Source: a bacterium
Lineage (GTDB): Bacteria > Armatimonadota > JACIXR01
Assembly (NCBI GenBank): GCA_014360495.1
Contig: JACIXR010000009.1
Coordinates: 1-64,000, forward strand
DNA: 64,000 bases
Direction of reading: 5' to 3'
Position 1 is the stretch's first letter, and the number at the start of each line of letters is the position of its first letter. The notes under the pieces are model-generated. The model ran no database searches, was not told the DNA's origin, and saw only the letters and a program-made list of their open reading frames with translations. Positions 1 to 64,000 of the stretch are shown here, one piece after another. The position numbers and the translations under genes are program-made.

Positions 1-19
1 TTTCATTCATTCTCTATGA

Positions 20-200
20 TTAAATACGAGATTGCCACGCCTTCTGCAAAGCAGAAGGCTCGCAATGATAAAGGGGCTCTTACCCCGCTACGGAAGGAAT
101 TGTCGCTAAAACCTATACCCATAGATGCGAGGAGCGAAGCGACGAAGCAATATCAAAGAGATTGCCACGGCTTTCCTTTCAGGAAGGTCTCGCGATGACA
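20..200. repeat. Interspersed palindromic repeats, composite copy 1
   Basis: Two hairpin modules joined by a linker. The first (31-65) has arms GCCTTCTGC and GCAGAAGGC around AAA, flanked by ATTGCCAC and CTCGCAATGA. The linker (about 75-130) recurs in inverted orientation at 35655-35716 and 42112-42180. The second part (124-200) carries GAGCGAAGCGACGAAGCAAT and a hairpin CTTTCCTTTCAGGAAGG flanked by GAGATTGCCAC and CTCGCGATGACA. The open frame crossing it (16-198) is not a gene: it is built wholly of repeat sequence. Confidence 0.85.
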
Positions 201-225
201 AAATTATCCGCCAAGCAAAAAAGCA

Positions 226-254
226 TTGACCTAAATCTATTTTTTCTGGACAAT
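226..254 (+). promoter_or_regulatory. Sigma70-type promoter
   Basis: TTGACC at 226-231, a 17-base spacer and GACAAT at 249-254. Transcription would begin near 261, only about two bases before the ATG at 263, so the message may be leaderless. The sequence ATTGACCTAA at its -35 is shared with the promoter at 4072. Confidence 0.5.
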
Positions 255-262
255 ATGAGCGG

Positions 263-775
263 ATGTTCGCTTTAATCAATCTTCTGGCTGTCCTTCTCAA
301 CCCTGGCTTTGAAGCGGGGCAATTGGATAGATTCTATTCCCCGCCAAATTGGTTGCTTTATGTGATTAAAGCTCCAGCGAGAGGCGAGCTCTCCACAGAT
401 GCCCATAGGGGAAATTTTTCCTATCTCATCAAAACAAGGGAAATCTCCTCTCCTCTTGCCTATTCCGATTTCGGAAAGGCATTCCTCCAATCCGATGTAT
501 TCTCTGTTGAGGCGGGGAAGAAATATAGGCTTTCCCTTTGGGTTAGGGGCGATGGTAAAGCGGGGATGCAAATCCTCTGGTGGGAGAGGTATGATGAGGT
601 GGCAACTCCCTGTGGGCATCAGATTGATTCTTCTGATTTAATCCCCTGTAAAAATGAATGGCAGGAAATAAGCCTGGAGCTTTCCCCTCCGCCGAAGTGC
701 AAAGTGGCATATATTCGCTTGATTGCTGAAGAGGGGAATGTCTATTTTGACGATGTCGTCTTGGAGGTGAAGTGA
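263..775 (+). CDS. Secreted carbohydrate-binding-like (jelly-roll) protein
   Basis: A 170-residue protein. A short hydrophobic start is followed by NPGFEAG, a phrase typical of the first strand of CBM4/9/22-like jelly-roll modules, and it ends in the equally typical VYFDDVVLEVK strand. I infer a beta-sandwich module that binds sugar or stabilises a partner enzyme outside the cytoplasm; binding residues cannot be assigned. An in-frame stop at 227-229 limits the start, and no Shine-Dalgarno is visible before ATG 263, in keeping with the very short or absent leader predicted from the promoter. It lies one base before the DUF4838 gene and is probably co-transcribed and co-secreted with it. Confidence 0.7.
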   Translation: MFALINLLAVLLNPGFEAGQLDRFYSPPNWLLYVIKAPARGELSTDAHRGNFSYLIKTREISSPLAYSDFGKAFLQSDVFSVEAGKKYRLSLWVRGDGKAGMQILWWERYDEVATPCGHQIDSSDLIPCKNEWQEISLELSPPPKCKVAYIRLIAEEGNVYFDDVVLEVK

Positions 776-776
776 T

Positions 777-3700
777 TTGCGAGCGGAGTTCCTTTTGCTT
801 TTCTTCCCGCTTTTCTGCTTCGCTCAGGAAGCTATCCTCTCCTTGGGGGACTATTCCGCCTCTCTTTCCGAGAGGGGATTGGAGGTCAGCTGGAGGGGTC
901 ATAAAATCATCTCAGGCTCGTATCTCCGCTTAGCCAAACCAAATTATGAGGGACCGGACTACCTCTATTTTCGCTCAGGAGAGGCAAGAATTGAAGGGAA
1001 TAAATTGGAGGTAAATTTCCGCTCTCAAAAAGGGGAATTGGAGGGGATTTATAGCCTTGAGCTTAGCGAAAATGGGCTTTTGATAAATTTAGCCTTAAAG
1101 ATAAACGACCCAACTCTTCCTGCAGGTCCCAGGGAATATGCGGTGGGGATGTTCCCCGAGGGGCTTGTTGAGGGTGAGGAATATATCTTGGATGTTCCCA
1201 TGGGAAAAGCCGAGGGAGTATTTCCCAAGGAGGCAACAGCGAAATCAAGGGATTATGGACCTTCATTTCTCAAGGCGAGGGTCAGGACGAAGGAGGGATT
1301 TGATATCCTGATAGAGTCAAAGGAAGGTGTAAAGCTGCTCTTTCACGACGCTCGGGGAAGCGATTGGTTCCATCCCGATGATAGGAGGATATGGGTTTGG
1401 GCGGCCGGCGTCTCGGTGGGAAATGGGATTTTCCTGAAGACATCGGTTGCTATAACCTGTGAGGAAAGGAAAAAGGAAATAGGGGAAGGCGAAATCGTAT
1501 TAATGGAAAGGGGAAGGGAGATTCCTCTAACGGGAATCATTGTGCCCACAAATTCTCCTATAGAGAAATCGGCTGGGGAGGAGTTGAGGAAATATCTTGA
1601 GAGGATGACTGGAAAATCCCTTCCTATCTTTCAGGGGGTTAAGGCTGGTGAAGGCTTCATTTTCGTGGGAAATCTTGGGTTTATAAAGGAGGAGGAATTC
1701 GCCAATTTCAAGGACGACGGATTCATAATTCGGCGAAAGGGAGGAAATCTTTATTTATGTGGGAAGAAATATATGGGGACGATTTTCGCCGTCTATCGCC
1801 TATTGGAGATTCTGGGTTGTAAATTCTTGGCAAGGGAGGAAGAGATTGTCCCGAGGGTGGGGAAATTGAAAATAGATGTTAAGGAGACACGGGAAAATCC
1901 CGCCTTTGAATGGCGATATTTTGACGCGACTATAGATGGATTGAAATGCTATCTTGACCCGGGGATAAGAGATGAAGTGTTAAATGGGGAGAATGTCCCT
2001 GCGGTTCTGGGCGCTCCTTTCTTCTGGCACCACCCTATGAACGGCTATCTCCCCCTTGAAAAATACGGCAAGACCCATCCGGAGTATTATTGCCTAATAG
2101 ATGGGAAGCGCTGGCCCGAGCTGAAAAGATATTCTGGATGGGATGAACAGGTGCTCTTTCATCCCTGCGTTTCCAATCCCGAGGTGAGGAAGGTCATCTT
2201 GGATACCCTCCTTCCCCTTATGGATTCCCACCCCGAAGCCCGCTATTTCACCGTTCACGCCGGCGATAGCGATTTCTGGTGCCAATGCGATAGATGCAAC
2301 GCTATGGATGTAGACCCAAATAATAAAGCTGACAGGATGGTGCAATTCACCAATGCCATCGCTGAGGTCGTGGCAAAGCATCATCCCGAAAAATTCGTCA
2401 CGATGTTGGCTTATGTCAAGGCTTATCGCCCACCACTTCGGGATAAGCCAAGGGAAAATGTCCTGGTCTGGTTCTGCCCAATACACGCCTGCCAGATACA
2501 CTCCTGGCGGGCTCCCTGTAATAAGGAGAATTTGGATGTCCTTCTCGGCTGGATTGAAAAGCATCCATCAGGGGGAATGGGTATATTGACATTTGATTAT
2601 CCTATAAACTACGCCTACATTATAGAGCCCTTCCCAACCCTCTTCGCCTACTTGGAGAACCTCAAGCTTTATAAGAGGCTTCATATAAGGGGGCTCTATA
2701 TCTGCGGAATAGATAGCAGGAATCATCTCGCCCACCTCTTCTCCTATGTTGTTCCCAGGATGATGTGGAATCCCGATGCTGAGGCGGATAAATTCATAAA
2801 CGAATTCTTGAAGGAATGGTATGGACCAGCCGCTCCCTATATGAAGGATTATCTTCGTCTCTTGCGAGAATTGGTGGAGAGCGGGAAGGCTTGCTTCAAT
2901 CCCTGGACCCTTCCTCCCAAGGAGCTCTTCACCCCCGATTTCTTCCTGAGAGCCTATGGATTGTTTGAGGAGGCGGAAAGAGCTTGTAAGGGGAATGAAA
3001 AGTATTTGAGCAGGTTATGGAAGGAGAAGGCGGGGCTTCTCTTCGCCGACCTCTCCCTTTATTGGAACTATCCGAAGATCGACTCCGGGGAATTTGTCTC
3101 CCTGCCATTGGAAGGACAGCTGAGGAAATTGGGGGAATTTCTCAGGATATGTGCCTATTTTGAATGGAACGACATCATTGCTTGGACGCCATTTATGGAT
3201 TGGGTTGGGGAGAGGCTCGGCTATAGACCGCAGGATGTCGGTTGGTATCACTGGTGGGAGGAGCCGATTATAAGGGAGTTTATCAAAAATCCTATTGATA
3301 CCTATGAGAACAAGATAATTCCCCTGCTAAAGCCGAAAAGCATTAAATTAGAGAACGAATCGGTGAGATTGGAGATATTGCCCCAATTGGGAGGGAGGAT
3401 TAGGAGCATATTTTGGAAAAAGGAGAATATTGAACTTCTCTGGCGTCCCCCTATGAGCTTTTCCTTTTACAGCGGGGATAGATGGAGGGATTTGGGAGGC
3501 TATGAGGAATTCGTTGGGGAGAAGTTGGGTGCGCCCGGATGGAAGGAGGCATATGATATTGAATTGTCGCCCGATGGTCAATCCGCTTTATTGACCTGCA
3601 AACTGCCGAAAGGTTTGGTGTTGAGGCGAGGCATAAGGCTTCTGCCGGAGGGAGTGGAGATAAGCTCCTCGTTGAGGAATGAGGGCAATGAGGAAGCGAA

Positions 3701-4064
3701 AGGGATTATTTTGCGTATTCATCCCGAATTCAGCTTCGCAAAGGATTCGGGGGTGATTTTCTTCGCGAGAAACGATAAAGGTGAATGGAGGAAGATAGAA
3801 TTGAAGCCGGAGGATAATTTTCTTGATAAGGAACTTTTCTCCGGTGGAGCGGTGGCGGTGGTTGATGAAAAGAGCGGAAAAGGGTTTATCAATGAATTCA
3901 ATCCTGCGGAAGTGGGCAGATATATGATTTATAATGGGAAGGACTTCTATAATCTTGAGATTTATTCACCCCAAAGGGACCTGAAGGTCGGTGAAGAGCT
4001 CAGCATAACCCATCGCTATATCTTCTCTTCAAATATAAGGGCTGATTTCTTAGCCTCTCTATAA
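777..4064 (+). CDS. Secreted DUF4838-type glycan-active protein with mutarotase-like C-terminus
   Basis: A 1,095-residue protein started by TTG at 777, with GGAGGTGAAG seven bases upstream. Residues 1-16 form a signal peptide ending CFAQ. A beta-rich region is followed near 255-370 by an alpha-glucuronidase/GH20-type N-domain (KSAGEELRKYLERMTG) and then a DUF4838 barrel-like region (about 380-650) with the family's cysteine cluster C502-x-C504-xx-C507. Residues about 870-1090 resemble a galactose-mutarotase/DUF4380 beta-sandwich (LEILPQLGGRIRSIFW). DUF4838 proteins accompany glycan degradation genes, but their reaction is not established, so substrate and catalysis remain open. It is transcribed with the jelly-roll gene just upstream. 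Confidence 0.75.
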   Translation: MRAEFLLLFFPLFCFAQEAILSLGDYSASLSERGLEVSWRGHKIISGSYLRLAKPNYEGPDYLYFRSGEARIEGNKLEVNFRSQKGELEGIYSLELSENGLLINLALKINDPTLPAGPREYAVGMFPEGLVEGEEYILDVPMGKAEGVFPKEATAKSRDYGPSFLKARVRTKEGFDILIESKEGVKLLFHDARGSDWFHPDDRRIWVWAAGVSVGNGIFLKTSVAITCEERKKEIGEGEIVLMERGREIPLTGIIVPTNSPIEKSAGEELRKYLERMTGKSLPIFQGVKAGEGFIFVGNLGFIKEEEFANFKDDGFIIRRKGGNLYLCGKKYMGTIFAVYRLLEILGCKFLAREEEIVPRVGKLKIDVKETRENPAFEWRYFDATIDGLKCYLDPGIRDEVLNGENVPAVLGAPFFWHHPMNGYLPLEKYGKTHPEYYCLIDGKRWPELKRYSGWDEQVLFHPCVSNPEVRKVILDTLLPLMDSHPEARYFTVHAGDSDFWCQCDRCNAMDVDPNNKADRMVQFTNAIAEVVAKHHPEKFVTMLAYVKAYRPPLRDKPRENVLVWFCPIHACQIHSWRAPCNKENLDVLLGWIEKHPSGGMGILTFDYPINYAYIIEPFPTLFAYLENLKLYKRLHIRGLYICGIDSRNHLAHLFSYVVPRMMWNPDAEADKFINEFLKEWYGPAAPYMKDYLRLLRELVESGKACFNPWTLPPKELFTPDFFLRAYGLFEEAERACKGNEKYLSRLWKEKAGLLFADLSLYWNYPKIDSGEFVSLPLEGQLRKLGEFLRICAYFEWNDIIAWTPFMDWVGERLGYRPQDVGWYHWWEEPIIREFIKNPIDTYENKIIPLLKPKSIKLENESVRLEILPQLGGRIRSIFWKKENIELLWRPPMSFSFYSGDRWRDLGGYEEFVGEKLGAPGWKEAYDIELSPDGQSALLTCKLPKGLVLRRGIRLLPEGVEISSSLRNEGNEEAKGIILRIHPEFSFAKDSGVIFFARNDKGEWRKIELKPEDNFLDKELFSGGAVAVVDEKSGKGFINEFNPAEVGRYMIYNGKDFYNLEIYSPQRDLKVGEELSITHRYIFSSNIRADFLASL

Positions 4065-4071
4065 AAAATCA

Positions 4072-4100
4072 TTGACCTAACTTTAAATTAATCCGATAAT
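4072..4100 (+). promoter_or_regulatory. Sigma70-type promoter of the ferritin/rubrerythrin cassette
   Basis: TTGACC at 4072-4077, exactly 17 bases, then GATAAT at 4095-4100. The expected start near 4107 leaves a leader of about 27 bases containing GGAGAGG at 4121-4127. The -35 region (ATTGACCTAA) equals that of the promoter at 226. No Fur- or PerR-type operator is evident. Confidence 0.6.
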
Positions 4101-4133
4101 ATTTAAAAATATTAAAGAAAGGAGAGGATGCAT

Positions 4134-4547
4134 ATGGCATCTAAGGAGTTGCTGGAGCTTCTAAATCAGGCGATAGCGAGGGAGCTGCAGGTTTCCATCC
4201 AGTATATGTGGCAGCATATACTGTGGAAAGGCGTCCAAGGGTTCGCTGTGAAGGACGAGTTGGAGAAAATAGCGATTACGGAGATGAAGCACGCGGAGGC
4301 TATAGCGGAGAGATTGGTTTATCTCGGAGGCAAGCCCACAACACAGCCGACCCCGATTACTATCGGAGAGAATCTAAGGGAAATGCTGGAGCAGGACAAA
4401 ATGGCTGAGGAATGGGCGATTGAGCTATATAAGAGGATAATAGAGAAGGCGCAGGAGGAGAGAGATTATACGACCGCTCGCCTTTTCCGTTCCATACTCA
4501 ACGACGAGGAGGAGCACCACGATACCTTCACGAGCCTGTTGGAATAG
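4134..4547 (+). CDS. Ferritin-like diiron protein (bacterioferritin-like)
   Basis: About 137 residues, predicted all-helical four-helix bundle. The diiron ligand pattern is visible: E in ELQVSIQY, E-xx-H in ITEMKHAEAI, E in AEEWAIELYK and the terminal EEEHHD. The family oxidises and stores iron or removes peroxide in the cytoplasm. Two ATGs lie close together (4128 and 4134); the second has the better spacing to GGAGAGG. It opens a cassette with a DUF4282 membrane protein and rubrerythrin, so a role in peroxide and iron handling is likely. It is shorter than classical bacterioferritin (about 155 residues) and no obvious haem-ligating methionine can be assigned. Confidence 0.8.
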   Translation: MASKELLELLNQAIARELQVSIQYMWQHILWKGVQGFAVKDELEKIAITEMKHAEAIAERLVYLGGKPTTQPTPITIGENLREMLEQDKMAEEWAIELYKRIIEKAQEERDYTTARLFRSILNDEEEHHDTFTSLLE

Positions 4548-4596
4548 AAAGATAGGGTCATAAAAATAGGGGATTAAAAAGAAAGGAGGTGAGGAA

Positions 4597-4929
4597 ATGG
4601 AAGAAGAGAAGGGAGGTTGGCGGATTCTCTTTGACTTCTCCTTCAGGAAATTCATTATGTTGGATTTGGTGAGGATTCTCTATATCCTCGCCGTAATATT
4701 CACTGCGGTGATTTGTTTATTCATCGTTGTGGGCGCAATAGGTATATTCGCTGCTCATCCGGGCTTCGCTGAAGCTTTGTCCGCTTTAGCTATGCTTATT
4801 TTGGCGCCGGTGGTATTCTTCCTCAATCTCTGCGCTACGAGGGTTTACTTGGAAGCCCTCGTCATCCTTTACCGCATTAGGGAAGATATTGTGGAAATTA
4901 AGGAGAAGAAAGGAGGTGAAACGAGTTGA
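4597..4929 (+). CDS. DUF4282 small membrane protein
   Basis: A 110-residue protein with two long hydrophobic helices (about 27-55 and 65-90) and charged ends, matching the DUF4282 pattern in which a short cytoplasmic N-terminus ([10 protein letters not shown]) precedes two membrane helices and a lysine/glutamate tail. Function unknown. An excellent Shine-Dalgarno (AAAGGAGGTG) precedes ATG 4597. Its 3' end overlaps the rubrerythrin start by four bases, so the two are translationally coupled. Confidence 0.7.
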
Positions 4930-5501
4930 AGAGCCTTAAAGGAACAAGGACGGAGAGGAACATCTTGACAGCTTTCGCTGGGGAATCGCAGGCGAGAAAT
5001 CGCTATTCCTTCTTCGCCAAGAAGGCAAAGGAGGAAGGCTATGAGCAGATTGCTGCGATATTCCTTGAGACCGCTGAGAACGAGCGGGAGCATGCGAAGA
5101 GGCTATTCGGTTTCCTGGAGGGAGGAGAGGTTGAGATACAGGCTTCCTTCCCCGCAGGGGTAATTGGTAGCACAGTTGACAACTTAAAGGCGGCTGCCGA
5201 TGGCGAGCATTATGAGAACACGATTATGTATCCCGAATTCGCAAAGGTGGCGGAGGAGGAAGGATTTCCCGTCATAGCTGCTGTGATGCGGGCGATAGCC
5301 GTTGCGGAGAGACAACATGAGAGGCGATTCTTAGCCCTGCGCGATAACATACTGCAGGGCAAGGTGTTCAAGAGAGATACGGTTGTGAAATGGAAGTGTA
5401 GGGAATGCGGATATGTTCACGAGGGAACGGAGCCGCCGGAGGTTTGTCCTGCCTGCGGGCATTCCAAGAATTACTACGAGCTATTGGTAGAGAACTGGTA
5501 G
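4926..5501 (+). CDS. rbr: Rubrerythrin
   Basis: A 191-residue protein, the usual rubrerythrin length. The N-terminal diiron four-helix domain has E-xx-R/Y and EREH motifs ([28 protein letters not shown]). The C-terminal rubredoxin-like knuckle has C158-x2-C161 and C174-x2-C177. Rubrerythrin reduces hydrogen peroxide in the cytoplasm of anaerobes and microaerophiles. The start is TTG at 4926 after AAAGGAGGTG; translation is coupled to the DUF4282 gene. A strong terminator follows, so this is the last gene of the cassette. Confidence 0.95.
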
Positions 5502-5523
5502 AGGAACTGACCCCATCCCCCAT

Positions 5524-5562
5524 AAGCCCCCTTCCCCTTTAGGGGAAGGGGCTTATTATTTT
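5524..5562 (+). terminator. Rho-independent terminator after rubrerythrin
   Basis: Arms AAGCCCCCTTCCCC and GGGGAAGGGGCTT (one bulged C) around a TTTA loop, followed by a T-rich run. The next gene starts only a few bases beyond it. Confidence 0.85.
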
Positions 5563-5567
5563 AATAT

Positions 5568-6599
5568 ATGAAGAGAATTAAACCCACTTTCTGGTTGAGA
5601 ACAATTACAGCTGTCCCTTACTTATCAAGGGATGAGTGGGAAAGCCTGGATTTATTATCTAAATGGCTCATCGCTGTGAGAGCAAGATTTCTCGTTATGA
5701 CCTTTGTATCCTGCCTGATCGGTGGTCTTTTAGCATTTAAAATTGGAAAATTTCACCTTTCCAGCTGGCTTTTATGTACTGTGGGTTTTCTTTTAGCGCA
5801 CGCTGCCGGCAATATACTCAATGACCTCATAGATTATGTCCTGGGTGTGGATAAAGGAGATTACCTTCGCCTTTACGATGAACCACACCCACTGGCTCAT
5901 AACCTGATGAGCTTGAAAGAGCACCTCTTATGGACTTCCTTAACAGGAGCTTTATCTTTTTTGCCTTGGATATATCTTATTCACCTTTATGGTTCTTTCA
6001 CCCTCCTCCTCTTTCTAATTGAAGTGTTCCTCCTCCTTTTCTATACCTATCCCTTGAAATATATCGGTTTAGGTGAGTTAGCGATTTTCATCATCTGGGG
6101 ACCTTTGATGGTAGGTGGATGCTATTTCGCTTCCGCAGGAGAGTGGAGCTGGCGAGTAGTTCTCGCCTCGATTCCACACGCGCTCGGGGTTACCTCTGTT
6201 CTTTTAGGTGACCATTTGGATAAATATGAGTTTGATAAAAAGAAAGGTATAAGGACCCTCCCTGTTATCTTAGGGGAGAAGAGAGCAAGGATGCTGACAA
6301 TATTAACCATTCTTTTTCAATATCTAACGCTCCTTTATCTTATAGCCACTCGCTTTTTCTCTCCCGTTATGCTACTTGCCCTTTTCTCACTGCCCTCTTT
6401 TTTGAAAGTCCTGAAGCTTTTGGAATCCCCTATGCCAATGCAGAAACCAGAGGAAAGTTTGGATTTCGGTGTTGACAATTGGCCTCGCTGGTTCAGAGCG
6501 GCTATCTTTTGGCACAACAGGAAATTTGGCATTGCCTTTATAATAGCTCTTATTATAGATGTTATGTTGGTAAGATACAGAGGTTGTCTTATAATTTAG
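5568..6599 (+). CDS. UbiA-family prenyltransferase (copy 1)
   Basis: A 343-residue polytopic membrane protein. The first aspartate-rich motif of UbiA enzymes is N85-D86-xx-D89 (with D95 after it); the second is in the loop GDHLDKYEFDKKKG, which resembles MenA/UbiA sequences. Such enzymes attach a prenyl chain to an aromatic or quinone-precursor acceptor at the inner membrane. The cytosolic N-terminus has W-E-x-L-D-xx-x-K-W-L-I-A, repeated in the paralogue downstream. No quinone-pathway gene lies nearby, so the acceptor is unknown. The ATG has no clear Shine-Dalgarno and starts five bases beyond the preceding terminator, so the transcript origin is uncertain. It is followed three bases later by copy 2. 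Confidence 0.85.
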   Translation: MKRIKPTFWLRTITAVPYLSRDEWESLDLLSKWLIAVRARFLVMTFVSCLIGGLLAFKIGKFHLSSWLLCTVGFLLAHAAGNILNDLIDYVLGVDKGDYLRLYDEPHPLAHNLMSLKEHLLWTSLTGALSFLPWIYLIHLYGSFTLLLFLIEVFLLLFYTYPLKYIGLGELAIFIIWGPLMVGGCYFASAGEWSWRVVLASIPHALGVTSVLLGDHLDKYEFDKKKGIRTLPVILGEKRARMLTILTILFQYLTLLYLIATRFFSPVMLLALFSLPSFLKVLKLLESPMPMQKPEESLDFGVDNWPRWFRAAIFWHNRKFGIAFIIALIIDVMLVRYRGCLII

Positions 6600-6602
6600 A
6601 AT

Positions 6603-7700
6603 ATGGGGAAATTCAAATTTTCTATTTGGCTGAAAATCCTCACTTCCTCCGACCGCATTCGTGTGGATAAAATTGAGGGATGGGAAAGATTGGATTTCAT
6701 ATCCAAATGGCTCATAGCGCTCACCATTGTCCCTCGGGTAAGAAAAGAGGAATGGGAGAGGTTGGATTTCATAACTAAATGGCTCATAGCTACCCGTTCC
6801 GTCGTTCTCATTATGACCTTTCTATCCTCCGCCATTGGCGGGCTCCTCGCTTATAAAGCAGGAAAATTCCAATTCCTCCCCTGGCTCCTCTGCACATTGG
6901 GATTGATGCTCGCGCACGCTACCAACAACCTTCTCAACGACCTCATAGACCATCTTCAGGGCGTTGATAGGGATAATTATTTCCGCGTCCAATACGGTCC
7001 CCAGCCCTTGGAAAACGGACTGATGAGCTTCAAAACCCATTTCCTTTACATATTCTTCACCGGGCTCATCGCTTTCCTCATCGGCGTTTATCTCGTTTAC
7101 CTCCGCTTCCCCATCGCCCTTTACCTTTTCCTTGCTGGCTCCTTCTTCCTCCTCTTCTACACCTTCCCACTCAAATATATTGGGATGGGGGAGTTAGCGG
7201 TTCTCATCGTCTGGGGACCGCTTATGGTCGGCGGTTCCTATTATATCTCCTCGGGTGAATGGAGCTGGAAGGTCGTAATCGCTTCTCTCCCCTACGCCTT
7301 GGGAGTAACCTCCGTCCTTTTGGGGAAGCACATTGACAAATATGAGTTTGACAAAGCGAGGGGAATAAAGACATTGCCAGTCATCCTTGGGGAGAGAAAT
7401 GCGAGAATTCTCACGATAATCGTTATGCTCTCCCAATACCTCCTCGTTCTATATCTCGTCGCAGTGAGATTTTTCTCCCCCATTCTGCTTTTGGTTTTCC
7501 TGGTTTTCCCCTCGTTTCTCTATGTTTTTCGGATGTTCAAAGAGAGGAAGCCGAAAGAGATGCCGGAGGGATATAGGGAGGATGTTTGGCCTCTTTGGTT
7601 CGTTGCGGGCGCCTTCTGGCATAACAGACGATTCGGCATCGCTTATCTCATAGCCTTGATCATAGATGTCATTCTCGCTAAAACAGGAATAAAATTTTAA
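6603..7700 (+). CDS. UbiA-family prenyltransferase (copy 2) with duplicated N-terminal segment
   Basis: A 365-residue paralogue of the gene upstream, with the same motifs (N112-D113-xx-D116; GKHIDKYEFDKARG). It is 22 residues longer. The excess comes from an in-frame tandem duplication: WERLDFISKWLIA at 27-39 recurs as WERLDFITKWLIA at 51-63, an offset of 24 codons that is still visible in the DNA (near 6681 and 6753). The rest aligns with copy 1. Both copies keep their aspartate motifs, so both are probably active, perhaps on different acceptors. Substrate not inferable. Confidence 0.85.
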   Translation: MGKFKFSIWLKILTSSDRIRVDKIEGWERLDFISKWLIALTIVPRVRKEEWERLDFITKWLIATRSVVLIMTFLSSAIGGLLAYKAGKFQFLPWLLCTLGLMLAHATNNLLNDLIDHLQGVDRDNYFRVQYGPQPLENGLMSFKTHFLYIFFTGLIAFLIGVYLVYLRFPIALYLFLAGSFFLLFYTFPLKYIGMGELAVLIVWGPLMVGGSYYISSGEWSWKVVIASLPYALGVTSVLLGKHIDKYEFDKARGIKTLPVILGERNARILTIIVMLSQYLLVLYLVAVRFFSPILLLVFLVFPSFLYVFRMFKERKPKEMPEGYREDVWPLWFVAGAFWHNRRFGIAYLIALIIDVILAKTGIKF

Positions 7701-7712
7701 GGAGGGGAATTT

Positions 7713-9770
7713 ATGAGATATCGGTTCCTTGCCTTCATCATCTTTCCGCTCTTTGCTACTGCTTCCTCTAAAATATCAAGAGGCTGGGACAACTCAATGC
7801 TATTTTCTAAGGAGATTTGGAGGAGTATGAACGATGCCATCATAGATGTTGACAAATCTGGGCTCAGGGTCGAGATCGCCCCGGGAAGGAATTGGGGGCT
7901 TGCCTATTACTCAAATCTCCATCTAACAAACGATATAAGAGCTGTCAAAGTTGAGGTCGCTGATGTAAGCCCGAAGGGAAGATGGGTTATGAAGCTCAGG
8001 GGAGACCTTTTGGGCAATGGAAGGGATTTAACCCTCCATCTGTTCACATCTTCAAAGCCGGGAATTGAGAGGGTCAATATAGACCCTCGCTTCCCAATCC
8101 ACTGGAAATCGCCGATAGAGATTCAGCTCGGCTTGGAGGGCGAGCCGGGCGCCTATGCCATCTTCAAATCCGTTGAGTTCATAAAAGGAGAGATAAAGCA
8201 AGGCAAAGGCTCGGGGATAGAAGCGATAGATTTGATGCCCGATTTGCCTCATCCCTATAAGATGCTTGATTGGCGCTCCCTCGCCCGTGAATACATCAAC
8301 TTCGTATTTGATTTCAATAAGAAGGGGGAATTTCTTCCCCTGATTTGGATTGATGATACGGATAAAGATAATCCCGCTTTCGGCTTGCAAAGCTATGTTG
8401 GAACGGGACAAAAAGGCAGGGAACACGAAGCTGTCACAACCCTCTCCGCCCTCCTCACGGCGAGCTTGGTGGGGGTTGATAAGAGGGAATTCGTCCCTAT
8501 GGCTAAGGCTTATTACAGCCCGGAGCTCGGCTTGGTTCTCAATGGGAAGGGGATGAAGAATTCAAGCGGAGATTGGTGGTATGATATATGGCCATCCCTT
8601 CTATTTTATATGCTTGTTGATAGATATCCCCAACTTGATGAAGAGGGGAAAATCGTAAAATCCATCGCCGACAGATGGTATGATGTTTGCGTGAGATTGA
8701 AGGGAGAAAGGGGATCGCCAGATTTCAATCATACTGCTTACGATTTTCTCCAGCAAAAACCAATAGATAGGGGTTGGGAAGAGCCGGATAGTTCGGCGGG
8801 AATAGCTTGGCTTGAATACATCGCCTGGCTGAAGTTCAAAGATGAGAGATATCTTCAAGCGGTTGATTTGTGTTTGAGATACCTTGAGAGCCTCTCTAAA
8901 AACCCATACTATGAGGTCCTCCTTCCCTGGGGAGCTTATATATCCGCGCGGGCGAATGGGGAGTTAGGGAGAGATTATGATGTGGGGAAGCTTCTCAATT
9001 GGTGTTTTGGGATGAGCGATTATCGCTGGGGATGGGGAACGATTCTGGGCAATTGGGGCGGATACGATTGTTATGGCTTGGTGGGAAGTGCTGTTGACCT
9101 CGGAGGCTATGCCTTTGCGATGAACACATTCGCCCAAGCAGGAGCACTTGCCCCCATCCCTCGCTATGATTCCCGCTATGCCTATGTCATTGCGAAATAT
9201 CTCCTCAATGTAGCGAATTCGGCTCGCCTATACTTCCCCTCGGAGCTTCCCAAGGAGAATCAATCGTCCTATTTCTGGGTGGAGAAGGTAGGAGGGAAAG
9301 TGCCAATCGCTTATGAGGCGTTGAGGCAGAATTGGGAGGGCAAGAGCCCTTATGGCACCGGCGATGCCCTTCGCTTCGGCTGGGCGAAGACAGACCTTGG
9401 CTTATACGGTTCTGGTCATATCGGTCTTTTAGCCTCAATTATCGGAAAGACCAATGTTGAGGGAATAGTTATGTCTGATTGTTTAGCCACCGATTTCTTC
9501 CATTCCCCCGCCTATCCAACCTATCTCGTCTTTAATCCCTATAGCGAGAAGAAGGAGATAGTTTTGGATTTTGGAGATGAACTTAAGGACATCTATGATG
9601 CTGTGAGCCATAGGTTTATTGAGAGGGGATTAAGGGGGAAAGCGAAGGTCATCCTATCTCCTAAATCCGCCTATGTCCTTGTGATTACTCCCTCAAATGG
9701 GAAGTTGAAAAGGGAAGGGAAAAAGCTCTTGCTAAACGATGTCGTGATAGATTATAATTTAAAAAATTGA
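7713..9770 (+). CDS. Large secreted protein, probable alpha/alpha-barrel, function unknown
   Basis: A 685-residue protein with a signal peptide (about 1-18) and a strong Shine-Dalgarno (AAGGAGGGG). Residues about 30-170 look like a beta-sandwich. Residues about 190-600 have regularly spaced W/Y-rich helices (EEPDSSAGIAWLEYIAWLKF, GNWGGYDCYGLVGSAVDLGGYAFAMN shortened here), suggesting an (alpha/alpha) toroid as in several glycoside hydrolases and lyases, and a short beta domain closes it. I recognise no named family with confidence and no catalytic pair can be assigned. It may be co-transcribed with the UbiA pair, whose stop lies 12 bases upstream, but the functional link is unclear. Confidence 0.65.
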   Translation: MRYRFLAFIIFPLFATASSKISRGWDNSMLFSKEIWRSMNDAIIDVDKSGLRVEIAPGRNWGLAYYSNLHLTNDIRAVKVEVADVSPKGRWVMKLRGDLLGNGRDLTLHLFTSSKPGIERVNIDPRFPIHWKSPIEIQLGLEGEPGAYAIFKSVEFIKGEIKQGKGSGIEAIDLMPDLPHPYKMLDWRSLAREYINFVFDFNKKGEFLPLIWIDDTDKDNPAFGLQSYVGTGQKGREHEAVTTLSALLTASLVGVDKREFVPMAKAYYSPELGLVLNGKGMKNSSGDWWYDIWPSLLFYMLVDRYPQLDEEGKIVKSIADRWYDVCVRLKGERGSPDFNHTAYDFLQQKPIDRGWEEPDSSAGIAWLEYIAWLKFKDERYLQAVDLCLRYLESLSKNPYYEVLLPWGAYISARANGELGRDYDVGKLLNWCFGMSDYRWGWGTILGNWGGYDCYGLVGSAVDLGGYAFAMNTFAQAGALAPIPRYDSRYAYVIAKYLLNVANSARLYFPSELPKENQSSYFWVEKVGGKVPIAYEALRQNWEGKSPYGTGDALRFGWAKTDLGLYGSGHIGLLASIIGKTNVEGIVMSDCLATDFFHSPAYPTYLVFNPYSEKKEIVLDFGDELKDIYDAVSHRFIERGLRGKAKVILSPKSAYVLVITPSNGKLKREGKKLLLNDVVIDYNLKN

Positions 9771-9793
9771 TTACACAGTTTTAAAAAACTATT

Positions 9794-9821
9794 GACACGA
9801 ATTTGTATTCTGGTAAAATTT
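9794..9821 (+). promoter_or_regulatory. Sigma70-type promoter of the prepilin-like gene
   Basis: TTGACA at 9794-9799, 16 bases, TAAAAT at 9816-9821. The leader is about 30 bases and contains AAAGGAGGTG at 9840-9849, correctly placed before ATG 9857. Confidence 0.65.
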
Positions 9822-9856
9822 TTAATAGAAACCAAAAGGAAAGGAGGTGAAAAAGA

Positions 9857-10636
9857 ATGAAGAAGAGAGGATTTACGCTGATAGAGCTGCTCGTCGTCAT
9901 AGCTATCATCGCTATTCTGGCGGCGATTCTCTTCCCTGTTTTCTCCAGGGCAAGGGAGAAGGCGAGGCAGACAGCCTGCTTGTCAAATATGAAGCAGGTC
10001 GCCAACGCGTTGATGATGTATGTCCAGGATTGGGATGAGACCTTCCCCTTTATCACCGCTTGCCCCAATGTGGAGCAGGACAAGCCGAACACAACGCCCC
10101 AGAGCCAGCTCCATCCCTACATAAAGAACGCTCAAGTTTGGGAATGCCCCTCGGCAACTACGCGGAGAACTCGTCCCTACCAGGTAGGCGCCTTTGCCTT
10201 TGATGGAGGCTGGTATTATCCCATTGACTTCGTAGGGGTGAACATCACGATAGGTTGCAACGAGGTACTGATGCCCAACCTCGCTTGCGGTTGGACAGGA
10301 CGCCCCAACAAAATGGCAGAGCTCCCTGCTCCAGCGGAAACGGTGGCGTTTGTTGATGCTCCTATGTTCTCTGGATGTGGTGGAGCGAGGGTTATCTTCG
10401 CCAATGGTTGTTGTGGTGGGCTATGTTGTCCAAGCGACCCTAACAGATTCAGGAGCTGGAGCAAGAACACCCGCCACTCGGGCGGAGATAACATCGTATT
10501 CGCGGATGGGCATGTGAAGTGGATGAACGCCATGGAGATAGCCAATAAGTGCGGATATCTGTTCAGTGCGACGAAGAACGATTGGCGTGTAGGGAAGACT
10601 TGGTTTGAGATTAGGGGCTTGACGGCGGTGCCATAG
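9857..10636 (+). CDS. Prepilin-type H-X9-DG protein (cysteine-rich)
   Basis: 259 residues. Residues 1-30 are a type IV pilin/pseudopilin leader and helix: basic KKRG, then [20 protein letters not shown], with prepilin-peptidase cleavage expected before F6. The C-terminal signature H-X9-DG is intact ([12 protein letters not shown]). Family members (TIGR04294, DUF1559-like) are abundant in Planctomycetes and relatives and are thought to be pseudopilin-like surface proteins; their role is unknown. A cysteine-rich loop ([19 protein letters not shown]) sits before the signature and is unusual. It has its own promoter and terminator, so it is probably monocistronic and well expressed. A second copy lies at 39064-39858. 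Confidence 0.88.
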
Positions 10637-10665
10637 CTGGATTCAAAGAGCAGCTCATAAAGAAG

Positions 10666-10700
10666 GGGCGGGACGCCGAAGGCGTCCCGCCCACTTCTTT
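10666..10700 (+). terminator. Rho-independent terminator
   Basis: Perfect 12-base arms (GGGCGGGACGCC/GGCGTCCCGCCC) around GAA, then a T-rich tail. Confidence 0.9.
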
Positions 10701-10746
10701 TATATTTTCCTCCTTTTTTATATAATTGAAAAAGGAGGCTTAATAA

Positions 10747-12018
10747 ATGGAAAAATCTATTATATCGCCCCTTCCTAAAATCTTCCTCCTCCCCTTCCTC
10801 GCCCTCCCCCTCATCATAGGGCAAAATATCCAGGAAGACGAGCTCCTCGTAACCGTCCTCCCCGCTCGCGTCATCCCCTCCAAAGTGCCGCCGGGCAGCC
10901 CTTTCAAGCTATTTCTCAATTGGGATGTAAAGAAGCCACTTAGCGACCAATACCAAATCTTCCTCCATTTCCTTGATGCCAACGATAGAATCGTCCTTCA
11001 AGGAGACCACGAACCGCCCTTAACCCAAACAAACCTTCCCCAATTTAAAGGCAGAATAAGCTATGAGAGAAGGTTCATCGTCCCCAAGGATTTGCCCGAC
11101 GGCTCATATAGGATAGTCCTCGGTCTCTACAATAAAAATGGCAGGCTGAAGCTGAAGGCGGGAAAAGGAGTTGTTGAGGAGACGGGACTGAGATATAGGG
11201 TTGGAACGCTCATAGTTGATTCAAAGGCTTCCCCCGCTCCTCCCGATACGGCTGGTAAGAATACATTGGACCTAAGGGGATATGAGCTCGTCTTCAATGA
11301 GGATTTTAACGGACCTTTGGATGTCTCTCCCTGGGGTCCGGGCACGAGATGGATTGCCCACACGCCTTGGCATGGCGATTTTGGAGACGCTGCCTTCGCC
11401 GACCCCACTCCCGATTTCCCCTTCACAATTCAAAATGGAATCCTGAGAATTGAGGCGAGGAAGGACGAGGAGTTCGCGAAAAGCGACCCTTGGAAAAGGT
11501 CATGGCGCTCCGGTCTTCTCTGCTCAAACGACCCCAAAGGACAGGGCTTCTCCCTCCGATACGGCTACTTTGAGATGAGAGCCAAACTTCCCGCTGGGAA
11601 GGGAGTCTGGCCTGCCTTCTGGTTGGTCTCAAGCTATGATAGGACTAACCCAGAGGCGGGAAAGGATGGGTCTATTGAAATAGATGTCATTGAGTATTAT
11701 GGTTTCCCGGATTCCTATATGTCTACCGTTCACATCTGGGAGCCAAAGCCTCATAGAGCCCAGGGGATGATGATTACCACGCGACCATATGAGATATCTA
11801 ACGATTTCCACAATTATGGTTGTATGGTGACCCCTGAGTGGATTATTATGTACTTTGATGGAGTGGAAGTTTGGCGAGTGAAAACTCCTCCTGAGCACAA
11901 TAAGCCATTGATGATTCTCCTGAATTTAGCTCTCGGCGGTGGCTGGCCGATAAATGAAGTGAAGAGCCCAACTTATATGTTCGTTGACTGGGTAAGAGCA
12001 TATGCTAAAAAGAAATGA
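10747..12018 (+). CDS. Secreted GH16 beta-glucanase (laminarinase/lichenase-like)
   Basis: 423 residues. A signal-like hydrophobic start is followed by an Ig-like domain (about 30-155) and a GH16 jelly-roll (about 175-420). The GH16 catalytic motif E-x-D-xx-E is intact: E311-I-D313-V-I-E316, nucleophile and acid/base. Aromatic subsite residues (WPAFWL, GYFEMRAKLP) are also typical. The family retains configuration while cutting beta-1,3 and mixed 1,3/1,4 glucans, or galactans; the exact polymer cannot be read here. AAAAAGGAGG precedes ATG 10747. The stop overlaps the ATG at 12015, but the next gene more likely starts at 12042. Confidence 0.9.
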   Translation: MEKSIISPLPKIFLLPFLALPLIIGQNIQEDELLVTVLPARVIPSKVPPGSPFKLFLNWDVKKPLSDQYQIFLHFLDANDRIVLQGDHEPPLTQTNLPQFKGRISYERRFIVPKDLPDGSYRIVLGLYNKNGRLKLKAGKGVVEETGLRYRVGTLIVDSKASPAPPDTAGKNTLDLRGYELVFNEDFNGPLDVSPWGPGTRWIAHTPWHGDFGDAAFADPTPDFPFTIQNGILRIEARKDEEFAKSDPWKRSWRSGLLCSNDPKGQGFSLRYGYFEMRAKLPAGKGVWPAFWLVSSYDRTNPEAGKDGSIEIDVIEYYGFPDSYMSTVHIWEPKPHRAQGMMITTRPYEISNDFHNYGCMVTPEWIIMYFDGVEVWRVKTPPEHNKPLMILLNLALGGGWPINEVKSPTYMFVDWVRAYAKKK

Positions 12019-12041
12019 AAACCTCTATGGAGGTGATGAGA

Positions 12042-15000
12042 ATGCGGAGAAATTTTAAGATGATATTCTTTTCCTTTATTTTTCTCCTCATCCTATCGGC
12101 ATCCGCTCAGCAGACGAGCAATTATGAGCTGAGGCTCGTTCCCGCTCCCGCAAAGGTCGTGATAGATGGGGATTTAAGCGATTGGGACCTCTCGGGCGAA
12201 ATCCTTATGTGCTATGACCTCTCAACCCTCCTTGATACCCACTCCGTTCGCGTAGCGGGAATGTACGATGACCAATATCTCTATCTCTCCTTTCGCTTCA
12301 AGGATAAAACTCCTATGCTCAATCACATTGACCCCAAGACTCGCCCCGGCGAGGGCTGGAAAGCGGATTGCGTTCAGCTTCGCATCCTCACCGATTGGGA
12401 TGTCCCAATCCATATAGATGCTTATTATTACACCGATGAAAAGCGTTCCGTAATTTATATCCAATATGCTGATTTCAGCTCCAACAAAATACGAAAGGTC
12501 ATCCCGGATGGCATTGAAGCGGGATGCCAAATGGCTTTTAAAGTGGATAAGGATGGAAAGGGCTATACGCAGGAGATGGCTATTCCCTGGAAGCTCCTTC
12601 GCCCTTCAGGTGAAGCATATAAGCCGGGTGAGAGCTTCAGACTGGGAATAGAATGCTTTTGGGGAGATGCCACTGCCTCCCGTTGGCCTGAACATCGCCT
12701 CACTGACCTCATCAATCCCGAACATCCCCAAAGGGAATTCTTCTGGGCTAATTCAAGAGCCTGGGGCAAAGCGGTTCTTATGAAGGAGGGGCATCTTCCT
12801 CCCTCACCATCTATTCAGCAGGTTTCCTTGATTGAGCAGTGGATAGCCCAGCAATACTCAACAGAGGGAGTTGTCCCCATCCGCTATGAGCTTCCCGAGG
12901 ACGGATATGTAACCCTCGTCATTGAGAAGCCAGATGGAACGAGGGTTAAAAATCTCATATCCGATTATCCGCGCAAGAAGGGATTGAATGTGGATTATTG
13001 GGATGGAACGGATGACGATGGGCATCTTGTTGAGCCAGGGGAATATAGGGTGAGGGGGCTTTTCCATAAGGATTTAGATGTTCTATATGAGTTCGCCTTG
13101 GGTAATCCCGGAAATCCGCCCTATGATGACCCTGCTTCTGGAAGAGGAGGTTGGCTATCTAATCACTGCCCTCCTATGGCCGTTGCCTGTGATGAGGAGG
13201 GGATATATATCTCTGCTCCCTTCGCCGAGGGGGCGACAACCGTGATGAGGCTTGATTACAATGGGCAGAAGCAGTGGGGAGTGGGAAACATTAACGGTGG
13301 CATGCTCGTTTCCTATAAGGGTTATCTCTATATGCTCGTAGGTGGACCTACGATAGGTTGGGGTGGACCTCCGGCAAACGAGGTGGCGATAGTGAGATTT
13401 GATGCTAAAACGGGAAATTACGCCAACTTCTCCGATGGAAAGGCAATGCATACAATTGCCGAAATCCCGCCTTATGAGCAGTGGTTTAAACCACGCCCTC
13501 CAGAGGGAGAAGTTGTCGCCAAGCATCTATTCAATGCTGAATGGTGTCAGAGGCAAACAATGGGACTCACCGCTTTTGATGGAAAGCTTTACGCCTCCCT
13601 TTATTATGAGAACAAAATCGTTGTAGTGGACCCAGATGAGGGGAAAGCAGTTGGAGAAATCTCAATCCCCCATCCCGCTGGGCTTGCCAGTGATGGAAGG
13701 AATCTCTATGCGATTAGCGAGAAAAATGTTGTTAGGGTAGAGGCTGATTCTAAAAAGGTAACGCCGGTGGTTGAGGCAGGTTTGTCCGCTCCTGTGGGTC
13801 TTGCCTGTGATGGTGAGGGAAATATCTATGTTTCGGATTGGGGAGATGCTATGTGCGTGAAGGTATTCTCGCCGCAGGGGAAGCTTCTAAGGATGATAGG
13901 GAAGAAAGGTGGGCGTCAGCTGATTGGGAAGTATGAGCCAGAAGGGATGTTTCTACCTTGGGGTATAGCGGTAGATAAGAAGGGAAGGCTGTGGGTAGCG
14001 GAATATGACAATACTCCGAGAAGGATAAGCGTTTGGGATACGAAAACGGGCAAGCTCATAAGGGAATATTGTGGCTCAACTTGGTATGGAGGAATGGGAG
14101 TTTATATAAACAAATATAATCCGAAGCAGGCATTTATAATGGGAAACATCTGCGAGGTTGATTGGAAGAGGGGGCTATGGCGAGTAACGGGAACTCTTTG
14201 GAGGATGGCTAATCCGCAAGCGATTTTCGGATTGAACAAGGATTGGCTGAAAATGGAAGTTGTGAGGATTAAGGGAAGGGAACTTTTAGTTGCGAGCGGT
14301 TCTGGAGGTCTTTTCTGTGTAGCTGAACTTAAAGGGAGTTATGCAAAGCCCCTCTCAGCTATCGGTTCGGTTTACTCCCTTTATCAAGGAGGGGCGAGGT
14401 GGCCGGATATAATTCTGAAGAACCTCGTTTCAGACCCCAAAAGATTGGAGGAGCTAAAGCAGAAGCATCCAACAGCTTTCAACGGGATGGGAAGCCAACA
14501 TCCCGATGTAGCGTCTATGTTGAGTGAGCCAGGGGTTAGAAACCAATTCCTCTGGGTTGATAAAAATGGGGATGGTTTGGTGCAAGAGGACGAAATTCAG
14601 TTCTTCAATGCGGACGAAATGGGAGGCTTGCGCTTCGGGATGTTCTGGCGAGCTGCCTATAATCCCAATGATTTGACCCTCTATGCTGTCGCCTATTGGG
14701 GTGGGAGATTGAAGATTTGGGCTATTCCGATAACAAAATGGAATGAAGTGGGAGCTCCAGTTTACGATATAAAACAAGCTAAGCTCGTCGTTGACCAACC
14801 CATTCTTCCCCAGCCCGAGGGAGCCTCGGAATGGGCTGACAGTAGGGGGAATATCCTCGTGGACCATTTGCCTCTTCAGATGTTCTCCAAGGAGGGGAAG
14901 CTATTATGGAGCTATCCCAATAATTGGCCTGGCGTCCATGGTTCCCACACTGCTCCCCAGGCGAAGAGGGGACGCCTCATCGGTCCTCTATATGTTATGG

Positions 15001-16094
15001 GCTCTGGCGAGCTGAAGGGTGTAGGTGAGATATTCTGCATAGGTGGTAATTTGGGCGAGCGATATTTGATGACAACCGATGGGCTTTACATCGGGAGCGT
15101 TTTCCGAGATTGCAGGTCAGCTCCCGATATGCTTCCCGATGAACCAAAGAGGGGAATGAGCGTTAATTCAACTACCGCAGGTAGTGAGCCCTTCGGCGGT
15201 GATTTCTTCAAAAATCCCATAGATGGCAATTTCTACATCGTTGGACCAGTGAGCGGAGGAAGGGAATGTGCCATTGTCACAAGAGTGGTTGGCTTGGATA
15301 CCGTTCGCCTCCTCCCTATTCAGAAGCTCGTTTTCAGGAAGGAGGATTACGCTAAGGCTGAGGAAATGCTGAAGGAGAAGGCGGGAAAGCCAAGCTTCCA
15401 AAACACCTTGAGGATAGCGAGAATGAAGAAGAAAATAGAGGGGATTCCCAATTACGATGATTTCGATTGGAGCGACCCCCGGGTTGCCTCTTGGAGATTC
15501 GACCCCTTACACTATGCCCGAGCCACTTGGAGCTACGATGATGACAATCTTTACCTATGCTTCCGGGATATTAGAGATGATACGCCGATGATAAACAACG
15601 GCAACGACCCTCGTGCTCTCTTCAAAACCGGCGACGCCCTTGAATTTGAATTGAGAACAATTCCGAATAATGATTCAAGGGAGATAATCCCTGGAGACCT
15701 CAGATTATTGGTAAGCGTCTTCCAGGGGAATCCCATAGCTGTTCTCTATCGCTACAAAGTTCCCGGAACGGAGAAACCCGTTGAATTCGCCTCGCCTGTA
15801 ACTACCACGAAAATTGATGAAGTGAGGATTCTTAAGGAAGCGAAGATTTCCATAGACAGATGGGGAGAATCCTATGGAGTAAGAATTGTGGTTTCTCTGA
15901 AAGACCTCGGATTTAAACCTGAGCCCGGCAAGACCTATAGGGGCGATTTCGGAGTTGTCTATTCTGACAAATCGGGCAGGATAAACGAGCTGAGGATGTA
16001 TTGGTGCAATCCCGTATCGGGATTGGTAAGCGACCTTGCCTTGGAGGCGAATATATCTCCCAATGCTTGGGGCTACTTCATAGTGGAGGAATAG
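12042..16094 (+). CDS. Giant secreted CBM9/FlgD-Ig/beta-propeller protein
   Basis: 1,351 residues if started at ATG 12042, chosen because GGAGGTG lies six bases upstream; an upstream in-frame ATG at 12015 has no such site. A signal peptide (about 1-23) leads into a CBM9/DOMON-like module (about 25-265; VVIDGDLSDWD), a FlgD-type Ig domain (about 285-350; VPIRYELPEDGYVTL, WDGTDDDG), a long NHL/SMP-30-like propeller (about 380-830), an EF-hand-like loop DKNGDGLVQEDE beginning at residue 840, more propeller-like sequence and a second CBM9-like module near the C-terminus (about 1140-1340). No catalytic site is visible. I infer an extracellular scaffold or binding protein acting with the GH16 enzyme upstream and the Ycf48-like propeller downstream. 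Confidence 0.75.
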   Translation: MRRNFKMIFFSFIFLLILSASAQQTSNYELRLVPAPAKVVIDGDLSDWDLSGEILMCYDLSTLLDTHSVRVAGMYDDQYLYLSFRFKDKTPMLNHIDPKTRPGEGWKADCVQLRILTDWDVPIHIDAYYYTDEKRSVIYIQYADFSSNKIRKVIPDGIEAGCQMAFKVDKDGKGYTQEMAIPWKLLRPSGEAYKPGESFRLGIECFWGDATASRWPEHRLTDLINPEHPQREFFWANSRAWGKAVLMKEGHLPPSPSIQQVSLIEQWIAQQYSTEGVVPIRYELPEDGYVTLVIEKPDGTRVKNLISDYPRKKGLNVDYWDGTDDDGHLVEPGEYRVRGLFHKDLDVLYEFALGNPGNPPYDDPASGRGGWLSNHCPPMAVACDEEGIYISAPFAEGATTVMRLDYNGQKQWGVGNINGGMLVSYKGYLYMLVGGPTIGWGGPPANEVAIVRFDAKTGNYANFSDGKAMHTIAEIPPYEQWFKPRPPEGEVVAKHLFNAEWCQRQTMGLTAFDGKLYASLYYENKIVVVDPDEGKAVGEISIPHPAGLASDGRNLYAISEKNVVRVEADSKKVTPVVEAGLSAPVGLACDGEGNIYVSDWGDAMCVKVFSPQGKLLRMIGKKGGRQLIGKYEPEGMFLPWGIAVDKKGRLWVAEYDNTPRRISVWDTKTGKLIREYCGSTWYGGMGVYINKYNPKQAFIMGNICEVDWKRGLWRVTGTLWRMANPQAIFGLNKDWLKMEVVRIKGRELLVASGSGGLFCVAELKGSYAKPLSAIGSVYSLYQGGARWPDIILKNLVSDPKRLEELKQKHPTAFNGMGSQHPDVASMLSEPGVRNQFLWVDKNGDGLVQEDEIQFFNADEMGGLRFGMFWRAAYNPNDLTLYAVAYWGGRLKIWAIPITKWNEVGAPVYDIKQAKLVVDQPILPQPEGASEWADSRGNILVDHLPLQMFSKEGKLLWSYPNNWPGVHGSHTAPQAKRGRLIGPLYVMGSGELKGVGEIFCIGGNLGERYLMTTDGLYIGSVFRDCRSAPDMLPDEPKRGMSVNSTTAGSEPFGGDFFKNPIDGNFYIVGPVSGGRECAIVTRVVGLDTVRLLPIQKLVFRKEDYAKAEEMLKEKAGKPSFQNTLRIARMKKKIEGIPNYDDFDWSDPRVASWRFDPLHYARATWSYDDDNLYLCFRDIRDDTPMINNGNDPRALFKTGDALEFELRTIPNNDSREIIPGDLRLLVSVFQGNPIAVLYRYKVPGTEKPVEFASPVTTTKIDEVRILKEAKISIDRWGESYGVRIVVSLKDLGFKPEPGKTYRGDFGVVYSDKSGRINELRMYWCNPVSGLVSDLALEANISPNAWGYFIVEE

Positions 16095-16097
16095 TAT

Positions 16098-17195
16098 ATG
16101 AAGAAGCTCTTTATTTTCTTATTTTCTGCCGTCCTTATCTTAGCTGAAGGGCAATGGCAGGGATATATTTATCCGACGATAAAGGGAGAGGGAAAGAAGG
16201 AGGTTTCCCAATTCTTTCTGACCAACACGGGCGGAACGGGAGGAGGGTTTGGAAGGGGAGACCCTCATTATGCACTATTAGATGTCTCCTTTTGGGATGA
16301 TAAAATCGGCTGGGCTTGTGGCTATGGCGGCGTTTTCCGCACGGAGGATGGAGGGCTGAATTGGAAGAGAGTGAAGCCTCCCGGAGGATGGTATCATATA
16401 AGGTTGGCGGGGAAGGAGGAGGTTTGGCTCTTGGAGGGTGAACACCCGGGTGGCTGGGGAAAGGCTAAGCTCTGGCACACAGTTGATAATGGAACAACTT
16501 GGGAGGAGGTTTTGCGAGGGAAAATCGCCCACTATTACGACCTTTACGCCAAATTCAACCAAGTTTGGGTGATTTGCAATAGCTTTCCTTCTTATCATAG
16601 CGATGACGGAGGGAAAAGCTGGGTGGAAAATCCTTGGGGCAATCTTTTGTTTTCCGCTGTTTCAATAGCGATTCCGGGCGATGTGCCAACAAAGGATGGG
16701 TTCGTTGTTTATGTTCTGGGAAGCGTTCGGGAAGGGAATAAGGAGAGGTGGAAGTTGATAAGGAGCGAGGATGGCGGAAAAAGCTGGAGGGAAATTGTGC
16801 TTCCCTCAGGTTTGCCCGGTCCCTATTGGTGGCGATGTCCAATGTGCTTTCCAACTAGCGAGATGGGTTGGATTGGGTTGCCCGAGGGAAAGATAATTTT
16901 CACTAAGGATGGAGGGGAAAGTTGGGAATTTCGCAATTTGCCAACAAATCAGTTCATCACCTCTCTTTGGTTTGACCAGTTCGGAAGGGGATTTGCTTCA
17001 GTGGAAAACAAGGATATTTATCATCTCAAAGAAACTCTTTATGAGACGAGGGATGGAGGGAAGAGCTGGCGAGTTGTTTTGGGAGGCGATAAGACGATAA
17101 GCGCTATTTGCGCCCTCGGACCAGGCTATGTTTGGGCTGTGGGCGATGTCCCGGGCTTCGTCCCAAACGATATCGTAGCTATACTGAGGAGGTAA
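16098..17195 (+). CDS. Secreted Ycf48/BNR-repeat beta-propeller
   Basis: 365 residues with a signal peptide (about 1-17). Asp-box/BNR motifs recur: FRTEDGGLNWKRV, WHTVDNGTTWEEV, YHSDDGGKSWVEN, IRSEDGGKSWREI, FTKDGGESWEF and ETRDGGKSWRV. The spacing fits a Ycf48-like or sialidase-type propeller of six or seven blades, with no sialidase catalytic arginine triad evident. The three-base gap places it in one transcript with the large CBM9/propeller gene. Probable assembly, scaffold or binding role outside the cell. Confidence 0.8.
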   Translation: MKKLFIFLFSAVLILAEGQWQGYIYPTIKGEGKKEVSQFFLTNTGGTGGGFGRGDPHYALLDVSFWDDKIGWACGYGGVFRTEDGGLNWKRVKPPGGWYHIRLAGKEEVWLLEGEHPGGWGKAKLWHTVDNGTTWEEVLRGKIAHYYDLYAKFNQVWVICNSFPSYHSDDGGKSWVENPWGNLLFSAVSIAIPGDVPTKDGFVVYVLGSVREGNKERWKLIRSEDGGKSWREIVLPSGLPGPYWWRCPMCFPTSEMGWIGLPEGKIIFTKDGGESWEFRNLPTNQFITSLWFDQFGRGFASVENKDIYHLKETLYETRDGGKSWRVVLGGDKTISAICALGPGYVWAVGDVPGFVPNDIVAILRR

Positions 17196-17267
17196 AAGTA
17201 AGAGATAAAAGTATCGCTTATTTATCATCAAAGAATTTTTGCTACAATAAAAAGATTTGCTTCATCT

Positions 17268-17308
17268 ATATGCGAGTCCACCGAAGGTGGGCGTGGCAAT
17301 CTCTGTTA
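17268..17308. repeat. Single interspersed hairpin repeat
   Basis: One module of the dispersed family: ATGCGAGT, arms CCACC/GGTGG around GAA, then GGCGTGGCAATCTC. The flanks match the other copies while the arms differ. It is the only notable element of the 206-base gap before rapZ; no clear terminator or promoter was found there. Confidence 0.8.
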
Positions 17309-17401
17309 AAAGTTTCGCCCTTCAAAACCTTAATCTCTCTAAACCTTTATCATATACCTTGCTTTTACTCTCAAAATAGATTAAATTTATAGAGAGAAAA
17401 G

Positions 17402-18259
17402 ATGAAGCTCGTGATTATAACTGGTGTTTCCGGAGCGGGGAAGACCCAATGTATGCATTTCCTTGAGGATTTGGGATATTTCTGCGCCGATAATATCCCA
17501 CCTTCCCTCCTTCCTCCTCTCTTGAGGATGTGCCATTCCCATGGCGGATTTGAGAGGGTAGCTGCAGTTGTTGATGCGAGGGGAGGCGAGTTCCTAAGCG
17601 AGCTCCTTAAAACATTGGAACGAGAAAGAAAGGAAGGAGTGGATGTAAAGCTCGTGTTCTTAGATGCAAGGGACGATGTCCTCATTAATCGCTTTAAGGA
17701 AACTCGTAGAAAGCATCCCCTTCTCCAGCAAGGAAGGACTATATCTGAAGCTATAAAGGAAGAGAGACGCAGACTCAGCGAAATAAAAGATTCCGCGGAT
17801 TTGATAATTGATACTTCCGCCCTTCGCCCTGCTCAGCTGAAGGAAAGATTGCGGGAATACTTCGCGGGCGAAACTCAACCCCTTACCATCTCCATCATCT
17901 CCTTCGGCTACCAGAATGGAATCCCTATGGAAGTTGACCTTCTCTTTGATGTTCGTTTCCTCCCCAATCCCTATTACGAGGAAGAGCTCAAAGAACTAAA
18001 CGGTTTAGACGAGAGAATTAAAAGATTCGTGCTGGATAGTGAAATCACCAAGGAGTTTATGAGGTATTTGATGGATTTCCTCCGCTTTACCCTTCCTTTC
18101 TATGAGAAAGAGGGTAAAGCGTATCTTTCCATTGGAATAGGTTGCACGGGTGGAAGGCACAGGTCAGTCGTGATAGGGGAGGAGTTAAAGAGGATTTTGA
18201 AAGAAGAGGGCTATAGCGTGGTTGTTTTTCATAGGGATTTGGAGGTTGGAGAGGAGTAA
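17402..18259 (+). CDS. rapZ: RapZ/YvcJ nucleotide-binding protein
   Basis: 285 residues, standard length. Walker A is G8-VSGAGK-T15. The C-terminal domain carries the conserved GCTGGRHRSV segment and the sentence-like ISFGYQNGIP (usually SFGYKYGIP). In enterobacteria RapZ binds GlcNAc-6-phosphate and presents small RNAs to RNase E; elsewhere the conserved partner is YvcK, as here. The stop overlaps the next start by one base (TAATG). Confidence 0.95.
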   Translation: MKLVIITGVSGAGKTQCMHFLEDLGYFCADNIPPSLLPPLLRMCHSHGGFERVAAVVDARGGEFLSELLKTLERERKEGVDVKLVFLDARDDVLINRFKETRRKHPLLQQGRTISEAIKEERRRLSEIKDSADLIIDTSALRPAQLKERLREYFAGETQPLTISIISFGYQNGIPMEVDLLFDVRFLPNPYYEEELKELNGLDERIKRFVLDSEITKEFMRYLMDFLRFTLPFYEKEGKAYLSIGIGCTGGRHRSVVIGEELKRILKEEGYSVVVFHRDLEVGEE

Positions 18260-19584
18260 TGAGAAAGATAACGAGAAAGATTTATCGCTTGGTAGGTGGG
18301 CGAAAGACATGGGCAAGGATTAGGAGACGCCTTAGGTGGCTATATCCAGGTATGGGGGTAAAGAGATGGATTCTCCTCTCCCTTCTGGGTGCTGTTCTTT
18401 TCTGCGGTGGAATCATCCTCCTTTTTGAATTGAGGCTCCTTGATGTTCTCGGCTGGACAATCAAACAATTCTATCTCTTCACCGGCAAATTATTGCCCAC
18501 TCCTTGGGCGGGAGTTGGGCTCCTTTTTATAGGGACAACGATATTAGTGATTGCTATCCAGAGGGCGATAAAGGGAATATTGGTCAATGTTAAAACGCCA
18601 AAGGGTAAATCCCTCTCCGATGTCATCTATAACAGAAAGTTTCTCTCTTCTGGTCCCAAAATCGTAACTATAGGTGGCGGGACGGGGTTATCCACTATAT
18701 TAAGGGGTTTGAAGGAATTTACCTCCAATATCACCGCAATTGTGACTGTGACAGACGAGGGCGGTTCCTCAGGAAGGTTGAGGAAGGATTACAATATTCC
18801 TCCACCAGGCGACATAAGGAACTGCCTTGTGGCTCTCGCGGAGTGCGAGCCCTATATGCAGAACCTTTTCCAATTCAGATTTGATAAGGGAGAGGGTTTA
18901 AAGGGGCATTCCTTGGGAAATCTCCTCATCACCGCAATGACGAGGATAACTGGGGATTTTGAGAAGGGGATAGAGCAGATAAGCGATATTTTGGCCGTCA
19001 GAGGGAGGGTTCTACCTTCTACAAAGGAGAGGATAACCCTCAAAGCGGAAATGGAGGATGGGCAAATCGTAGTGGGTGAGACGAATATAGTCAGTTATGG
19101 CAAAAGGATAAAACGTCTCTTCATAGAGCCGCTGGCTTCCCTCCTGCCCGAAGCTGAGGAAGCGATAAGGTCGGCTGATTTGATAGTCATCGGACCGGGG
19201 AGCTTATATACGAGCCTTTTGTCCAATTTGTTAATTGAGGGTATGGTTGAGGCTTTGGAGAGCAGTAGGGCGAAGAAGGTTTACATTTGCAATTTGATGA
19301 CGGAGAAGGGGGAAACGGATGGCTTCAAGGCTTCCGACCATATAAAGGCGATAAGGGAAATGATAGGAAAGATTCCCTTCCAATATGTTATTGTCAATAC
19401 AACTCGTCCACGTCCTGAGATACTGGAGAAGTATAAAGAAGAGGGTGCCGATTTCGTTGAGCCAGATATAGATGAATTGAGGAGGATGAGAGTGAGGGTG
19501 ATAGCCCAACCGCTGATGCGTCAATTATTGCCCCTTCGCCACGATACCAGGAGGCTCGCACAACTTTTGATTTCCCTTTGTTGA
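18259..19584 (+). CDS. yvcK: YvcK-family UDP-GlcNAc-binding/gluconeogenesis factor with N-terminal membrane anchor
   Basis: 441 residues. Two membrane helices (about 36-56 and 77-97) precede the soluble YvcK/CofD-like domain that starts near 132 with KIVTIGGGTGLSTILRGLK; the TDEGGSSGRLR and PPPGDIRNCLVAL motifs are intact. YvcK binds UDP-sugars and links cell-wall precursor supply to central metabolism. The membrane-anchored form is common outside Bacilli. Coupled to rapZ by a one-base overlap. The hairpin downstream has its T-tract on the other strand, so it probably serves the convergent gene more than this one. Confidence 0.93.
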   Translation: MRKITRKIYRLVGGRKTWARIRRRLRWLYPGMGVKRWILLSLLGAVLFCGGIILLFELRLLDVLGWTIKQFYLFTGKLLPTPWAGVGLLFIGTTILVIAIQRAIKGILVNVKTPKGKSLSDVIYNRKFLSSGPKIVTIGGGTGLSTILRGLKEFTSNITAIVTVTDEGGSSGRLRKDYNIPPPGDIRNCLVALAECEPYMQNLFQFRFDKGEGLKGHSLGNLLITAMTRITGDFEKGIEQISDILAVRGRVLPSTKERITLKAEMEDGQIVVGETNIVSYGKRIKRLFIEPLASLLPEAEEAIRSADLIVIGPGSLYTSLLSNLLIEGMVEALESSRAKKVYICNLMTEKGETDGFKASDHIKAIREMIGKIPFQYVIVNTTRPRPEILEKYKEEGADFVEPDIDELRRMRVRVIAQPLMRQLLPLRHDTRRLAQLLISLC

Positions 19585-19590
19585 GTTCAT

Positions 19591-19625
19591 AAAAAGGGCG
19601 ACGCCCTCCATTGGAGGGCGTCGCC
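19591..19625 (-). terminator. Terminator of the first LTXXQ gene
   Basis: Arms GGCGACGCCCTCC/GGAGGGCGTCGCC around ATT, with AAAAA (19591-19595) giving a U-tract on the minus strand. The arms are nearly the same as those of the terminator at 20386-20420, as expected for a duplicated gene pair. Confidence 0.8.
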
Positions 19626-19676
19626 AAAATCATCTCTTCTAAACAGATTCTATTGCTCTATGAGAGCTTGCTACAT

Positions 19677-20312
19677 CTACCTCCACCATACGCCAGGTCT
19701 TCTAGGCCACGCTTGCCTCCACCACGCGCCAGGTCTTCTAGACCACGCTTGCCCCCACCATGCGCCAGCACTGGGTCTCCTCAGCCAAGCCTGCCTTTGC
19801 CATCTGCCAGCATTGGGTCCTCCAAGCCACATTTGCCTCTGCCATCCGCCTCCCATTCTCCCACTTACAGCTCTACCGCCAACCAAGCCCGGAGCCAGAA
19901 TAACCACCTGCGCCTTGGGTGGAAGCGTTCCCAGTTCCTTCTCCGTTTTCTTCAATGTAGCTAAATACTTGTTCTGTTCTTTATAGTATGTCTCAAGAGC
20001 TTTCTTTACTTCCTCGTCAGAGACCTGCTGACCGTTCTTTATATACCTTGCGAGCCTGCGTAGTTGTGCCTGAGCGGTGGCAAACTTAATGAAAGCCTCT
20101 GCGCGCTCCTTTTCTATCTTCAGTGCCAAATCCTTCTGTTCAGCTGTGAGGTTCAGGCTATCAAGGAGCTTCTCAAGATTCGTCAACCACTGCTGAATGC
20201 TCTGTCTGGGCTGGCGGGAAACCTTCTCCTGCTTATCCGCAGCGAATAGAGGAACAGTTAATAAGAGACTGGCTATGAAAACACCTAACAGCAAATAACC
20301 GAGCTTTTTCAT
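19677..20312 (-). CDS. Secreted LTXXQ (Spy/CpxP-like) helical protein, copy A, with W/R-rich repeat tail
   Basis: 211 residues with a signal peptide (1-24, ending LFAAD). The core is helical with LNLTAEQKDLALKIEKERAE, an LTXXQ-type motif; Spy/CpxP proteins are periplasmic chaperone-like stress proteins, but this assignment is weak. After KAQVVILAPG the tail is a W/R/P-rich repeat from imperfect 36- and 42-base units, unlike the glycine/lysine-rich tail of its paralogue, which suggests repeat expansion or a frame change. ATG 20312 has GGGAGGTGAT upstream and an ECF-like promoter. The paralogue is the next gene upstream. Confidence 0.75.
   Translation of the reverse strand: MKKLGYLLLGVFIASLLLTVPLFAADKQEKVSRQPRQSIQQWLTNLEKLLDSLNLTAEQKDLALKIEKERAEAFIKFATAQAQLRRLARYIKNGQQVSDEEVKKALETYYKEQNKYLATLKKTEKELGTLPPKAQVVILAPGLVGGRAVSGRMGGGWQRQMWLGGPNAGRWQRQAWLRRPSAGAWWGQAWSRRPGAWWRQAWPRRPGVWWR
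19681..19836. repeat. 36/42-base tandem repeats within a coding tail
   Basis: Two 36-base units (19681-19716, 19717-19752) differ at few positions and are followed by two diverged 42-base units (19753-19794, 19795-19836). As all units are multiples of three, every frame stays periodic: W/R/P-rich in the annotated frame, and G/K-rich (GGGKRGLEDLA) in another. Confidence 0.85.
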
Positions 20313-20333
20313 AAAAAATCACCTCCCACATAT

Positions 20334-20361
20334 ATTGACGAACAAATAATGGGGCAAGTTC
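20334..20361 (-). promoter_or_regulatory. ECF/sigmaE-like promoter of copy A
   Basis: On the minus strand GAACTT (20361-20356), 17 bases ending in CG, then TCAAT (20338-20334). The layout GAACTT-N15-CG-TC matches the E. coli sigmaE pattern and the promoter of the paralogue at 21001-21028, while the spacers are unrelated. Confidence 0.6.
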
Positions 20362-20385
20362 AAATCAAAGCTTTATTGATTTAAT

Positions 20386-20420
20386 AAAAAGGGCGACGCC
20401 CCCAACGGAGGGCGTCGCCC
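20386..20420 (-). terminator. Terminator of the second LTXXQ gene
   Basis: Arms GGGCGACGCCC (20391-20401) and GGGCGTCGCCC (20410-20420), with AAAAA at 20386-20390 forming the minus-strand U-tract. Confidence 0.85.
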
Positions 20421-20444
20421 AAAATCAGCTCTCAAACTCTATCC

Positions 20445-20981
20445 TTACTTGCCCGCTGGTCCCTTTCCCTTCGGTCCCTTCCCCATCGGTCCTTGAAGCT
20501 GACCGAAGCCTCCTCCCACTCTACCACCTACAGCTCTACCACCAGCGAAGCCCGGAGCCAGAATAACCACCTGCGCCTTAGGTGGCAGCGTTCGCAGGCT
20601 CCTCTCGGTGTTCATCAAGGTCCTGAAATAGTTTGCTTGTTCTTTGTAATATGTTTCAAGAGCCCTCTTCGCTTCATCGTCTGAGACCTGCTGACCGTTC
20701 CTTATATCCCTCGCGAGCCTCCCGAGCTGTGCCTGGGCAGTTGCGAACTTAACGAAGGCATCCGCGCGCTCCTTTGCTATCTTCAGAGCTAAATCCTTCT
20801 GCTTTGAAGTGAGATTCAGACTATCCAGGACTTTCGCAAGACTCGTCAGCGCCTGCTGCATACCTTGCCCGGGTTGAGCGGGCACCCTTGCTCCCCTCTG
20901 TGCCTGCTGGGAAAGAAGGGGAACCGCCACCAATAGGGTGGCGAGGAAAATACCTAAAAGCAAATAACCGAACTTCTTCAT
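20445..20981 (-). CDS. Secreted LTXXQ (Spy/CpxP-like) helical protein, copy B
   Basis: 178 residues from ATG 20981, chosen because CACCTCC (20988-20994) gives GGAGGTG seven bases upstream; an earlier in-frame ATG would overlap that site. Signal peptide about 1-25. The core LDSLNLTSKQKDLALKIAKE and the LPPKAQVVILAPG segment are almost the same as in copy A; the tail ends PMGKGPKGKGPAGK and is short and basic. Likely a periplasmic envelope-stress or metal-responsive protein, inferred from the LTXXQ-type motif and ECF-like promoter. No partner sensor or anti-sigma gene is nearby. Confidence 0.75.
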   Translation of the reverse strand: MKKFGYLLLGIFLATLLVAVPLLSQQAQRGARVPAQPGQGMQQALTSLAKVLDSLNLTSKQKDLALKIAKERADAFVKFATAQAQLGRLARDIRNGQQVSDDEAKRALETYYKEQANYFRTLMNTERSLRTLPPKAQVVILAPGFAGGRAVGGRVGGGFGQLQGPMGKGPKGKGPAGK

Positions 20982-21000
20982 AAAAATCACCTCCATATTT

Positions 21001-21028
21001 TTAGACGATAAAAGGCGAGGAAAAGTTC
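21001..21028 (-). promoter_or_regulatory. ECF/sigmaE-like promoter of copy B
   Basis: On the minus strand GAACTT (21028-21023), 17 bases ending in CG, then TCTAA (21005-21001), followed about 11 bases later by GGAGGTG. Very close to the sigmaE consensus GAACTT-N16-TCTGA/TCTAA. Confidence 0.65.
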
Positions 21029-21342
21029 AAATTTCTGCTTTTGAAATTCGTATATTACCTTAAAAAATTTTGTAGAAAAAAATCAAGAATGTTCTTTTTT
21101 AGATAGCAGATTTAGGTAGACAAGTTTAAGGTGTTTGTTGGAAACTAAAGATTAATAAGCCGATAAGGAAAGTAAAAACTTTTGGAAAATTTGTAAAGCT
21201 TTAAAGGGAGTTTTCTAAATCAGAGCAGCCCCTTAAAAGTGTGTTTTTAAATTTATTTATGCAACAAGACGCTTAATAACATTTAATTCCCGAGAATTTG
21301 CGTAAAATCTTGCAAAACCATAAACTAATATTGGTGAATGTG
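21029..21342. other. AT-rich intergenic region
   Basis: Divergent gap between copy B and the DUF2007 gene. A/T-rich, with no repeat module, hairpin with U-tract or convincing -35/-10 pair on the plus strand that I can see. Confidence 0.6.
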
Positions 21343-21573
21343 ATGGAAAAAGAAGAGGAACTTTTGACCGTTTGGATAACAGATTATCCCAAAGCTATTG
21401 TATTAAAAGGTAGACTTGAGAGTGAAGGAATCCGAGTATTGTTAAGATACGAATCCCTCGGATTCACGGTTGGGGGAATAACAGCCGACGGCTTGGGTGA
21501 AGTAGAGATTGTGGTCCCCGCGCGCTTCGCTGAGAAGGCAAGGGAGATTTTGGAGGAGATTGGGCTCAGGTAA
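21343..21573 (+). CDS. DUF2007 (putative signal-transducing) small protein
   Basis: 76 residues from ATG 21343. The sequence LTVWITDYPKAIVLKGRLESEGIRVLL, then VEIVVPARFAEKAREIL, matches the DUF2007 ferredoxin-like fold, which is thought to bind a small ligand or peptide. An upstream in-frame TTG (21298) is less likely because it adds an atypical N-terminus. It converges on larB with an eight-base 3' overlap. Confidence 0.7.
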   Translation: MEKEEELLTVWITDYPKAIVLKGRLESEGIRVLLRYESLGFTVGGITADGLGEVEIVVPARFAEKAREILEEIGLR

Positions 21574-22321
21574 GGGATTGAAGCAGAAGATGGGCGAAGA
21601 CCGCGGCGGAAAATCCCGCATCTATGTTCACGACCACAACGCCGGGCGCGCAGGAATTAAGCATTGAGAGAAGGGGAGCGATTCCACCAAATGATGCGCC
21701 ATAGCCGATGCTAGTGGGCACAGCGATTATTGGCTTGCCGAGGAGACTGGCAATGAGGGATGGCAATGCTCCCTCCATTCCTGCGACCGCAATTATCAAG
21801 CTCGCTTCCCTTAAATGCTCAATATTGTCAAGCAAACGATGAACTCCCGCTATTCCCACATCATAGATTTCCTTCGCCCTTTCCCCCAAGAAGCGTAGGG
21901 TTACAACTGCTTCCTCAGCAACCGGTATATCTGATGTCCCACCGGTCACAACAGCCACATACCTTTCCCCTCTGGGCTGGGGAAGCTCTCCCACAACTAT
22001 CAACTTTCCTCTTGGATAGTATTCCGCCTGAGGAAAACTATCCTTTATAGCTTCCCAAACTTCTTGTCTAGCCCTCGTTGCTAAAGCTCTTCCGTTTTTC
22101 TCATATAGCCTTTTCAAGATAGCGATTATTTCCTCTATACTCTTCCCGGGACAGAAGACGACCTCGGGGATTCTAATCCTCTTCAAACGACCGTAATCCA
22201 CCTTGGCGAACCCCAAATCATCCCATCCCTTATCCAAAATCAAATTCATTGCATCCTCAAGGGTTAGCTCTCCCCTCTTGAAAGCCTCTAAAATCCTCAA
22301 AAGCTCTCCCTTATCCTTCAC
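21566..22321 (-). CDS. larB: LarB, nickel-pincer cofactor biosynthesis (NaAD carboxylase/hydrolase)
   Basis: 251 residues with a GTG start overlapping the upstream stop (GTGA). The AIR-carboxylase-like C-terminal domain shows TGGTSDIPVAEEA, AGMEGALPSLIASL and PTSIGYGASFGG, highly diagnostic for LarB. The family carboxylates and hydrolyses nicotinic-acid adenine dinucleotide, the first step of the cofactor of lactate racemase and relatives. larC, larE and larA are not in the window, so they lie elsewhere or the product has another use. Last gene of the pdxS operon. Confidence 0.93.
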   Translation of the reverse strand: MKDKGELLRILEAFKRGELTLEDAMNLILDKGWDDLGFAKVDYGRLKRIRIPEVVFCPGKSIEEIIAILKRLYEKNGRALATRARQEVWEAIKDSFPQAEYYPRGKLIVVGELPQPRGERYVAVVTGGTSDIPVAEEAVVTLRFLGERAKEIYDVGIAGVHRLLDNIEHLREASLIIAVAGMEGALPSLIASLLGKPIIAVPTSIGYGASFGGIAPLLSMLNSCAPGVVVVNIDAGFSAAVFAHLLLQSLT

Positions 22322-23346
22322 TCAACCTTAACCTCCATCATTTCAACTTTATCGTTATAGATGAGGAGAACGGAGTAGGGATTAAGGATGACAAAATGTT
22401 CTATCTTCCCCTCGCAATCTCTCTCCCAGATGAAGCGCCCCTTTTGATTAAATAATAGAAGCTTATCCCTATTATCATCCATACAAAGGAGCTCGCCTTT
22501 TGGGGATAAAAGCAAGGGGATGGGTTTCAGTAGAAGTCCGCCCCTTTGCCACTTAACATCCCCGCTTTGGTCTAAAACGAGGAGCTTTCGTTCCTCCATC
22601 TTGTCCTTTATTTCTTGTTCAATTCCAAGGCAAAGAAATGGGGGAGTGGAGAGGAAGGAGCAGGCATTCCCCTTGAACTCCTTGCTCCACAAAACATAGC
22701 CAGAAGGGATATGACGAGATAGATAGAGCTGGTCGGAATGGGATACGAGCGATAAGAACCCTCCATCGCTTAAGGGGGATATTTTCTCTATGTTGGGGAA
22801 AGGGAAAAACAAAGGTTGCTTTCCTTCCTGAAAGATACAGAGTTTGTCTGGCAGTGCAAGGGCGATTCTTCCATCTTGAAGGATTGCTAAATGGTTTATC
22901 GGTTTACGGAAATTGTATCTTCGCCAGCCTTTTAATCGGCTGGGTGATTTTCTTAAGGTTAGAATGTAAAGGTAGCTCTCATTGGCTGTTAGTGCTATTT
23001 TTTTCCCCCTTGAGGCGATTAGATTGACTTTTCCTATATTGAACTGCCAGAACTGAAAGCCACTTAAATTGAGGAGGATGAGCCTATAGCTATTTCCCTG
23101 TTTGGTTATCACAAGCGCCTGACCATCGGGAAGGAGGAAAGCGCGCGTTAACCCCTTGAAGGAGCGTTTCCAGATTATCTTCCCTCCCTTATCTATCTTA
23201 TAGACATTCCCTTTCCCCCAAAGGAGGAGTGCCCTTCCGTTTGAATTTCCTCCTTCCGCTTGGATGTCAAGCTTCCAAAGGGTGCTGATGGGCTCGGAAA
23301 GAGCGAGGAGGGAGAAGAGGATAAGGGGGATTAGCCTTAATCGCAT
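22318..23346 (-). CDS. Exported PQQ/WD-like beta-propeller
   Basis: 342 residues with a hydrophobic leader (about 1-18). Repeating strands such as GGKIIWKRSF, SGFQFWQFNIG, SGYVLWSKEFKG, SGDVKWQRGG and KGRFIWERD give a blade periodicity like PQQ-dependent-dehydrogenase or BamB-type propellers, without catalytic features. Starts one base after pdxT and overlaps larB. The reason for its place between vitamin B6 and nickel-cofactor genes is not evident. Confidence 0.7.
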   Translation of the reverse strand: MRLRLIPLILFSLLALSEPISTLWKLDIQAEGGNSNGRALLLWGKGNVYKIDKGGKIIWKRSFKGLTRAFLLPDGQALVITKQGNSYRLILLNLSGFQFWQFNIGKVNLIASRGKKIALTANESYLYILTLRKSPSRLKGWRRYNFRKPINHLAILQDGRIALALPDKLCIFQEGKQPLFFPFPNIEKISPLSDGGFLSLVSHSDQLYLSRHIPSGYVLWSKEFKGNACSFLSTPPFLCLGIEQEIKDKMEERKLLVLDQSGDVKWQRGGLLLKPIPLLLSPKGELLCMDDNRDKLLLFNQKGRFIWERDCEGKIEHFVILNPYSVLLIYNDKVEMMEVKVE

Positions 23347-23907
23347 CTATAAGCCGAGGAAGAAGCGATATAGGCGGGTATCCCCCGTTAGCTCGGGGTG
23401 GAAGGCGCAGGCGAGAAGGTTTCCCTCCTTAGCCAAAACTATTTTATCATCAATTTGTGCTAAAACCTCAACAGAGGGAGCGACGCTTGTTATGATGGGA
23501 GCTCTGATGAATATCGCTCTAAGAGGTGGTCCTTCCATTCCTTTAATCTCCAAATCGCTCTCAAAGGAATCCCTCTGCCTGCCGAAGGCATTTCTTCTAA
23601 CAGTTATGTTCATTAGACCCAAAAGCGGTTGCTGATGGTCCTCTACCTTCTTAGCCAAGAGAATCATACCCGCGCAGGTGCCGAGTATGGGCATTCCGTT
23701 CTTTGCCCTCTCCACTATTTTCTCCCTCAAGCCCCAGCGAGTGAGTAGGATGCCCATCGTGGTAGATTCTCCACCGGGGATGACGAGGGCATCTATTTTA
23801 TTTAAACCTTCCTCGTCCTTAACAAGGAAAGCTTCCACTGGGAGACTCCTTAAAACTTCAAGATGTTCTTGAAAATCGCCTTGTAAAGCGAGGACTCCTA
23901 CCTTCAT
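23347..23907 (-). CDS. pdxT: Pyridoxal 5'-phosphate synthase glutaminase subunit
   Basis: 186 residues. Class I glutamine amidotransferase: nucleophile C78 in GTCAGM, oxyanion PGGEST (44-49), and His/Glu in AFHPE. It supplies ammonia to PdxS. ATG 23907 overlaps the pdxS stop by one base and suits the family start ([12 protein letters not shown]); an upstream in-frame TTG lies inside pdxS. Confidence 0.97.
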   Translation of the reverse strand: MKVGVLALQGDFQEHLEVLRSLPVEAFLVKDEEGLNKIDALVIPGGESTTMGILLTRWGLREKIVERAKNGMPILGTCAGMILLAKKVEDHQQPLLGLMNITVRRNAFGRQRDSFESDLEIKGMEGPPLRAIFIRAPIITSVAPSVEVLAQIDDKIVLAKEGNLLACAFHPELTGDTRLYRFFLGL

Positions 23908-24794
23908 TACCAACCTCTCGTTGCCAATAGGTCTTTATCCTCAAGTTTTCTTATATCAATACCCGGCATTGGCTCGCCAAGTCCTTCCGATATCTGGGCG
24001 AGGATTTGAGGATTATCGTAATAAGTAACCGCGTCAACTATCGCCTTAGCTCTGGCGTAAGGGTCTTCGGACTTGAAGATTCCCGAGCCTACGAAAACCG
24101 CTTCCGCTCCCAACTGCATCATAAGAGCTGCGTCTGCGGGAGTCGCTATTCCACCGGCGGCGAAGTTGGGAACGGGGAGGCGACCGTGTTCCGCTACCCA
24201 TCTAACTAACTCATAGGGAGCGCCCAATCTCTTAGCTTCCGCCATCAACTCCTCTTTAGGAAGAGCGGTTAACCTCCTTATCTCGTCCATTATCAGACGC
24301 ATATGGCGGACAGCCTCAACGACATTTCCCGTTCCCGCCTCGCCCTTCGTCCTAATCATCGCCGCCCCCTCGGCGATTCTGCGAAGTGCCTCTCCCAGAT
24401 CCCTCGCTCCGCAAACGAAGGGAACGGTAAATTTATGTTTATCTATATGATGGGATTCATCTGCGGGAGTGAGCACTTCCGATTCGTCAATGAAGTCAAC
24501 GCCCAAAGCCTCGAGTATTTGCGCCTCTACGAAGTGTCCGATTCTGCACTTAGCCATAACGGGGATGGTTACAGCTTCCATAATTTCCTTAATCTTCGCA
24601 GGGTCAGCCATTCTTGCAACCCCGCCCTGCGCCCTGATGTCGGCGGGAACCCTCTCAAGAGCCATAACGGCAACTGCTCCCGCCTCCTCGGCAATCTTTG
24701 CCTGTTCGGCGTTGGTAACATCCATTATGACTCCGCCTTTGAGCATCTGGGCGAGACCAACTTTAACGCGCCAAGTTCCAGTCAAAATCTGCAT
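23907..24794 (-). CDS. pdxS: Pyridoxal 5'-phosphate synthase subunit PdxS
   Basis: 295 residues from ATG 24794, the usual length, with GGAGG eight bases ahead; an earlier in-frame start would add 14 atypical residues. Family motifs are intact: [64 protein letters not shown] and [17 protein letters not shown]. The TIM-barrel enzyme makes PLP from ribose 5-phosphate, glyceraldehyde 3-phosphate and ammonia. First gene of the leftward pdxS-pdxT-propeller-larB operon. Confidence 0.98.
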
Positions 24795-25366
24795 ATCATT
24801 CGCCTCCAAATTTTTAATTTTACCTTTTAATCTCAAAAAGTCAATATTCTGTATAATTCCATGGTATTTGAGACTCCTTAGGAGATTTCCCCTTATTGGT
24901 TGACTATAATTCTGAAGGAGAATCTTCGGTTCAGGAAATCTCCAAGTTCCCCCGCAAATTCGCTTCTGTTATCCATCCCAACACAACTCACAGTGAGGGA
25001 AGATACCTTGTTTATACAGCTAATGGTTAAAAACTGCCTCTTCTAAGCCTTTTTAGTCCGATAAGGACACCCTTTACTTCAAAATAAGAGATTGCCATTG
25101 CTTCCTTTCAGGAAACCTTGCAATGACAATTTTATGGCTGTCATTATGAGGGCACCCTCTCTTTCATTGCGAGCCTGACTGTGTAAGCACTTGGACATGG
25201 CAATCTCTTTTTTGTGTAGGTCCCCACTGCCATTGCAAGGAGCGAAGCGAAGAAGCAATCTCGTAAAAAAACCATATGCGCTCAAAAGGAATTTCGCTTG
25301 ACTTTAACTTGCCAAAATTTAAAATTTATTTTTGTATTTCCTTTAAAGTAAGGAAGGTGATTGGTA
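24795..25366. other. Intergenic region with mobile-element-end repeat and hairpin repeats
   Basis: Holds a copy of the TTTGAGACTCCTTAGGAGA repeat at 24867-24890, whose homology with the copy at 46984 extends about 60 bases, and the hairpin repeats at 25083-25275. The stretch between them shows neither a gene nor clear structure. Confidence 0.7.
25083..25275. repeat. Interspersed hairpin repeats
   Basis: Three modules: GAGATTGCCATTGC with TTCCTTTCAGGAA and CTTGCAATGACA (25088-25130); CATTGCGAGCC to GGCAATCTC (25165-25209) in the opposite orientation; and GCAAGGAGCGAAGCGAAGAA followed by GCAATCTCGT (25236-25264). Same conserved ends as other copies with different inner arms. Confidence 0.8.
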
Positions 25367-25732
25367 TTGCAATTCAGGGAGATGCTTCGCGCCAAAATAC
25401 ATAACGCTCGTGTAACGGATGTTCTTCTCCATTACGAGGGAAGCATTACTATTGATAAGGAACTTCTTAAGGCATCCGGCATTTTGCCGGGAGAGAAGGT
25501 TCAGGTTTTAAATCTCAACAATGGACAACGCTTCACAACTTATGTGATAGAGGGGAAAAAAGGAGAAATTATATTAAATGGTCCTGCTGCTCGCCTCGCT
25601 TATCCCGGTGACATCGTCCTCGTCTTGGCTTATAGTCTCGTGAGCGAGGACGAGGTAAAGAACTGGACCTATAAAGTAATTTATCTGAATGAGAACAACG
25701 AAATCACCAAAATTGAAGAAAAAGGAGGATAA
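25367..25732 (+). CDS. panD: Aspartate 1-decarboxylase
   Basis: 121 residues. The self-processing site is G25-S26 in YEGSITID, giving the pyruvoyl cofactor at S26; NGPAARL and PGDIVLVLAY are also family motifs. It makes beta-alanine for pantothenate and CoA. TTG 25367 is chosen: GGAAGGTG lies seven bases upstream and it gives the family-like QFREMLRAKIHNARVT start. Other pan genes are absent here. First gene of a six-gene operon. Confidence 0.95.
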   Translation: MQFREMLRAKIHNARVTDVLLHYEGSITIDKELLKASGILPGEKVQVLNLNNGQRFTTYVIEGKKGEIILNGPAARLAYPGDIVLVLAYSLVSEDEVKNWTYKVIYLNENNEITKIEEKGG

Positions 25733-25736
25733 AAAA

Positions 25737-27161
25737 TTGAAAAACCATAAATCTCTTTTCCTCGTTTTACTATTTCTGCCGTTGCTTGCTTTTCCCCTCC
25801 AATCGGACCAAGTTTCCTCTCGCAGCTGGGTGATGTCGGCTCTGGGGAGTATGTCCGCTAAGGGATTGATTAATGTCCCTAGCCGCTTGTTTTTCTCCGA
25901 TGGAACTTACTCCCGCATTGAAACCGCGCAAATCGTCAAAACTTTGATAGAGAAAGCATCCGAGGAACCCTGGGATTTCTCCGATGAGGATTTGTTCGTC
26001 CTGGGAAATCTAATGAAAGAATTTTCCTCCGAGCTTCGCTCATTGGGAGTGGATGTGGAAAAAATTAAGCAGGATTTGGAGCTTTCTTATTATAAGGAAA
26101 TCTTTATGGGTTTTCGCTTTCAAGGCGCTTGGTATTATGATGATGCCAAGGACGAAGATGAAGCCCGCCTCCTTTATAGAGTATTTTCCTTAATGCCCGT
26201 GGGCGAAGGTTTTGCTTACATTTCCGCCAGCAACGAGAGGCGCTGGCTTGCGGATAAACCAAATGATTTCCCCTTAATGGATAGCGCAATTATAAAATAT
26301 CCATTCTGGGATGCGGATTGGGAGATAGGGAAAGGATATGTCCGCTTAGGACATGGTTTCATTGGTTCCCTCTGGTTAAATGACACTCCGCCTCCTTACG
26401 ACTACCTTTTAATCAGCAAGAACTTTAAAGCTGGAAGTTGGGGTTGGTTCAACCTCAAGCAGTTTCATACAACTTATAAATCGGGTGGAGTAAGAAGATA
26501 CTTTATTGGCAGGAGGCTGGAGAAAAGTATCGGTAGTTGGGATTTGGGAATATATGAAATCCACATATCCGACGAATTTCCCAGCGCCTTTGCCTTTATT
26601 CCAATTCTCCCTCTTTACGCTGTGCAGTACTTCTTCGAAAACGATTACAATGTCAATATAGTCGTTGGGTTAGAAGCGGCGAAAAATTTCTCTAATGGAG
26701 CAATTTATTGCGATTGGTTCATAGATGATATCACTACTTTCCCTTACCGTGTCCCACGCAAGACGGCTATATTATTGGGTGGACGAAGGGATTTTGCGCC
26801 CTTCACCCTCCGCTTCGAATATGTATATGTGGATAACGCGACATACACCCACAAAAATCCCCATAACGACTATCTTTACAAGGGTTATCTGATGGGATAT
26901 CCCTTGGGACCAGATTCCCGTGGAATTTTCGCACGCTTTGAGCTTCACAAGGGCTTACCAATCATCCTCCAATTGGGGCAGGTTACCCAAAGAAGAAGCC
27001 AACCCGATTCCATAAAAACCACATCTCTTGGCATTCTGCTTCCTTATGATTTGGGTTCGGATAAATCCATCAGCCTAACCCTTACTCCCTATAGAAGCGA
27101 ATCCGCGGGCAAAGTGAGTAAGGGAGTTAACTGGGAGGTCAGGCTGGAATACGATTTCTAA
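25737..27161 (+). CDS. Outer-membrane beta-barrel with N-terminal SLH-like domain
   Basis: 474 residues from TTG 25737, with AAAGGAGGA upstream. Signal peptide about 1-20. Residues about 25-70 resemble an S-layer homology domain (WVMSALGSMSAKGLI, YSRIETAQIVKTL), followed by a short coiled coil (EFSSELRSLGVDVEKIKQDL) and a long run of amphipathic strands ending in ...VRLEYDF, a typical C-terminal barrel signal. This SLH-coil-barrel order is known from cyanobacterial and Deinococcus/Thermus outer-membrane proteins that grip secondary cell-wall polymers. It indicates a two-membrane envelope. Transported solute unknown. Confidence 0.75.
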   Translation: MKNHKSLFLVLLFLPLLAFPLQSDQVSSRSWVMSALGSMSAKGLINVPSRLFFSDGTYSRIETAQIVKTLIEKASEEPWDFSDEDLFVLGNLMKEFSSELRSLGVDVEKIKQDLELSYYKEIFMGFRFQGAWYYDDAKDEDEARLLYRVFSLMPVGEGFAYISASNERRWLADKPNDFPLMDSAIIKYPFWDADWEIGKGYVRLGHGFIGSLWLNDTPPPYDYLLISKNFKAGSWGWFNLKQFHTTYKSGGVRRYFIGRRLEKSIGSWDLGIYEIHISDEFPSAFAFIPILPLYAVQYFFENDYNVNIVVGLEAAKNFSNGAIYCDWFIDDITTFPYRVPRKTAILLGGRRDFAPFTLRFEYVYVDNATYTHKNPHNDYLYKGYLMGYPLGPDSRGIFARFELHKGLPIILQLGQVTQRRSQPDSIKTTSLGILLPYDLGSDKSISLTLTPYRSESAGKVSKGVNWEVRLEYDF

Positions 27162-27868
27162 TGGATTTCTCTGTCATCGTTCCCGCTTATAATGAAGCGG
27201 GGAGGTTGGGGAAGAGCTTGGATGCGATTCTTGAGTTTATGAAAAGGTGGCATAACTCGTTTGAGGTTATAGTGGTTGACGATGGCTCAAAGGACGCCAC
27301 ATCGCAAATTGTTGAGGAAAGGATGAGGAATCATAAGGAGCTCAAACTAATAAGGCTTCACGCGAATAGAGGGAAGGGATACGCCGTTAAAACGGGAATT
27401 TTAAACGCGCAGGGGGAATACATCCTCTTCTCCGATGCCGACCTATCAACCCCTATTGAGGAGCTCCCAAAGCTTTTTTATTGGATTAAAAAGGGATACG
27501 ATATAGCGATTGCCTCAAGGGCGTGTCCAGGAGCTTATCTGGAGATTCATCAACCTTTTTATAGGGAGTTTATGGGGAGATTATTCAATCTTCTCGTGAG
27601 GCTCTTCCTTCTCCCTGGCATTTACGATACGCAGTGCGGGTTCAAGCTCTTTCGCAGGGAAGTAGCGAGGGAGATTTTCCAGAGGCAGAGATTTAGCGGT
27701 TTCTCCTTTGACTTTGAGGTTTTATATATCGCAAAAAGGTTGGGTTATAAAATTAAGGAAGTGCCGGTCATCTGGAGGCATTCGCCAGGCTCGAAAGTCA
27801 AAGTATTGAGGAACGGCATAACTTCCTTTTTTGACATCTTCAAAACGAGGTTCAGAGGGGTAAAATGA
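27161..27868 (+). CDS. Family 2 glycosyltransferase (dolichyl/polyprenyl-phosphate-glucose synthase type)
   Basis: 235 residues, GT-A fold. Nucleotide-sugar motifs: SVIVPAYNEAGRL, VVDDGSKDAT and DxD-like SDADLSTP; QCGFKLFRR and FDFEVLYIAKRLGY follow, as in DPM1/Alg5-like enzymes. No membrane helices. It probably loads a sugar onto polyprenyl phosphate for envelope glycan assembly, a fit with the outer-membrane and methyltransferase neighbours. Start overlaps the upstream stop (TAATG). Confidence 0.88.
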   Translation: MDFSVIVPAYNEAGRLGKSLDAILEFMKRWHNSFEVIVVDDGSKDATSQIVEERMRNHKELKLIRLHANRGKGYAVKTGILNAQGEYILFSDADLSTPIEELPKLFYWIKKGYDIAIASRACPGAYLEIHQPFYREFMGRLFNLLVRLFLLPGIYDTQCGFKLFRREVAREIFQRQRFSGFSFDFEVLYIAKRLGYKIKEVPVIWRHSPGSKVKVLRNGITSFFDIFKTRFRGVK

Positions 27869-28587
27869 ACAAGGAAGAATACGAGAGGATGTTCCTACTT
27901 GAAGATTTCTATTGGTGGTTTAAGGGACGAAGAGAAATCCTCCTCTCAGCGATAAAGGGAATAGAGGCGAAAGATGTCTTGGATGTTGGCTGCGGCACGG
28001 GAGGTAATCTAACCCTATTCAATGGATTTGTTGTCGGCTTGGACGTTTCCCTCCAGGCTTTGAAATTAGCCCAGAAAAGAAAGCCTGAAGCAATCCTTTG
28101 CCGAGGGGAAGCGGAGAACCTTCCCTTCAAGGACGACTCCTTTGACCTCGTCCTCGCTTTGGACTTGCTTGAACATCTTCCAGATGATATACAAGGATTG
28201 CGGGAAATGCATAGGGTGCTTAGGAAAGGCGGAAATGTATTGATTACCGTGCCGGCATACAAATTCCTCTGGAGCGAGCACGATGAGGCGCTCCATCACT
28301 TCCGCAGATATTCCAAATGTGAGCTGAAAGGGAAGATGGAGGGAGTCGGCTTCAAAATAAAATTCCTCTCTCACGCAATCGTCCTCCCTTTCTTTCCCAT
28401 TGCTTTGTTTCGTCTCCTGCAAAGATTCACAAGAGGGACTAATAGGGAACCGAAGACATCGCTCATAATCCTCCCTACCATCCTCAACGAAATCCTCTTT
28501 CGTATCTTATTAGGAGAAGCGAAATTGATAGAAAGGGGGATATCCTTTCCCTTCGGTGTCTCCATAATTTGCAGAGGTGAGAAATGA
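27865..28587 (+). CDS. Class I SAM-dependent methyltransferase
   Basis: 240 residues. Motif I is VLDVGCGTGGNL, motif II GLDVS, motif III LALDLLEHLPDD and post-III VLRKGGNVLITVPAY, giving a Methyltransf_11/UbiE-like Rossmann fold. The C-terminal part (about 175-225) is hydrophobic and may touch the membrane. Four-base overlap with the GT2 gene suggests joint work on a lipid-linked glycan; the acceptor is unknown. Confidence 0.85.
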   Translation: MNKEEYERMFLLEDFYWWFKGRREILLSAIKGIEAKDVLDVGCGTGGNLTLFNGFVVGLDVSLQALKLAQKRKPEAILCRGEAENLPFKDDSFDLVLALDLLEHLPDDIQGLREMHRVLRKGGNVLITVPAYKFLWSEHDEALHHFRRYSKCELKGKMEGVGFKIKFLSHAIVLPFFPIALFRLLQRFTRGTNREPKTSLIILPTILNEILFRILLGEAKLIERGISFPFGVSIICRGEK

Positions 28588-29633
28588 GAGAGGAAATAAG
28601 AGAAATTCTGAAAAAGCTTATCGCTATTCCCTCCCCAACTAAGGAAGAGGAAAGGATTTGCCTTGAAGTTGAGGGAATCCTCAAATCTATGGGATTCTCC
28701 CTCACCAGACAGGAGGTCAGACCGAGAGCCTACAATTTGATTGCCAAAAGAGGGGAAAGCCCGCTACTCATCTCCACCCATCTTGATACTGTTCATTCTT
28801 ACGGACATCCCAACCCCTTTGAGTTGTTGGAGGAGGATGGCAATTTTATTGGCAGAGGGGTGGTGGATGCTAAGGGGCAGTTGGCATCCCTTTTAGTAGC
28901 CCTGAAACACTCAAAGGGTGCATGCCAGCTTGCCCTTACCGTGGACGAGGAGGGAGAGGGAAAGGGCTCAGAGGTTTTGGAGATAGAAGCTGAGGAAGCG
29001 CTCGTCTTGGAGCCTACGAATTTTGAGCTTTGCCTTTCCGAAGCCGGTTCTTTGGAATATGAGATTGAGGTAAAGGGTAGGGCAACCCATTCCGCAACCC
29101 CGGAAAGAGGGGAAAACGCCATCCTCAAGGCTTATTCCCTCTATCAAGAGCTTCATAGTCTATCAATTATGAAAGCTCGCCATCCCCTTTTCCCACCACC
29201 ATCTATAATCTTGACGAAGATAGAGGGAGGAGACTTCATAACCCTCGTTCCTTCATCCTGTAAGATTCAGATTGACATCCATATACTCCCAAATGTAGAC
29301 ATAGAGAAGGCGAGGGAAGAGATTGAGGGATTTCTCTTATCAAAAGGCGTAAGTTATCGCTTGATTGACGTGGCGCACCCCTTTGAGATATCCGAGCCCC
29401 CTAAGATATGCGATATCATAGGGGAATTTATGGAGAAAAAGGAAAGGGAAAAGAGATTCGGAGGTATGAGGAGCTGGACGGACGCGGCTAATCTAATAAG
29501 GAAGGGGATAAAACCCGTCGTTTTCGGTGCGGGAGACTTGGCTATAGCTCATTCCCAGAGGGAATGGGTGAAGGCGGATGATTTGCTTTTCCTTACGGAG
29601 GTTCTTATCTATCTAATAGATAACTATAAATGA
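28584..29633 (+). CDS. M20-family metallopeptidase/deacylase (LysK/ArgE-like)
   Basis: 349 residues. Di-zinc ligands and catalytic residues are visible: STHLDT (His, plus catalytic Asp), RGVVDAKGQ (bridging Asp), VDEEGEGKGSE (catalytic Glu and ligand), LEPTN (Glu) and AHSQREW (last His). The lid/dimerisation insert lies about 165-275. Members cut acyl groups from amino acids or dipeptides; sequence tone is closest to LysK/ArgE/DapE. No lysine or arginine pathway gene is adjacent, so the substrate is open. Coupled by overlap to both neighbours. Confidence 0.88.
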   Translation: MREEIREILKKLIAIPSPTKEEERICLEVEGILKSMGFSLTRQEVRPRAYNLIAKRGESPLLISTHLDTVHSYGHPNPFELLEEDGNFIGRGVVDAKGQLASLLVALKHSKGACQLALTVDEEGEGKGSEVLEIEAEEALVLEPTNFELCLSEAGSLEYEIEVKGRATHSATPERGENAILKAYSLYQELHSLSIMKARHPLFPPPSIILTKIEGGDFITLVPSSCKIQIDIHILPNVDIEKAREEIEGFLLSKGVSYRLIDVAHPFEISEPPKICDIIGEFMEKKEREKRFGGMRSWTDAANLIRKGIKPVVFGAGDLAIAHSQREWVKADDLLFLTEVLIYLIDNYK

Positions 29634-30667
29634 GGAGATTTGCTCTTCATTCTGTTTGGGAGGAAGCAGGCGATAGGATAGCGAGGGAAGGTGGTGTGGC
29701 AATGGTGGTGGGCGCTGTGGACATAGGGAAGAGCACATTTTGCGCCGCCGTAGCCTTCCATGCCCTCCAGTATCATAAGATTGTTGCTGTGGTGGATGCG
29801 GATGTGGGTCAATCCGATATCGGACCACCGGGGACAATCGGGATGGGTTTCGCCCATCCCGGTATGAATGAATTGGGAGATATCCCTCTCTCCGCATTAT
29901 ATTTCATCGGAGATATATCCCCGCAGGGTCATTTCCTTGATATGGTGGTGGGGACCCAAAAGATGGTGGAAAAGGCTCTCTCCTTGGGAGCCGAGCTCGT
30001 TATAGTTGATACAACTGGGTTGGTGAGCGGGATGGTGGCGAGGAAGCTAAAGGGATTCAAGATAGAAGCTATTCGCCCAAACTATGTGGTGGCTTTGCAG
30101 AAAGGAGGAGAGGTTGAGCATATAATAAAGGGTTGGGAGAAAACGAGCTGGTTGAGGATTTATCGCCTTCCTCCTTCCCCAATGGCAACTCCTCGCTCAT
30201 ATGAGGAACGAAGGGAGAACAGGGAAAGAAAGCTCAGGGAGCATTTCGCGAATTCGGAGATTTATGAGCTCTCATTAGATAATATAGCCTTTCGCAACTC
30301 TCCCATCTTCTCTTCCCCTCCGCTTCATCCTTCGCTCTTTTTGAGGTTTGAACTGAAATTGGGGGCTAAAATCCTTTGGGGTGAGGGGGACAAATGGGGG
30401 CTGACGCTTGTTGTTCGCGGCGAAAATAGATTTTATTCCACTTATCTTTTGGAGAAAGAGGTGGGGAGGAGGATAAATATAATCAGGGAGGAGGAATTGT
30501 TGAATAGGTATGCAGGGATAATGGATGAAAGGGGAGAATATATGGATGTCTGTGTTCTAAAAGAGATAGATTTCTCGGCGAAAAAATTGAAAATCCTCAC
30601 TCCCTTTAAAGATGTTCAGAAGATTGCAACCATCAGTTTAGGCTCGCTTAAAATAGAGGGACTTTAG
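29630..30667 (+). CDS. Clp1/Grc3-like P-loop polynucleotide 5'-kinase
   Basis: 345 residues. Walker A G28-AVDIGKS-T36 and Walker B-region DADVGQSDIGPPGTIG are typical of the Clp1/Grc3/Nol9 family (CLP1_P), along with VDTTGLVSG. Family members phosphorylate RNA 5'-hydroxyl ends in eukaryotes and archaea; bacterial members are sparse and their role is unclear. The C-terminal half (about 230-340) is beta-rich and not recognised. The ATG overlaps the M20 stop (ATGA), so it is the last gene of the panD operon; no RNA repair ligase is nearby. Confidence 0.8.
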   Translation: MRRFALHSVWEEAGDRIAREGGVAMVVGAVDIGKSTFCAAVAFHALQYHKIVAVVDADVGQSDIGPPGTIGMGFAHPGMNELGDIPLSALYFIGDISPQGHFLDMVVGTQKMVEKALSLGAELVIVDTTGLVSGMVARKLKGFKIEAIRPNYVVALQKGGEVEHIIKGWEKTSWLRIYRLPPSPMATPRSYEERRENRERKLREHFANSEIYELSLDNIAFRNSPIFSSPPLHPSLFLRFELKLGAKILWGEGDKWGLTLVVRGENRFYSTYLLEKEVGRRINIIREEELLNRYAGIMDERGEYMDVCVLKEIDFSAKKLKILTPFKDVQKIATISLGSLKIEGL

Positions 30668-30834
30668 ATAGGAGACACGGTATTAGGGAAGCAACGATGG
30701 ATGAACAATGTCAAAAAAATCTTGTAAATGTTATGGATCTATACACTTACTTTCCGTTTGAAACAATTCAGTTATAATGTATTATTGTTTGGAACCCTAA
30801 ATTTTCCAGGAAAGGAGTTGAGCGACCTCTATCT

Positions 30835-31473
30835 ATGGATAAGATGAGGCTATACTTCGCCCGACATGGAATGACCGAGTGGAACGATGATGGAAAGATG
30901 CAGGGAAGAACGGATGTCCCTTTGAACGAAGCAGGCATCTTGCAGGCGAGATTGCTTGCCAAAAAGCTTGCCAATCTACCCCTCAAAGCGATTTACACCA
31001 GCCCTTTAAGCAGGGCTATGAAAACAGCGGAAATCATAGCTCGCCCTCATAATCTGGAAGTGATACCTGTTCCCTCCTTGCAGGAAGCCGATTTCGGTAA
31101 GTGGGAGGGGCTTACGATTGAGGAAATAAAGAGCGGATGGGGAGATGAATTGGAGCTTTGGTATGAGGGAAAATCGCTGCCGCCCGAGGGAGAGGGAATT
31201 CTGGAGATGCAGAGGAGGGTGGTTGAGTTCATAGAGGAATTGAAAGAGAAGCATAAAGGGGAGGAAATTCTTTTAGTTGCTCATGGTGGACCGATAAGAG
31301 CTTTCGTTTGCCACATCCTGGGAACTCTAAAGCCTTTCAGGAGAATAAAACAGGCTAACGCAAATATCAATATCTTTGATTATTTTGAGGAATGGGGCTG
31401 GCAGATAGTTGCTTTAAACGATACCTGCCATCTTGCTGAGGAACTTCATAGCGATATGGAGGACGGTTATTGA
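30835..31473 (+). CDS. Histidine phosphatase family protein (phosphoglycerate-mutase-like/CobC-like)
   Basis: 212 residues. Catalytic RHG motif in LYFARHGMTEWN, SPLSRAMKTAEII for the second arginine, EADFGKWEG for the acidic residue, and VAHGGPIRA for the second histidine. It hydrolyses a phosphomonoester: alpha-ribazole phosphate, phosphoglycerate and sugar phosphates are all possible and cannot be separated by eye. ATG 30835 is adopted, but GGAG lies 17 bases away and ATG 30844 is also possible. A poor promoter (TATAAT at 30773-30778) may serve it. Confidence 0.9.
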   Translation: MDKMRLYFARHGMTEWNDDGKMQGRTDVPLNEAGILQARLLAKKLANLPLKAIYTSPLSRAMKTAEIIARPHNLEVIPVPSLQEADFGKWEGLTIEEIKSGWGDELELWYEGKSLPPEGEGILEMQRRVVEFIEELKEKHKGEEILLVAHGGPIRAFVCHILGTLKPFRRIKQANANINIFDYFEEWGWQIVALNDTCHLAEELHSDMEDGY

Positions 31474-31488
31474 AGGGAGGTAATCAGA

Positions 31489-32499
31489 TTGAAGCCGAAG
31501 GAGAGAGCTATAGCTGCCTTAAATCTTCAAGAGCCTGATGATATAGTTCCGACTTTTGAGCTGGAGTTCCAGTTGACGGAGGAGCTATTTGGCAAGGGCG
31601 TAAGGTTCCTGACGGGGGAAGATTTGAAGGGGGCGACGGGGAAGGAGAGGGAAAAGCTTTTAATAGAAAACGCCCTTCTTATGATAAGAGTAGCGGATGC
31701 GCTTGATTATTCAATAATCCGCATAAACTGGCTTCCCACTATTGAGGACGAGATTTTCACGATTAAATTCCTCAAAAAGGAAGTGGGGGATGAATATCTT
31801 ATAGCTTGTGAGGCAGGCGGAACCTATGGAATTCCCTCGGGCGAGAATATGGAGGAATTTGCCTATTTCCTTTTTGATAAAAGGGAGGAGGCTCATCAAT
31901 ATGCAGGGCAGATGCGCGATTGGGCGATAGAGAGGAGCAAAAGGTTGAGGGATGCTGGGCTTGATTGCGTTACCCAATGCACCGATTACTGCTTCAATGC
32001 CGGTCCATTCCTTTCCCCGAAGATGTTCTCCGAGTTCGTCACCCCCTATCTTCAGGAGATAATAGGGGCGCAAAGGGATATGGGGTTATATGTAATCCTT
32101 CACACGGATGGGAATATAATGCCGATAATAGACCAGCTCCTTTCGGCTCGTCCCCACGCCCTCCATTCCCTTGACCCGATGGCTAAAGTGGACATAAGGG
32201 AAGTGAAAAGACTTTATGGAGAAAGGGTGTGCCTCTGTGGAAATGTCAATTGCGCCATCTTGCATATGGAATCACCAAGGAAGGTGATGATTGATACTCT
32301 CAGAGCGATAAGGGATGCTTCTCCCGGAGGAGGACATTTCCTAACGACAAGCAATGTCCCCTTCAAGGGAATGCCCCTGGAGAATTATCTCACGATGCTT
32401 TATATAAGGCAGAGGTTCGCCCGTTATCCAATAAATGTAGAGGAAATAGAGAGGGAAATCGCAAGTTTAAGCTCGGTGGAGGAGAAAATTCACAAATAA
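31489..32499 (+). CDS. UroD-family (uroporphyrinogen decarboxylase-like) protein, copy 1
   Basis: 336 residues from TTG 31489, with GGGAGG 9 bases ahead. TIM barrel with KPKERAIAALN at the start, LHTDGN and CLCGNVNC. The His and Cys pattern is that of MtaA/CmuA-type methyltransferases that use zinc, not of true HemE, whose tetrapyrrole-binding N-terminus (RQAGRYLPEY) is absent. The reaction is probably methyl transfer, but no corrinoid protein is nearby. It follows the phosphatase by 15 bases and may be co-transcribed. Confidence 0.8.
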   Translation: MKPKERAIAALNLQEPDDIVPTFELEFQLTEELFGKGVRFLTGEDLKGATGKEREKLLIENALLMIRVADALDYSIIRINWLPTIEDEIFTIKFLKKEVGDEYLIACEAGGTYGIPSGENMEEFAYFLFDKREEAHQYAGQMRDWAIERSKRLRDAGLDCVTQCTDYCFNAGPFLSPKMFSEFVTPYLQEIIGAQRDMGLYVILHTDGNIMPIIDQLLSARPHALHSLDPMAKVDIREVKRLYGERVCLCGNVNCAILHMESPRKVMIDTLRAIRDASPGGGHFLTTSNVPFKGMPLENYLTMLYIRQRFARYPINVEEIEREIASLSSVEEKIHK

Positions 32500-32507
32500 T
32501 TTTCATA

Positions 32508-32555
32508 AGGAGATTGCCACTATTTTCCAAAACCTTTAACCCATGCCAGCAAGAC
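32508..32555. repeat. Dispersed repeat: AAAACCTTTAACCCATGCCA, copy 1
   Basis: After GGAGATTGCCACTATTTTCC comes the block AAAACCTTTAACCCATGCCA and GC. The block returns at 35872-35883 region with the same TTTTC lead. A second, separate repeat family from the hairpins, though here joined to their GGAGATTGCC end. Confidence 0.7.
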
Positions 32556-32619
32556 AAGGCTTCTTTCTATCCCTCCCTAAAAGCTCTGCCTCTGCCAACA
32601 GGGGAAAGAGCTCGTTACC

Positions 32620-35487
32620 CTATAAGGGAAGACGAATTTGGACCTTTTTAAAGAAGAAGATTTTAGCGGGAGAAAGCAATCCAGAGGCTCTACACTCTTC
32701 TCCAAAAACTTGGGGTGGACAATTCGTTATCCTCAGTTTAATCTCGTTATCCCCTTCCTTAAGAAAATCCTCTACCTCCAACTCCCAAGGAGCTGAGAAG
32801 AGATTACCTACTATCTTCCCGTTAACTTCTACCTCAACCGCTTCCTTGATTTGACCAAGGGAAAGTATTGCTTTGGCGTCAAGATGTGATGAAGGGAGGG
32901 AAAAATTCGCTATATAATCCATTGTTCCAACATAGAAGGGAAATCCTTGCTCAGTCCAAGAACCCACTTCCAGGCTCTGTTTTCTTTTCCCGATAATCCA
33001 TTCTCCCTCCAAATGAGAGAGCGAGAAGTTCCCCTTGAGATATGCCAATGGAAGAGAATGATATCGGTTGTGATTTATGAGGAGAGCCAAAGAGTTCGTT
33101 CCTTCCTGAAGATATCCTTTGAGGGAAATTTCGCCCTTCACCTTTAATTTCCTCCCATTTAAGATTATCGCCTCAACGGGATGTCCTAAGCATAACTTGA
33201 CATCTTCGGGAATTTCTTTGAGGGAAAAAGAGGTTCTGTACCAAACCTCTCCTTCGGGTTCATAATCCGAAGCCATCGGAACCCAGCCTTCCCTTCCTTC
33301 TTTCCCCAATAAACGGGCGAAAAAGCCCTCCTTTTTCCTATATTCCCAGTTTTTAAGAGGTAAGATGTTTTCCTCCTCGGGTTCAACCCTCCATTCCGTG
33401 GGAAGAAGGATTGGAGGAGGAGAGGGAGAAGGCTCAGCTTCAACGATTTTCCTTTCCCCCTTGAATTCTATAACAGCGAAGCAAGGTTCATCTCCCCTTT
33501 GCCACCCCTTAATCTCTATCTCTCCTCCTTCTATCCTCACATCCTCCACGAAGAAATTAGCCTGGTCTATATGCAATTCCTCTCCTTCTTCTAATAACAA
33601 AATGGAAAGCTCGTATGGATGAAGCTCTAATGGAACGATGATGCGTCCATCCTCCATCAAGGAATAGGTGTATATATCTTTTATTTTCCCTTTTTCAATA
33701 TCCAACTCGTAGGGTTTTCCGGTTATCGGAAGCATAGCGTTAAGCTTGGATATGTTTTCTCCTTTGTTCAGGAAAAAGAACAAACCATCGCCTCGCGGTA
33801 GGCAGAGGATTTCCTCTTGGAGGGAATCCAAGTCAGGTGGATGGCAATTACGTAGGATTTGCCTCGTTTGACGAAGGGCTTCTCCCCTATCGGGATTGGC
33901 TGCTGGTTGATAGGAATAAACCTTTCCCTGCGATAATGGGTGTATCCTTCCCACAGCATAAACAACCCCGCTACCCATTCCCATGGCTTCAGATACGAGA
34001 TATAAACTGTTGATATCCTCCACGTTGACCTTGAATAATGCACGGACAGCGTTCTCCAAGCTTGTATCTCTTCTTTCCTCTGAGCGGAAGGGGAGCATGC
34101 CGAGAGCGATGAGGTTGCCTCCACCCTCGTAAAATCTCTCTAGCCAACCCAAAGTGCTCCTTTTAAGAGTGGTTGTGGAGGGGATTATAACGGTTTTCAA
34201 ATCGGGGATATTTGGCAAATCATCTTCATCGGCGAAGGAGAAATCGTAATGTATTTTATGGAGAAGCTCGGTAAGGAAAAACAGGTCCCTCTCAATGGCT
34301 CGGAAATACTCGTCGTCCTCTCCCAGTCTCTGATGAGACCATAGAGAAAGGCGAGGGAGGAGCATAACCGTCTTTTTCTTTTTAGGAAATTGAGAAGCGA
34401 GAAAGTTGATGCGAGATTGATAAGAGGAGAAAACGGGCAGTAGCTTTTCCCAGAGTGCGGAAGCGATTTTAATAGAGGGAAGGGAAATAATTGTGCCGTT
34501 TATTCCTAAGGCGGCGAAATAGTTGACATCCCTCTTTATCTCCTCGGGCGATGATGACCATTTGAGCTCGGTTTTTAGAAAAGGGGAGGAATTTGAGGAA
34601 AGGAGGGTTGAAGCAAGCTCGTTCAAGAGGGGATTTGGGGAAGGGGTGAGGATGGGAAGAGGTATTTGGGAGGAGAGAAGAAGCATTTCTCCCCAGCAGC
34701 GCTCGCTGAAGTCAATTGAAACGAGCAGGGAAAGTCCCTTTTTCTTCATACTGCTTTGAATTGCTCGGAGACTTTCCTCCCAAATCTCGTAAACCGTTCT
34801 GCGAAAATCATAGCGGAATTTGGGTGACTTCTCGTCTATGTCTAGGCAAAAGGAGGGGAAGGAGGGTTGGAAAGGATATCCCCTCCTCCTTTGAAACTCC
34901 TCAGGTAAATCATCTCGCCAGGGGAAGGGGAAGAGTTCCAATACGGGAATATAAAACCCAGTGAGGGGAGGGGATAGACCTGCTAATTCCTCCATCCAGA
35001 AGTTTGCGACCTCTATGGGATTCTCTCTTTTCTCAATCGCTGAGGAGGAGATGATGAGGATTTCCCATATGCCCGAGGGAGCAGACCATTTTAGATAGCC
35101 ATCTTGATAAAATTGCTGCAAGTCAATGATTGTGGGTTGATTTGGGGTTCTGAAGGAGAGGGCTCCAATCCAGATAGGCTTATCTTTTATCGCCAACTCT
35201 ATTTTCTCCCCCTCTTTGGCACCAGCCCTTGTCGCTTGCAAACGGGAAGTGAAGGGGGAGAAAGGAGGGAGAGAAATGAAGATGGGGATTTCCTCTTTTT
35301 TCGCTAATAGGCAGATTTGCTTGATTAATTCTTTCTGTTTAGGGGTAGCCTCAAGGATGATGCCCGAGCAGATGTTTTTCCAATAGGAGAGCGACGATGG
35401 GACTGGGAAATCTGAGTCCCTTAATCTCCAAAGGACGAGAGGGAGATTCTCTATCGGGGGGTTGATGAATTTTTCTTTGAGTTCCAT
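32620..35487 (-). CDS. GH106-like (alpha-L-rhamnosidase-type) glycoside hydrolase, no signal peptide
   Basis: 955 residues. The N-terminus (FINPPIENLPLVLWRL) and the C-terminal jelly-roll with VEVEVNGKIVGNLFSAPWEL and KEGDNEIKLRITNCP resemble GH106 rhamnosidases; a beta-galactosidase-like Gal-binding domain (about 755-850) precedes it, and a barrel plus a beta-rich linker fill 100-600. Catalytic glutamates cannot be set with confidence. With no signal peptide, it is presumably cytoplasmic and acts on imported oligosaccharides. No Shine-Dalgarno lies before ATG 35487. Same strand as the GH43/130-like and DUF6785 genes, but separated by about 440 bases of repeats. Confidence 0.7.
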   Translation of the reverse strand: MELKEKFINPPIENLPLVLWRLRDSDFPVPSSLSYWKNICSGIILEATPKQKELIKQICLLAKKEEIPIFISLPPFSPFTSRLQATRAGAKEGEKIELAIKDKPIWIGALSFRTPNQPTIIDLQQFYQDGYLKWSAPSGIWEILIISSSAIEKRENPIEVANFWMEELAGLSPPLTGFYIPVLELFPFPWRDDLPEEFQRRRGYPFQPSFPSFCLDIDEKSPKFRYDFRRTVYEIWEESLRAIQSSMKKKGLSLLVSIDFSERCWGEMLLLSSQIPLPILTPSPNPLLNELASTLLSSNSSPFLKTELKWSSSPEEIKRDVNYFAALGINGTIISLPSIKIASALWEKLLPVFSSYQSRINFLASQFPKKKKTVMLLPRLSLWSHQRLGEDDEYFRAIERDLFFLTELLHKIHYDFSFADEDDLPNIPDLKTVIIPSTTTLKRSTLGWLERFYEGGGNLIALGMLPFRSEERRDTSLENAVRALFKVNVEDINSLYLVSEAMGMGSGVVYAVGRIHPLSQGKVYSYQPAANPDRGEALRQTRQILRNCHPPDLDSLQEEILCLPRGDGLFFFLNKGENISKLNAMLPITGKPYELDIEKGKIKDIYTYSLMEDGRIIVPLELHPYELSILLLEEGEELHIDQANFFVEDVRIEGGEIEIKGWQRGDEPCFAVIEFKGERKIVEAEPSPSPPPILLPTEWRVEPEEENILPLKNWEYRKKEGFFARLLGKEGREGWVPMASDYEPEGEVWYRTSFSLKEIPEDVKLCLGHPVEAIILNGRKLKVKGEISLKGYLQEGTNSLALLINHNRYHSLPLAYLKGNFSLSHLEGEWIIGKRKQSLEVGSWTEQGFPFYVGTMDYIANFSLPSSHLDAKAILSLGQIKEAVEVEVNGKIVGNLFSAPWELEVEDFLKEGDNEIKLRITNCPPQVFGEECRASGLLSPAKIFFFKKVQIRLPL

Positions 35488-35929
35488 TTCAAATTAAATA
35501 TAAACAAAAACCTCAAAATTGAAAAGCGATTAAGGAGATGTGGTATAAATTCGTCGTTGTTCATATTGATTTGATAAAAGGAGGATGGATATTTCCAAGA
35601 AGGATTCACAGGGTGGCGATAGAAAATTAATTCGCAACTATGTGTATAGTTTTTAATGACAATTCCTTCCATAGCGAGGTCATAACCCCACTGTCATTGC
35701 GAGCCTTCTGCGAAGCAGAAGGCTCGCAATCTCGTATTTAATTTAATGGCAGCTAAGGGAGGAGATTGCCATCCCTTCTTCAAACTCGCATCTTGAGGGT
35801 ATAGATTTTTTCCATGAGCCATTTTGCTCTTTACGTTATTTTAAATCCACCATTATTTTTCAAAACCTTTAACCCATGCCAGCGATGGCAAAAGGGGGAT
35901 AAGCGGCGCCACTATTAATCCGCGATTAC
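35488..35929. other. Intergenic repeat block, composite copy 2
   Basis: Contains the composite repeat (35645-35790) with linker AATTCCTTCCATAGCGAGGT, a hairpin with arms CCTTCTGC/GCAGAAGG (35704-35722), a further module GGAGATTGCC ... CTCGCATC (35761-35792), and the block AAAACCTTTAACCCATGCCA (35863-35882). No gene is supported here. Confidence 0.75.
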
Positions 35930-36976
35930 CTATCCCTCTCCGACTGGTATGATTATCCCGTAGTTCGTATATGACCATAAGAAATCTTCCAAATTGCCAA
36001 CGGAGAAATTTATCCTCAATTGCTTCGTGTTTTCCAACCAGCCATACCAATTACGAGCGAGGGAAGGGCTGTGGTTTAAGGGGAAGCCGCTATTTTCCGG
36101 TCCAATTTCCCCGATTATCTTCCATCCACCCCTTCCTGAGCGTAAGTCCTCGCCCTTTATGCGGGCTATCTGAATATGTGAAGAGACGATAGCAATCTCC
36201 CCGGAAGGGGTTGATGGATAGGGATGTTGAGGTCTGACCAGATAGAAGACATCCTCTTTTGGGTCGTAGGCGAAATCAGCGTCGTTTAAAATGACCTTCA
36301 TTCCTTCTTCTCTCTCCTTCAATCCCGCTGTTGGAACGAGGATGGGCTTTCCGAATTTGGGATTTCTCATATCTGAGAAATCAATCTCTATCATATATGT
36401 ATTCGTTGACAAGTTCTCTTCCTGTTTTGTGTAAAAAAGGAGAAGCTTTCCCTTCTTGTCAAGGCTTATCACTGATGGCTGACCAACGCCCCAAGTGCGT
36501 TTGCTCCCCTCAATGATTGGGTTCCCTTCATATTTCACCCAGGGTCCCTCGGGACTGTGAGAGAATGCAACTCCTATCTGGTTGTGTCTTACTTCGGGCG
36601 AATAAGTCCCAAGATAAAAGAGGGCGTATTCATAGGATTTCCCTTGATAATTAAACTCCCCTTTCACTACCGCGGGGTCGCAAATATGGAGGCTATCCCA
36701 ACCCTCCTCGCTTGGGGCAAGGGCTAACTGAGGAGCGGTCCATTTCTTCTTTGAGACGAGGAATTTGCGGTAGTAGATATGGTCTACAATCTGATAAGGG
36801 TCGGCATTCTGGCACCACCAGAAATGATGAACATCCTTTTCCTCAATTGAGAAGACAGAATAATTATAGAACTCGCTTCCCTTCGGGAAAAGCCTCCAAG
36901 CTTTAGGCTGGGGAAGGGAAAGATGCTGGCATAGAAGAAGCGCAAATATTGGCGGGAGTAAATTTCTCATTTCCAT
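35930..36976 (-). CDS. Secreted GH43/GH130-like five-bladed propeller
   Basis: 348 residues from ATG 36976, with AGGAGGTG eight bases upstream; an earlier in-frame ATG overlaps the upstream gene. Signal peptide about 1-25. Motifs such as WDSLHICDPAVV, GVAFSHSPEGPW, WGVGQPSVISLDKKGKLLLFYT and NDADFAYDPKEDVFYLVRP recall GH43/GH62/GH117/GH130 propellers, where aspartates and a glutamate line the central tunnel. The family fixes a fold, not a substrate; arabinan or xylan side chains are plausible. It follows the DUF6785 gene and may act with it on the same sugar. Confidence 0.72.
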   Translation of the reverse strand: MEMRNLLPPIFALLLCQHLSLPQPKAWRLFPKGSEFYNYSVFSIEEKDVHHFWWCQNADPYQIVDHIYYRKFLVSKKKWTAPQLALAPSEEGWDSLHICDPAVVKGEFNYQGKSYEYALFYLGTYSPEVRHNQIGVAFSHSPEGPWVKYEGNPIIEGSKRTWGVGQPSVISLDKKGKLLLFYTKQEENLSTNTYMIEIDFSDMRNPKFGKPILVPTAGLKEREEGMKVILNDADFAYDPKEDVFYLVRPQHPYPSTPSGEIAIVSSHIQIARIKGEDLRSGRGGWKIIGEIGPENSGFPLNHSPSLARNWYGWLENTKQLRINFSVGNLEDFLWSYTNYGIIIPVGEG

Positions 36977-37008
36977 TTCTTCTGCACCTCCTATTTTAAT
37001 GATATTTT

Positions 37009-39024
37009 TCATATCGGGAAAGGTTTATATAAGGGTATGTGGAAGAGAACTGATAGGAAGGATAGGGCGCCTGCCATGATGAAATCGCCGAGAATTAAGC
37101 CAAGGAAAAATGGGAGGGAGTTGCGATATACCTTCATTCCGCCTATTTTCAAGAGAAAGCTTTTGATAAACAAAGCTATAAGCATCGGACACCACATCCA
37201 TTCCAGAGCTCCCGATTGGGCGATAACGAATCCCGCAGGATGGAAGGGGAACCAATGAATTTTCGTATAAGCGAGTTGAAGAAGGCATAAAACCGCGAAA
37301 CCAACTCCCATCGCTGTCATACCGCTTATGTCGCTTTTTGCGGGAGATTTCAAGAAAGAGCTGAGGAGGTCAAAGGCAACTCTTCCCTGATATGTGCGCC
37401 ATTGGTCTATCTCCGCGGAGGCGGCGCCATAGCGATAGTAAACAGTGAGGGCGATTAGCAGGCTGGCAAAGATGCTAAGTAAGGAACCTACAAAGATGGG
37501 GATAAGCAATTTTCTTTTATTTAAGCCAACGGAGTCGGAAAGACGCATCATCTCAAGATAGGTTGGCATAGGATGGGAGCGAAAATCTCCAAAAGAGAAC
37601 CAGCGAAGATAGGCCAAGGAGGTGAGCTCAGAGGGTAAGAGATTATTCGTGCCCAACGATGCTCGCAGAATCCATGATACATCGTTTCCCGGATTCCATA
37701 TCGGACCAACAGTAGCTCTGAGGCGAGAGACGGTGACGAGTGATAGGAAGAAGAGGGAGAAGAAGAAGATAGCGGTAAGCGGTCTCATCCCGAGCTTATA
37801 GGCGAAGAACACGAGAAAGAAGAGGGAGAAGGATAAACCGAGCCATAAGGAACGAGGAGAGATTATATTTTCGTCCTTTTCCCCCTTCAATGCGCCCTTG
37901 AGGGAAGCGAAAATCTCCCTCCTCGCTCCCCAAAGGGCGAGAAGAGCCAACGCTATAATCGCTCCCTGAGCCTGTTCGCCTTGAAAGGGAAAGCCTGCGG
38001 AAAAGGGACCAGCCCATTGCCCCTTAATACCCAGGATTCTCCCCGCTAAATTCTCAAATTTCGTGAGAAAAAAGAAGAAACAGGAGGAGAAAAGCACTTG
38101 TGTAGGAACGAGCATGGAGAGACCTATAACGCAGGGATAGAAAGTAAGCCAGAGCTGACCGATATCGTTATAAGGAGGTGGGAAACGTGAGGAGATTTCA
38201 GTAGGCAATACCCTTATCTCGGGAATATAGGGAAAGGAGAAATGAAGAGCATTAATGGATTGGAGGAGAATGGTCAGCACCGCTCCAAGAATCAGCCATC
38301 TTTTCGCTCTATGGGAGCGAGAGAACTCCTCGCCGACGAGGGCAAGGGGAAGGTAAATCATGGGGAAAGTGAGTCGTTCTTTGTTTGCCCAGCGGTTGTA
38401 GAAAAGCATAGCCAGGCAAAACATTGCGGAAAGGAGGGCAAAGATGAATAAGCCCCATAGGATTAGAGGAATTAGCCACTTTTTCCAGATTCCATCCCAG
38501 AAGTTCATTCCTCCGAGGAAGAAGCCATTGACTATATCTTCATCTCTTGGCGCAACCCAATGGGGTATAAACTTCCAAAAATCTTTCCAGCGGTTCTCCG
38601 GGCTGGCAAACCAAAAGGGTGCGAGCAAGGTTGTGACGAGAAACTGAACCAAGCCCATAGTTGCTATGCCCACAGTCGTGGCGAGGGTAGCATAGATTAA
38701 AGCTAATTCTTTGTTTTTAAAGGGACTGAAATGGAACCAAAGGAGAAGGAAAAGGAGTCCGAAAGTTAGGAGCAATAATTTGGGAGATTTATAAAATATG
38801 GAAAAGGAGAAGAGGATGAAGAGAAATAAAAGGGAGAGACCGAAGCGGTTGCCTTTAGCGAGCCATAATAGCAGAATGACGAGGAGAAGGAGTATAACGG
38901 CGGCCAGGGGGAGGGAGTTAGAGGCGAGGTCAGCGGAACGATAAACTATCTCGCTATAAAAGACCCAAACACAAGCGAGAGGGGCTAGTATCAGTGCAAA
39001 GATAGCAGCCCCTCTCTTGTTCAT
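37009..39024 (-). CDS. DUF6785-type polytopic membrane protein
   Basis: 671 residues with about 14 to 16 hydrophobic segments. The loops SRLRATVGPIWNPGND, FWKFIPHWVAPRDEDIVNGFFLG and RFPPPYNDIGQLWLTFYPCVIG are characteristic of the DUF6785/DUF6784 family (recently defined, function unknown) found beside glycan genes in Armatimonadota and Planctomycetes. Its topology suggests transport, with some resemblance to OPT-type transporters. The placement between a GH43/130-like enzyme and a GH20 enzyme suggests sugar import, which is inference. Confidence 0.7.
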   Translation of the reverse strand: MNKRGAAIFALILAPLACVWVFYSEIVYRSADLASNSLPLAAVILLLLVILLLWLAKGNRFGLSLLFLFILFSFSIFYKSPKLLLLTFGLLFLLLWFHFSPFKNKELALIYATLATTVGIATMGLVQFLVTTLLAPFWFASPENRWKDFWKFIPHWVAPRDEDIVNGFFLGGMNFWDGIWKKWLIPLILWGLFIFALLSAMFCLAMLFYNRWANKERLTFPMIYLPLALVGEEFSRSHRAKRWLILGAVLTILLQSINALHFSFPYIPEIRVLPTEISSRFPPPYNDIGQLWLTFYPCVIGLSMLVPTQVLFSSCFFFFLTKFENLAGRILGIKGQWAGPFSAGFPFQGEQAQGAIIALALLALWGARREIFASLKGALKGEKDENIISPRSLWLGLSFSLFFLVFFAYKLGMRPLTAIFFFSLFFLSLVTVSRLRATVGPIWNPGNDVSWILRASLGTNNLLPSELTSLAYLRWFSFGDFRSHPMPTYLEMMRLSDSVGLNKRKLLIPIFVGSLLSIFASLLIALTVYYRYGAASAEIDQWRTYQGRVAFDLLSSFLKSPAKSDISGMTAMGVGFAVLCLLQLAYTKIHWFPFHPAGFVIAQSGALEWMWCPMLIALFIKSFLLKIGGMKVYRNSLPFFLGLILGDFIMAGALSFLSVLFHIPLYKPFPI

Positions 39025-39063
39025 AATCTCATCTGGAGATAAGCCAATTTAATCTTTCAGGCT

Positions 39064-39858
39064 TCAATCCGCGGGACCACCCCCAAACTGAGACCAAAAG
39101 GTGACATTGTCGCTCCGCCGGAATGGGTCGAAGAGCTTTCCACAATTGTTAGCGATAGACATGAAGTTCATCCACTTGGCGTGTCCGTCGGCAAACACGA
39201 GGTTTTCACCTTCCACATGGCGAGTATTGCTCTTCAAGCGTCTTTCCGGTATACACGCAGCCTGACAAATATTGGCATATACAACTCTTCTACCTCCACA
39301 GGAGCCAAATGTGGCAGCATCTGCAAAAGCAACGGTTTCGGCAGGGGTTACCACCTCGGATTGGCGAACGGGTTTTTGGGACCAGTCGCATAGAGCATTC
39401 CGCATAAGAGGTTCTGCATAGGCGACGGTCACAAAACTTCCAACAAAGTCCTTTGGGAAAGTCCAAGGTGGATTGGGATACCATGGCACTACCGCACCAT
39501 CGGGACGATGCCACGCCGCCACGAGAGGTGCTTGGACAGCTGAAGACGCTGACGGGCAGTTCCATACTTGAGGATTTTTGATATAGGGATGTAGTTGTCC
39601 TTGGGGCAAGTCATTTGGAGAACCTGCTCCTGGAGCGCTACAAGAGGTTACGAATGGATATGTTTCATCCCAATCTTGAAGATACATCATAAGAGCCTGT
39701 CCTATTTGTTTCATATGAGAAAGGCAGGCGGTTTTTCTTGCCTGCTCTCTTGCCCGACTGAAGACAGGGAAGAGAATCGCTGCTAGGATGGCAATGATAG
39801 CTATGACCACCAGCAATTCAATTAAGGTAAAACCTCTTTTAAGTCTTTCCATTAACAT
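39064..39858 (-). CDS. Prepilin-type H-X9-DG protein, second copy
   Basis: 264 residues. Leader ERLKRG, then [20 protein letters not shown], followed by [25 protein letters not shown] as in the first copy, and an intact [12 protein letters not shown] signature. Two cysteines (NICQAAC) sit where copy 1 has its richer cluster. Shine-Dalgarno AGAGGTG precedes ATG 39858. It has no obvious link with its glycan-enzyme neighbours except that such proteins are frequent in these lineages. Confidence 0.87.
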
Positions 39859-39958
39859 TGTTAGAGCACCTCTTTTTATTTTTAGTTTTGCTCTTGTTTG
39901 ATACTATTTAAGCTGTTTTTTAATTCTAAGTCGGCAAGTGTTATCCTTACAGTCAAAA

Positions 39959-41965
39959 TTATAAAGCTGGGATTGGTTCGCCTTTGCTAATCGCCTCCTT
40001 CGCTTTTAAAATCGTCTCCCGCTTGCTTTCAAGATACTGAATGAGACGATTGTATTTATCTATGTTGTTGTTAAGGAAGAAGGGAAGGTTCTCGGATAGC
40101 CAGAGCGTTTTGTAGTTCTCCCTCAACTGATAAAGCCTATCTATCAAGCCCTGCAGAATTTCTTTCGCTTTATCCAGCTTTTCTTTTCCTTCTTGAGGGT
40201 TCTCCCGCACAGATTCATAGATAGAGGAAACCTCAGCCATCCCCAATATCTTATCAGCAAGGAATAGAAGCCTGTTTCCAGCGAAGACGAGATAGGGAAT
40301 CGCTGTCTTGTTCTTCCTCACCTTCCCTCCATCCTCCTGCAATATAGCCAAAGCTCTCTCCGCTCTCTTCTTTATCTCCTTTGCCTTTTCAATTGTATCC
40401 GCTCTCTTCAAGGATTGAAGAGGGTCTTCCCAGAAGAAGGCATCGGGAGACATCCCCGGCGCCATAAATAGATTCGTCTGGCTGAGAAGATTTATCGCCT
40501 CCACTATGCGTGTTGTTGAGCCGAAGAAGGCGTTATCAAATCTCTTGTCAAAATCTCCTCTATCAATGTTCCCTCCACACCAAGCTGCCTCGGCGCCGAA
40601 GACTATCCCATACCAGTTGTAGCCAAAGAGATTCTCTCCATCGTCATCCCAGGTCGTGTTGAGCATCCCGCTTGCCTTGAATTTCACTCCATCCCTCACG
40701 AAATTGTTTATATTAACAGTCGCATTCTCAAAATCGGGGAAGATGCGAGACCAACAGGAAACACCGGGGCAGACGAATTGCTCCAATCCCGCCTCATAGA
40801 AAGGCTGCAATCTCCACTCAAACGAGGGAGCACCGCCATAATCCCAATTGAGGACGATTATATCGGGAGGGAGTTTCGGTATCATCTCTCTATAATGGAG
40901 GGCAATGTCTCCCCAGAACATGACCCTCTTCCCTTTTTTCTTGAGCATTTCCTGAAGCCTGGTGATATGCCTCAGATAGAGGTTTGCTGGACCTATCTCA
41001 TCCGCTATAGGTTTGCTCTTTCCTTGACCAAGGTCGTAGGTCTCGTCGCAATTTATATTAAAGAAAGGAGAGGGGAAAATCTCCGCCAATTCGTTATAAA
41101 GGTCGTTAAAAAGCTTATATGTTTCCTCCAAAGCTGGAGAGAGGCTCCAGGGGCTTTCCTCAATCTCTGCCAAATGGCGATACTGGGGCTTTCGGAGCAG
41201 TTTGTCGGAGTGACCGAAGGACTGAAGGGAGGGGAAGACCTCAACATGATATTTCCTTCCATAAGCGACGAGCTCCTTCATTTCCTCAGGGGATAAGCCC
41301 TCTCCGGGAGCGGACATATCGGGGTGGGATTTGAAATTGAAGGCATGAAGCTCAATGTAAGGGGTATACATGTTGAGCTTGAAGGCGCTCAAGGTTCGCA
41401 CAATGTTCTTCATATACTCCAGAGTTGGTATGGGTCCTCTGCTCACATCATCGGTTATTCCTCGCCAGCGTAGCTTGGGATAATCAACAATCCTCGCACC
41501 AGGAATCTCGATCTTCCCCTTCCCGCCTCTCAACATCTGGCGGATGGTTTGCATTCCCCAAAAAACGCCATCCCTATCGTTGCCAATAACCGCTACATAG
41601 TTCTCCCCTACCTCCAATACATAGCCCTCGCGAGGAAGTTTGGGGACATCTATTCCTTTCTTTTCCACAAATGAGGCTATGTTCTTATCAAGGGAAGGAA
41701 TGCCGAAGATGATGGGCTTTTCTACTTTCTCAATGAACGAAGAGGAAATCTCCTCAACATTCAAGTCAAGACTCTTTATATCTTCCCCAAGGATTTCCCC
41801 GATATTCTTGTCGCAGCCCTCCCCGACGATTATCGTTGCTTTCTTCTCTATAGTTAAGGAAAAGGGTTTAGTGGTCAAATATTGAGGTTGAGGAATGATG
41901 TTGAGATTCGCGGAGAAGGCGATAGAGAAAAGACAAAGCAAGACTAAAACAGACCAAGTTTGCAT
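39959..41965 (-). CDS. Secreted GH20 beta-N-acetylhexosaminidase-like enzyme
   Basis: 668 residues with a signal peptide (1-19). GH20 N-domain (about 20-150; NIIPQPQYL) and barrel. The catalytic Asp-Glu pair is D307-E308 in INCDETYDLG. YPKLRWRGITDD at the barrel start and WDDDGENLFGYNWYG near the end also agree with the family. It removes terminal GlcNAc/GalNAc by a substrate-assisted retaining mechanism. A helical C-terminal extension (about 505-668) is unusual. Shine-Dalgarno AGGAGGTC precedes ATG 41965. Confidence 0.88.
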   Translation of the reverse strand: MQTWSVLVLLCLFSIAFSANLNIIPQPQYLTTKPFSLTIEKKATIIVGEGCDKNIGEILGEDIKSLDLNVEEISSSFIEKVEKPIIFGIPSLDKNIASFVEKKGIDVPKLPREGYVLEVGENYVAVIGNDRDGVFWGMQTIRQMLRGGKGKIEIPGARIVDYPKLRWRGITDDVSRGPIPTLEYMKNIVRTLSAFKLNMYTPYIELHAFNFKSHPDMSAPGEGLSPEEMKELVAYGRKYHVEVFPSLQSFGHSDKLLRKPQYRHLAEIEESPWSLSPALEETYKLFNDLYNELAEIFPSPFFNINCDETYDLGQGKSKPIADEIGPANLYLRHITRLQEMLKKKGKRVMFWGDIALHYREMIPKLPPDIIVLNWDYGGAPSFEWRLQPFYEAGLEQFVCPGVSCWSRIFPDFENATVNINNFVRDGVKFKASGMLNTTWDDDGENLFGYNWYGIVFGAEAAWCGGNIDRGDFDKRFDNAFFGSTTRIVEAINLLSQTNLFMAPGMSPDAFFWEDPLQSLKRADTIEKAKEIKKRAERALAILQEDGGKVRKNKTAIPYLVFAGNRLLFLADKILGMAEVSSIYESVRENPQEGKEKLDKAKEILQGLIDRLYQLRENYKTLWLSENLPFFLNNNIDKYNRLIQYLESKRETILKAKEAISKGEPIPAL

Positions 41966-42417
41966 TTCAATGACCTCCTTTTAAATGAATTTCCTATAAA
42001 TTTTCAAAGAGGAGGGAAGGTATGTCAAGAAGATTATTGGGGTTTAATGTAGACTTCGTTCCTTAATTTTGCATTTAGAAGGAGATTGCCATGCCCGCCT
42101 ACGGCGGGCTCGCATCTATTGATATAGGTTTTAGTGCCAATTCCTTCCATAGCGAGGTCATAACCTCACTGTCATTGCGAGCCTTCTGCTTCGCAAAAGG
42201 CGTGGCAATCTCGTATTTAATCGTAGCTAAGAAATGAAATTCTAAGGTACTCCTTCGTCGGACTTGCGATGACAACCTCCGCTGTCATTGCGAGCTGTGT
42301 TGGCGCAGCAATCTTGTTTTTCTTGACTCCACGAAATCGAGATTGCCGTGCCTCCCGCAAGGGAGGCTGGCAATGAAAAAGAGATGAGATGACCTCGCCT
42401 CGTTTTCTTTTTGGATT
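41966..42417. repeat. Interspersed repeat block, composite copy 3
   Basis: Dense repeats: GGAGATTGCCATGCC with arms CCCGCC/GGCGGG (42081-42115), linker AATTCCTTCCATAGCGAGGT (42139-42158), hairpin CCTTCTGC (42182-42204), then TGTCATTGCGAGCTGTGTTG (42283-42302) and a last hairpin CCTCCC/GGGAGG (42341-42375). Modules occur in both orientations. No coding sequence. Confidence 0.85.
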
Positions 42418-43020
42418 TCAAAGGAAGAAATTAACGAGCCTATGGAAAATGGCAACGAGGATATCGAAGAAAGGACTGACGATGAAAAAGAATAGAAGGA
42501 TGAAGCCGAATGTCTCAAGCTGTGCGTAGGAATAGGCGTAGCGGGGAGGAAGGATTGCCATTAGAACCTTTGAGCCATCAAGGGGAGGGATGGGGACGAG
42601 GTTGAAGAGAGCGAGGAAAAGATTGAGGACGAATCCTATTGCGAACCAATCAGAAAGAAAAGGGATGGAGTTCTTGAACAGATAATGGATGAGAAGGCAA
42701 GCGAAGGCGAGGAGGATATTTGCGCCCGCTCCCGCTAAGGAGACGAGGATCGTGTCCCTTCGGGGGTTTCTCAAATTATAGAAGTTAACGGGAACGGGTT
42801 TCGCCCAGCCGAAGCCAATGCCCATAAGCGCCGACATGAGGAACATCAATGCGCCCAAAGGATCGAAGTGAGCTCTCGGGTCAAGAGTTAATCTCCCCGA
42901 ATATTTCGCGGTCGGGTCGCCGAGCTTCCAAGCAACCCATCCATGGGCATATTCATGAAGAACTATCCCCAAAATGAAGAAGGGAGCGGCGATTATTAAG
43001 TAAAACAATCTGTCAGCCAT
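42418..43020 (-). CDS. M50-family site-2-type membrane zinc protease
   Basis: 200 residues with four or five membrane helices. Zinc site H22-E23-Y-A-H26 in the first helix and NLVPIPPLDGSK (third ligand Asp) in the later helix. This short form lacks PDZ domains, unlike RseP. Substrates unknown; regulated intramembrane proteolysis is one family role. Its ATG overlaps the end of the polymerase-fusion gene by eight bases, so it ends the lysA operon. Confidence 0.9.
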   Translation of the reverse strand: MADRLFYLIIAAPFFILGIVLHEYAHGWVAWKLGDPTAKYSGRLTLDPRAHFDPLGALMFLMSALMGIGFGWAKPVPVNFYNLRNPRRDTILVSLAGAGANILLAFACLLIHYLFKNSIPFLSDWFAIGFVLNLFLALFNLVPIPPLDGSKVLMAILPPRYAYSYAQLETFGFILLFFFIVSPFFDILVAIFHRLVNFFL

Positions 43021-45553
43021 TTTTTATCTCCTTTAAAAGATTTTGAGCCATCTCTATCTCCTCTCCCTTCGTTTTTATCTTCCCGTCCAGCTTGGCATTG
43101 AAGAGCTCTCTCAACACTTTCCCTAAAATTCGCCCCTCCGGGATTCCCAATCTCTTCAATTCCTCCCCGTTCACCGCAAGACTTATATATCGTAGCTTCT
43201 CCAAGAAAAGACATACCCTTCTCTTAACCCTTATATCTCCCTTTACCTTGATCAAGATTATTGTTTCCAAAGGAAAATCCTTCAAAATCTCGTAAATCTC
43301 GCTCCTTTTGAGGTAGGGAAGAGACAATCTTTGCAAAGTTGAATCTAAATCTGCGATTGAAAGCAGCTTCTCCCTTTGGCTTGAGGTAAATCTCAGCCTA
43401 TAGGCAACTCGCCTGAGCTCATCCTCGCTTAGATGTCCAAATAAAGTGAAAAGAAAGAGAAGCCACTTTTCTATGTTCAAACCCTCAAGGGGTTCCCTCT
43501 CCAATTTCTTCAGAGTTTGTTTATCCAATCTTGCCCTGGGATATATTGCTTGAGATAAGCCTATTTCCTCCATTCTGAGAAGGCAAGGGATTGGGTTTTC
43601 CTCCAAAAGGAGTATCAATTCTTCACGCAAGCGGTCGCCAGAGAGAGGGGCGAAGGATTGAGCCCTGATGGCGTCTCTCGCCAGGTTCTCCGTCCATTCG
43701 TCCATTTTGAATCCGAGCTTCGCTTCCAATCTTATCGCCCGCAATATCCTCGTTGGGTCCTCCCAAAAGCTTAAACTATGCAGGACCCTAATCCTTTTGT
43801 TCTGCAAGTCATCCCATCCGCCGAAATAATCTATAAGATAACCGAACTCCCTCGGATGAAGTGAGAGGGCGAGGGCGTTTATCGTGAAATCCCTTCTGAA
43901 CAAATCCTCCCTTAAAGAGCCCGATTCAACTGTGGGTAGGACGCCCGCTCTTACATAAAATTCCCTTCTTGCGGTTGCGAAATCTATCTCCAGACCATCG
44001 GGAAGCTTCAATGTAGCGGTGCCGAATCGCTGATGGGTTGTAAGTTCTCCTCCCATTTCCTCCTTGACTTTTCTGGCAAATTCTATCGCCCTCCCCTCTA
44101 CCAATATATCCAAGTCCTTAACCTCCCTCCCCAATATCATATCCCTCACAACCCCTCCCACCAGGTATGCTCTCGTCTTTTGAGAAGCAGCCAACTCACC
44201 TATTCTCTGAAGCAATCCCTTTATTTCTGCTGGTATCTCCTCAATTATGCGTTCGCCTTTTAGCTCTTTATATCGCTGACCATAAAGAGCGTTTATCACA
44301 TCCTGCCTTGTTATTATCCCCAACAGTTTCTCTTTTGAACAAACCAATACCCTCCCTATATTTTGCTCACTCATCAACTTGATAATTTGGGAAAGGCTCG
44401 TTTGAGGATGGACGCATATCGGCTCTCGGTAATGGAAGGCGGATAAGGGCTGTTCACCCATACTATACTTCACCAGCCTTTCCGCTTCCTTCCTCGTTAT
44501 TACCCCCACGATTTTTCCACGCTCGTTTATCGGAAGCCCGCCAAAGCCGAAGCAGCGCATAACCTCCAAAGCTTCCCTAACAGATGAGGAAATGGAGATA
44601 ACCCTAACTGGGGAGGACATTATGTCCCCTGCCTCAATCTCCCATCTCACCCCTTTGGGGAGGAGGAAAAGAAGCCTCTGAATAGCTTCTTCAAGAGGCA
44701 TTGAAGTCACTGCGGAGGCGGCATTTCTATGTCCTCCACCACCCAACTTTGTAAGCACATCGTTTACTTTGAATACCTCTCCCTTGCTTCTCCCCACTAT
44801 GTAAGTTTTTCCCTCAACCTCCACTAAAAGGAAAAAGGCTTCTAAATCCTCCTTTTCTAAGATTGAGGTGGCGATCGGGGCGAGGTTAAAGGACATCTCC
44901 TCTCTTTTCGCTCCCGCTATTCCCACCCTTACCCCCTTTACATTTTCTACCCTGAGGTTATTTCTCAATTCCTCTTCCAGTTTCCTCTCTTCCTCCGAGA
45001 GAGTAGGATGGAGAAAGGGAACAAGATAAGGGATATTCGCCCCACAGGAGATGAGATAGGCAACCGCTTGAGCATCGTTTTCTGTTGTGGAGGAATAAGT
45101 TAGAGAGCCTGTATCGGTGTAGATTCCCAACGCCAAGAGAGTAGCTTGCCAAGGAGAGGGGATGAAGCTATTTTCCCTCATCATATTCACAAGGATAGTC
45201 GTTGCTGAGCCGTAAGGCTTGAGCAAACTCTTTTCCACATTTATTTCCCCTCGGGATTCAAGATGATGGTCAATAATGGTTAAGGGAATGTTTCTTCTCC
45301 TTACCTCTTCTCCGATGTTTCCTGTCCTGCGAAGTGAACTGCAATCAACGAGGATGGCTTGCTTAACTTTTTCCCAGGGGATTTCCTCCTTAGAATATAG
45401 GGGCAATGTATCAGCGTAAAGGGAGAGAAGCTCGGGAGGGTAGGGGGAACCTTCGGGATAAATTGGGAGGGAATCGGGAAAGAGCAGGTATGCTCCTAAG
45501 AGGGAAGCCAGGGCGTCAGCGTCGGGCGATTTATGAGTGAGAATTAATTGCAT
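43013..45553 (-). CDS. DHH phosphoesterase-CBS-CBS-poly(A)polymerase/tRNA nucleotidyltransferase fusion
   Basis: 846 residues in three parts. DHH/DHHA1 nucleic-acid phosphoesterase (1-305): HKSPDADA (7-14), D95-H96-H97, and GGGGH (271-275). A CBS pair (about 310-430), ligand-binding. Class II nucleotidyltransferase head (about 455-620): GGVVRD (466-471), catalytic D480-L-D482, and RRDFTINAL, then helical neck/body. Related fusions in Aquifex and other deep-branching bacteria act as A-adding or CC-adding tRNA enzymes. CBS domains suggest control by adenine nucleotides. One-base overlap with lysA. Confidence 0.93.
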   Translation of the reverse strand: MQLILTHKSPDADALASLLGAYLLFPDSLPIYPEGSPYPPELLSLYADTLPLYSKEEIPWEKVKQAILVDCSSLRRTGNIGEEVRRRNIPLTIIDHHLESRGEINVEKSLLKPYGSATTILVNMMRENSFIPSPWQATLLALGIYTDTGSLTYSSTTENDAQAVAYLISCGANIPYLVPFLHPTLSEEERKLEEELRNNLRVENVKGVRVGIAGAKREEMSFNLAPIATSILEKEDLEAFFLLVEVEGKTYIVGRSKGEVFKVNDVLTKLGGGGHRNAASAVTSMPLEEAIQRLLFLLPKGVRWEIEAGDIMSSPVRVISISSSVREALEVMRCFGFGGLPINERGKIVGVITRKEAERLVKYSMGEQPLSAFHYREPICVHPQTSLSQIIKLMSEQNIGRVLVCSKEKLLGIITRQDVINALYGQRYKELKGERIIEEIPAEIKGLLQRIGELAASQKTRAYLVGGVVRDMILGREVKDLDILVEGRAIEFARKVKEEMGGELTTHQRFGTATLKLPDGLEIDFATARREFYVRAGVLPTVESGSLREDLFRRDFTINALALSLHPREFGYLIDYFGGWDDLQNKRIRVLHSLSFWEDPTRILRAIRLEAKLGFKMDEWTENLARDAIRAQSFAPLSGDRLREELILLLEENPIPCLLRMEEIGLSQAIYPRARLDKQTLKKLEREPLEGLNIEKWLLFLFTLFGHLSEDELRRVAYRLRFTSSQREKLLSIADLDSTLQRLSLPYLKRSEIYEILKDFPLETIILIKVKGDIRVKRRVCLFLEKLRYISLAVNGEELKRLGIPEGRILGKVLRELFNAKLDGKIKTKGEEIEMAQNLLKEIKNG

Positions 45554-46884
45554 TATTTGAGGTGAGGGGGAATTAAATCCGCTTTGATGAGGTCTTCGTA
45601 GGTTTCCCTTCTCACAAGCAAATCCGCCTTACCCTCCCTCACTAACACAACTGCAGGGCGAGGGAACCTGTTGTAATTGCTTGCCATAGAGTAGTTATAG
45701 GCGCCAGTTGATTGCACTGCCAATATATCGCCTGGCTCTAAAGGAGGAAGAAGGATATCCCAGATGAGGACATCTGTTTCGCAATGTTTTCCCGCTATTG
45801 TATAATTTATCTGGGGAGATTCCGAAGCCTTATTAGCAACAATAGCCTCGTATTTCGCATTGTAGAGTTGGGGACGGGGGTTATCGGACATCCCGCCATC
45901 TATCATTGCGTATATCCTCTTAAGGAGTCTACCATTTTTGCTGAAGCTTACCTCTTTAATTGCTCCCACAGTATACAAGGTAGTTCCTGCTTCACCAACT
46001 ATTGAACGACCAGGCTCAATTAGAAGAATAGGCAGAGCGAGCCCATTAGCTTTTGCTTTTTTCTCAATTGTCTTGCTCAACCTCTCAATGAACTCCTCAA
46101 TTGTAGGGGGGTGATGGGAAGAGAGATATCTTATCCCCAATCCACCACCAACATCCAGTTCCCTTAATTCCACTCCCGTTTCCTCTTTTATTTCCTTCAT
46201 AAAATCCATCACTATTTCCGCTGCTTTTAGAATTGGTCCAATCCGCAACATTTGTGAACCTATATGACAATGAAGACCAAGAAGCTCCACCCCTTCCATC
46301 TCCAGCGCCATTCTTATGCCCTCCATTGCCTGACCATTTTTCAAATTCAAACCGAACTTCGTATCAACCTGTCCAGTGCTGATGAACCTATGGGTATGGG
46401 GGTCTATGCCGGGGGTTACTCTTAAAAGGATTTTTGCTTTCTTCCCTTTCTCAATACACAGCTTATTGAGAAGCTGGAGCTCGTAGAGGTTATCAACAAC
46501 AATTCGTTCCACAGCGTTGTCCAAGGCTAAAGCAAGCTCTTCAAGGGATTTGTTGTTGCCGTGAAGGAGGATTTTTTGAGGAGGGAAGCCGGCGCGAAGG
46601 GCTGTATAAAGCTCTCCTCCAGAGGAGGCATCAAGCCACAACCCTTCTTGTTCAATCAATTTACAAATTCCTAGGGTGAGGAAAGCTTTTCCAGCGTAAA
46701 CTACCCTGCTTTCCTCTTTATAGAATTCTTTCAAGGAATTCGTGTATCTTCTGCAATTCTCCCTGATGAGGGTTTCGTCTAAGACATAGAGGGGTGTGCC
46801 GAACTGCTTTGCTAAATCAACGCAATCGCAGCCACCGATCTCAAGATGTCCTGCTTTGTTTATTCTCTGGGTTCCTAAAAGCAA
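45553..46884 (-). CDS. lysA: Diaminopimelate decarboxylase
   Basis: 443 residues. PLP-binding K66 in VVYAGKAF; HCHIGSQ, LDVGGGLGI, EPGRSIVG and the C-terminal CETDVL motif all match LysA. It converts meso-DAP to L-lysine, the final lysine step. Start is TTG 46884 with GAGGTGAT ahead. First gene of a three-gene operon with the tRNA polymerase fusion and the M50 protease. Confidence 0.95.
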   Translation of the reverse strand: MLLGTQRINKAGHLEIGGCDCVDLAKQFGTPLYVLDETLIRENCRRYTNSLKEFYKEESRVVYAGKAFLTLGICKLIEQEGLWLDASSGGELYTALRAGFPPQKILLHGNNKSLEELALALDNAVERIVVDNLYELQLLNKLCIEKGKKAKILLRVTPGIDPHTHRFISTGQVDTKFGLNLKNGQAMEGIRMALEMEGVELLGLHCHIGSQMLRIGPILKAAEIVMDFMKEIKEETGVELRELDVGGGLGIRYLSSHHPPTIEEFIERLSKTIEKKAKANGLALPILLIEPGRSIVGEAGTTLYTVGAIKEVSFSKNGRLLKRIYAMIDGGMSDNPRPQLYNAKYEAIVANKASESPQINYTIAGKHCETDVLIWDILLPPLEPGDILAVQSTGAYNYSMASNYNRFPRPAVVLVREGKADLLVRRETYEDLIKADLIPPHLK

Positions 46885-47317
46885 GCTATCACCTCTATTG
46901 TTAAATTCTTCTTTTTAATTATAAAGATTTTAGCTTAATTGTCCAAATGTTTCGTAATTCTAAAAACGTGTATCATCATATAACATTTGAGACTCCTTAG
47001 GAGACTTCCCATATTGCTTGGCTATTAACTATAAAGGAGAATATCCCTTCCTTGGAGTTTTATCTCTTTTTGAGAATCATGTTTATTTGAACGCCAAAAG
47101 ATTCCTTTGCCGCTTCTGCTTTCTTTATCTATGCCAATTTGAAATAAGGAAGCAAATTGACCAAGCCACAGGCTGATAGCGCTTTGGTGAAGCGGGGTTT
47201 TATACCGTTCGCCTTTTTCCAAAGCCTAATCACTTTTTTGAGGGAGTTTTTCTTGGAAAATTCGTTTGCTTTACTGAAAAAGCTTTCGCTATTTTTCTAC
47301 TGTCCATCGCATGATTT
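46885..47317. other. Intergenic region with decayed insertion-sequence remnant
   Basis: Contains the element described at 46984-47140 and a remaining stretch (47141-47317) whose minus-strand translation (about SAISLWLGQFASLF) could be more of the decayed transposase. No intact gene. Confidence 0.55.
46984..47140 (-). mobile_element. Degenerate transposase helix-turn-helix remnant, copy 1
   Basis: Starts with TTTGAGACTCCTTAGGAGA. About 100 bases on, the minus strand reads IKKAEAAKESFGVQINMILKKR just after an in-frame stop, like the helix-turn-helix KESFGVSRNTVYRWR of the copy at 58264. The flanking coding frame is broken on both sides. Confidence 0.5.
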
Positions 47318-48952
47318 TCATTTCTTTAACACCACAATGTAATCGTGGGTTGTTTCCTTCTCCAACAGAAGCTCTCCTTTTCCCTGCACTTTTCCTTCTT
47401 TTATCCACTTTCCTTCATCTAAATCGTAAATCAGCACCTTATAAGTTCCTGTAAGATTTAATTTAATGGAAGCTGTCGCTGGTTGAGGGTCTCGCAAGTA
47501 GCAGGGTCTTCCGTCTCCGAAGTCCTTTATGCCTCCCATCGCATTTCTCAAATAGATGAGAACCTGCCTTCCATCCTCACTCATCAAGTAGGCGGATTGG
47601 TAGCCATGGGAGGGTTTACATGGGCTTGGAGGGAGTGATATATCGCGGGGAGGCGAATCAATCTTTAGACAAATCCTATAATCGTTCCTTTCCTCGGGGA
47701 TGAAGTCAAAATCCTGCCCCTTATCCAACATAAACCAAGCCCACTTCATACAAAGTTCCTCTGCATTTTGTTTAGGGATGACCAAACCGATTTCCGGCTT
47801 CTTCCTCTTGAGTTTTTTGAAATCTAATTTAGCGAGAACTTCCTTCGCCTTACCGAATTCCATTACCTCTCCTTTCAGCTCTGGCGCCCAGAGGAAAGCT
47901 CCACATTCTCCATTCGCTATCGTGAGCCAGATTTGGTCCCTAACACCCCTAACTGCCTGCTCCTCTGAGACTTTCTTCACTCCCGGCTGCCACCTATTTT
48001 GGTTTATTCCGCCCTCTCCCGTGAAGCGAGGTTTCCCCACCAATGCAGACCACTTGCTTTTCGTATATATCACCGTTCCATAATCAGCATAGGGAAGACC
48101 ATCGTTGTAAGGATGATAGGAAAAAAGGTCTATCTTTGTTTCCCGCCAAGCGAGGGGGGTCTGGAAGTCGGAAGAGAGTGGGTCGGCGAGAACAAGTCTC
48201 CGGGGGTCTAACTCCTTTATGAAATCAACCATTTCGTTTATCCAAGCTACGGGAGGGTTGACCATTTCATTTTCAAGTTCATAGCAGAATATTTGGGATT
48301 CTGAAGCGAGTTGAGGGATGAGCTTGCGGAGGTAATCCTTTTGGCAAGCGATGGCATCGGGGTCGGTATATTTATCCTTCGCCAGTCTCTTTTCAACGAG
48401 GAATCGCTTTCTGTATTCGGGAAGAACGCTCAAATCCTTTCCCTCATATTTGGGGAGGACTATCTTCTCTAGTATTTCCCTGTTGACATAGGGAGGTTTA
48501 TCAAAGTCCTCAAATAGAACGACATCAAAGTAGATGCCCAATGGCTTGGCGAGGGCGAAGAGATGTTTGACAGCCTTTAGCTGAACCTCGTCAACATCGC
48601 CGACGATGTCCATATTGCGGAGCATCAATCTGAGGGCGGTAACCCCAGAGCGATGGCAGAACTCAAGCCAATTCCTCACAATCTTCTCTGTTTCCTCTGA
48701 CCAAGGGTAGCCTTCCTTGTAGGGGTTTGGACCACAAGGGAAGAGGTCGTAGCCTTGCAATGTTTCTTCTCCTTCCTTGACAACAGCTGGCCAATTAGCG
48801 TAGAAGCCTCCCAAGGGGAAGAAGGGACGTCCATCGGAAAATGCGAGATAGCCGGAGGGAAGCAGGATTATTGAAGGTGTTTCCTTCGCCATTCCCAAGA
48901 AGGAAGAGGATGCGATGAACAACGGAAGAAATATTTTAAAAGGAGAATTCAT
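47318..48952 (-). CDS. Secreted GH5-like (clan GH-A) glycoside hydrolase
   Basis: 544 residues with a signal peptide (about 1-22). TIM barrel with N228-E229 in CYELENEM as acid/base and E313 in FTGEGG as nucleophile, which is the clan GH-A pattern. The lead GYLAFSDGRPFFPLGGFYANW is common in GH5-like mannanase/cellulase relatives. A beta-sandwich (about 440-540) ends the protein. The substrate is unknown. Its ATG overlaps the upstream gene stop by four bases; it is the last gene of the DUF6259-UroD operon. Confidence 0.82.
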   Translation of the reverse strand: MNSPFKIFLPLFIASSSFLGMAKETPSIILLPSGYLAFSDGRPFFPLGGFYANWPAVVKEGEETLQGYDLFPCGPNPYKEGYPWSEETEKIVRNWLEFCHRSGVTALRLMLRNMDIVGDVDEVQLKAVKHLFALAKPLGIYFDVVLFEDFDKPPYVNREILEKIVLPKYEGKDLSVLPEYRKRFLVEKRLAKDKYTDPDAIACQKDYLRKLIPQLASESQIFCYELENEMVNPPVAWINEMVDFIKELDPRRLVLADPLSSDFQTPLAWRETKIDLFSYHPYNDGLPYADYGTVIYTKSKWSALVGKPRFTGEGGINQNRWQPGVKKVSEEQAVRGVRDQIWLTIANGECGAFLWAPELKGEVMEFGKAKEVLAKLDFKKLKRKKPEIGLVIPKQNAEELCMKWAWFMLDKGQDFDFIPEERNDYRICLKIDSPPRDISLPPSPCKPSHGYQSAYLMSEDGRQVLIYLRNAMGGIKDFGDGRPCYLRDPQPATASIKLNLTGTYKVLIYDLDEGKWIKEGKVQGKGELLLEKETTHDYIVVLKK

Positions 48953-51900
48953 TTTCCCTTTGCCTCCTCATAATGGGATTTTATCTCATCAGGGGAGAGG
49001 GCATAAGGGTAAAGACGCACCTCGTCCAGATATCCATTGAAGAAATAAACCTTGTCTGGGATTTCATAGCGTCCCAAATAGAGAGGAGATGAGGAGGGGC
49101 GAGGTTGTCCCTCGGCGTTTTGGCTCGCAACCTCGTTGCCATCTACATATAACCTGAACTTAACGCCATCATAAGTGGCACAGAGGTGGAGCCAGCGATT
49201 GAGAGGTGGGCGGTATTGAGAATCGAAGTCGCCCACACCAGCTATGCTGAATCTTATTTGCCCTCCCAGAATCTGGAGGAAGTATCCATGTTCCCTCCAA
49301 ATCCCATATCCAACCAAAATCGGCATCCCCTCTGTGGAGAGAACCTTCGTCCAGAGCTCAATCGTCAGTTCAAATTGAGGATTGAGCTCTTCCCTATGGG
49401 GATACATTACCCAGTTATCGCCATTGAGATAAATTGAGCGACCGATTCCCTCTTTGGCGAAGACGGGCGGAGAATAGGAAAAGCCCTCGCCACCCGGTTC
49501 TGCTTTTAGTGTTCCCTCAAAAGATGCGGAGAAGATGGGTGTTGTAGGAAAGGGAAGGGGAATAAGGGAAACCGTCAAGGAAGGCTCGCTTAGCTTTCCA
49601 TTTGGAGCAATCGCCCTTACCCTATATTGAACTGATTCACCTGGCTTTTCCTTTAACCTTATAACATTTTGAGAGAAGTAGTTAGGTGGGGAAATCTCCT
49701 TGGCTAATTTGAACTCGTTCCCCTCAAGTTTCTCCAACCTATAGCCGATTACATCCGCCCCAGCTTTATCCCAGACCAGCTTAATTCCGCCCGGCAAAGC
49801 TTCCCCTCTGAACCCCTTTGGAGAAGATGGAGGAGGGAATTGGGCAATTTTCACGGTTAGTTCGCTCGCTTTTTTGCTTTTCCTTCCCGCTCTATCAATG
49901 CTGAATATCCTATAGCGATAAGTTAGCCCTTCTTTGATATCACAATCCTCAAACCAATTATCCCGCACCTTAGAGAGCAGATTCTCCTTCTCTCCATCAA
50001 AACGATATATTAAATAGCAATCTATGCCAGCATCATCTTGACCTTCATCCCAGCTGAGCTGAACGCTGTAAATCCCTTTCTTCGCTTTAAGATTAGAGGG
50101 AGGCGAGGGAGGGAATTTATCAATCGGTTCCTTGAATTCCTCTCTCACAAAAGGCGTCCAGATAGTTAAGGCGAATGGACGCGCGGCTCCCTCCTTTGGG
50201 TATGTGAATCTCGTTTTTGCTTGCTTTATCTCCAGATAAAATAAGAGAACATCTCCTCCATTAACGACGGGAAGTTCTATTTTATATGTATTTTTCAATT
50301 TTTCCTTCAATATCTCGCTCTTCCACTCCTTTTCGCTAAGGAGTTTATAGAAAAGCGTTATCTCTACCGGCTCATCGCTTATCAATATCAGGGGAAGGGA
50401 GAGTTTTTCTTTTTCCCCGATTGTTGAGGGGAGAGATGGCAGGATAGGCTTAATTTTCTCCGGCTTTAGATGGGGAAGGGGAATCTCTTTCCCCAAAATA
50501 TTTTCTATTTTCCGCTTTTTCTCCCTGAAATCCCAGAAAGCCTTTGCGTTAATCGTGGCGAGGACGCCGAGCTCGCCTCTGGAAGCAATATTTTCACCAT
50601 AAATTTTCATAGCCTGGGCGAAGGTTGAGATGGGAAGAACGGAAAGGGCTTCCTCGGCTAAAAGTTTTGCCGTTGATGGGTCTCCCTTTATTCTTGATTC
50701 CTCCATTTTCCCTAAAATTGTGTTGAGGGCAAGCATAGCCCTTGCTGTTTTATGATAGAGAATCGCCCACTCGGCTGTTTTGATGTAATAATCCAATCTT
50801 TCTGCCTCATTCTCCCTGTCCATTTTTTTCAATCTCTGCTTCAAATTGGACAATCTCTCACTTAACTCCTTCACTTTCCCCACTTTCTCCTCCTCGCCGG
50901 CGCTCCAGCTGAAGCCTCCACATTCCGCTTGCCCAGCCCCACCTATCCAGCGATATCCCAGCTCTTGCAGGTTTCTCAAGATATCCGCTAATTCCTTCCC
51001 CTCATTTCCTCCCACTAAAAGAGAGGCATAGCGGTCATAAAATCCCCTGAAGCTGAGATTTGGATGCCAAGGAAATTGGCTGAAGAATGAACAGGTTTCT
51101 TCTATTCCCCTTGTTCGCCAATGAATGGCGAGGATTCCCTGACAGCCTTTCTTCAAGGCATCTCGCATAAGCTTCTCATATCGCAAATTCCAAGGTTGAG
51201 GAAACCATTGGTCCCCATCGAATTCAAACCAGGGAATAGGCCATCTTTCCCTTTGAGGTGAAAGCTTTCCATATGCGGAAGCGACATCATCCGTTGGATT
51301 GATGTTGTCAAGGGCGGAGAAGATTATATCCTTTGGCAGAATCTCGTCCATACCGGGGTAGAAATCGCTGAAATGGAGCCATTTATCGCCTCCCCAACCG
51401 CTGACAATCAACCTCACTTGGGGAGCGATATTTTTAAGGAAACGATGAGCAAGAAGGGAATACAAGGTCATCCTTGTTGCTTCAGCGATTCTTCTTGGGT
51501 CGTTGAGATAAGAGAAATGCTTTTCCCATCGCCTATAATATGCTCCAAGAGGGGAGCGAATAGGTGGAGGTTCGCAGCCGTTTAAACCCATGCCCTCAGG
51601 TTCCCAAATCCAGACATAATCCAAAAAAGGATAGGTTTTGAGGAGGTTTTCAATTCTCACCTTCAATCTTTCCTGCTCAATGGGATTGGTTGGGTCGCCG
51701 GAAACCTCAAAGCCGAGACAGACCTTTATCCCCTTTGATTTGGCATATTTCAAGGCTTCTTTGAGAAGCTCCTGCGCCCTTTTAATTCCTTCTTCCCTGC
51801 TTTTGTAATTCAAGGATGGCTCAGCCCCGAAGAATTCATCTGAGAAGTAGGCGTCCGTGCCGAAGGCGAACTCGCTTGTTTTCATCGGATGGGTTCCCCA

Positions 51901-52620
51901 ATTCGGCTGAGCGGTGCTTGCTAATGGCTCCCCTCCGATGAGCTTTCCCTCAAAGGGATAGGCACAGAAAGGTTCAAAATCGTAGGAATGGAAGCCGAGG
52001 AAGTTGAGCTTCTGCTTTGCTAGCTGGTCTATGTAGAATTTGTAGTCTTCAATGTTCCAAGCGGTGGGACTATCAAAGAAGTTGAACCAGGGAAGGGTCC
52101 CCCTTATTGCAAAAGCGGGCTTATAAATCTTGTCAAGATTGGGGATGGTGAGGGGCTTCTTGGGAGGGAGGAAATCGCCGGCAAGGTTAAAGAGGACGCC
52201 ATAACCATCCTCTAGCAGGGTATAGACAGCATAGAGAACAGCCACAGGTGATTTGCCCGCGAGCAGACAAATCGTTTTCCTGCCATCCTTTATCGTCTTC
52301 AGGATGAAGCCATCTTGGGGGAGATTTGAGAGGGGTAAGCGGTTCTTATGAAGATATACTGACAGGAGCCTGTTATTTTGGGGAGTGCCAAGGAGAAAGA
52401 TCTGCGAGAAGCGGTCGGAGGTAGCTTCTTTGATAATGGGGATATTTTCGCCCGATAGGAGATAGAGATATCTCTTGAGCTCTTTACTTGCCAATTTCTC
52501 CAGCGGGGAGGCTTTTTCTCCCTCAACGATGGCGAATTGGCTTGCTTTAGCGAAGAGGGGAATGGCAAGCAGTAATGTGATTAAAATGCTAATTCTTGGT
52601 ATTGAAGCCGATTTGCACAT
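48949..52620 (-). CDS. 1,223-residue secreted glycan-active protein: alpha-glucuronidase-like N-domain, barrel, Fn3, LamG
   Basis: Signal peptide about 1-26. An alpha-glucuronidase/GH20-type N-domain (about 27-140; SPLEKLASKELKRYLYLLSG) leads into a barrel (about 160-530; FLGFHSYDFEPF, KVCLGFEVSGDP, WIWEPEGMG) and a helical region (about 540-680). Two or three fibronectin-III-like domains follow (about 780-1045; SNLKAKKGIYSVQLSWDEG, PGGIKLVWDKAGADVIGYRL), and a concanavalin/LamG domain ends it (about 1055-1215). This layout fits extracellular uronate- or acetyl-sugar-cleaving enzymes, but catalytic residues are not clear. ATG 52620 overlaps the previous gene by 32 bases. Confidence 0.75.
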   Translation of the reverse strand: MCKSASIPRISILITLLLAIPLFAKASQFAIVEGEKASPLEKLASKELKRYLYLLSGENIPIIKEATSDRFSQIFLLGTPQNNRLLSVYLHKNRLPLSNLPQDGFILKTIKDGRKTICLLAGKSPVAVLYAVYTLLEDGYGVLFNLAGDFLPPKKPLTIPNLDKIYKPAFAIRGTLPWFNFFDSPTAWNIEDYKFYIDQLAKQKLNFLGFHSYDFEPFCAYPFEGKLIGGEPLASTAQPNWGTHPMKTSEFAFGTDAYFSDEFFGAEPSLNYKSREEGIKRAQELLKEALKYAKSKGIKVCLGFEVSGDPTNPIEQERLKVRIENLLKTYPFLDYVWIWEPEGMGLNGCEPPPIRSPLGAYYRRWEKHFSYLNDPRRIAEATRMTLYSLLAHRFLKNIAPQVRLIVSGWGGDKWLHFSDFYPGMDEILPKDIIFSALDNINPTDDVASAYGKLSPQRERWPIPWFEFDGDQWFPQPWNLRYEKLMRDALKKGCQGILAIHWRTRGIEETCSFFSQFPWHPNLSFRGFYDRYASLLVGGNEGKELADILRNLQELGYRWIGGAGQAECGGFSWSAGEEEKVGKVKELSERLSNLKQRLKKMDRENEAERLDYYIKTAEWAILYHKTARAMLALNTILGKMEESRIKGDPSTAKLLAEEALSVLPISTFAQAMKIYGENIASRGELGVLATINAKAFWDFREKKRKIENILGKEIPLPHLKPEKIKPILPSLPSTIGEKEKLSLPLILISDEPVEITLFYKLLSEKEWKSEILKEKLKNTYKIELPVVNGGDVLLFYLEIKQAKTRFTYPKEGAARPFALTIWTPFVREEFKEPIDKFPPSPPSNLKAKKGIYSVQLSWDEGQDDAGIDCYLIYRFDGEKENLLSKVRDNWFEDCDIKEGLTYRYRIFSIDRAGRKSKKASELTVKIAQFPPPSSPKGFRGEALPGGIKLVWDKAGADVIGYRLEKLEGNEFKLAKEISPPNYFSQNVIRLKEKPGESVQYRVRAIAPNGKLSEPSLTVSLIPLPFPTTPIFSASFEGTLKAEPGGEGFSYSPPVFAKEGIGRSIYLNGDNWVMYPHREELNPQFELTIELWTKVLSTEGMPILVGYGIWREHGYFLQILGGQIRFSIAGVGDFDSQYRPPLNRWLHLCATYDGVKFRLYVDGNEVASQNAEGQPRPSSSPLYLGRYEIPDKVYFFNGYLDEVRLYPYALSPDEIKSHYEEAKGK

Positions 52621-53833
52621 CGCCCTTGCTCTCGTTTATGATTTTCTCTCCTCCTCTTAGGCGGTTTGCGAAGATAATCGCTGTTTCCACCTTCTCGCCT
52701 AGATAAATCTGATTTTTACCACCATCCATAAAATCGCAGGCAATTATCGTGATATTTCCGCTGAGAGCCTTGATAGCTGGGGCGTTTTTATCCTGTTGCG
52801 CCCAGCCTATGAAGTGGCAGGAGTTGAAGGTGACCTGACCCTTGCCCTCTACTATCGCGTGGTTATCGGTTGTCTCTATTCCCCAGAACCCACAGTTGGT
52901 GAACTTCACAGGACCGGTATTTGTTGGCTTTATAATCACTCCCGCCATAAATTGACCGTTGAGGAAAGAGATTCCCGCGTGGGCTTGGCAATCCTCCACC
53001 AAAACCGCGGTCGGTCCTATATCGGAGCCACATTGGGTCAAAACTACATTGGGGGCGCCGTCCTTTGTGTGGATGAAGTGGAAACCGACTTTGAAGGAGA
53101 TGGCGAAGCAATTTACCATATATTCCCAATCCGTTCTTCCGATGATGAAAGCCTCCCCGTTTTCCCTTGAGAACTTGTTCAATCTTCCCGTGGCGAAGGG
53201 CCAGAAATGAACATCCTCCACCCTGCCGATATCAAAGCACTTATCTATGAAGAGACCCTTTAGGAAAGCCTGACCATAAAGACCCTTTATGTAATGCCTT
53301 CCGCAGGGGAAGGTGCCGAAATCAACTGCTTGATAGGAGTTAACGAGGAGGACATCCACTATTGAACAGTTGTCGCCTCGCCCCTGAATCGTCCAAGGGA
53401 AGGGGATGGGGTTTTCCCCATCCTGCTCAGGATAGTAAATTACCAAACCCTTGATGGTAGAATTTCTCTGGAGAGTTATGAAAGGCGTTCCCTCGGTGCT
53501 ACCCTTCCCCTCAACGGCGAGGAGGGTTGAGCCGAAGCCCAAAGAGGTGGTTGGTGGTGCTTTCGCAACCCCTTCAAGGGTAACATTGGGAGGGATGACG
53601 AGATGGGATTTTATTAAGTAATCTCCTGGGGGAACGAAAACGATTCCTCCCTTTTTACCTGCTTCATCCAAAGCCTTTTGGAAAGCCTGAGTATCGTCGG
53701 TTTTCCCATCTCCTTTAGCTCCGAAATCACGCACATTTAATTTTCCATTACCGTTCATAGATTTCACCTCCTGTGAGAAACAAAGGCTCGCTAAAGAAAG
53801 GAAGACGAGAAACAGTAGAAGTTTATTCATCAT
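52589..53833 (-). CDS. Secreted pectate-lyase-superfamily right-handed beta-helix
   Basis: 414 residues from ATG 53833, the first methionine free of the upstream gene; the second ATG follows at once. Signal peptide MMNKLLLFLVFLSLASLCFS. The Pectate_lyase_3 lead LNVRDFGAKGDGKTDDTQAF and short beta-turn repeats (GGIVFVPPGDYLI, ITIIACDFMDGGKNQIYLG) mark a parallel beta-helix. Such folds act as polyuronate lyases, hydrolases or isomerases; activity unknown. No independent ribosome-binding site, so translation is probably coupled to the UroD-like gene. Confidence 0.82.
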   Translation of the reverse strand: MMNKLLLFLVFLSLASLCFSQEVKSMNGNGKLNVRDFGAKGDGKTDDTQAFQKALDEAGKKGGIVFVPPGDYLIKSHLVIPPNVTLEGVAKAPPTTSLGFGSTLLAVEGKGSTEGTPFITLQRNSTIKGLVIYYPEQDGENPIPFPWTIQGRGDNCSIVDVLLVNSYQAVDFGTFPCGRHYIKGLYGQAFLKGLFIDKCFDIGRVEDVHFWPFATGRLNKFSRENGEAFIIGRTDWEYMVNCFAISFKVGFHFIHTKDGAPNVVLTQCGSDIGPTAVLVEDCQAHAGISFLNGQFMAGVIIKPTNTGPVKFTNCGFWGIETTDNHAIVEGKGQVTFNSCHFIGWAQQDKNAPAIKALSGNITIIACDFMDGGKNQIYLGEKVETAIIFANRLRGGEKIINESKGDVQIGFNTKN

Positions 53834-53834
53834 C

Positions 53835-54896
53835 TTATGAATATTGCCCATATTTCCGAACAAGCTCCATAACTCTCTTATACTGTTCAAAAGAGACATT
53901 GTTCGGCACGGAATGGTCGGAATGGTAGATGTATCCTCCTCCTACCTTCGCCACTTCAAATTTCCGCCTAATCTCCTCCTCTATCACCCTTGGGTCATCA
54001 GCCGCCATTGCCCTCACATCTATACCGCCCATAAATGCTATCCTATCCCCGTATTTCTTCTTCAATTCTATTAAATCCATTCCCGCTTTGACCTCCAAAG
54101 GTTGAAGGCAGTCAATCCCTTCTTCAATGAAAAACTCTATCAAAGGAGCGACATTTCCACAGGAATGAAGTAAAACTGGCATATTTCTCTTGTGGAAGAA
54201 ATCACAGAGCTCCTTAAATACTGGATGAAGCTGTTCCTTGAAATGGCGAGGTGAGAAGAGAGGACCATTGCGATATCCGAGGTCACAGAAAAGAAAAGCT
54301 CCATCAAACACATAACCCTTATTCATCATTATCTCGCACATATCCATCGCCAACTTGGCATCAGTCCAATACATATCTATAACCCATTCGGGGTCATCTA
54401 TTATAAGCATCAATAGCTGAGGGGAATAGATGTAAGATTGGAGTTTATCGTAACCTACCGCCGCATTGTAGGTTATAAATCTTCCCTTTTCCCTGTGATA
54501 TTTATAACCAGCTTCCAATCCATTCCAATCGACCCTATCCTCAGAAGGAACGAGCCTCTCCTTTATCCTAAGCCAATCCTCCTTCGTCTTTACCGCCCAA
54601 TCTATTATCTCCGGCGTTGAAGTATAATCACGCCAATTCTTCCTCACGCTTCCAAATGAATCTCTCACTATGATATATTCATCTGTTTCCTCCAGAACCT
54701 CAACGGGCAGGCGAGGGGAAGTATCGGCCCCAAATCCTGCCATCTCATAACCGAAATAGTCTTCCACGCTTACATCAGCTGGCATTCCCTCCTTTCTCCA
54801 TCTCTCTATCGTTGCCCCCCAAGGACTATCATGGATTGGAACCCTGTCTGGCTCCTTGTGTTGAAGAGCGAGCATTATCCTTTCACGACCAGTCAT
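53835..54896 (-). CDS. UroD-family protein, copy 2
   Basis: 353 residues. TGRERIMLALQHKEPDRVP start, LHSCGN zinc-type His/Cys site near residue 240, and GYIYHSDHSVPNNVSFEQYKRV end. The family includes corrinoid-dependent methyltransferases (MtaA/CmuA) and true UroD. HemE signature residues are absent. A cytoplasmic protein among secreted glycan enzymes, it may demethylate methylated sugars or an aromatic substituent: inference only. ATG 54896 has GGAGGTG ahead; no corrinoid-binding partner is adjacent. Confidence 0.8.
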   Translation of the reverse strand: MTGRERIMLALQHKEPDRVPIHDSPWGATIERWRKEGMPADVSVEDYFGYEMAGFGADTSPRLPVEVLEETDEYIIVRDSFGSVRKNWRDYTSTPEIIDWAVKTKEDWLRIKERLVPSEDRVDWNGLEAGYKYHREKGRFITYNAAVGYDKLQSYIYSPQLLMLIIDDPEWVIDMYWTDAKLAMDMCEIMMNKGYVFDGAFLFCDLGYRNGPLFSPRHFKEQLHPVFKELCDFFHKRNMPVLLHSCGNVAPLIEFFIEEGIDCLQPLEVKAGMDLIELKKKYGDRIAFMGGIDVRAMAADDPRVIEEEIRRKFEVAKVGGGYIYHSDHSVPNNVSFEQYKRVMELVRKYGQYS

Positions 54897-54976
54897 AAAT
54901 AAGCACCTCCAATTTTTAGAAATTTTTGTTTTTAAAATTTAAAGAAATCCCCTATAAAGTGCAATAGATAAATTTT

Positions 54977-57700
54977 TCAATGTAAGCGTTCCAACTTCCC
55001 CTCTCTATAAAGCCAAAGGCTTTTCCCTTCCTTCAGAAATGATATACCTCCAGGATATTCTTTTCCCTCCACTTTCAGAACTATCCCTGCCTCAATGTTT
55101 CTTCCCTTCGCGTAGAATCCATAGGGGGCAATGACGAGCTCGGGAGAAAGGGGATAGGGTTCGGGGTCGGTATTGGCGATTATCTCTATTTTGGGAAATT
55201 TCACCTTCATAACCCCGCAGCCATTTCTGCTACTTGCGGGGCGAAGAATCTCAAAGCCTTTCAAAGGTTCAGCGAAGTAGAGTGAGGCGACTTTCTTTTG
55301 CAACAGGCTTAGCCAATGTAGCCAATTGAACCTACTCTCGTCGTCCAAGCCAGAAGGCCATATCGCGTAGCTCAACCCATAACCCAGAAGAAGTGTCCAG
55401 GTCAGTGTCTCGTTGTTGGTGACGAACTGTCCCAAATCGTGATGATAAAAGCCGACTTTATCATGGGCGAGGAAGATAGCTAAGGGATAGAAATGCCAGG
55501 CATCGGGAGGGTATCGCTCGCGATAAAGGGTAACCCAAGCGGGACGCCACCATTCGTTTGGGAGTAGGAACCATGTTATCCCGCAAAATAGGGTTTCCTC
55601 GTTCATCACGCCATCCCAACCTCCTTCAGTCGCCAGGGGCACTATCTTACTTGTTTCCTTTATTATGTTTTTCCAGCCTTGGGTGTAAGCATAGGGGGTT
55701 GGTGAGGCGGGGTTGATGTCGTATATCCAGTTCCTTGCCCCGATTTGGTCTTGGAACAATATATCGCTGGGGTATTCCTTGGTGAACTGTTCCCTAATCC
55801 TTCTCTCCGCCTCCCTAACGGCGGGATGCCAGGGACAGATAGCCCATCCCCAATTGTTTCCGTAGACCTCCTTGATTTTCTCACCCTTCAAATCCCTTGC
55901 CAAGGGGGCATCGCCTTCTCTCAAGAAAGTGGGACCCTTGGGGTCATCGCACCACCACGTTGGATTGGTATACGGCATAACCAAATGACCTAGCTTATGG
56001 AGGGTATCGTAGAACTTGCGGAATTCCTCAGGTGAGCCCTTGCGAGGATTGGGAGGAAGGTGGTCGGGATATTGTTTGTCAAATCCACCGTGAAGATAAT
56101 CTGCGAAGTGGACGAGGGAGGGGACGGGAAGTTTCACCGCTTTTTCTATCTGTTCCAGAAACGTTCCTCCCTCATATTTAACCAAGACGCTATTTTTCAG
56201 TTTCTCGAAAAGGGCAGGTGATAATTTTTCCTTTAATTTCTTCTTCAAACCATTGATTTTGCCGTACTCCTCCAAGGCAGATAATAAAGGGACGCCGATG
56301 CTCAGCTTTACTGAAGGGGACTTCCAAAGGTCTCCAGCCTTCACATAGGTTCTCCATTCCCTACGCAAGAAGCAATTCTCGTCCTCCCTGCCCACATCCA
56401 TGCTCACGGGAACGAAGATTTTCTGGTCTTGAATTCCATAGATTGCGATTGAACCATCGGGAGTTTCCAGATAGAGGAAATCGGAGAAGGCGGGTGGATA
56501 CTCGGTATGCCAAAAGCCTCCTATCTGGGGAACGAGCTCAGAATAGAAAGAATAACCGCCAGTTTCCCACCAAATTCCTCCCTTTTCCAGATATGCCCTT
56601 ATCAAACTCAATATCTCCCTCCATGCCCCCTTCTCACCGGTGGGAATGAATTCACCATAGGGATTGAGTATAAGAGGATATTCTTCGGGTTTACTTAAAG
56701 CATCTTTCAATTCGTCAATCGTAGATATTTTCTTCAGTTGGAAAGAGGGAAGGAGGGCTGGGAGCTTATTCTCCCATTGAGGAACGAGGATTTCGCTGAA
56801 TGCACCGCCCAACGGTCCCCCAGAGATGTCCAAGATAGCAATTGCCTTTGCTTTTGAGTTATCCTTCAAAAGATGTAAAACGGTTCTTTGGAAAAGGAGG
56901 AAGATGACATCCTCGTCTTCCCTCCTCGCCCATCCGCCGATTCGGAAAAGCAAACCAGCGCCGATTTTATATCCCGCAAGGAGAGCGCCGTTGGGGGAAT
57001 CAACGAGCTTTATTATCTCTTTTTTCCCTTCGGGCGGTCTATTGACAATCATAGTATGACCCTTTATCTTTTCTTCTACATCCTCGCCCAACCATTCCTT
57101 CCCTAAATCAGTCAAACTTATGGGGACAGGGCTATCATGAACGGGACGCATCATGCATCCCTCACCTACAAGCGTTCGCAATCCCTCATCCCCGATTAGC
57201 TGGGGCGCAAGTCCCATCTCACCTGTGAAGAACTTCTCATTGAAAACCAAGCCAAGCCCCTCGGGAATATAAACATCTATCTTATCGGGTGGCGGGAAAT
57301 TGAGGATAGGCGAGCGGAGGGTAAGGATGGTTTTGTTTTTTGGATGAAGAGAAAAAGATATAATGATGCCTTTCCCTTCTCCCTTGACCTCTGCCTCAAC
57401 ATCGGCATCGGGATGCTTGTAGGAGAGTGTGATAGAATTGTTTTTCTCTTGCCACAATATATCCTTGGGGTCAACATCAACTGATGAAAGCGTTGTTCCG
57501 TCAAGGAATTCTATTTGCCAAAGGGGGGTGTTTTCCCTTAGTGGAAGGATTTCCTTTTTTGTTTTCCTATTTAGGAGCGAAATAAAGGAGCCATTGTGGG
57601 AGAGAGAAAGGATGTAGGTCTCACCGTGAAGCGGGGTTGTTGCTCCTCCAGAGGTGAGGGAGAAGAGAATTGCCGAGCTTATGAAAATAATCTTCCACAT
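54977..57700 (-). CDS. Secreted DUF6259-type barrel protein
   Basis: 907 residues from ATG 57700; an upstream in-frame GTG (57715) sits too near the Shine-Dalgarno. Signal peptide MWKIIFISSAILFSLTSGG. A beta-sandwich N-terminal half (about 20-500) is followed by a barrel with LPVPSLVHFADYLHGGFDKQ, HLVMPYTNPTWW, ILFQDQIGARNW and LATEGGWDGVMNEETLFC, typical of DUF6259, related in fold to clan GH-D glycosidases. Probable glycoside hydrolase; catalytic acids likely among D and E of these strands. First gene of the operon down to 47318. Confidence 0.7.
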   Translation of the reverse strand: MWKIIFISSAILFSLTSGGATTPLHGETYILSLSHNGSFISLLNRKTKKEILPLRENTPLWQIEFLDGTTLSSVDVDPKDILWQEKNNSITLSYKHPDADVEAEVKGEGKGIIISFSLHPKNKTILTLRSPILNFPPPDKIDVYIPEGLGLVFNEKFFTGEMGLAPQLIGDEGLRTLVGEGCMMRPVHDSPVPISLTDLGKEWLGEDVEEKIKGHTMIVNRPPEGKKEIIKLVDSPNGALLAGYKIGAGLLFRIGGWARREDEDVIFLLFQRTVLHLLKDNSKAKAIAILDISGGPLGGAFSEILVPQWENKLPALLPSFQLKKISTIDELKDALSKPEEYPLILNPYGEFIPTGEKGAWREILSLIRAYLEKGGIWWETGGYSFYSELVPQIGGFWHTEYPPAFSDFLYLETPDGSIAIYGIQDQKIFVPVSMDVGREDENCFLRREWRTYVKAGDLWKSPSVKLSIGVPLLSALEEYGKINGLKKKLKEKLSPALFEKLKNSVLVKYEGGTFLEQIEKAVKLPVPSLVHFADYLHGGFDKQYPDHLPPNPRKGSPEEFRKFYDTLHKLGHLVMPYTNPTWWCDDPKGPTFLREGDAPLARDLKGEKIKEVYGNNWGWAICPWHPAVREAERRIREQFTKEYPSDILFQDQIGARNWIYDINPASPTPYAYTQGWKNIIKETSKIVPLATEGGWDGVMNEETLFCGITWFLLPNEWWRPAWVTLYRERYPPDAWHFYPLAIFLAHDKVGFYHHDLGQFVTNNETLTWTLLLGYGLSYAIWPSGLDDESRFNWLHWLSLLQKKVASLYFAEPLKGFEILRPASSRNGCGVMKVKFPKIEIIANTDPEPYPLSPELVIAPYGFYAKGRNIEAGIVLKVEGKEYPGGISFLKEGKSLWLYREGKLERLH

Positions 57701-58358
57701 TGTAAGATTAAACACCTCTTTCTTGAATAAATTACCCGAAGCGTAGAATAGACCTCCTCATCACGGCGAATAGGATGCTCTCCATTAAGCCAAGCTTTGA
57801 GGGAGGTATCCAAACCATTGAGCATTCCCTCCAAGCGGGGTCCAGGGCGTTTACCCCTTTTAGGGCAAGCCGTCTTCTTTTCGTCCCTGATTTCATTTTC
57901 ACATCTATTATTTTAATGGAAAGGGGTAAATTTGTATATTAGTTGTATGATTCCATAACATTTGAGACTCCTTAGGAGATTTCCCTAGCGCTCCTGCTTG
58001 ATAATCTCGGGAAACCGTAAGAGAAGCCAAATCTTGAGACAATATCTATACCGCAAATGAGGAAAATCTTTACGCTATTGAGGAAAATCGCGATGAAGTC
58101 AATCTGGACTAAATTCCGGGGCATTTGGGGTAAAAATTGCCACTTTTCAGCCTTTTCTCTCCTATTTCTGGGTTTTTAGGTCTTCTTGAGAGAGGTCGGA
58201 GCGCTGCAGGGTTATAACCTGAGTCTATGTATATCTACCTCCATCTGTAGACTGTGTTTCTTGAAACGCCAAAGCTTTCTTTGCCGCTTTTACTCCCTTT
58301 ATCTATTAGTATTTTCCCGCCAATTAACTACTGTGAGACGAAGGTCAATAAGGGCTTA
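57701..58358. other. Intergenic region with second insertion-sequence remnant
   Basis: 658 bases. The element at 57955-58320 is described separately. The rest holds only a short minus-strand frame of 54 codons (57732-57896) without ribosome-binding site, which I do not accept as a gene. Confidence 0.6.
57955..58320 (-). mobile_element. Degenerate transposase helix-turn-helix remnant, copy 2
   Basis: Begins ATAACATTTGAGACTCCTTA, as the copy at 46981. About 300 bases on, the minus strand encodes GKESFGVSRNTVYRWR followed by a stop, a typical DNA-binding helix-turn-helix of IS transposases. The 200 bases between the two blocks are not shared with copy 1. Confidence 0.55.
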
Positions 58359-58985
58359 TTATCTTAACCAAGCAGTTCCGCTGGCGAAGAAGTAAGCTCC
58401 GATGAAGATGAGGACAATTCCTCCCACTTGAGTGATGATTCTCTCATATCTCTCCAGCTTCTTCTTTCCACCAACAGTGATGGCTCCAACGAATAGATAC
58501 CAAACGAAGTCCGCCAAGATATGTCCTATGAAGAACGCAGCTACTCCCAGGATTCCTTTTTTTACCCCCATCAAGAGAAAGTTCAGCCCAATCGCAAACC
58601 ACCAGAGATACCAGTATGGATTGGACAAGGTGGCTATTCCGCCCAAAATGAAGGAGTTTCCCGTCTTTTCGTTTCCCTCTCTTTCTGTTTCCTCGCCCCT
58701 CCACATCCCATAGCCAAGATAACCGAGCGCTATCCCGCCTATTATTCCTATCACTGAGACAATCAAATTGTTTTGAGATATCATCTTCGCAGTGAAAAGA
58801 AGTATCGTTAGCATAATTAGCTCCAAAACCCCATGAGCTGCAACCACTATGAAGGGTGTTTTTATCCCCTCCCTGAGGGATTTAGTGATTGTGACGACAA
58901 GAAGGGGACCGGGGCTAGCTGCCCCAACGAAGGCAACAGTGAAGGAGAGGATGAAGATGGTGTAAAGGGAAGGGGTGTTGCTCAT
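58359..58985 (-). CDS. LysE/RhtB-family amino-acid exporter
   Basis: 208 residues with six membrane helices. The family lead AASPGPLLVVTITKSLREG (first loop, after helix 1) and LSNPYWYLWWFAIG (mid-protein) are characteristic. It exports amino acids or related metabolites across the inner membrane by proton exchange; substrate unknown. ATGA overlap with ymdB makes it the last gene of dnaE-ymdB-lysE. Confidence 0.9.
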   Translation of the reverse strand: MSNTPSLYTIFILSFTVAFVGAASPGPLLVVTITKSLREGIKTPFIVVAAHGVLELIMLTILLFTAKMISQNNLIVSVIGIIGGIALGYLGYGMWRGEETEREGNEKTGNSFILGGIATLSNPYWYLWWFAIGLNFLLMGVKKGILGVAAFFIGHILADFVWYLFVGAITVGGKKKLERYERIITQVGGIVLIFIGAYFFASGTAWLR

Positions 58986-59770
58986 TGGGAGATTATTACT
59001 TTGTCCCTCCTTACGGAAAGCGCTTTACCGGTTTGGGGGTCTATTTCCAAATAAAGAGAGCAGACCATTGCTGGTCCTTCAGCTACCTCGAATTTCCTCG
59101 GCGTCGTATAAAGAAATCGCTCAAGTACCTGTTCCTTCTTAACTCCTATTATTGAATCAATCGGTCCCGTCATCCCGATATCAGTGATGAAAGCGGTGCC
59201 GTTGGGGAGTATTCGCTCATCGGCTGTGGGAATGTGGGTATGAGTTCCTATGACAGCTGAGACCTTGCCATCCAGGAAAACCCCTAATGCTCCCTTCTCC
59301 GAAGTCGCTTCAGCGTGGAAATCCACTATTATTATCGGCGTCTCTTTTCTCATTTCCTCTATAATCCTTTCCCCCACCTCAAAGGGGGAATCAATAGGTT
59401 CCATAAATATCCTCCCCATTAAATTTATAACACCTATCTTATATCCCCCTTTAGTGGTGAAGATGCCCGCCCCCCTTCCCGCTACCCCTTTAGGATAATT
59501 TGCGGGTCTAAGGATGCGGGGGTCGCTTTCTATTATCTCGATTCCTTCCTTCTTGCTCCAGGCGTGATTGCCGAGCGTAAGGCAATCTATCCCCATTGAG
59601 AAGAGTTCTTCAGCGACATTCCTCGTTAAGCCAAAGCCGCCAGCTGCATTCTCAGCGTTGACAAGCATAAAATCCACATCTTCCTTCATCTGGTTGATAT
59701 AAGCCTTCAATGCCTTCCTTCCACTCCTCCCCACCACCTCCCCTAAATGAACGATTTTTATTGCACCCAT
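58982..59770 (-). CDS. ymdB: YmdB-family metallophosphoesterase
   Basis: 262 residues. Motifs: VNAENAAGGFG, TLGNHAWSKKE, VDFHAEATSEK and GTHTHIPTAD, clear for the TIGR00282/YmdB family, cyclic-nucleotide phosphodiesterases that affect biofilm and motility decisions. The usual first metal ligand (GDIVGR) is here GEVVGR (E11), a conservative acid change. Start overlaps the dnaE stop by 13 bases. Confidence 0.93.
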   Translation of the reverse strand: MGAIKIVHLGEVVGRSGRKALKAYINQMKEDVDFMLVNAENAAGGFGLTRNVAEELFSMGIDCLTLGNHAWSKKEGIEIIESDPRILRPANYPKGVAGRGAGIFTTKGGYKIGVINLMGRIFMEPIDSPFEVGERIIEEMRKETPIIIVDFHAEATSEKGALGVFLDGKVSAVIGTHTHIPTADERILPNGTAFITDIGMTGPIDSIIGVKKEQVLERFLYTTPRKFEVAEGPAMVCSLYLEIDPQTGKALSVRRDKVIISQ

Positions 59771-62700
59771 ATACTATCCTTCCCCAAAAGAGAGGAAATC
59801 TCGTCCATAAGCCTTGTTGAAGGTTTCACTTTCAACTCATCCCCAAGTGTGTAAATCTCTTCTCCGTTATTTGTGCGAATGTGAACGATGACCTTCGTAT
59901 TCCCCTTATGGTATAAAATAAGATTTCTCAATAACTGAAGGTTTGTGTCATTTAGGTGTTTTTTCTCAATCCTTATGTGGAAAGTAGCGTCGGGTGGGAG
60001 TAGCAAGGGTTCGCCCTTGGAGGAAAGGGGGATTATCTCCTCAGCCCATACTTCGTTCTCTTCCTCATCGCCTTTCACCTCAGAGTGGACCTTCCCTCTT
60101 ATAACGAGGATTGCCTCCTTGTGGAGAAAACGAGAGAAATCTTTATATATATAGGGAAAGACCCTTACGGGGATGCTTCCATAAGTATCCTCTAATGTTA
60201 TGGTCGCCATTTTTTCTCCGTTCTTCGTATCAATGTGTTTAGCTTTCACCACTATTCCCGCCACGCAGACCTTTTCCTCAGAATGCATTTCCTCAATCTT
60301 AATTGAGGGGGTTGGACGATATTTTGCCAAAGTGTCGGCTATTTGAGCTAGGGGATGTCCGCTTAGGTATATACCTAAGAGTTCCTTTTCCATAGCAAGA
60401 ATTTTCTCTACGGGATACTCATCAACCGAGGGTAGTTCTATGCTGATTGGGGGAATCTCTTCCTCTTGAAAGAGGAGGCTTTGACTTTCGTTCTCTTCAG
60501 CTTCCAGAACTGATAATATGTTGGGAAGTCCTTCAACAAGTTGCTGACGCTTATAGCCGAGGCTATCAAAGGCACCTGCCTTAAAGAGAGCTTCCAAAAC
60601 CGGGCGAGAGAGCTTCGCCCCTTTCATTCTCATACAGAAATCTTCTATAGAGCGGAATTCACCTGCCTTCTCCCTTTCCTTTACTATCTCTGCTACCTGT
60701 CCTTTCGCTACCCCTTTTATAGCAGTCAGGGGGACTCTTATGCTATTGCCTTCAACTGAGAAATATAGTTGGCTTTTGTTGATATCTGGTGGAAGAAGCT
60801 TTATGTTAAGGGTACGACATTCCTCAGCGAAGAAGGCAAGTTTATCCCTGTTCTCCATATGGCTTGTAAGCAAGGCGGACATATATTCAAGAGGATAATG
60901 AGCCTTTAGATACGCGGTTTGGTAAGCGAGAAGAGCGTAAACAGCGGAGTGGGATTTGTTAAAGCCATAGGCAGCGAAGTGAGCCATCTGAGTATAGATT
61001 TCCTCTGCAACCTTCAAATCCACTCCGTTATTCTGCGCTCCTTTGAGGAAATCATCCCTCATCTTTTCCATTACATCAGCTTTCTTCTTGCTCATCGCCC
61101 TCATTAGCGTTTCACCTTGAGACAAGGTGAAACCGGCGAGGCGGGCGGCTATCTGCATAACCTGCTCTTGAAAGACAAGCAACCCTCTCGTCTCTTCTAG
61201 GATATCCCTAAGAGCGGGATGGAGATAGCTTCCCTTCTTTTCTTTCCTCTTAACGAATTCCTCCACCATTCCAGATCTTATTGGTCCGGGGCGATAAAGA
61301 GCGATTAAGGTTATCAAGTCTTCATACCGAGATGGCTTGGCTTGCCTCAAGAGGTTCTGCATCCCTGCGCTCTCCAATTGAAATACGCCAACAGTGTTCC
61401 CTTTTGATAGCAAATCAAATGTCTGCTCATCGTCTAATGGGATGTCCTTAAGGTCTATTTTCTCTCCTCTTAATTCCCTAACTAAGGAGATGCAATTTTC
61501 CACGACCGTCAGAGTGCGTAAGCCGAGCAAATCCATCTTCAAAAGCCCCACTTTTTCAAGGGCGTCTTTATCATATTGGGTTGTCAACCCAAATCCTTCT
61601 GTTGAGCGTTGGAGGGGAACGAGCTCCTCCAGAGGTTCTGGAGCTATGACAACACCAGCTGCATGGGTGCCAGCGTGGCGTGCTAACCCTTCAAGGGAAG
61701 TTGCTATCTTCAGAAGCTGACGCGTTTTCTCATCGTTTTCGTATAACTCCGCAAGCTCCGGGCTCTTCGCAATTGCTTCCTCAATACTCATCCCCTGAGG
61801 TATTAGCTTAGCTATTCTATCTACTTGAGAAAGAGGGACCTCTAAGGCTCTCCCCACATCCCTTACCGCTGCGCGCGCAGCCATAGTGCCAAATGTTATT
61901 ATTTGTGCCACTTTATCTTTTCCATATTTATTTATAACATACCTTATAACTTCCTCCCTTCGCACATCGCAGAAATCCAAATCTATATCGGGCATACTCA
62001 CCCTATCAGGATTGAGGAACCTCTCAAAAAGAAGCCCATATTTCAAAGGGTCCAATTGAGTGATTTCCAGGACATAGGCAACCATACTTCCTGCTGCTGA
62101 ACCCCTCCCCGGTCCAATTGGAATGCCCTTCTCCCGTGCCGCCTTCACGATGTCCCATACTATAAGAAAATAGCCAGCGTATCCCTTCTCAATTATGATT
62201 GATAGCTCATATTTAAGGCGTTCCTTCGCTTCCTTGGGACGAGTCGGGTAGCGTTTGGGAAAATTATCCCAGCAGAGTTTTTCCAGATAGGATTCCAAGG
62301 TGTAACCCTCGGGGACTGGAAAATAGGGAAGATGTGGTTTCTCCAATTCCAACTCCAGATTACATTTCGCTGCTATCTCCAGGGTGTTTTCTATAGCTCC
62401 AGGAACCTCGGGGAAGAGATTAAACATCTCCAAGGGGGTTTTGAAGTAGAATTCAGGCGTGCTAAAGCCGAGCTTTTTCGGCTTGCTGATGGTGCTTCCC
62501 GTGCCTATGCAGAGGAGGATATCGTGGATTTTCGCATCGCTCTTGCGAAGATAATGGACATCGTTCGTCGCTACTAAGGGAATGGAGAGCTTCTTCCCCA
62601 ATTCTATCAAAGCTTCCTTGACCTTTTTCTCCTCAGGTAGTCCGTGGTCTTGGAGCTCAAAATAAAAGTTCCTTTCCCCGAAAATCTCCCTCAGCTCGAG

Positions 62701-63174
62701 GGCTGTTCTTTCTGCACCTTCAATGTCATCATTTAATATCTTGCGAGGGACTTCACCCACGAGGCAACTCGTAAGAGCGATAAGCCCTTCGCTATATTTT
62801 GCGAGGATTTCCTTGTCAACCCTTGGCTTATAATAAAATCCTTCCGTGTTAGCGAATGAAACGAGCTTAATAAGGTTCTTATAACCCTGGTAATTCTTCG
62901 CCAAGAGAACGATGTGTGTGAAGGAGGCATCTATTTGCCCTTCCTTATCGGTCGCCTTGCGAGGAGCGACATACATCTCGCAGCCAATTATTGGCTTTAT
63001 TCCATTCTCTTTACATTTAAGATAAAAGGGAATCGCTCCATAAAGAACGCCGTGGTCAGTGAGGGCAAGGGCGGGCATACCGAGCTGGGAAGCGTATTCC
63101 ACCAACTCGTCTATCCTGCACATCCCGTCCAAAAGGCTGTATTCCGAATGGGTATGGAGATGAACGAACTGCAT
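59758..63174 (-). CDS. dnaE: DNA polymerase III alpha subunit
   Basis: 1,138 residues, normal for DnaE. N-terminal PHP domain (HLHTHSEYSLLDG, about 5-17), polymerase core with catalytic D396 and D398 in MPDIDLDF, and tandem helix-hairpin-helix and OB-fold (about 985-1060; VCVAGIVVKAKH) regions. It is the replicative polymerase. AAAGGAGGA lies just before ATG 63174. First gene of an operon with ymdB and lysE. Confidence 0.98.
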   Translation of the reverse strand: MQFVHLHTHSEYSLLDGMCRIDELVEYASQLGMPALALTDHGVLYGAIPFYLKCKENGIKPIIGCEMYVAPRKATDKEGQIDASFTHIVLLAKNYQGYKNLIKLVSFANTEGFYYKPRVDKEILAKYSEGLIALTSCLVGEVPRKILNDDIEGAERTALELREIFGERNFYFELQDHGLPEEKKVKEALIELGKKLSIPLVATNDVHYLRKSDAKIHDILLCIGTGSTISKPKKLGFSTPEFYFKTPLEMFNLFPEVPGAIENTLEIAAKCNLELELEKPHLPYFPVPEGYTLESYLEKLCWDNFPKRYPTRPKEAKERLKYELSIIIEKGYAGYFLIVWDIVKAAREKGIPIGPGRGSAAGSMVAYVLEITQLDPLKYGLLFERFLNPDRVSMPDIDLDFCDVRREEVIRYVINKYGKDKVAQIITFGTMAARAAVRDVGRALEVPLSQVDRIAKLIPQGMSIEEAIAKSPELAELYENDEKTRQLLKIATSLEGLARHAGTHAAGVVIAPEPLEELVPLQRSTEGFGLTTQYDKDALEKVGLLKMDLLGLRTLTVVENCISLVRELRGEKIDLKDIPLDDEQTFDLLSKGNTVGVFQLESAGMQNLLRQAKPSRYEDLITLIALYRPGPIRSGMVEEFVKRKEKKGSYLHPALRDILEETRGLLVFQEQVMQIAARLAGFTLSQGETLMRAMSKKKADVMEKMRDDFLKGAQNNGVDLKVAEEIYTQMAHFAAYGFNKSHSAVYALLAYQTAYLKAHYPLEYMSALLTSHMENRDKLAFFAEECRTLNIKLLPPDINKSQLYFSVEGNSIRVPLTAIKGVAKGQVAEIVKEREKAGEFRSIEDFCMRMKGAKLSRPVLEALFKAGAFDSLGYKRQQLVEGLPNILSVLEAEENESQSLLFQEEEIPPISIELPSVDEYPVEKILAMEKELLGIYLSGHPLAQIADTLAKYRPTPSIKIEEMHSEEKVCVAGIVVKAKHIDTKNGEKMATITLEDTYGSIPVRVFPYIYKDFSRFLHKEAILVIRGKVHSEVKGDEEENEVWAEEIIPLSSKGEPLLLPPDATFHIRIEKKHLNDTNLQLLRNLILYHKGNTKVIVHIRTNNGEEIYTLGDELKVKPSTRLMDEISSLLGKDSIWVQ

Positions 63175-63226
63175 AGCTCCTCCTTTATAAGATTATAAAG
63201 AAGAGCTTGAGGAAAGCAAGGGGTTA

Positions 63227-64000
63227 CTATCGCAAATAAAGTTTTCCACCCAAGAGCTTGAAGAGAAGAAGAGTGGAGAACGCTATGAAGACGAGAATCA
63301 ATGTAGCTGCAAGGGCTATTTCTATCCTCCCTATGCTCAGATTCATAAAAATCGCTATCGGGAGAACCTCGGTCTTTAAGGGGGTGGCACCAGCTACGAT
63401 GATTATAGGGGCGAACTCTCCCATCGCTCTTGCCCAAGTCATTATTAATCCCGCTATTATGCCATTTCTTGCCAGAGGGAGAGTAACCTTCCAGAAGGCG
63501 AGGGGTCTGGAGCAGCCTAAGGAACGGGCGACATCTTCATAGCGAGGGTCAACATCGTCAAATGCCGCCTTACACGCCCTCACCGCGAAAGCGGCTGCGA
63601 TTGTGAACTGGGCAAGGACTATTCCATAGACTGTGTGGACGAAGCGAATCCCCAACCCTTCAATCCATCTGCCAAAGGGTGTGCCAAAGAAAACGAGGAT
63701 GCTTATGCCAGCTACCAGGGGAGGAAGGACTATCGGCATATCCAAGATGGTATCCCAAAGGGTGGGGAAAGGAAACCTATAGCGGGATAGGGCATAGGCG
63801 GAAGGGATAGCTATGATAGCGGACAAGAAGGTGGTTGTAAGGGAGGTTATAAGGCTTAATTTGATGGCGAAAAGCATTTCCGCCGAACGGAAGGCTCTCC
63901 AAAGGTCTCCAGGCTTGGGGTAAAGGGCATCGGCGACGAGGAGGGCTAAAATGAAGGCGAGATAAAGAAAGAGAAGAGAAGAAGTGGAGGTCTGAAAGAA
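63227..64000 (-). CDS. Molybdate/tungstate-type ABC transporter permease (5' end beyond the window)
   Basis: Partial. The ATG at 63877 is internal: the frame remains open to the window edge at 64000 and encodes a further membrane helix (about LLFLYLAFILALLVADALYP) and a DLWRAFRSAEM linker, as expected for the N-terminus of ModB/WtpB-like permeases. The ABC-coupling EAA loop is DVDPRYEDVARSLGCSR. It forms the channel of a tungstate or molybdate importer; binding protein and ATPase probably lie beyond the window. 52 bases from dnaE, same strand. Confidence 0.85.
   Translation of the reverse strand, partial: FFQTSTSSLLFLYLAFILALLVADALYPKPGDLWRAFRSAEMLFAIKLSLITSLTTTFLSAIIAIPSAYALSRYRFPFPTLWDTILDMPIVLPPLVAGISILVFFGTPFGRWIEGLGIRFVHTVYGIVLAQFTIAAAFAVRACKAAFDDVDPRYEDVARSLGCSRPLAFWKVTLPLARNGIIAGLIMTWARAMGEFAPIIIVAGATPLKTEVLPIAIFMNLSIGRIEIALAATLILVFIAFSTLLLFKLLGGKLYLR

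What the first reader, a model, noticed from the sequence alone, without database searches (positions are those of the whole stretch)
20334..21028. Two paralogous LTXXQ proteins each have a sigmaE/ECF-like promoter
The minus-strand signals GAACTT-N17-TCAAT (20361-20334) and GAACTT-N17-TCTAA (21028-21001) share the -35, a CG just before the -10, and the -10, but not the spacer. Spacer divergence beside element conservation argues for selected promoters. E. coli sigmaE uses GAACTT-N16-TCTGA and controls envelope-stress genes; Spy/CpxP-like periplasmic proteins are known envelope-stress proteins. No ECF sigma gene lies in the window, so the regulator would be elsewhere.
Basis: partly seen in the sequence, partly recalled or inferred. 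Interest (0 to 1): 0.65.

Follow-up and report, generated by a model that had tools for sequence, protein, structure and literature searches.

The report
Stress-sigma regulon with pilin-silencing small RNAs
The two promoter-like signals are real members of a genome-wide set of stress-sigma-factor promoters in an uncultured bacterium, and some of the same promoters appear to drive small RNAs whose sequence is complementary to a conserved stretch shared by dozens of pilin-like genes, suggesting that the cell shuts off a whole protein family under envelope stress.

Summary
The elements are present at the stated coordinates (GAACTT-N15-CGTC; 2 found, 0.09 expected in the window), and the orthologous genes in two sister species carry the same element. 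Genome-wide, AACTT-N-CGTCWA peaks sharply at spacing 15 (15 sites against 1.5 per other spacing, P about 1e-10). Most sites lie just upstream of exported-protein genes. One lies upstream of an ECF sigma/zf-HC2 anti-sigma operon (TAACTT-N15-YGTC, 3/3 species), the best candidate regulator. So these are ECF promoters. The "LTXXQ" assignment fails Pfam and NCBIfam. The surprise lies outside the window. Three copies here and one in a sister species drive standalone ~80-110-nt transcripts with strong terminators. Their first ~32 nt are antisense to the codons EQARKAACLS, a motif shared by many DUF1559/prepilin genes. A covariance model found seven more: 11 in all, across three species. They differ mostly where the target codons are synonymous (codon positions 3/1/2 = 209/46/10). 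In a duplex scan of the window, the top two of 7,994 tiles are its two prepilin genes. No Hfq was found. Best reading: an ECF envelope-stress regulon whose noncoding arm silences a prepilin family. Transcription and silencing are inferred, not shown.

The parts
21004..21028 (-). ECF promoter of Spy-like gene 2: GAACTT-N15-CGTCTAA
   Evidence: same element at orthologs and at the genome-wide spacing peak
20337..20361 (-). ECF promoter of Spy-like gene 1: GAACTT-N15-CGTCAAT
20445..20981 (-). gene 2: small exported helical protein (178 aa), one LTxxQ motif, no significant family match
19677..20312 (-). gene 1: paralog (211 aa) with a W/R/P-rich repeat tail
20391..20420 (-). terminator hairpin after gene 2, followed by a T run on the minus strand
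   Evidence: read from sequence
19597..19625 (-). near-identical terminator hairpin after gene 1; shows the whole unit was duplicated
   Evidence: read from sequence
9857..10636 (+). DUF1559/prepilin gene, predicted sRNA target; pairing segment about 9953-9988
   Evidence: top duplex of 7,994 tiles, -58.7 kcal/mol
39064..39858 (-). DUF1559/prepilin gene ([14 protein letters not shown]), predicted sRNA target; pairing segment about 39713-39760
   Evidence: second duplex of 7,994 tiles, -48.6 kcal/mol

Best explanation
The two elements are ECF sigma-factor promoters. An autoregulated ECF sigma factor with a zf-HC2 anti-sigma factor (ECF-A, G000:C4:221960-222481 and the next gene) most likely reads them. 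When envelope stress frees ECF-A, it transcribes a coding arm: the two small exported helical proteins in the window, DUF2330, DUF4139, phosphodiesterase and lipoprotein genes, and its own operon. It also transcribes a noncoding arm of ~80-110-nt sRNAs. Each sRNA begins with ~25-40 nt that are antisense to the codons (RA)REQARKAACLS, just after the membrane helix of DUF1559/prepilin-type genes, and ends in a GC-rich intrinsic terminator. The sRNAs pair in trans with dozens of prepilin mRNAs at about codons 30-42 and shut off their synthesis, lowering the load of secreted pilin-like proteins on a stressed envelope. A second set of the same sRNAs has a variant promoter (AACAT-N14-[A/C]GTCTAA) and is probably read by another ECF, perhaps ECF-B, whose own promoter is AACAW-N14/15-CGTC. 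Shown by sequence: promoters, their conservation, terminators, complementarity and its codon-position pattern. Inferred: transcription, the assignment to ECF-A, repression, and the inducing stress.
For: Element conserved at orthologs with divergent spacers. Spacing-15 peak, 15 against 1.54. Sites upstream of exported-protein genes, several repeated in sister species. ECF-A plus zf-HC2 operon with TAACTT-N15-YGTCTAAA in 3/3 species, scoring 15.3-19.8 of 22.4 against 8-12.6 for ECF-B. Four standalone transcripts found by promoter alone, all antisense to EQARK[AT]ACLS. Seven more by covariance model, all with promoter and terminator. Core identity 0.80 against 0.27 for the region after it. Differences by codon position 3/1/2 = 209/46/10. 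Duplex scan ranks the window's two prepilin genes 1 and 2 of 7,994 tiles.
Against: No transcript data exist. The -35 of ECF-A's own promoter is TAACTT, not GAACTT, and in G001 and G002 its TAA also looks like the stop codon of the preceding gene. Four of the 15 spacing-15 sites are inside genes. The implied start site falls at or next to the Shine-Dalgarno of the window genes, giving a ~20-nt leader. The pairing segment can also fold on itself (ACAAGC...GCTTGT), which might slow pairing. One or a few window tiles outside prepilin genes also give low duplex energies (-47 kcal/mol).
Confidence: 0.7

Rival explanations
1. Only the coding part is functional: the elements are ECF promoters, and the antisense-pilin transcripts are fossil fragments of prepilin genes captured in reverse behind promoters, with no regulatory role.
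For: The codon-position pattern would also arise if each element was captured recently and independently from a different prepilin gene.
Against: All 11 in three species keep a promoter 10-16 nt before the core and a terminator just after it, while flanks and terminators are unrelated. The captured stretch is the same ~10 codons each time. The parts of the prepilin genes on either side are absent.
Confidence: 0.15
2. The window elements and the regulon are real, but another sigma factor of the genome (ECF-B or ECF-C) reads them rather than ECF-A.
For: ECF-B is also autoregulated with a GAAC-N16/17-CGTC promoter in 3/3 species and keeps the G of GAACTT that ECF-A's own promoter lacks. ECF-C lies beside a prepilin gene in G001 and G002.
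Against: ECF-B's promoters lack CTT after GAA and score lower; ECF-C shows no matching promoter of its own in all three species.
Confidence: 0.25
3. The window elements are not promoters: they are residual similarity from the tandem duplication, and a housekeeping promoter such as TTGCCC-N17-TATATG drives the genes.
For: The two units are a tandem duplication including the terminator. Raw pattern counts equal the reversed control. A sigma70-like pair can be read upstream of gene 1.
Against: Conserved with divergent spacers in two other species; spacing peak; the sigma70-like pair is not shared by gene 2.
Confidence: 0.05

Closest known systems
sigmaE noncoding arm of enterobacteria (MicA, RybB, MicL)
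   Same: An ECF envelope-stress sigma drives both envelope genes and sRNAs predicted to cut synthesis of abundant envelope proteins (my knowledge; summarised in PMC11005410)
   Different: Targets here are prepilins rather than outer-membrane proteins; pairing is ~25-40 nt inside the coding region; many sRNA copies; no Hfq found
FoxI and FoxJ of Fusobacterium nucleatum (PMC11005410)
   Same: sigmaE-dependent sRNAs outside Proteobacteria, in an organism lacking Hfq and ProQ, acting on envelope proteins
   Different: Short C-rich seeds and the porin FomA as main target; not antisense to a protein-family motif
MicC on ompD (PMC11347162)
   Different: One main target, short seed, Hfq-dependent
Cis-antisense pilin RNAs: PilR of Synechocystis (PMC5924778) and the pilE antisense RNA of Neisseria (PMC4402397)
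   Same: Antisense RNA acting on pilin genes
   Different: Encoded opposite their single target; here encoded elsewhere, multi-copy, many targets, ECF promoters
Streptomyces coelicolor sigmaE regulon (PMC6767563)
   Same: Promoters of the form AAC-N16/17-CGTC upstream of envelope genes
   Different: No such sRNA arm was found in the passages read; organism unrelated
Spy/CpxP/CnrX (LTXXQ) periplasmic proteins
   Same: Small, exported, helical, one LTxxQ motif, under an envelope-stress-type promoter
   Different: No significant profile or fold match

Membership tests
ECF sigma-factor promoter class | -35 with AAC, -10 with CGTC, fixed distance of 16-17 between them | tested here: met
   comparison with Streptomyces sigmaE targets
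ECF sigma-factor promoter class | An ECF sigma gene with a matching promoter of its own | tested here: met
   ECF-A: TAACTT-N15-CGTC, TGTC and CGTC in G000, G001, G002; the first base differs from GAACTT
ECF sigma-factor promoter class | Transcription start 6-10 nt after the -10, dependent on the sigma factor | not testable with these tools
   needs 5'-end mapping and in vitro transcription
LTXXQ/Spy family (PF07813) | Significant match to the family profile | tested here: not met
   no PF07813 match at E<=1, none in the genome, no NCBIfam match for it
LTXXQ/Spy family (PF07813) | Spy-like helical fold | tested here: inconclusive
   three confident helices; best natural PDB match CnrX at E=0.35, not significant
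sigmaE-type regulon with a noncoding arm | Sigma gene co-encoded with an anti-sigma factor and autoregulated | tested here: met
   zf-HC2 gene directly after ECF-A, E=6.5e-12, same order in three species
sigmaE-type regulon with a noncoding arm | Standalone sRNA loci with the sigma's promoter and a terminator | tested here: met
   four with the GAACTT/AAACTT-type promoter; seven more with related, mostly variant promoters
sigmaE-type regulon with a noncoding arm | sRNAs repress envelope-protein mRNAs | not testable with these tools
   complementarity only
sigmaE-type regulon with a noncoding arm | Hfq chaperone (enterobacterial version only) | tested here: not met
   PF17209 not found in three genomes of ~97% completeness; found in 5 of 14 controls
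DUF1559/prepilin genes as targets | Prepilin N-terminal domain and DUF1559 in the predicted targets | tested here: met
   both window targets match PF07963 and PF07596 above cut-off

The most novel reading that the evidence does not exclude
A multi-copy family of ECF-sigma-controlled trans-acting sRNAs whose pairing region is the antisense of a conserved amino-acid motif shared by a whole paralogous protein family (DUF1559/prepilins). One RNA can thus recognise dozens of mRNAs, and its evolution is constrained codon by codon by its targets. It would form the noncoding arm of an envelope-stress response in a lineage with no detectable Hfq.
Probability: 0.7. Interest if true: 0.88.

Novelty: new variant of a known kind. 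Interest (0 to 1): 0.8.

Why it matters
It would be an envelope-stress regulon with a noncoding arm in an uncultured lineage, with a targeting principle for which we found no precedent in the papers searched: reading a protein-family motif through its codons. It gives a testable answer to how a bacterium could turn down dozens of paralogous prepilin genes at once. It would also show that the logic of sRNAs cutting the load of abundant envelope proteins recurs with unrelated targets and apparently without Hfq.

Tried and rejected
(1) Raw counts of GAACTT-N14..16-CGTC do not exceed the reversed control, so bare counting is uninformative; leaving the spacing free was decisive. (2) LTXXQ membership: not supported by profiles; PDB sequence search gives nothing significant. 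(3) ECF-B as regulator of the window genes: its autopromoters (TGAACAW-N14/15-CGTC, apparently leaderless) fit worse than ECF-A's, so it is kept as a rival and as a candidate for the second sRNA class. (4) sRNA loci as parts of larger repeats or of prepilin genes: flanks and the stretches after the core are unrelated and the opposite-strand peptide is prepilin-like only over the core, whereas all seven partial model hits checked outside the target list are prepilin genes. (5) Rfam: no family matches the four first sRNA stretches. (6) Naming the organism: the sister-species records are titled only 'MAG: bacterium' and a paper search by accession gave nothing useful, so the phylum is left unnamed. 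(8) Paper searches for DUF1559 sRNAs and trans-encoded anti-pilin sRNAs found no precedent.

Full report
OBSERVATION. The minus-strand elements are present: GAACTT-N15-CGTC at 20361-20337 and 21028-21004, 24 and 22 nt upstream of the two ATGs. In the window 0.09 are expected and 2 found. The two genes (20445-20981 and 19677-20312) are 66% identical paralogs. Each is followed by an almost identical terminator hairpin (20391-20420, 19597-19625), so the whole promoter-gene-terminator unit was duplicated. Similarity between the two copies alone is therefore weak evidence for selection. Orthologs in two other species of the genus decide the matter: G002 has GAACTTTTTTGCTTTTAATTCGTC (N14) and G001 has GAACTTTTTAATTTCATAATTCGTC (N15), each just before the Shine-Dalgarno, with spacers unrelated to those in the window.

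GENOME-WIDE TEST. The simple pattern GAACTT-N14..16-CGTC occurs 17 times in the 2.55-Mb genome, and so does its reversed control. Bare counts therefore look like chance. With spacing left free (AACTT-N5..35-CGTCWA, 62 sites), spacing 15 holds 15 sites while the other spacings (14-16 excluded) average 1.54 (P about 1e-10); G002 shows a weaker excess at 14-15. The pattern was chosen after seeing the two window sites; 13 remain without them. Four of the 15 sites lie inside genes, and C6:83580 is doubtful. The rest sit upstream of genes or sRNA-like transcripts in the right orientation.

THE REGULON. Genes behind the element in G000: the two window genes; a type I phosphodiesterase (C3:47436); three DUF2330-type proteins, one a sub-threshold match (C4:234374; C4:236088 with N16; C2:44670); a DUF4139 protein (C1:370227); an ARPP-1 protein (C2:273348); a lipoprotein (C10:80887, N14), whose relatives are also behind the element at G001:C2:1639 and G002:C105:1297; a hydrolase (C12:54983), also at G002:C85:2689. 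Most begin with a signal or lipoprotein peptide, judged by eye. An ECF sigma gene followed by a zf-HC2 anti-sigma gene (ECF-A, G000:C4:221960) has TAACTT-N15-CGTCTAAA, with TAACTT-N15-TGTCTAAA in G001 and TAACTT-N15-CGTCTAAA in G002. Against a matrix made from the non-sigma sites, ECF-A's promoters score 19.8, 15.3 and 19.8 of 22.4; those of the next candidate, ECF-B, score 8-12.6. The layout AAC-N16/17-CGTC is also that of many Streptomyces sigmaE targets (PMC6767563).

THE PROTEINS. 'LTXXQ protein' is not supported: no PF07813 match at E<=1, none in the genome, none in NCBIfam. One LTxxQ motif exists (LTSKQ/LTAEQ). The AlphaFold core (residues ~40-140) is helical and confident. The best natural PDB match, not significant, is CnrX, a periplasmic metal sensor that I recall as a Spy/CpxP relative working with an ECF system (E=0.35). 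A Spy-like role is plausible but unproven.

THE UNEXPECTED PART. Three sites in G000 (C2:248652, C2:254333-, C15:20405) and one in G001 (C2:53057) have no gene behind them. Each is followed by about 32 nt and then by a strong GC-rich hairpin, mostly with a T-rich tail, and the next gene points the other way. They were found by promoter alone. The 32 nt, read on the opposite strand, give EQARK[A/T]ACLS in all four. This is the motif that follows the membrane helix of DUF1559/prepilin-type proteins (...[24 protein letters not shown] in the window). A codon-degenerate search finds 17, 7 and 18 such genes in the three genomes. Predicted duplexes reach -54 kcal/mol, against about -22 for the mean best of shuffled sRNAs.

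A covariance model from the four found seven further full-length elements: G000:C10:41738, G000:C15:24138-, G001:C31:2065-, G002:C81:26442-, C81:26211-, C137:53- and C7:25. Each has an ECF-like promoter 10-16 nt before the pairing core, the same antisense motif (often extended to [11 protein letters not shown]) and a terminator hairpin. Partial hits (model positions ~29-66) are mostly the listed prepilin genes in antisense, and all seven checked outside that list are prepilin genes too. Outside the genus, no hit in the other 58 genomes is better than E=0.2. Most of the later elements use a variant promoter, AACAT-N14-[A/C]GTCTAA, closer to ECF-B's own promoter in spacing; a second sigma probably feeds the same silencing arm (inference).

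SELECTION. Among the 11 RNAs the pairing core is 80% identical, the region after it 27%, the promoter spacer 51% and the upstream flank 33%. Differences in the core, assigned to the target reading frame, fall 209 at third, 46 at first and 10 at second codon positions (pairwise counts, so shared ancestry is counted repeatedly). A noncoding RNA that varies as a coding sequence does, but on the other strand, is what pairing with a gene family demands; recent independent capture of prepilin fragments is the main alternative. In a duplex scan of the 64-kb window with the five G000 RNAs, the best two of 7,994 tiles lie in the two prepilin genes of the window, at 9857-10636 (+) and 39064-39858 (-).

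MECHANISM. Stress releases ECF-A from its anti-sigma; it transcribes envelope proteins and the sRNAs. The sRNAs pair with prepilin mRNAs inside the coding region (about codons 30-42). By analogy with MicC on ompD codons 23-26 (PMC11347162) this would trigger decay or block translation. Hfq was not found in the three genomes, which fits long, near-perfect pairing; Fusobacterium, whose sigmaE sRNAs FoxI and FoxJ are the nearest precedent outside Proteobacteria, also lacks Hfq and ProQ (PMC11005410). Shown: promoters, conservation, complementarity, terminators. Not shown: any transcript, which sigma reads which class, the sign of regulation, the inducing stress.

VERDICT. The first-stage finding is real, and it is the visible tip of an ECF regulon. 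On its own the promoter pair would be a new member of a known kind. The noncoding arm is a new variant: trans-acting, multi-copy sRNAs that recognise a protein family through the codons of its conserved motif.

Noticed in passing
G002:C94:4741-4791 (L034/L114); L146, minus strand, offset 1098: Two prepilin-type genes themselves sit behind ECF-like promoters; the one in G002:C94 has a diverged target motif (AREKGRQAVCQS), so it might escape the sRNAs.
   Followed up: partly
G002:C81, L244 minus strand, offset 186: A further sRNA-like locus with promoter TAACAAG-N-AGTCTAA and a terminator hairpin, carrying a C-rich CTCCACCTCCTTTG stretch (anti-Shine-Dalgarno-like) instead of the antisense-prepilin segment. 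G000 C2:248652 and G002 C81:26442 carry both kinds of stretch.
   Followed up: no
L056 (G001:C4:167723), L057 (G002:C1:69501): A third ECF sigma gene (ECF-C) lies next to a divergent prepilin gene in both sister species.
   Followed up: no
L059, L060 (G002:C39, G001:C8): A fourth ECF-like sigma gene (ECF-D) has no anti-sigma gene after it but a BamA-like outer-membrane assembly gene.
   Followed up: no
L061-L063 (G000:C1:149884, G001:C23, G002:C91): ECF-B has a conserved autopromoter TGAACAW-N14/15-CGTCA only ~10 nt before its ATG, suggesting a leaderless mRNA.
   Followed up: partly
window 19677-19860 (-): The C-terminus of gene 1 is an expanded repeat of W/R/P-rich units (RRPGAWWRQAW...), absent from the other copy and the orthologs.
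   Followed up: no

Follow-up and report, generated by a model that had tools for sequence, protein, structure and literature searches.

The gene at positions 29630-30667 (+) of the DNA analyzed here raises the question of what a protein related to Clp1 and Grc3 does in a bacterium, and on which substrate it acts. The window, the whole stretch of DNA that was analyzed, comprises 64,000 nucleotides of contig JACIXR010000009.1 from an Armatimonadota genome (GCA_014360495.1). The open reading frame begins with ATG and encodes 345 amino acids, and it is the single clp1 copy in a genome of 2.55 Mb that is 97% complete.

Family assignment and fold of the clp1 gene product

The protein had been placed in the Clp1/Grc3 family in an earlier note on the basis of the motifs GAVDIGKST and DADVGQSDIGPPGTIG, both of which are present in the open reading frame as claimed. 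Membership in this family is established by profile and by fold. The Pfam model CLP1_P matched residues 28-207 with 122.6 bits (cut-off 26.6, E = 2.2e-35), while every other Pfam match remained below its own cut-off and at 13.6 bits or less, and no NCBIfam model matched at E up to 0.1. A phmmer search of the PDB with the window protein retrieved the Clp1 chain 8hmy_E (E=2.7e-9). A profile built from 73 relatives matched Clp1 (96.7 and 86.3 bits), NOL9 (69 bits) and GRC3 (58 to 42 bits), and these were the only PDB chains matched well beyond the P-loop region, barring two EngA matches of 22 residues each that lie elsewhere in the profile.

An AlphaFold2 model computed from 73 window and locus sequences had a mean pLDDT of 95.1. 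In this model the protein has the Clp1 fold, with a P-loop (PNK) domain at about residues 21-207 and a C-terminal domain at about 210-345, and it is without the eukaryotic-type N-terminal domain. Foldseek ranks 1-23 were all Clp1, Grc3 and NOL9 chains. Using VIA-align, the model was superposed on human Clp1 with Z 28.0 over 278 residues at 2.7 A and on C. elegans Clp1 with Z 27-28; Clp1 superpositions overall covered 278-282 residues with an rmsd of 2.7-3.0. The superposition spanned residues 1 to 344-345 and thus included the C-terminal domain in the Clp1 match.

Sub-threshold matches confined to the surroundings of the P-loop could be taken to mean that a protein of another P-loop family (MobB, SRP/FtsY or MinD-type) had been mistaken for Clp1. 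The SRP54 profile, however, gave 13.6 bits, under its cut-off of 22.7, MobB was absent among the Pfam matches at E up to 0.1, and the first unrelated structure, of SRP type, had a Z of 12.5 compared with 28 for Clp1. No closer match to another P-loop family arose in the profile search, the point on which the earlier note had let its family call depend. With the distance between 122.6 and at most 13.6 bits, a mistaken family has practically no chance of being correct and is already refuted.

Catalytic motifs and the altered clasp

The ATP-binding motifs of the window protein are complete. Walker A, GAVDIGKST (residues 28-36, positions 29711-29737, +), has the form GxxxxGK[S/T] and Walker B has the form [D/E]hhQ, both belonging to the four motifs of Clp1 kinases; the Walker B core is DADVGQ (residues 56-61, positions 29795-29812, +). 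In an alignment of 73 homologues, G28, D31, G33 and K34 of Walker A and D56, D58, G60 and Q61 of Walker B were invariant, and D58-V-G-Q61 is the same DVGQ that occurs in human and C. elegans Clp1. The lid (positions 30194-30223, +) has the form RxxxxR as R189-SYEE-R194 and is followed by an invariant R198; R194 and R198 were kept in all 136 aligned rows.

The clasp is different. In Clp1, the clasp tryptophan stacks on the 5' base. The corresponding position of the window protein, located by alignment of homologues and by profile alignment to NTCGW of Clp1, reads TTGL (residues 128-131, positions 30011-30022, +), with Leu131 replacing the tryptophan. Published Clp1 kinases have the clasp [T/S/L]xGW (PMC6777427). 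Among 56 Armatimonadota proteins residue 131 was L in 24, F in 13, Y in 12, M in 4, W in 2 and H in 1; figures for 56 rows include L120, which is grouped elsewhere in the alignment tally of 55 rows.

In a tree of 104 sequences, comprising neither short Thermus-type nor eukaryotic sequences and leaving out the shortened L082, a clasp tryptophan was present in 17: seven of 10 archaea, eight of 39 other bacteria and two of 55 Armatimonadota. This pattern is explained by four changes on the tree. The three sequences of the window genus formed one fully supported group (SH-aLRT 100), which fell outside the main Armatimonadota group (40 rows) in a weakly supported placement.

The altered clasp bears directly on activity. 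According to a report on Clp1 proteins (PMC10598085), the inactive yeast and T. brucei type 1 proteins differ from active ones chiefly in the clasp, and kinase activity of the window protein can thus not be assumed. The protein might even bind ATP merely as a scaffold and be inactive, as is the case for yeast Clp1, which is described there as being without kinase activity and as having a changed clasp. We consider such a scaffold highly improbable, as at least 73 diverse sequences show no variation at the Walker A, Walker B and lid residues and no conserved neighbor needing a scaffold was found in the Armatimonadota loci.

Distribution of Clp1 in bacteria

CLP1_P was detected above its cut-off in 110 of the 237 Armatimonadota genomes that were at least 85% complete. 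An earlier contig scan with the single window protein as query had yielded no relatives; a pattern scan of GTDB r220 with an alignment query then gave 377 confirmed relatives. The best 80 of these 377 were kept, a sample biased to Armatimonadota-like sequences, and they include, by record title, Bacillota, Rokubacteria, Methylomirabilota, Caldilineales, Riflebacteria and archaea. The window protein and the sampled relatives are long forms with the C-terminal domain.

In a 2019 survey, Clp1 was described as extremely rare among bacteria, occurring in 14 of 1,543 complete genomes, and as being without the archaeal C-terminal domain (PMC6777427). The spread of Clp1 observed here is wider than 14 of 1,543, the two sets of figures differing in genome sets and thresholds. 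The earlier note had confined the known members of the family to archaea and eukaryotes, which is outdated: the 2019 report describes an RNA kinase from Thermus scotoductus, Ts-Clp1, that phosphorylated RNA well and DNA poorly (PMC6777427). Our literature searches found no paper in which Clp1 is linked to Armatimonadetes or to a histidine phosphatase.

An origin of clp1 from a mobile element was also considered and rejected, since searches of a plasmid collection and, with one peptide pattern, of viral contigs gave no match.

Genes upstream of clp1

The gene located upstream of clp1 (28584-29633, +) encodes an M20 peptidase/deacylase and overlaps the clp1 start by ATGA. By Pfam and NCBIfam profiles its product is nearest to ArgE/DapE-like deacylases, under all their listed cut-offs. 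The two sister genomes (L061 and L062) have the same 4-base overlap. The overlap described in the earlier note is real, but the coupling does not extend beyond the genus: the M20 gene lies directly upstream of clp1 in three of 56 Armatimonadota loci, all from the window genus. Since it is confined to the genus, the coupling says little about function and was rejected as a functional clue. The gene run is headed by panD, encoding aspartate decarboxylase (25361-25732, +; PF02261, E=5.5e-43). The earlier note had put clp1 at the end of a panD operon, but clp1 is not a clear end of the run, as a histidine phosphatase gene follows it closely in the two sister genomes.

Other genes of the window and of the related loci were recorded as well. 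A pdxS-pdxT-like pair (pyridoxal phosphate synthase; 23347-24836, -) lies just upstream of the panD run, with pdxS called by Pfam SOR_SNZ and pdxT recognized by eye. At 17402-19584 a RapZ-like gene is directly followed by a CofD-like gene, which we take to be the usual bacterial yvcJ-yvcK pair. A YmdB-like metallophosphoesterase is encoded at 58982-59770 (-), 28 kb from clp1; the YmdB family acts on cyclic nucleotides. In 16 of 56 Armatimonadota loci (e.g., L074 and L101) clp1 is closely preceded by a gene on the opposite strand, whose product has about 168 amino acids and a hydrophobic stretch in its N-terminal part; one copy of this protein gave an Rv0361-like match below the cut-off.

A histidine phosphatase gene downstream of clp1

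The gene following clp1 (30835-31473, +) encodes a histidine phosphatase of 212 amino acids (Pfam His_Phos_1, E=2.1e-63) and is the sole His_Phos_1 match in the window genome. The gap to clp1 is 167 bases in the window, and 3 and -29 bases in the sister genomes. A total of 61 Armatimonadota loci were compared (60 fetched regions and the window), and a histidine phosphatase was found directly behind clp1 in 26 of them, a recurrent neighbor that had been missed in the earlier reading.

Five of the 61 clp1 genes were missed by simple ORF calling and recovered by six-frame search; tables of 56 loci omit these five, two of which also carry an adjacent phosphatase. On six-frame translations of the 56 loci, a phosphatase profile matched in 25 loci, once each, where the 18 genes from which the profile had been built match by construction; beyond these, six more adjacent phosphatase genes were found and only one distant. 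The matches were located on the same strand and within 360 bases downstream of clp1 in 24 of the 25 cases, often with an overlap of 1-4 bases; L063 and L097 are among the loci in which the two genes overlap. The same profile gave no match on the 49 loci treated as non-Armatimonadota. The paired gene was the only His_Phos_1 match in nine of 24 pair genomes, and 29 of the 32 genomes without the adjacency carried His_Phos_1 elsewhere. The pairing changed about ten times on the tree. Pairing of clp1 with a phosphatase gene in Armatimonadota is hence recurrent but labile, and the phosphatase encoded at 30835-31473 is a possible functional partner of Clp1.

The phosphatase carries the RHG and HGG motifs, and several specific histidine-phosphatase models matched it, none above its cut-off. 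Its closest solved relative is the phosphoserine phosphatase PspA (E=1.8e-33). Genes of serine synthesis gave the following picture: among genomes with no His_Phos_1 gene other than the clp1 neighbor, all nine tested had serA, serB was above its NCBIfam cut-off in none of 36 Armatimonadota genomes tested, and the HAD family PF12710 had no match in the window genome (G000). On these grounds the window phosphatase may supply the missing phosphoserine phosphatase. The kinase would then act on RNA, its neighbor would be a phosphoserine phosphatase with a housekeeping role and no mechanistic meaning would attach to their pairing, an explanation that is compatible with the kinase function proposed below and that we rate at somewhat less than an even chance. 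It is opposed by the score with the NCBIfam PspA model NF045917, which was 144.6 bits against a cut-off of 350, and by the position aligned to His85 of PspA, a residue presumably needed for phosphoserine, which was occupied by F in 14, L in three and K in one of 18 partners (Phe in the window). Furthermore, of the eight other genomes with a single phosphatase, six had a PF12710 match above its cut-off, and the direct adjacency to clp1 recurs in 26 of 61 loci. The gene may nevertheless encode a phosphoserine phosphatase of a type other than PspA.

The CobC model TIGR03162 (alpha-ribazole phosphatase) gave 147.7 bits with the window phosphatase (cut-off 162.9), and the partner phosphatase from another genome (L101) passed it at 164.6. 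CobS was absent from the three genomes of the window genus (G000-G002); of the 56 clp1-bearing genomes, 11 carried it. Because CobS is missing from the genus, an alpha-ribazole phosphatase is argued against, and a link to B12 was rejected in this organism, CobS also being missing from 45 of the 56 clp1 genomes. A cobalamin adenosyltransferase-like gene, recognized by eye, was seen near clp1 in four loci.

The phosphatase and the clasp together bear on another alternative, in which the clasp-less bacterial branch would consist of kinases of nucleosides, nucleotides or small metabolites and the phosphatase would work in the same small-molecule pathway. The free variation of the clasp position next to unvarying ATP-binding motifs agrees with this, as do the closest solved relatives of the phosphatase, whose names refer to small phospho-metabolites as substrates. 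However, the lid arginines and the C-terminal domain are kept, three archaeal proteins without the clasp tryptophan lie among tryptophan-bearing ones in the tree, and the distribution of CobS makes a B12 version unlikely in the genus. We regard a small-molecule kinase as rather unlikely.

RNA-processing genes in the genomes and neighborhoods

That no RNA ligase gene lies near clp1, as the earlier note had stated, holds for the families tested, the RtcB and RNA_ligase matches of the window genome being located on other contigs. No conserved RNA ligase or nuclease neighbor of clp1 was found in the Armatimonadota loci. RtcB was detected in 47 of 56 clp1 genomes and in 188 of 237 across the phylum; an association with clp1 was rejected since RtcB occurs widely in the phylum whether Clp1 is present or not. 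The window genome has a single PF09414 (RNA_ligase) match, which scored 28.2 bits against a cut-off of 27. The matching protein, of 542 amino acids (L205:501-2129; G000:C5), is an ATP-dependent DNA ligase with three domains (PF04675, PF01068 and PF04679), and an RNA ligase partner in this genome was accordingly rejected. PF09414 was above its cut-off in two of 26 pair genomes, the window genome being one of these.

In some Armatimonadota genomes RtcB was encoded in one uninterrupted frame of about 990-1060 amino acids, in which the RtcB match broke off after about position 46-50 and resumed later, as would result from an intein (G181:C16:53806-56550, G184:C16:126775-129474 and G032:C146:10720-13566; also G175 and G019).

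Different neighbors were found outside the Armatimonadota. In seven of the 49 non-Armatimonadota loci (L123, L124, L127, L136, L154, L173 and L188, mostly Bacillota-type by title) a YhaM-like exoribonuclease gene (OB-fold plus HD) was located on the same strand one to two genes upstream of clp1. Two of these proteins were scanned and gave 150 and 185 bits with NF010007 (cut-off 460). A BshC-like gene, recognized by eye, lies downstream in six of the seven loci, and the YhaM link comes from one related Bacillota group with generally shared gene order. Seven loci with a clasp tryptophan (L174, L178, L182, L183, L186, L196 and L197) contain a gene of 133-170 amino acids directly upstream (at about 200-340 bases), and four of them have a DHH-family-type gene further upstream, of which one was scanned. 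The YhaM-like and DHH-type neighbors weakly hint at RNA or nucleotide turnover, in genomes that are related to each other.

Proposed function

The window protein is probably a kinase of 5'-OH RNA (or oligonucleotides) with a modified clasp that takes part in RNA-end processing or turnover. This is the favored function in view of the family, the fold with its C-terminal domain, the full set of residues for ATP binding and the lid, and the active bacterial relative Ts-Clp1; archaeal relatives align over both domains. The recurrent histidine phosphatase and, weakly, the YhaM-like neighbors outside the Armatimonadota also count in its favor. It is opposed by the missing clasp tryptophan, together with the reported change of inactive eukaryotic Clp1 proteins especially in the clasp (PMC10598085), and by the neighborhoods in Armatimonadota, where no conserved RNA ligase or nuclease was found.

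As a P-loop kinase of the Clp1 family, the protein would phosphorylate polynucleotides at their 5'-OH, using the gamma-phosphate of ATP. The most likely substrate would be RNA, or short oligonucleotides, with a 5'-OH left by an endonuclease, and the altered clasp would change how the terminal 5' base is held. The 5'-phosphate product may feed RNA decay or ligation. The phosphatase could serve this pathway by removing 3'-phosphates or by recycling nucleotides, but it is no less likely to have a housekeeping role that is unrelated to the kinase. A stricter version, a two-gene end-healing cassette of the Armatimonadota in which the clasp-less Clp1 phosphorylates 5'-OH ends and the histidine phosphatase removes 3'-phosphates, is quite improbable in our estimation. 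If true, such a cassette would be a PNKP built from two folds, delivering 5'-P/3'-OH RNA to decay or ligation, against or alongside RtcB.

If clasp-less forms phosphorylate RNA, this fold can do without the clasp tryptophan; otherwise, they would be expected to act on a new kinase substrate. The recurrent phosphatase offers a concrete two-enzyme system. Beyond the earlier reading, the analysis adds a widespread clasp-less branch of full-length bacterial Clp1 proteins, the recurrent phosphatase partner and the prior literature on bacterial Clp1.

Comparison with known enzymes

The window protein resembles Ts-Clp1 in being bacterial and in having the CLP1_P domain with Walker A and Walker B. By the description given in its report (PMC6777427), Ts-Clp1 is set apart by a size of about 27 kDa and a conserved clasp, whereas the window protein has 345 amino acids, a C-terminal domain and no clasp tryptophan. 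Archaeal Clp1 of the Pyrococcus type shares the PNK and C-terminal domains, and archaeal relatives align over their full length; however, the clasp tryptophan was present in seven of 10 sampled archaeal proteins (no Pyrococcus among them) and is missing from the window protein. Eukaryotic Clp1 (C. elegans 4ohy and human 8hmy) has the same two-domain fold, with Z of about 28, but differs in an extra N-terminal domain, according to the literature, in a TCGW clasp and in an identity to the window protein of 16-19% over the structural alignment. Grc3 and NOL9 share the PNK domain and the fold (Z 18-23) but are larger, contain extra domains and have profile scores below those of Clp1.

The PNKP-type enzymes, such as T4 Pnkp and bacterial Pnkp/Hen1, resemble the window pair in the concept of joining a 5'-kinase to a phosphatase. 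These enzymes contain kinase and phosphatase in one chain, the latter as a HAD or calcineurin-like domain, whereas in the window the phosphatase is a separate histidine phosphatase and a putative partner of Clp1.
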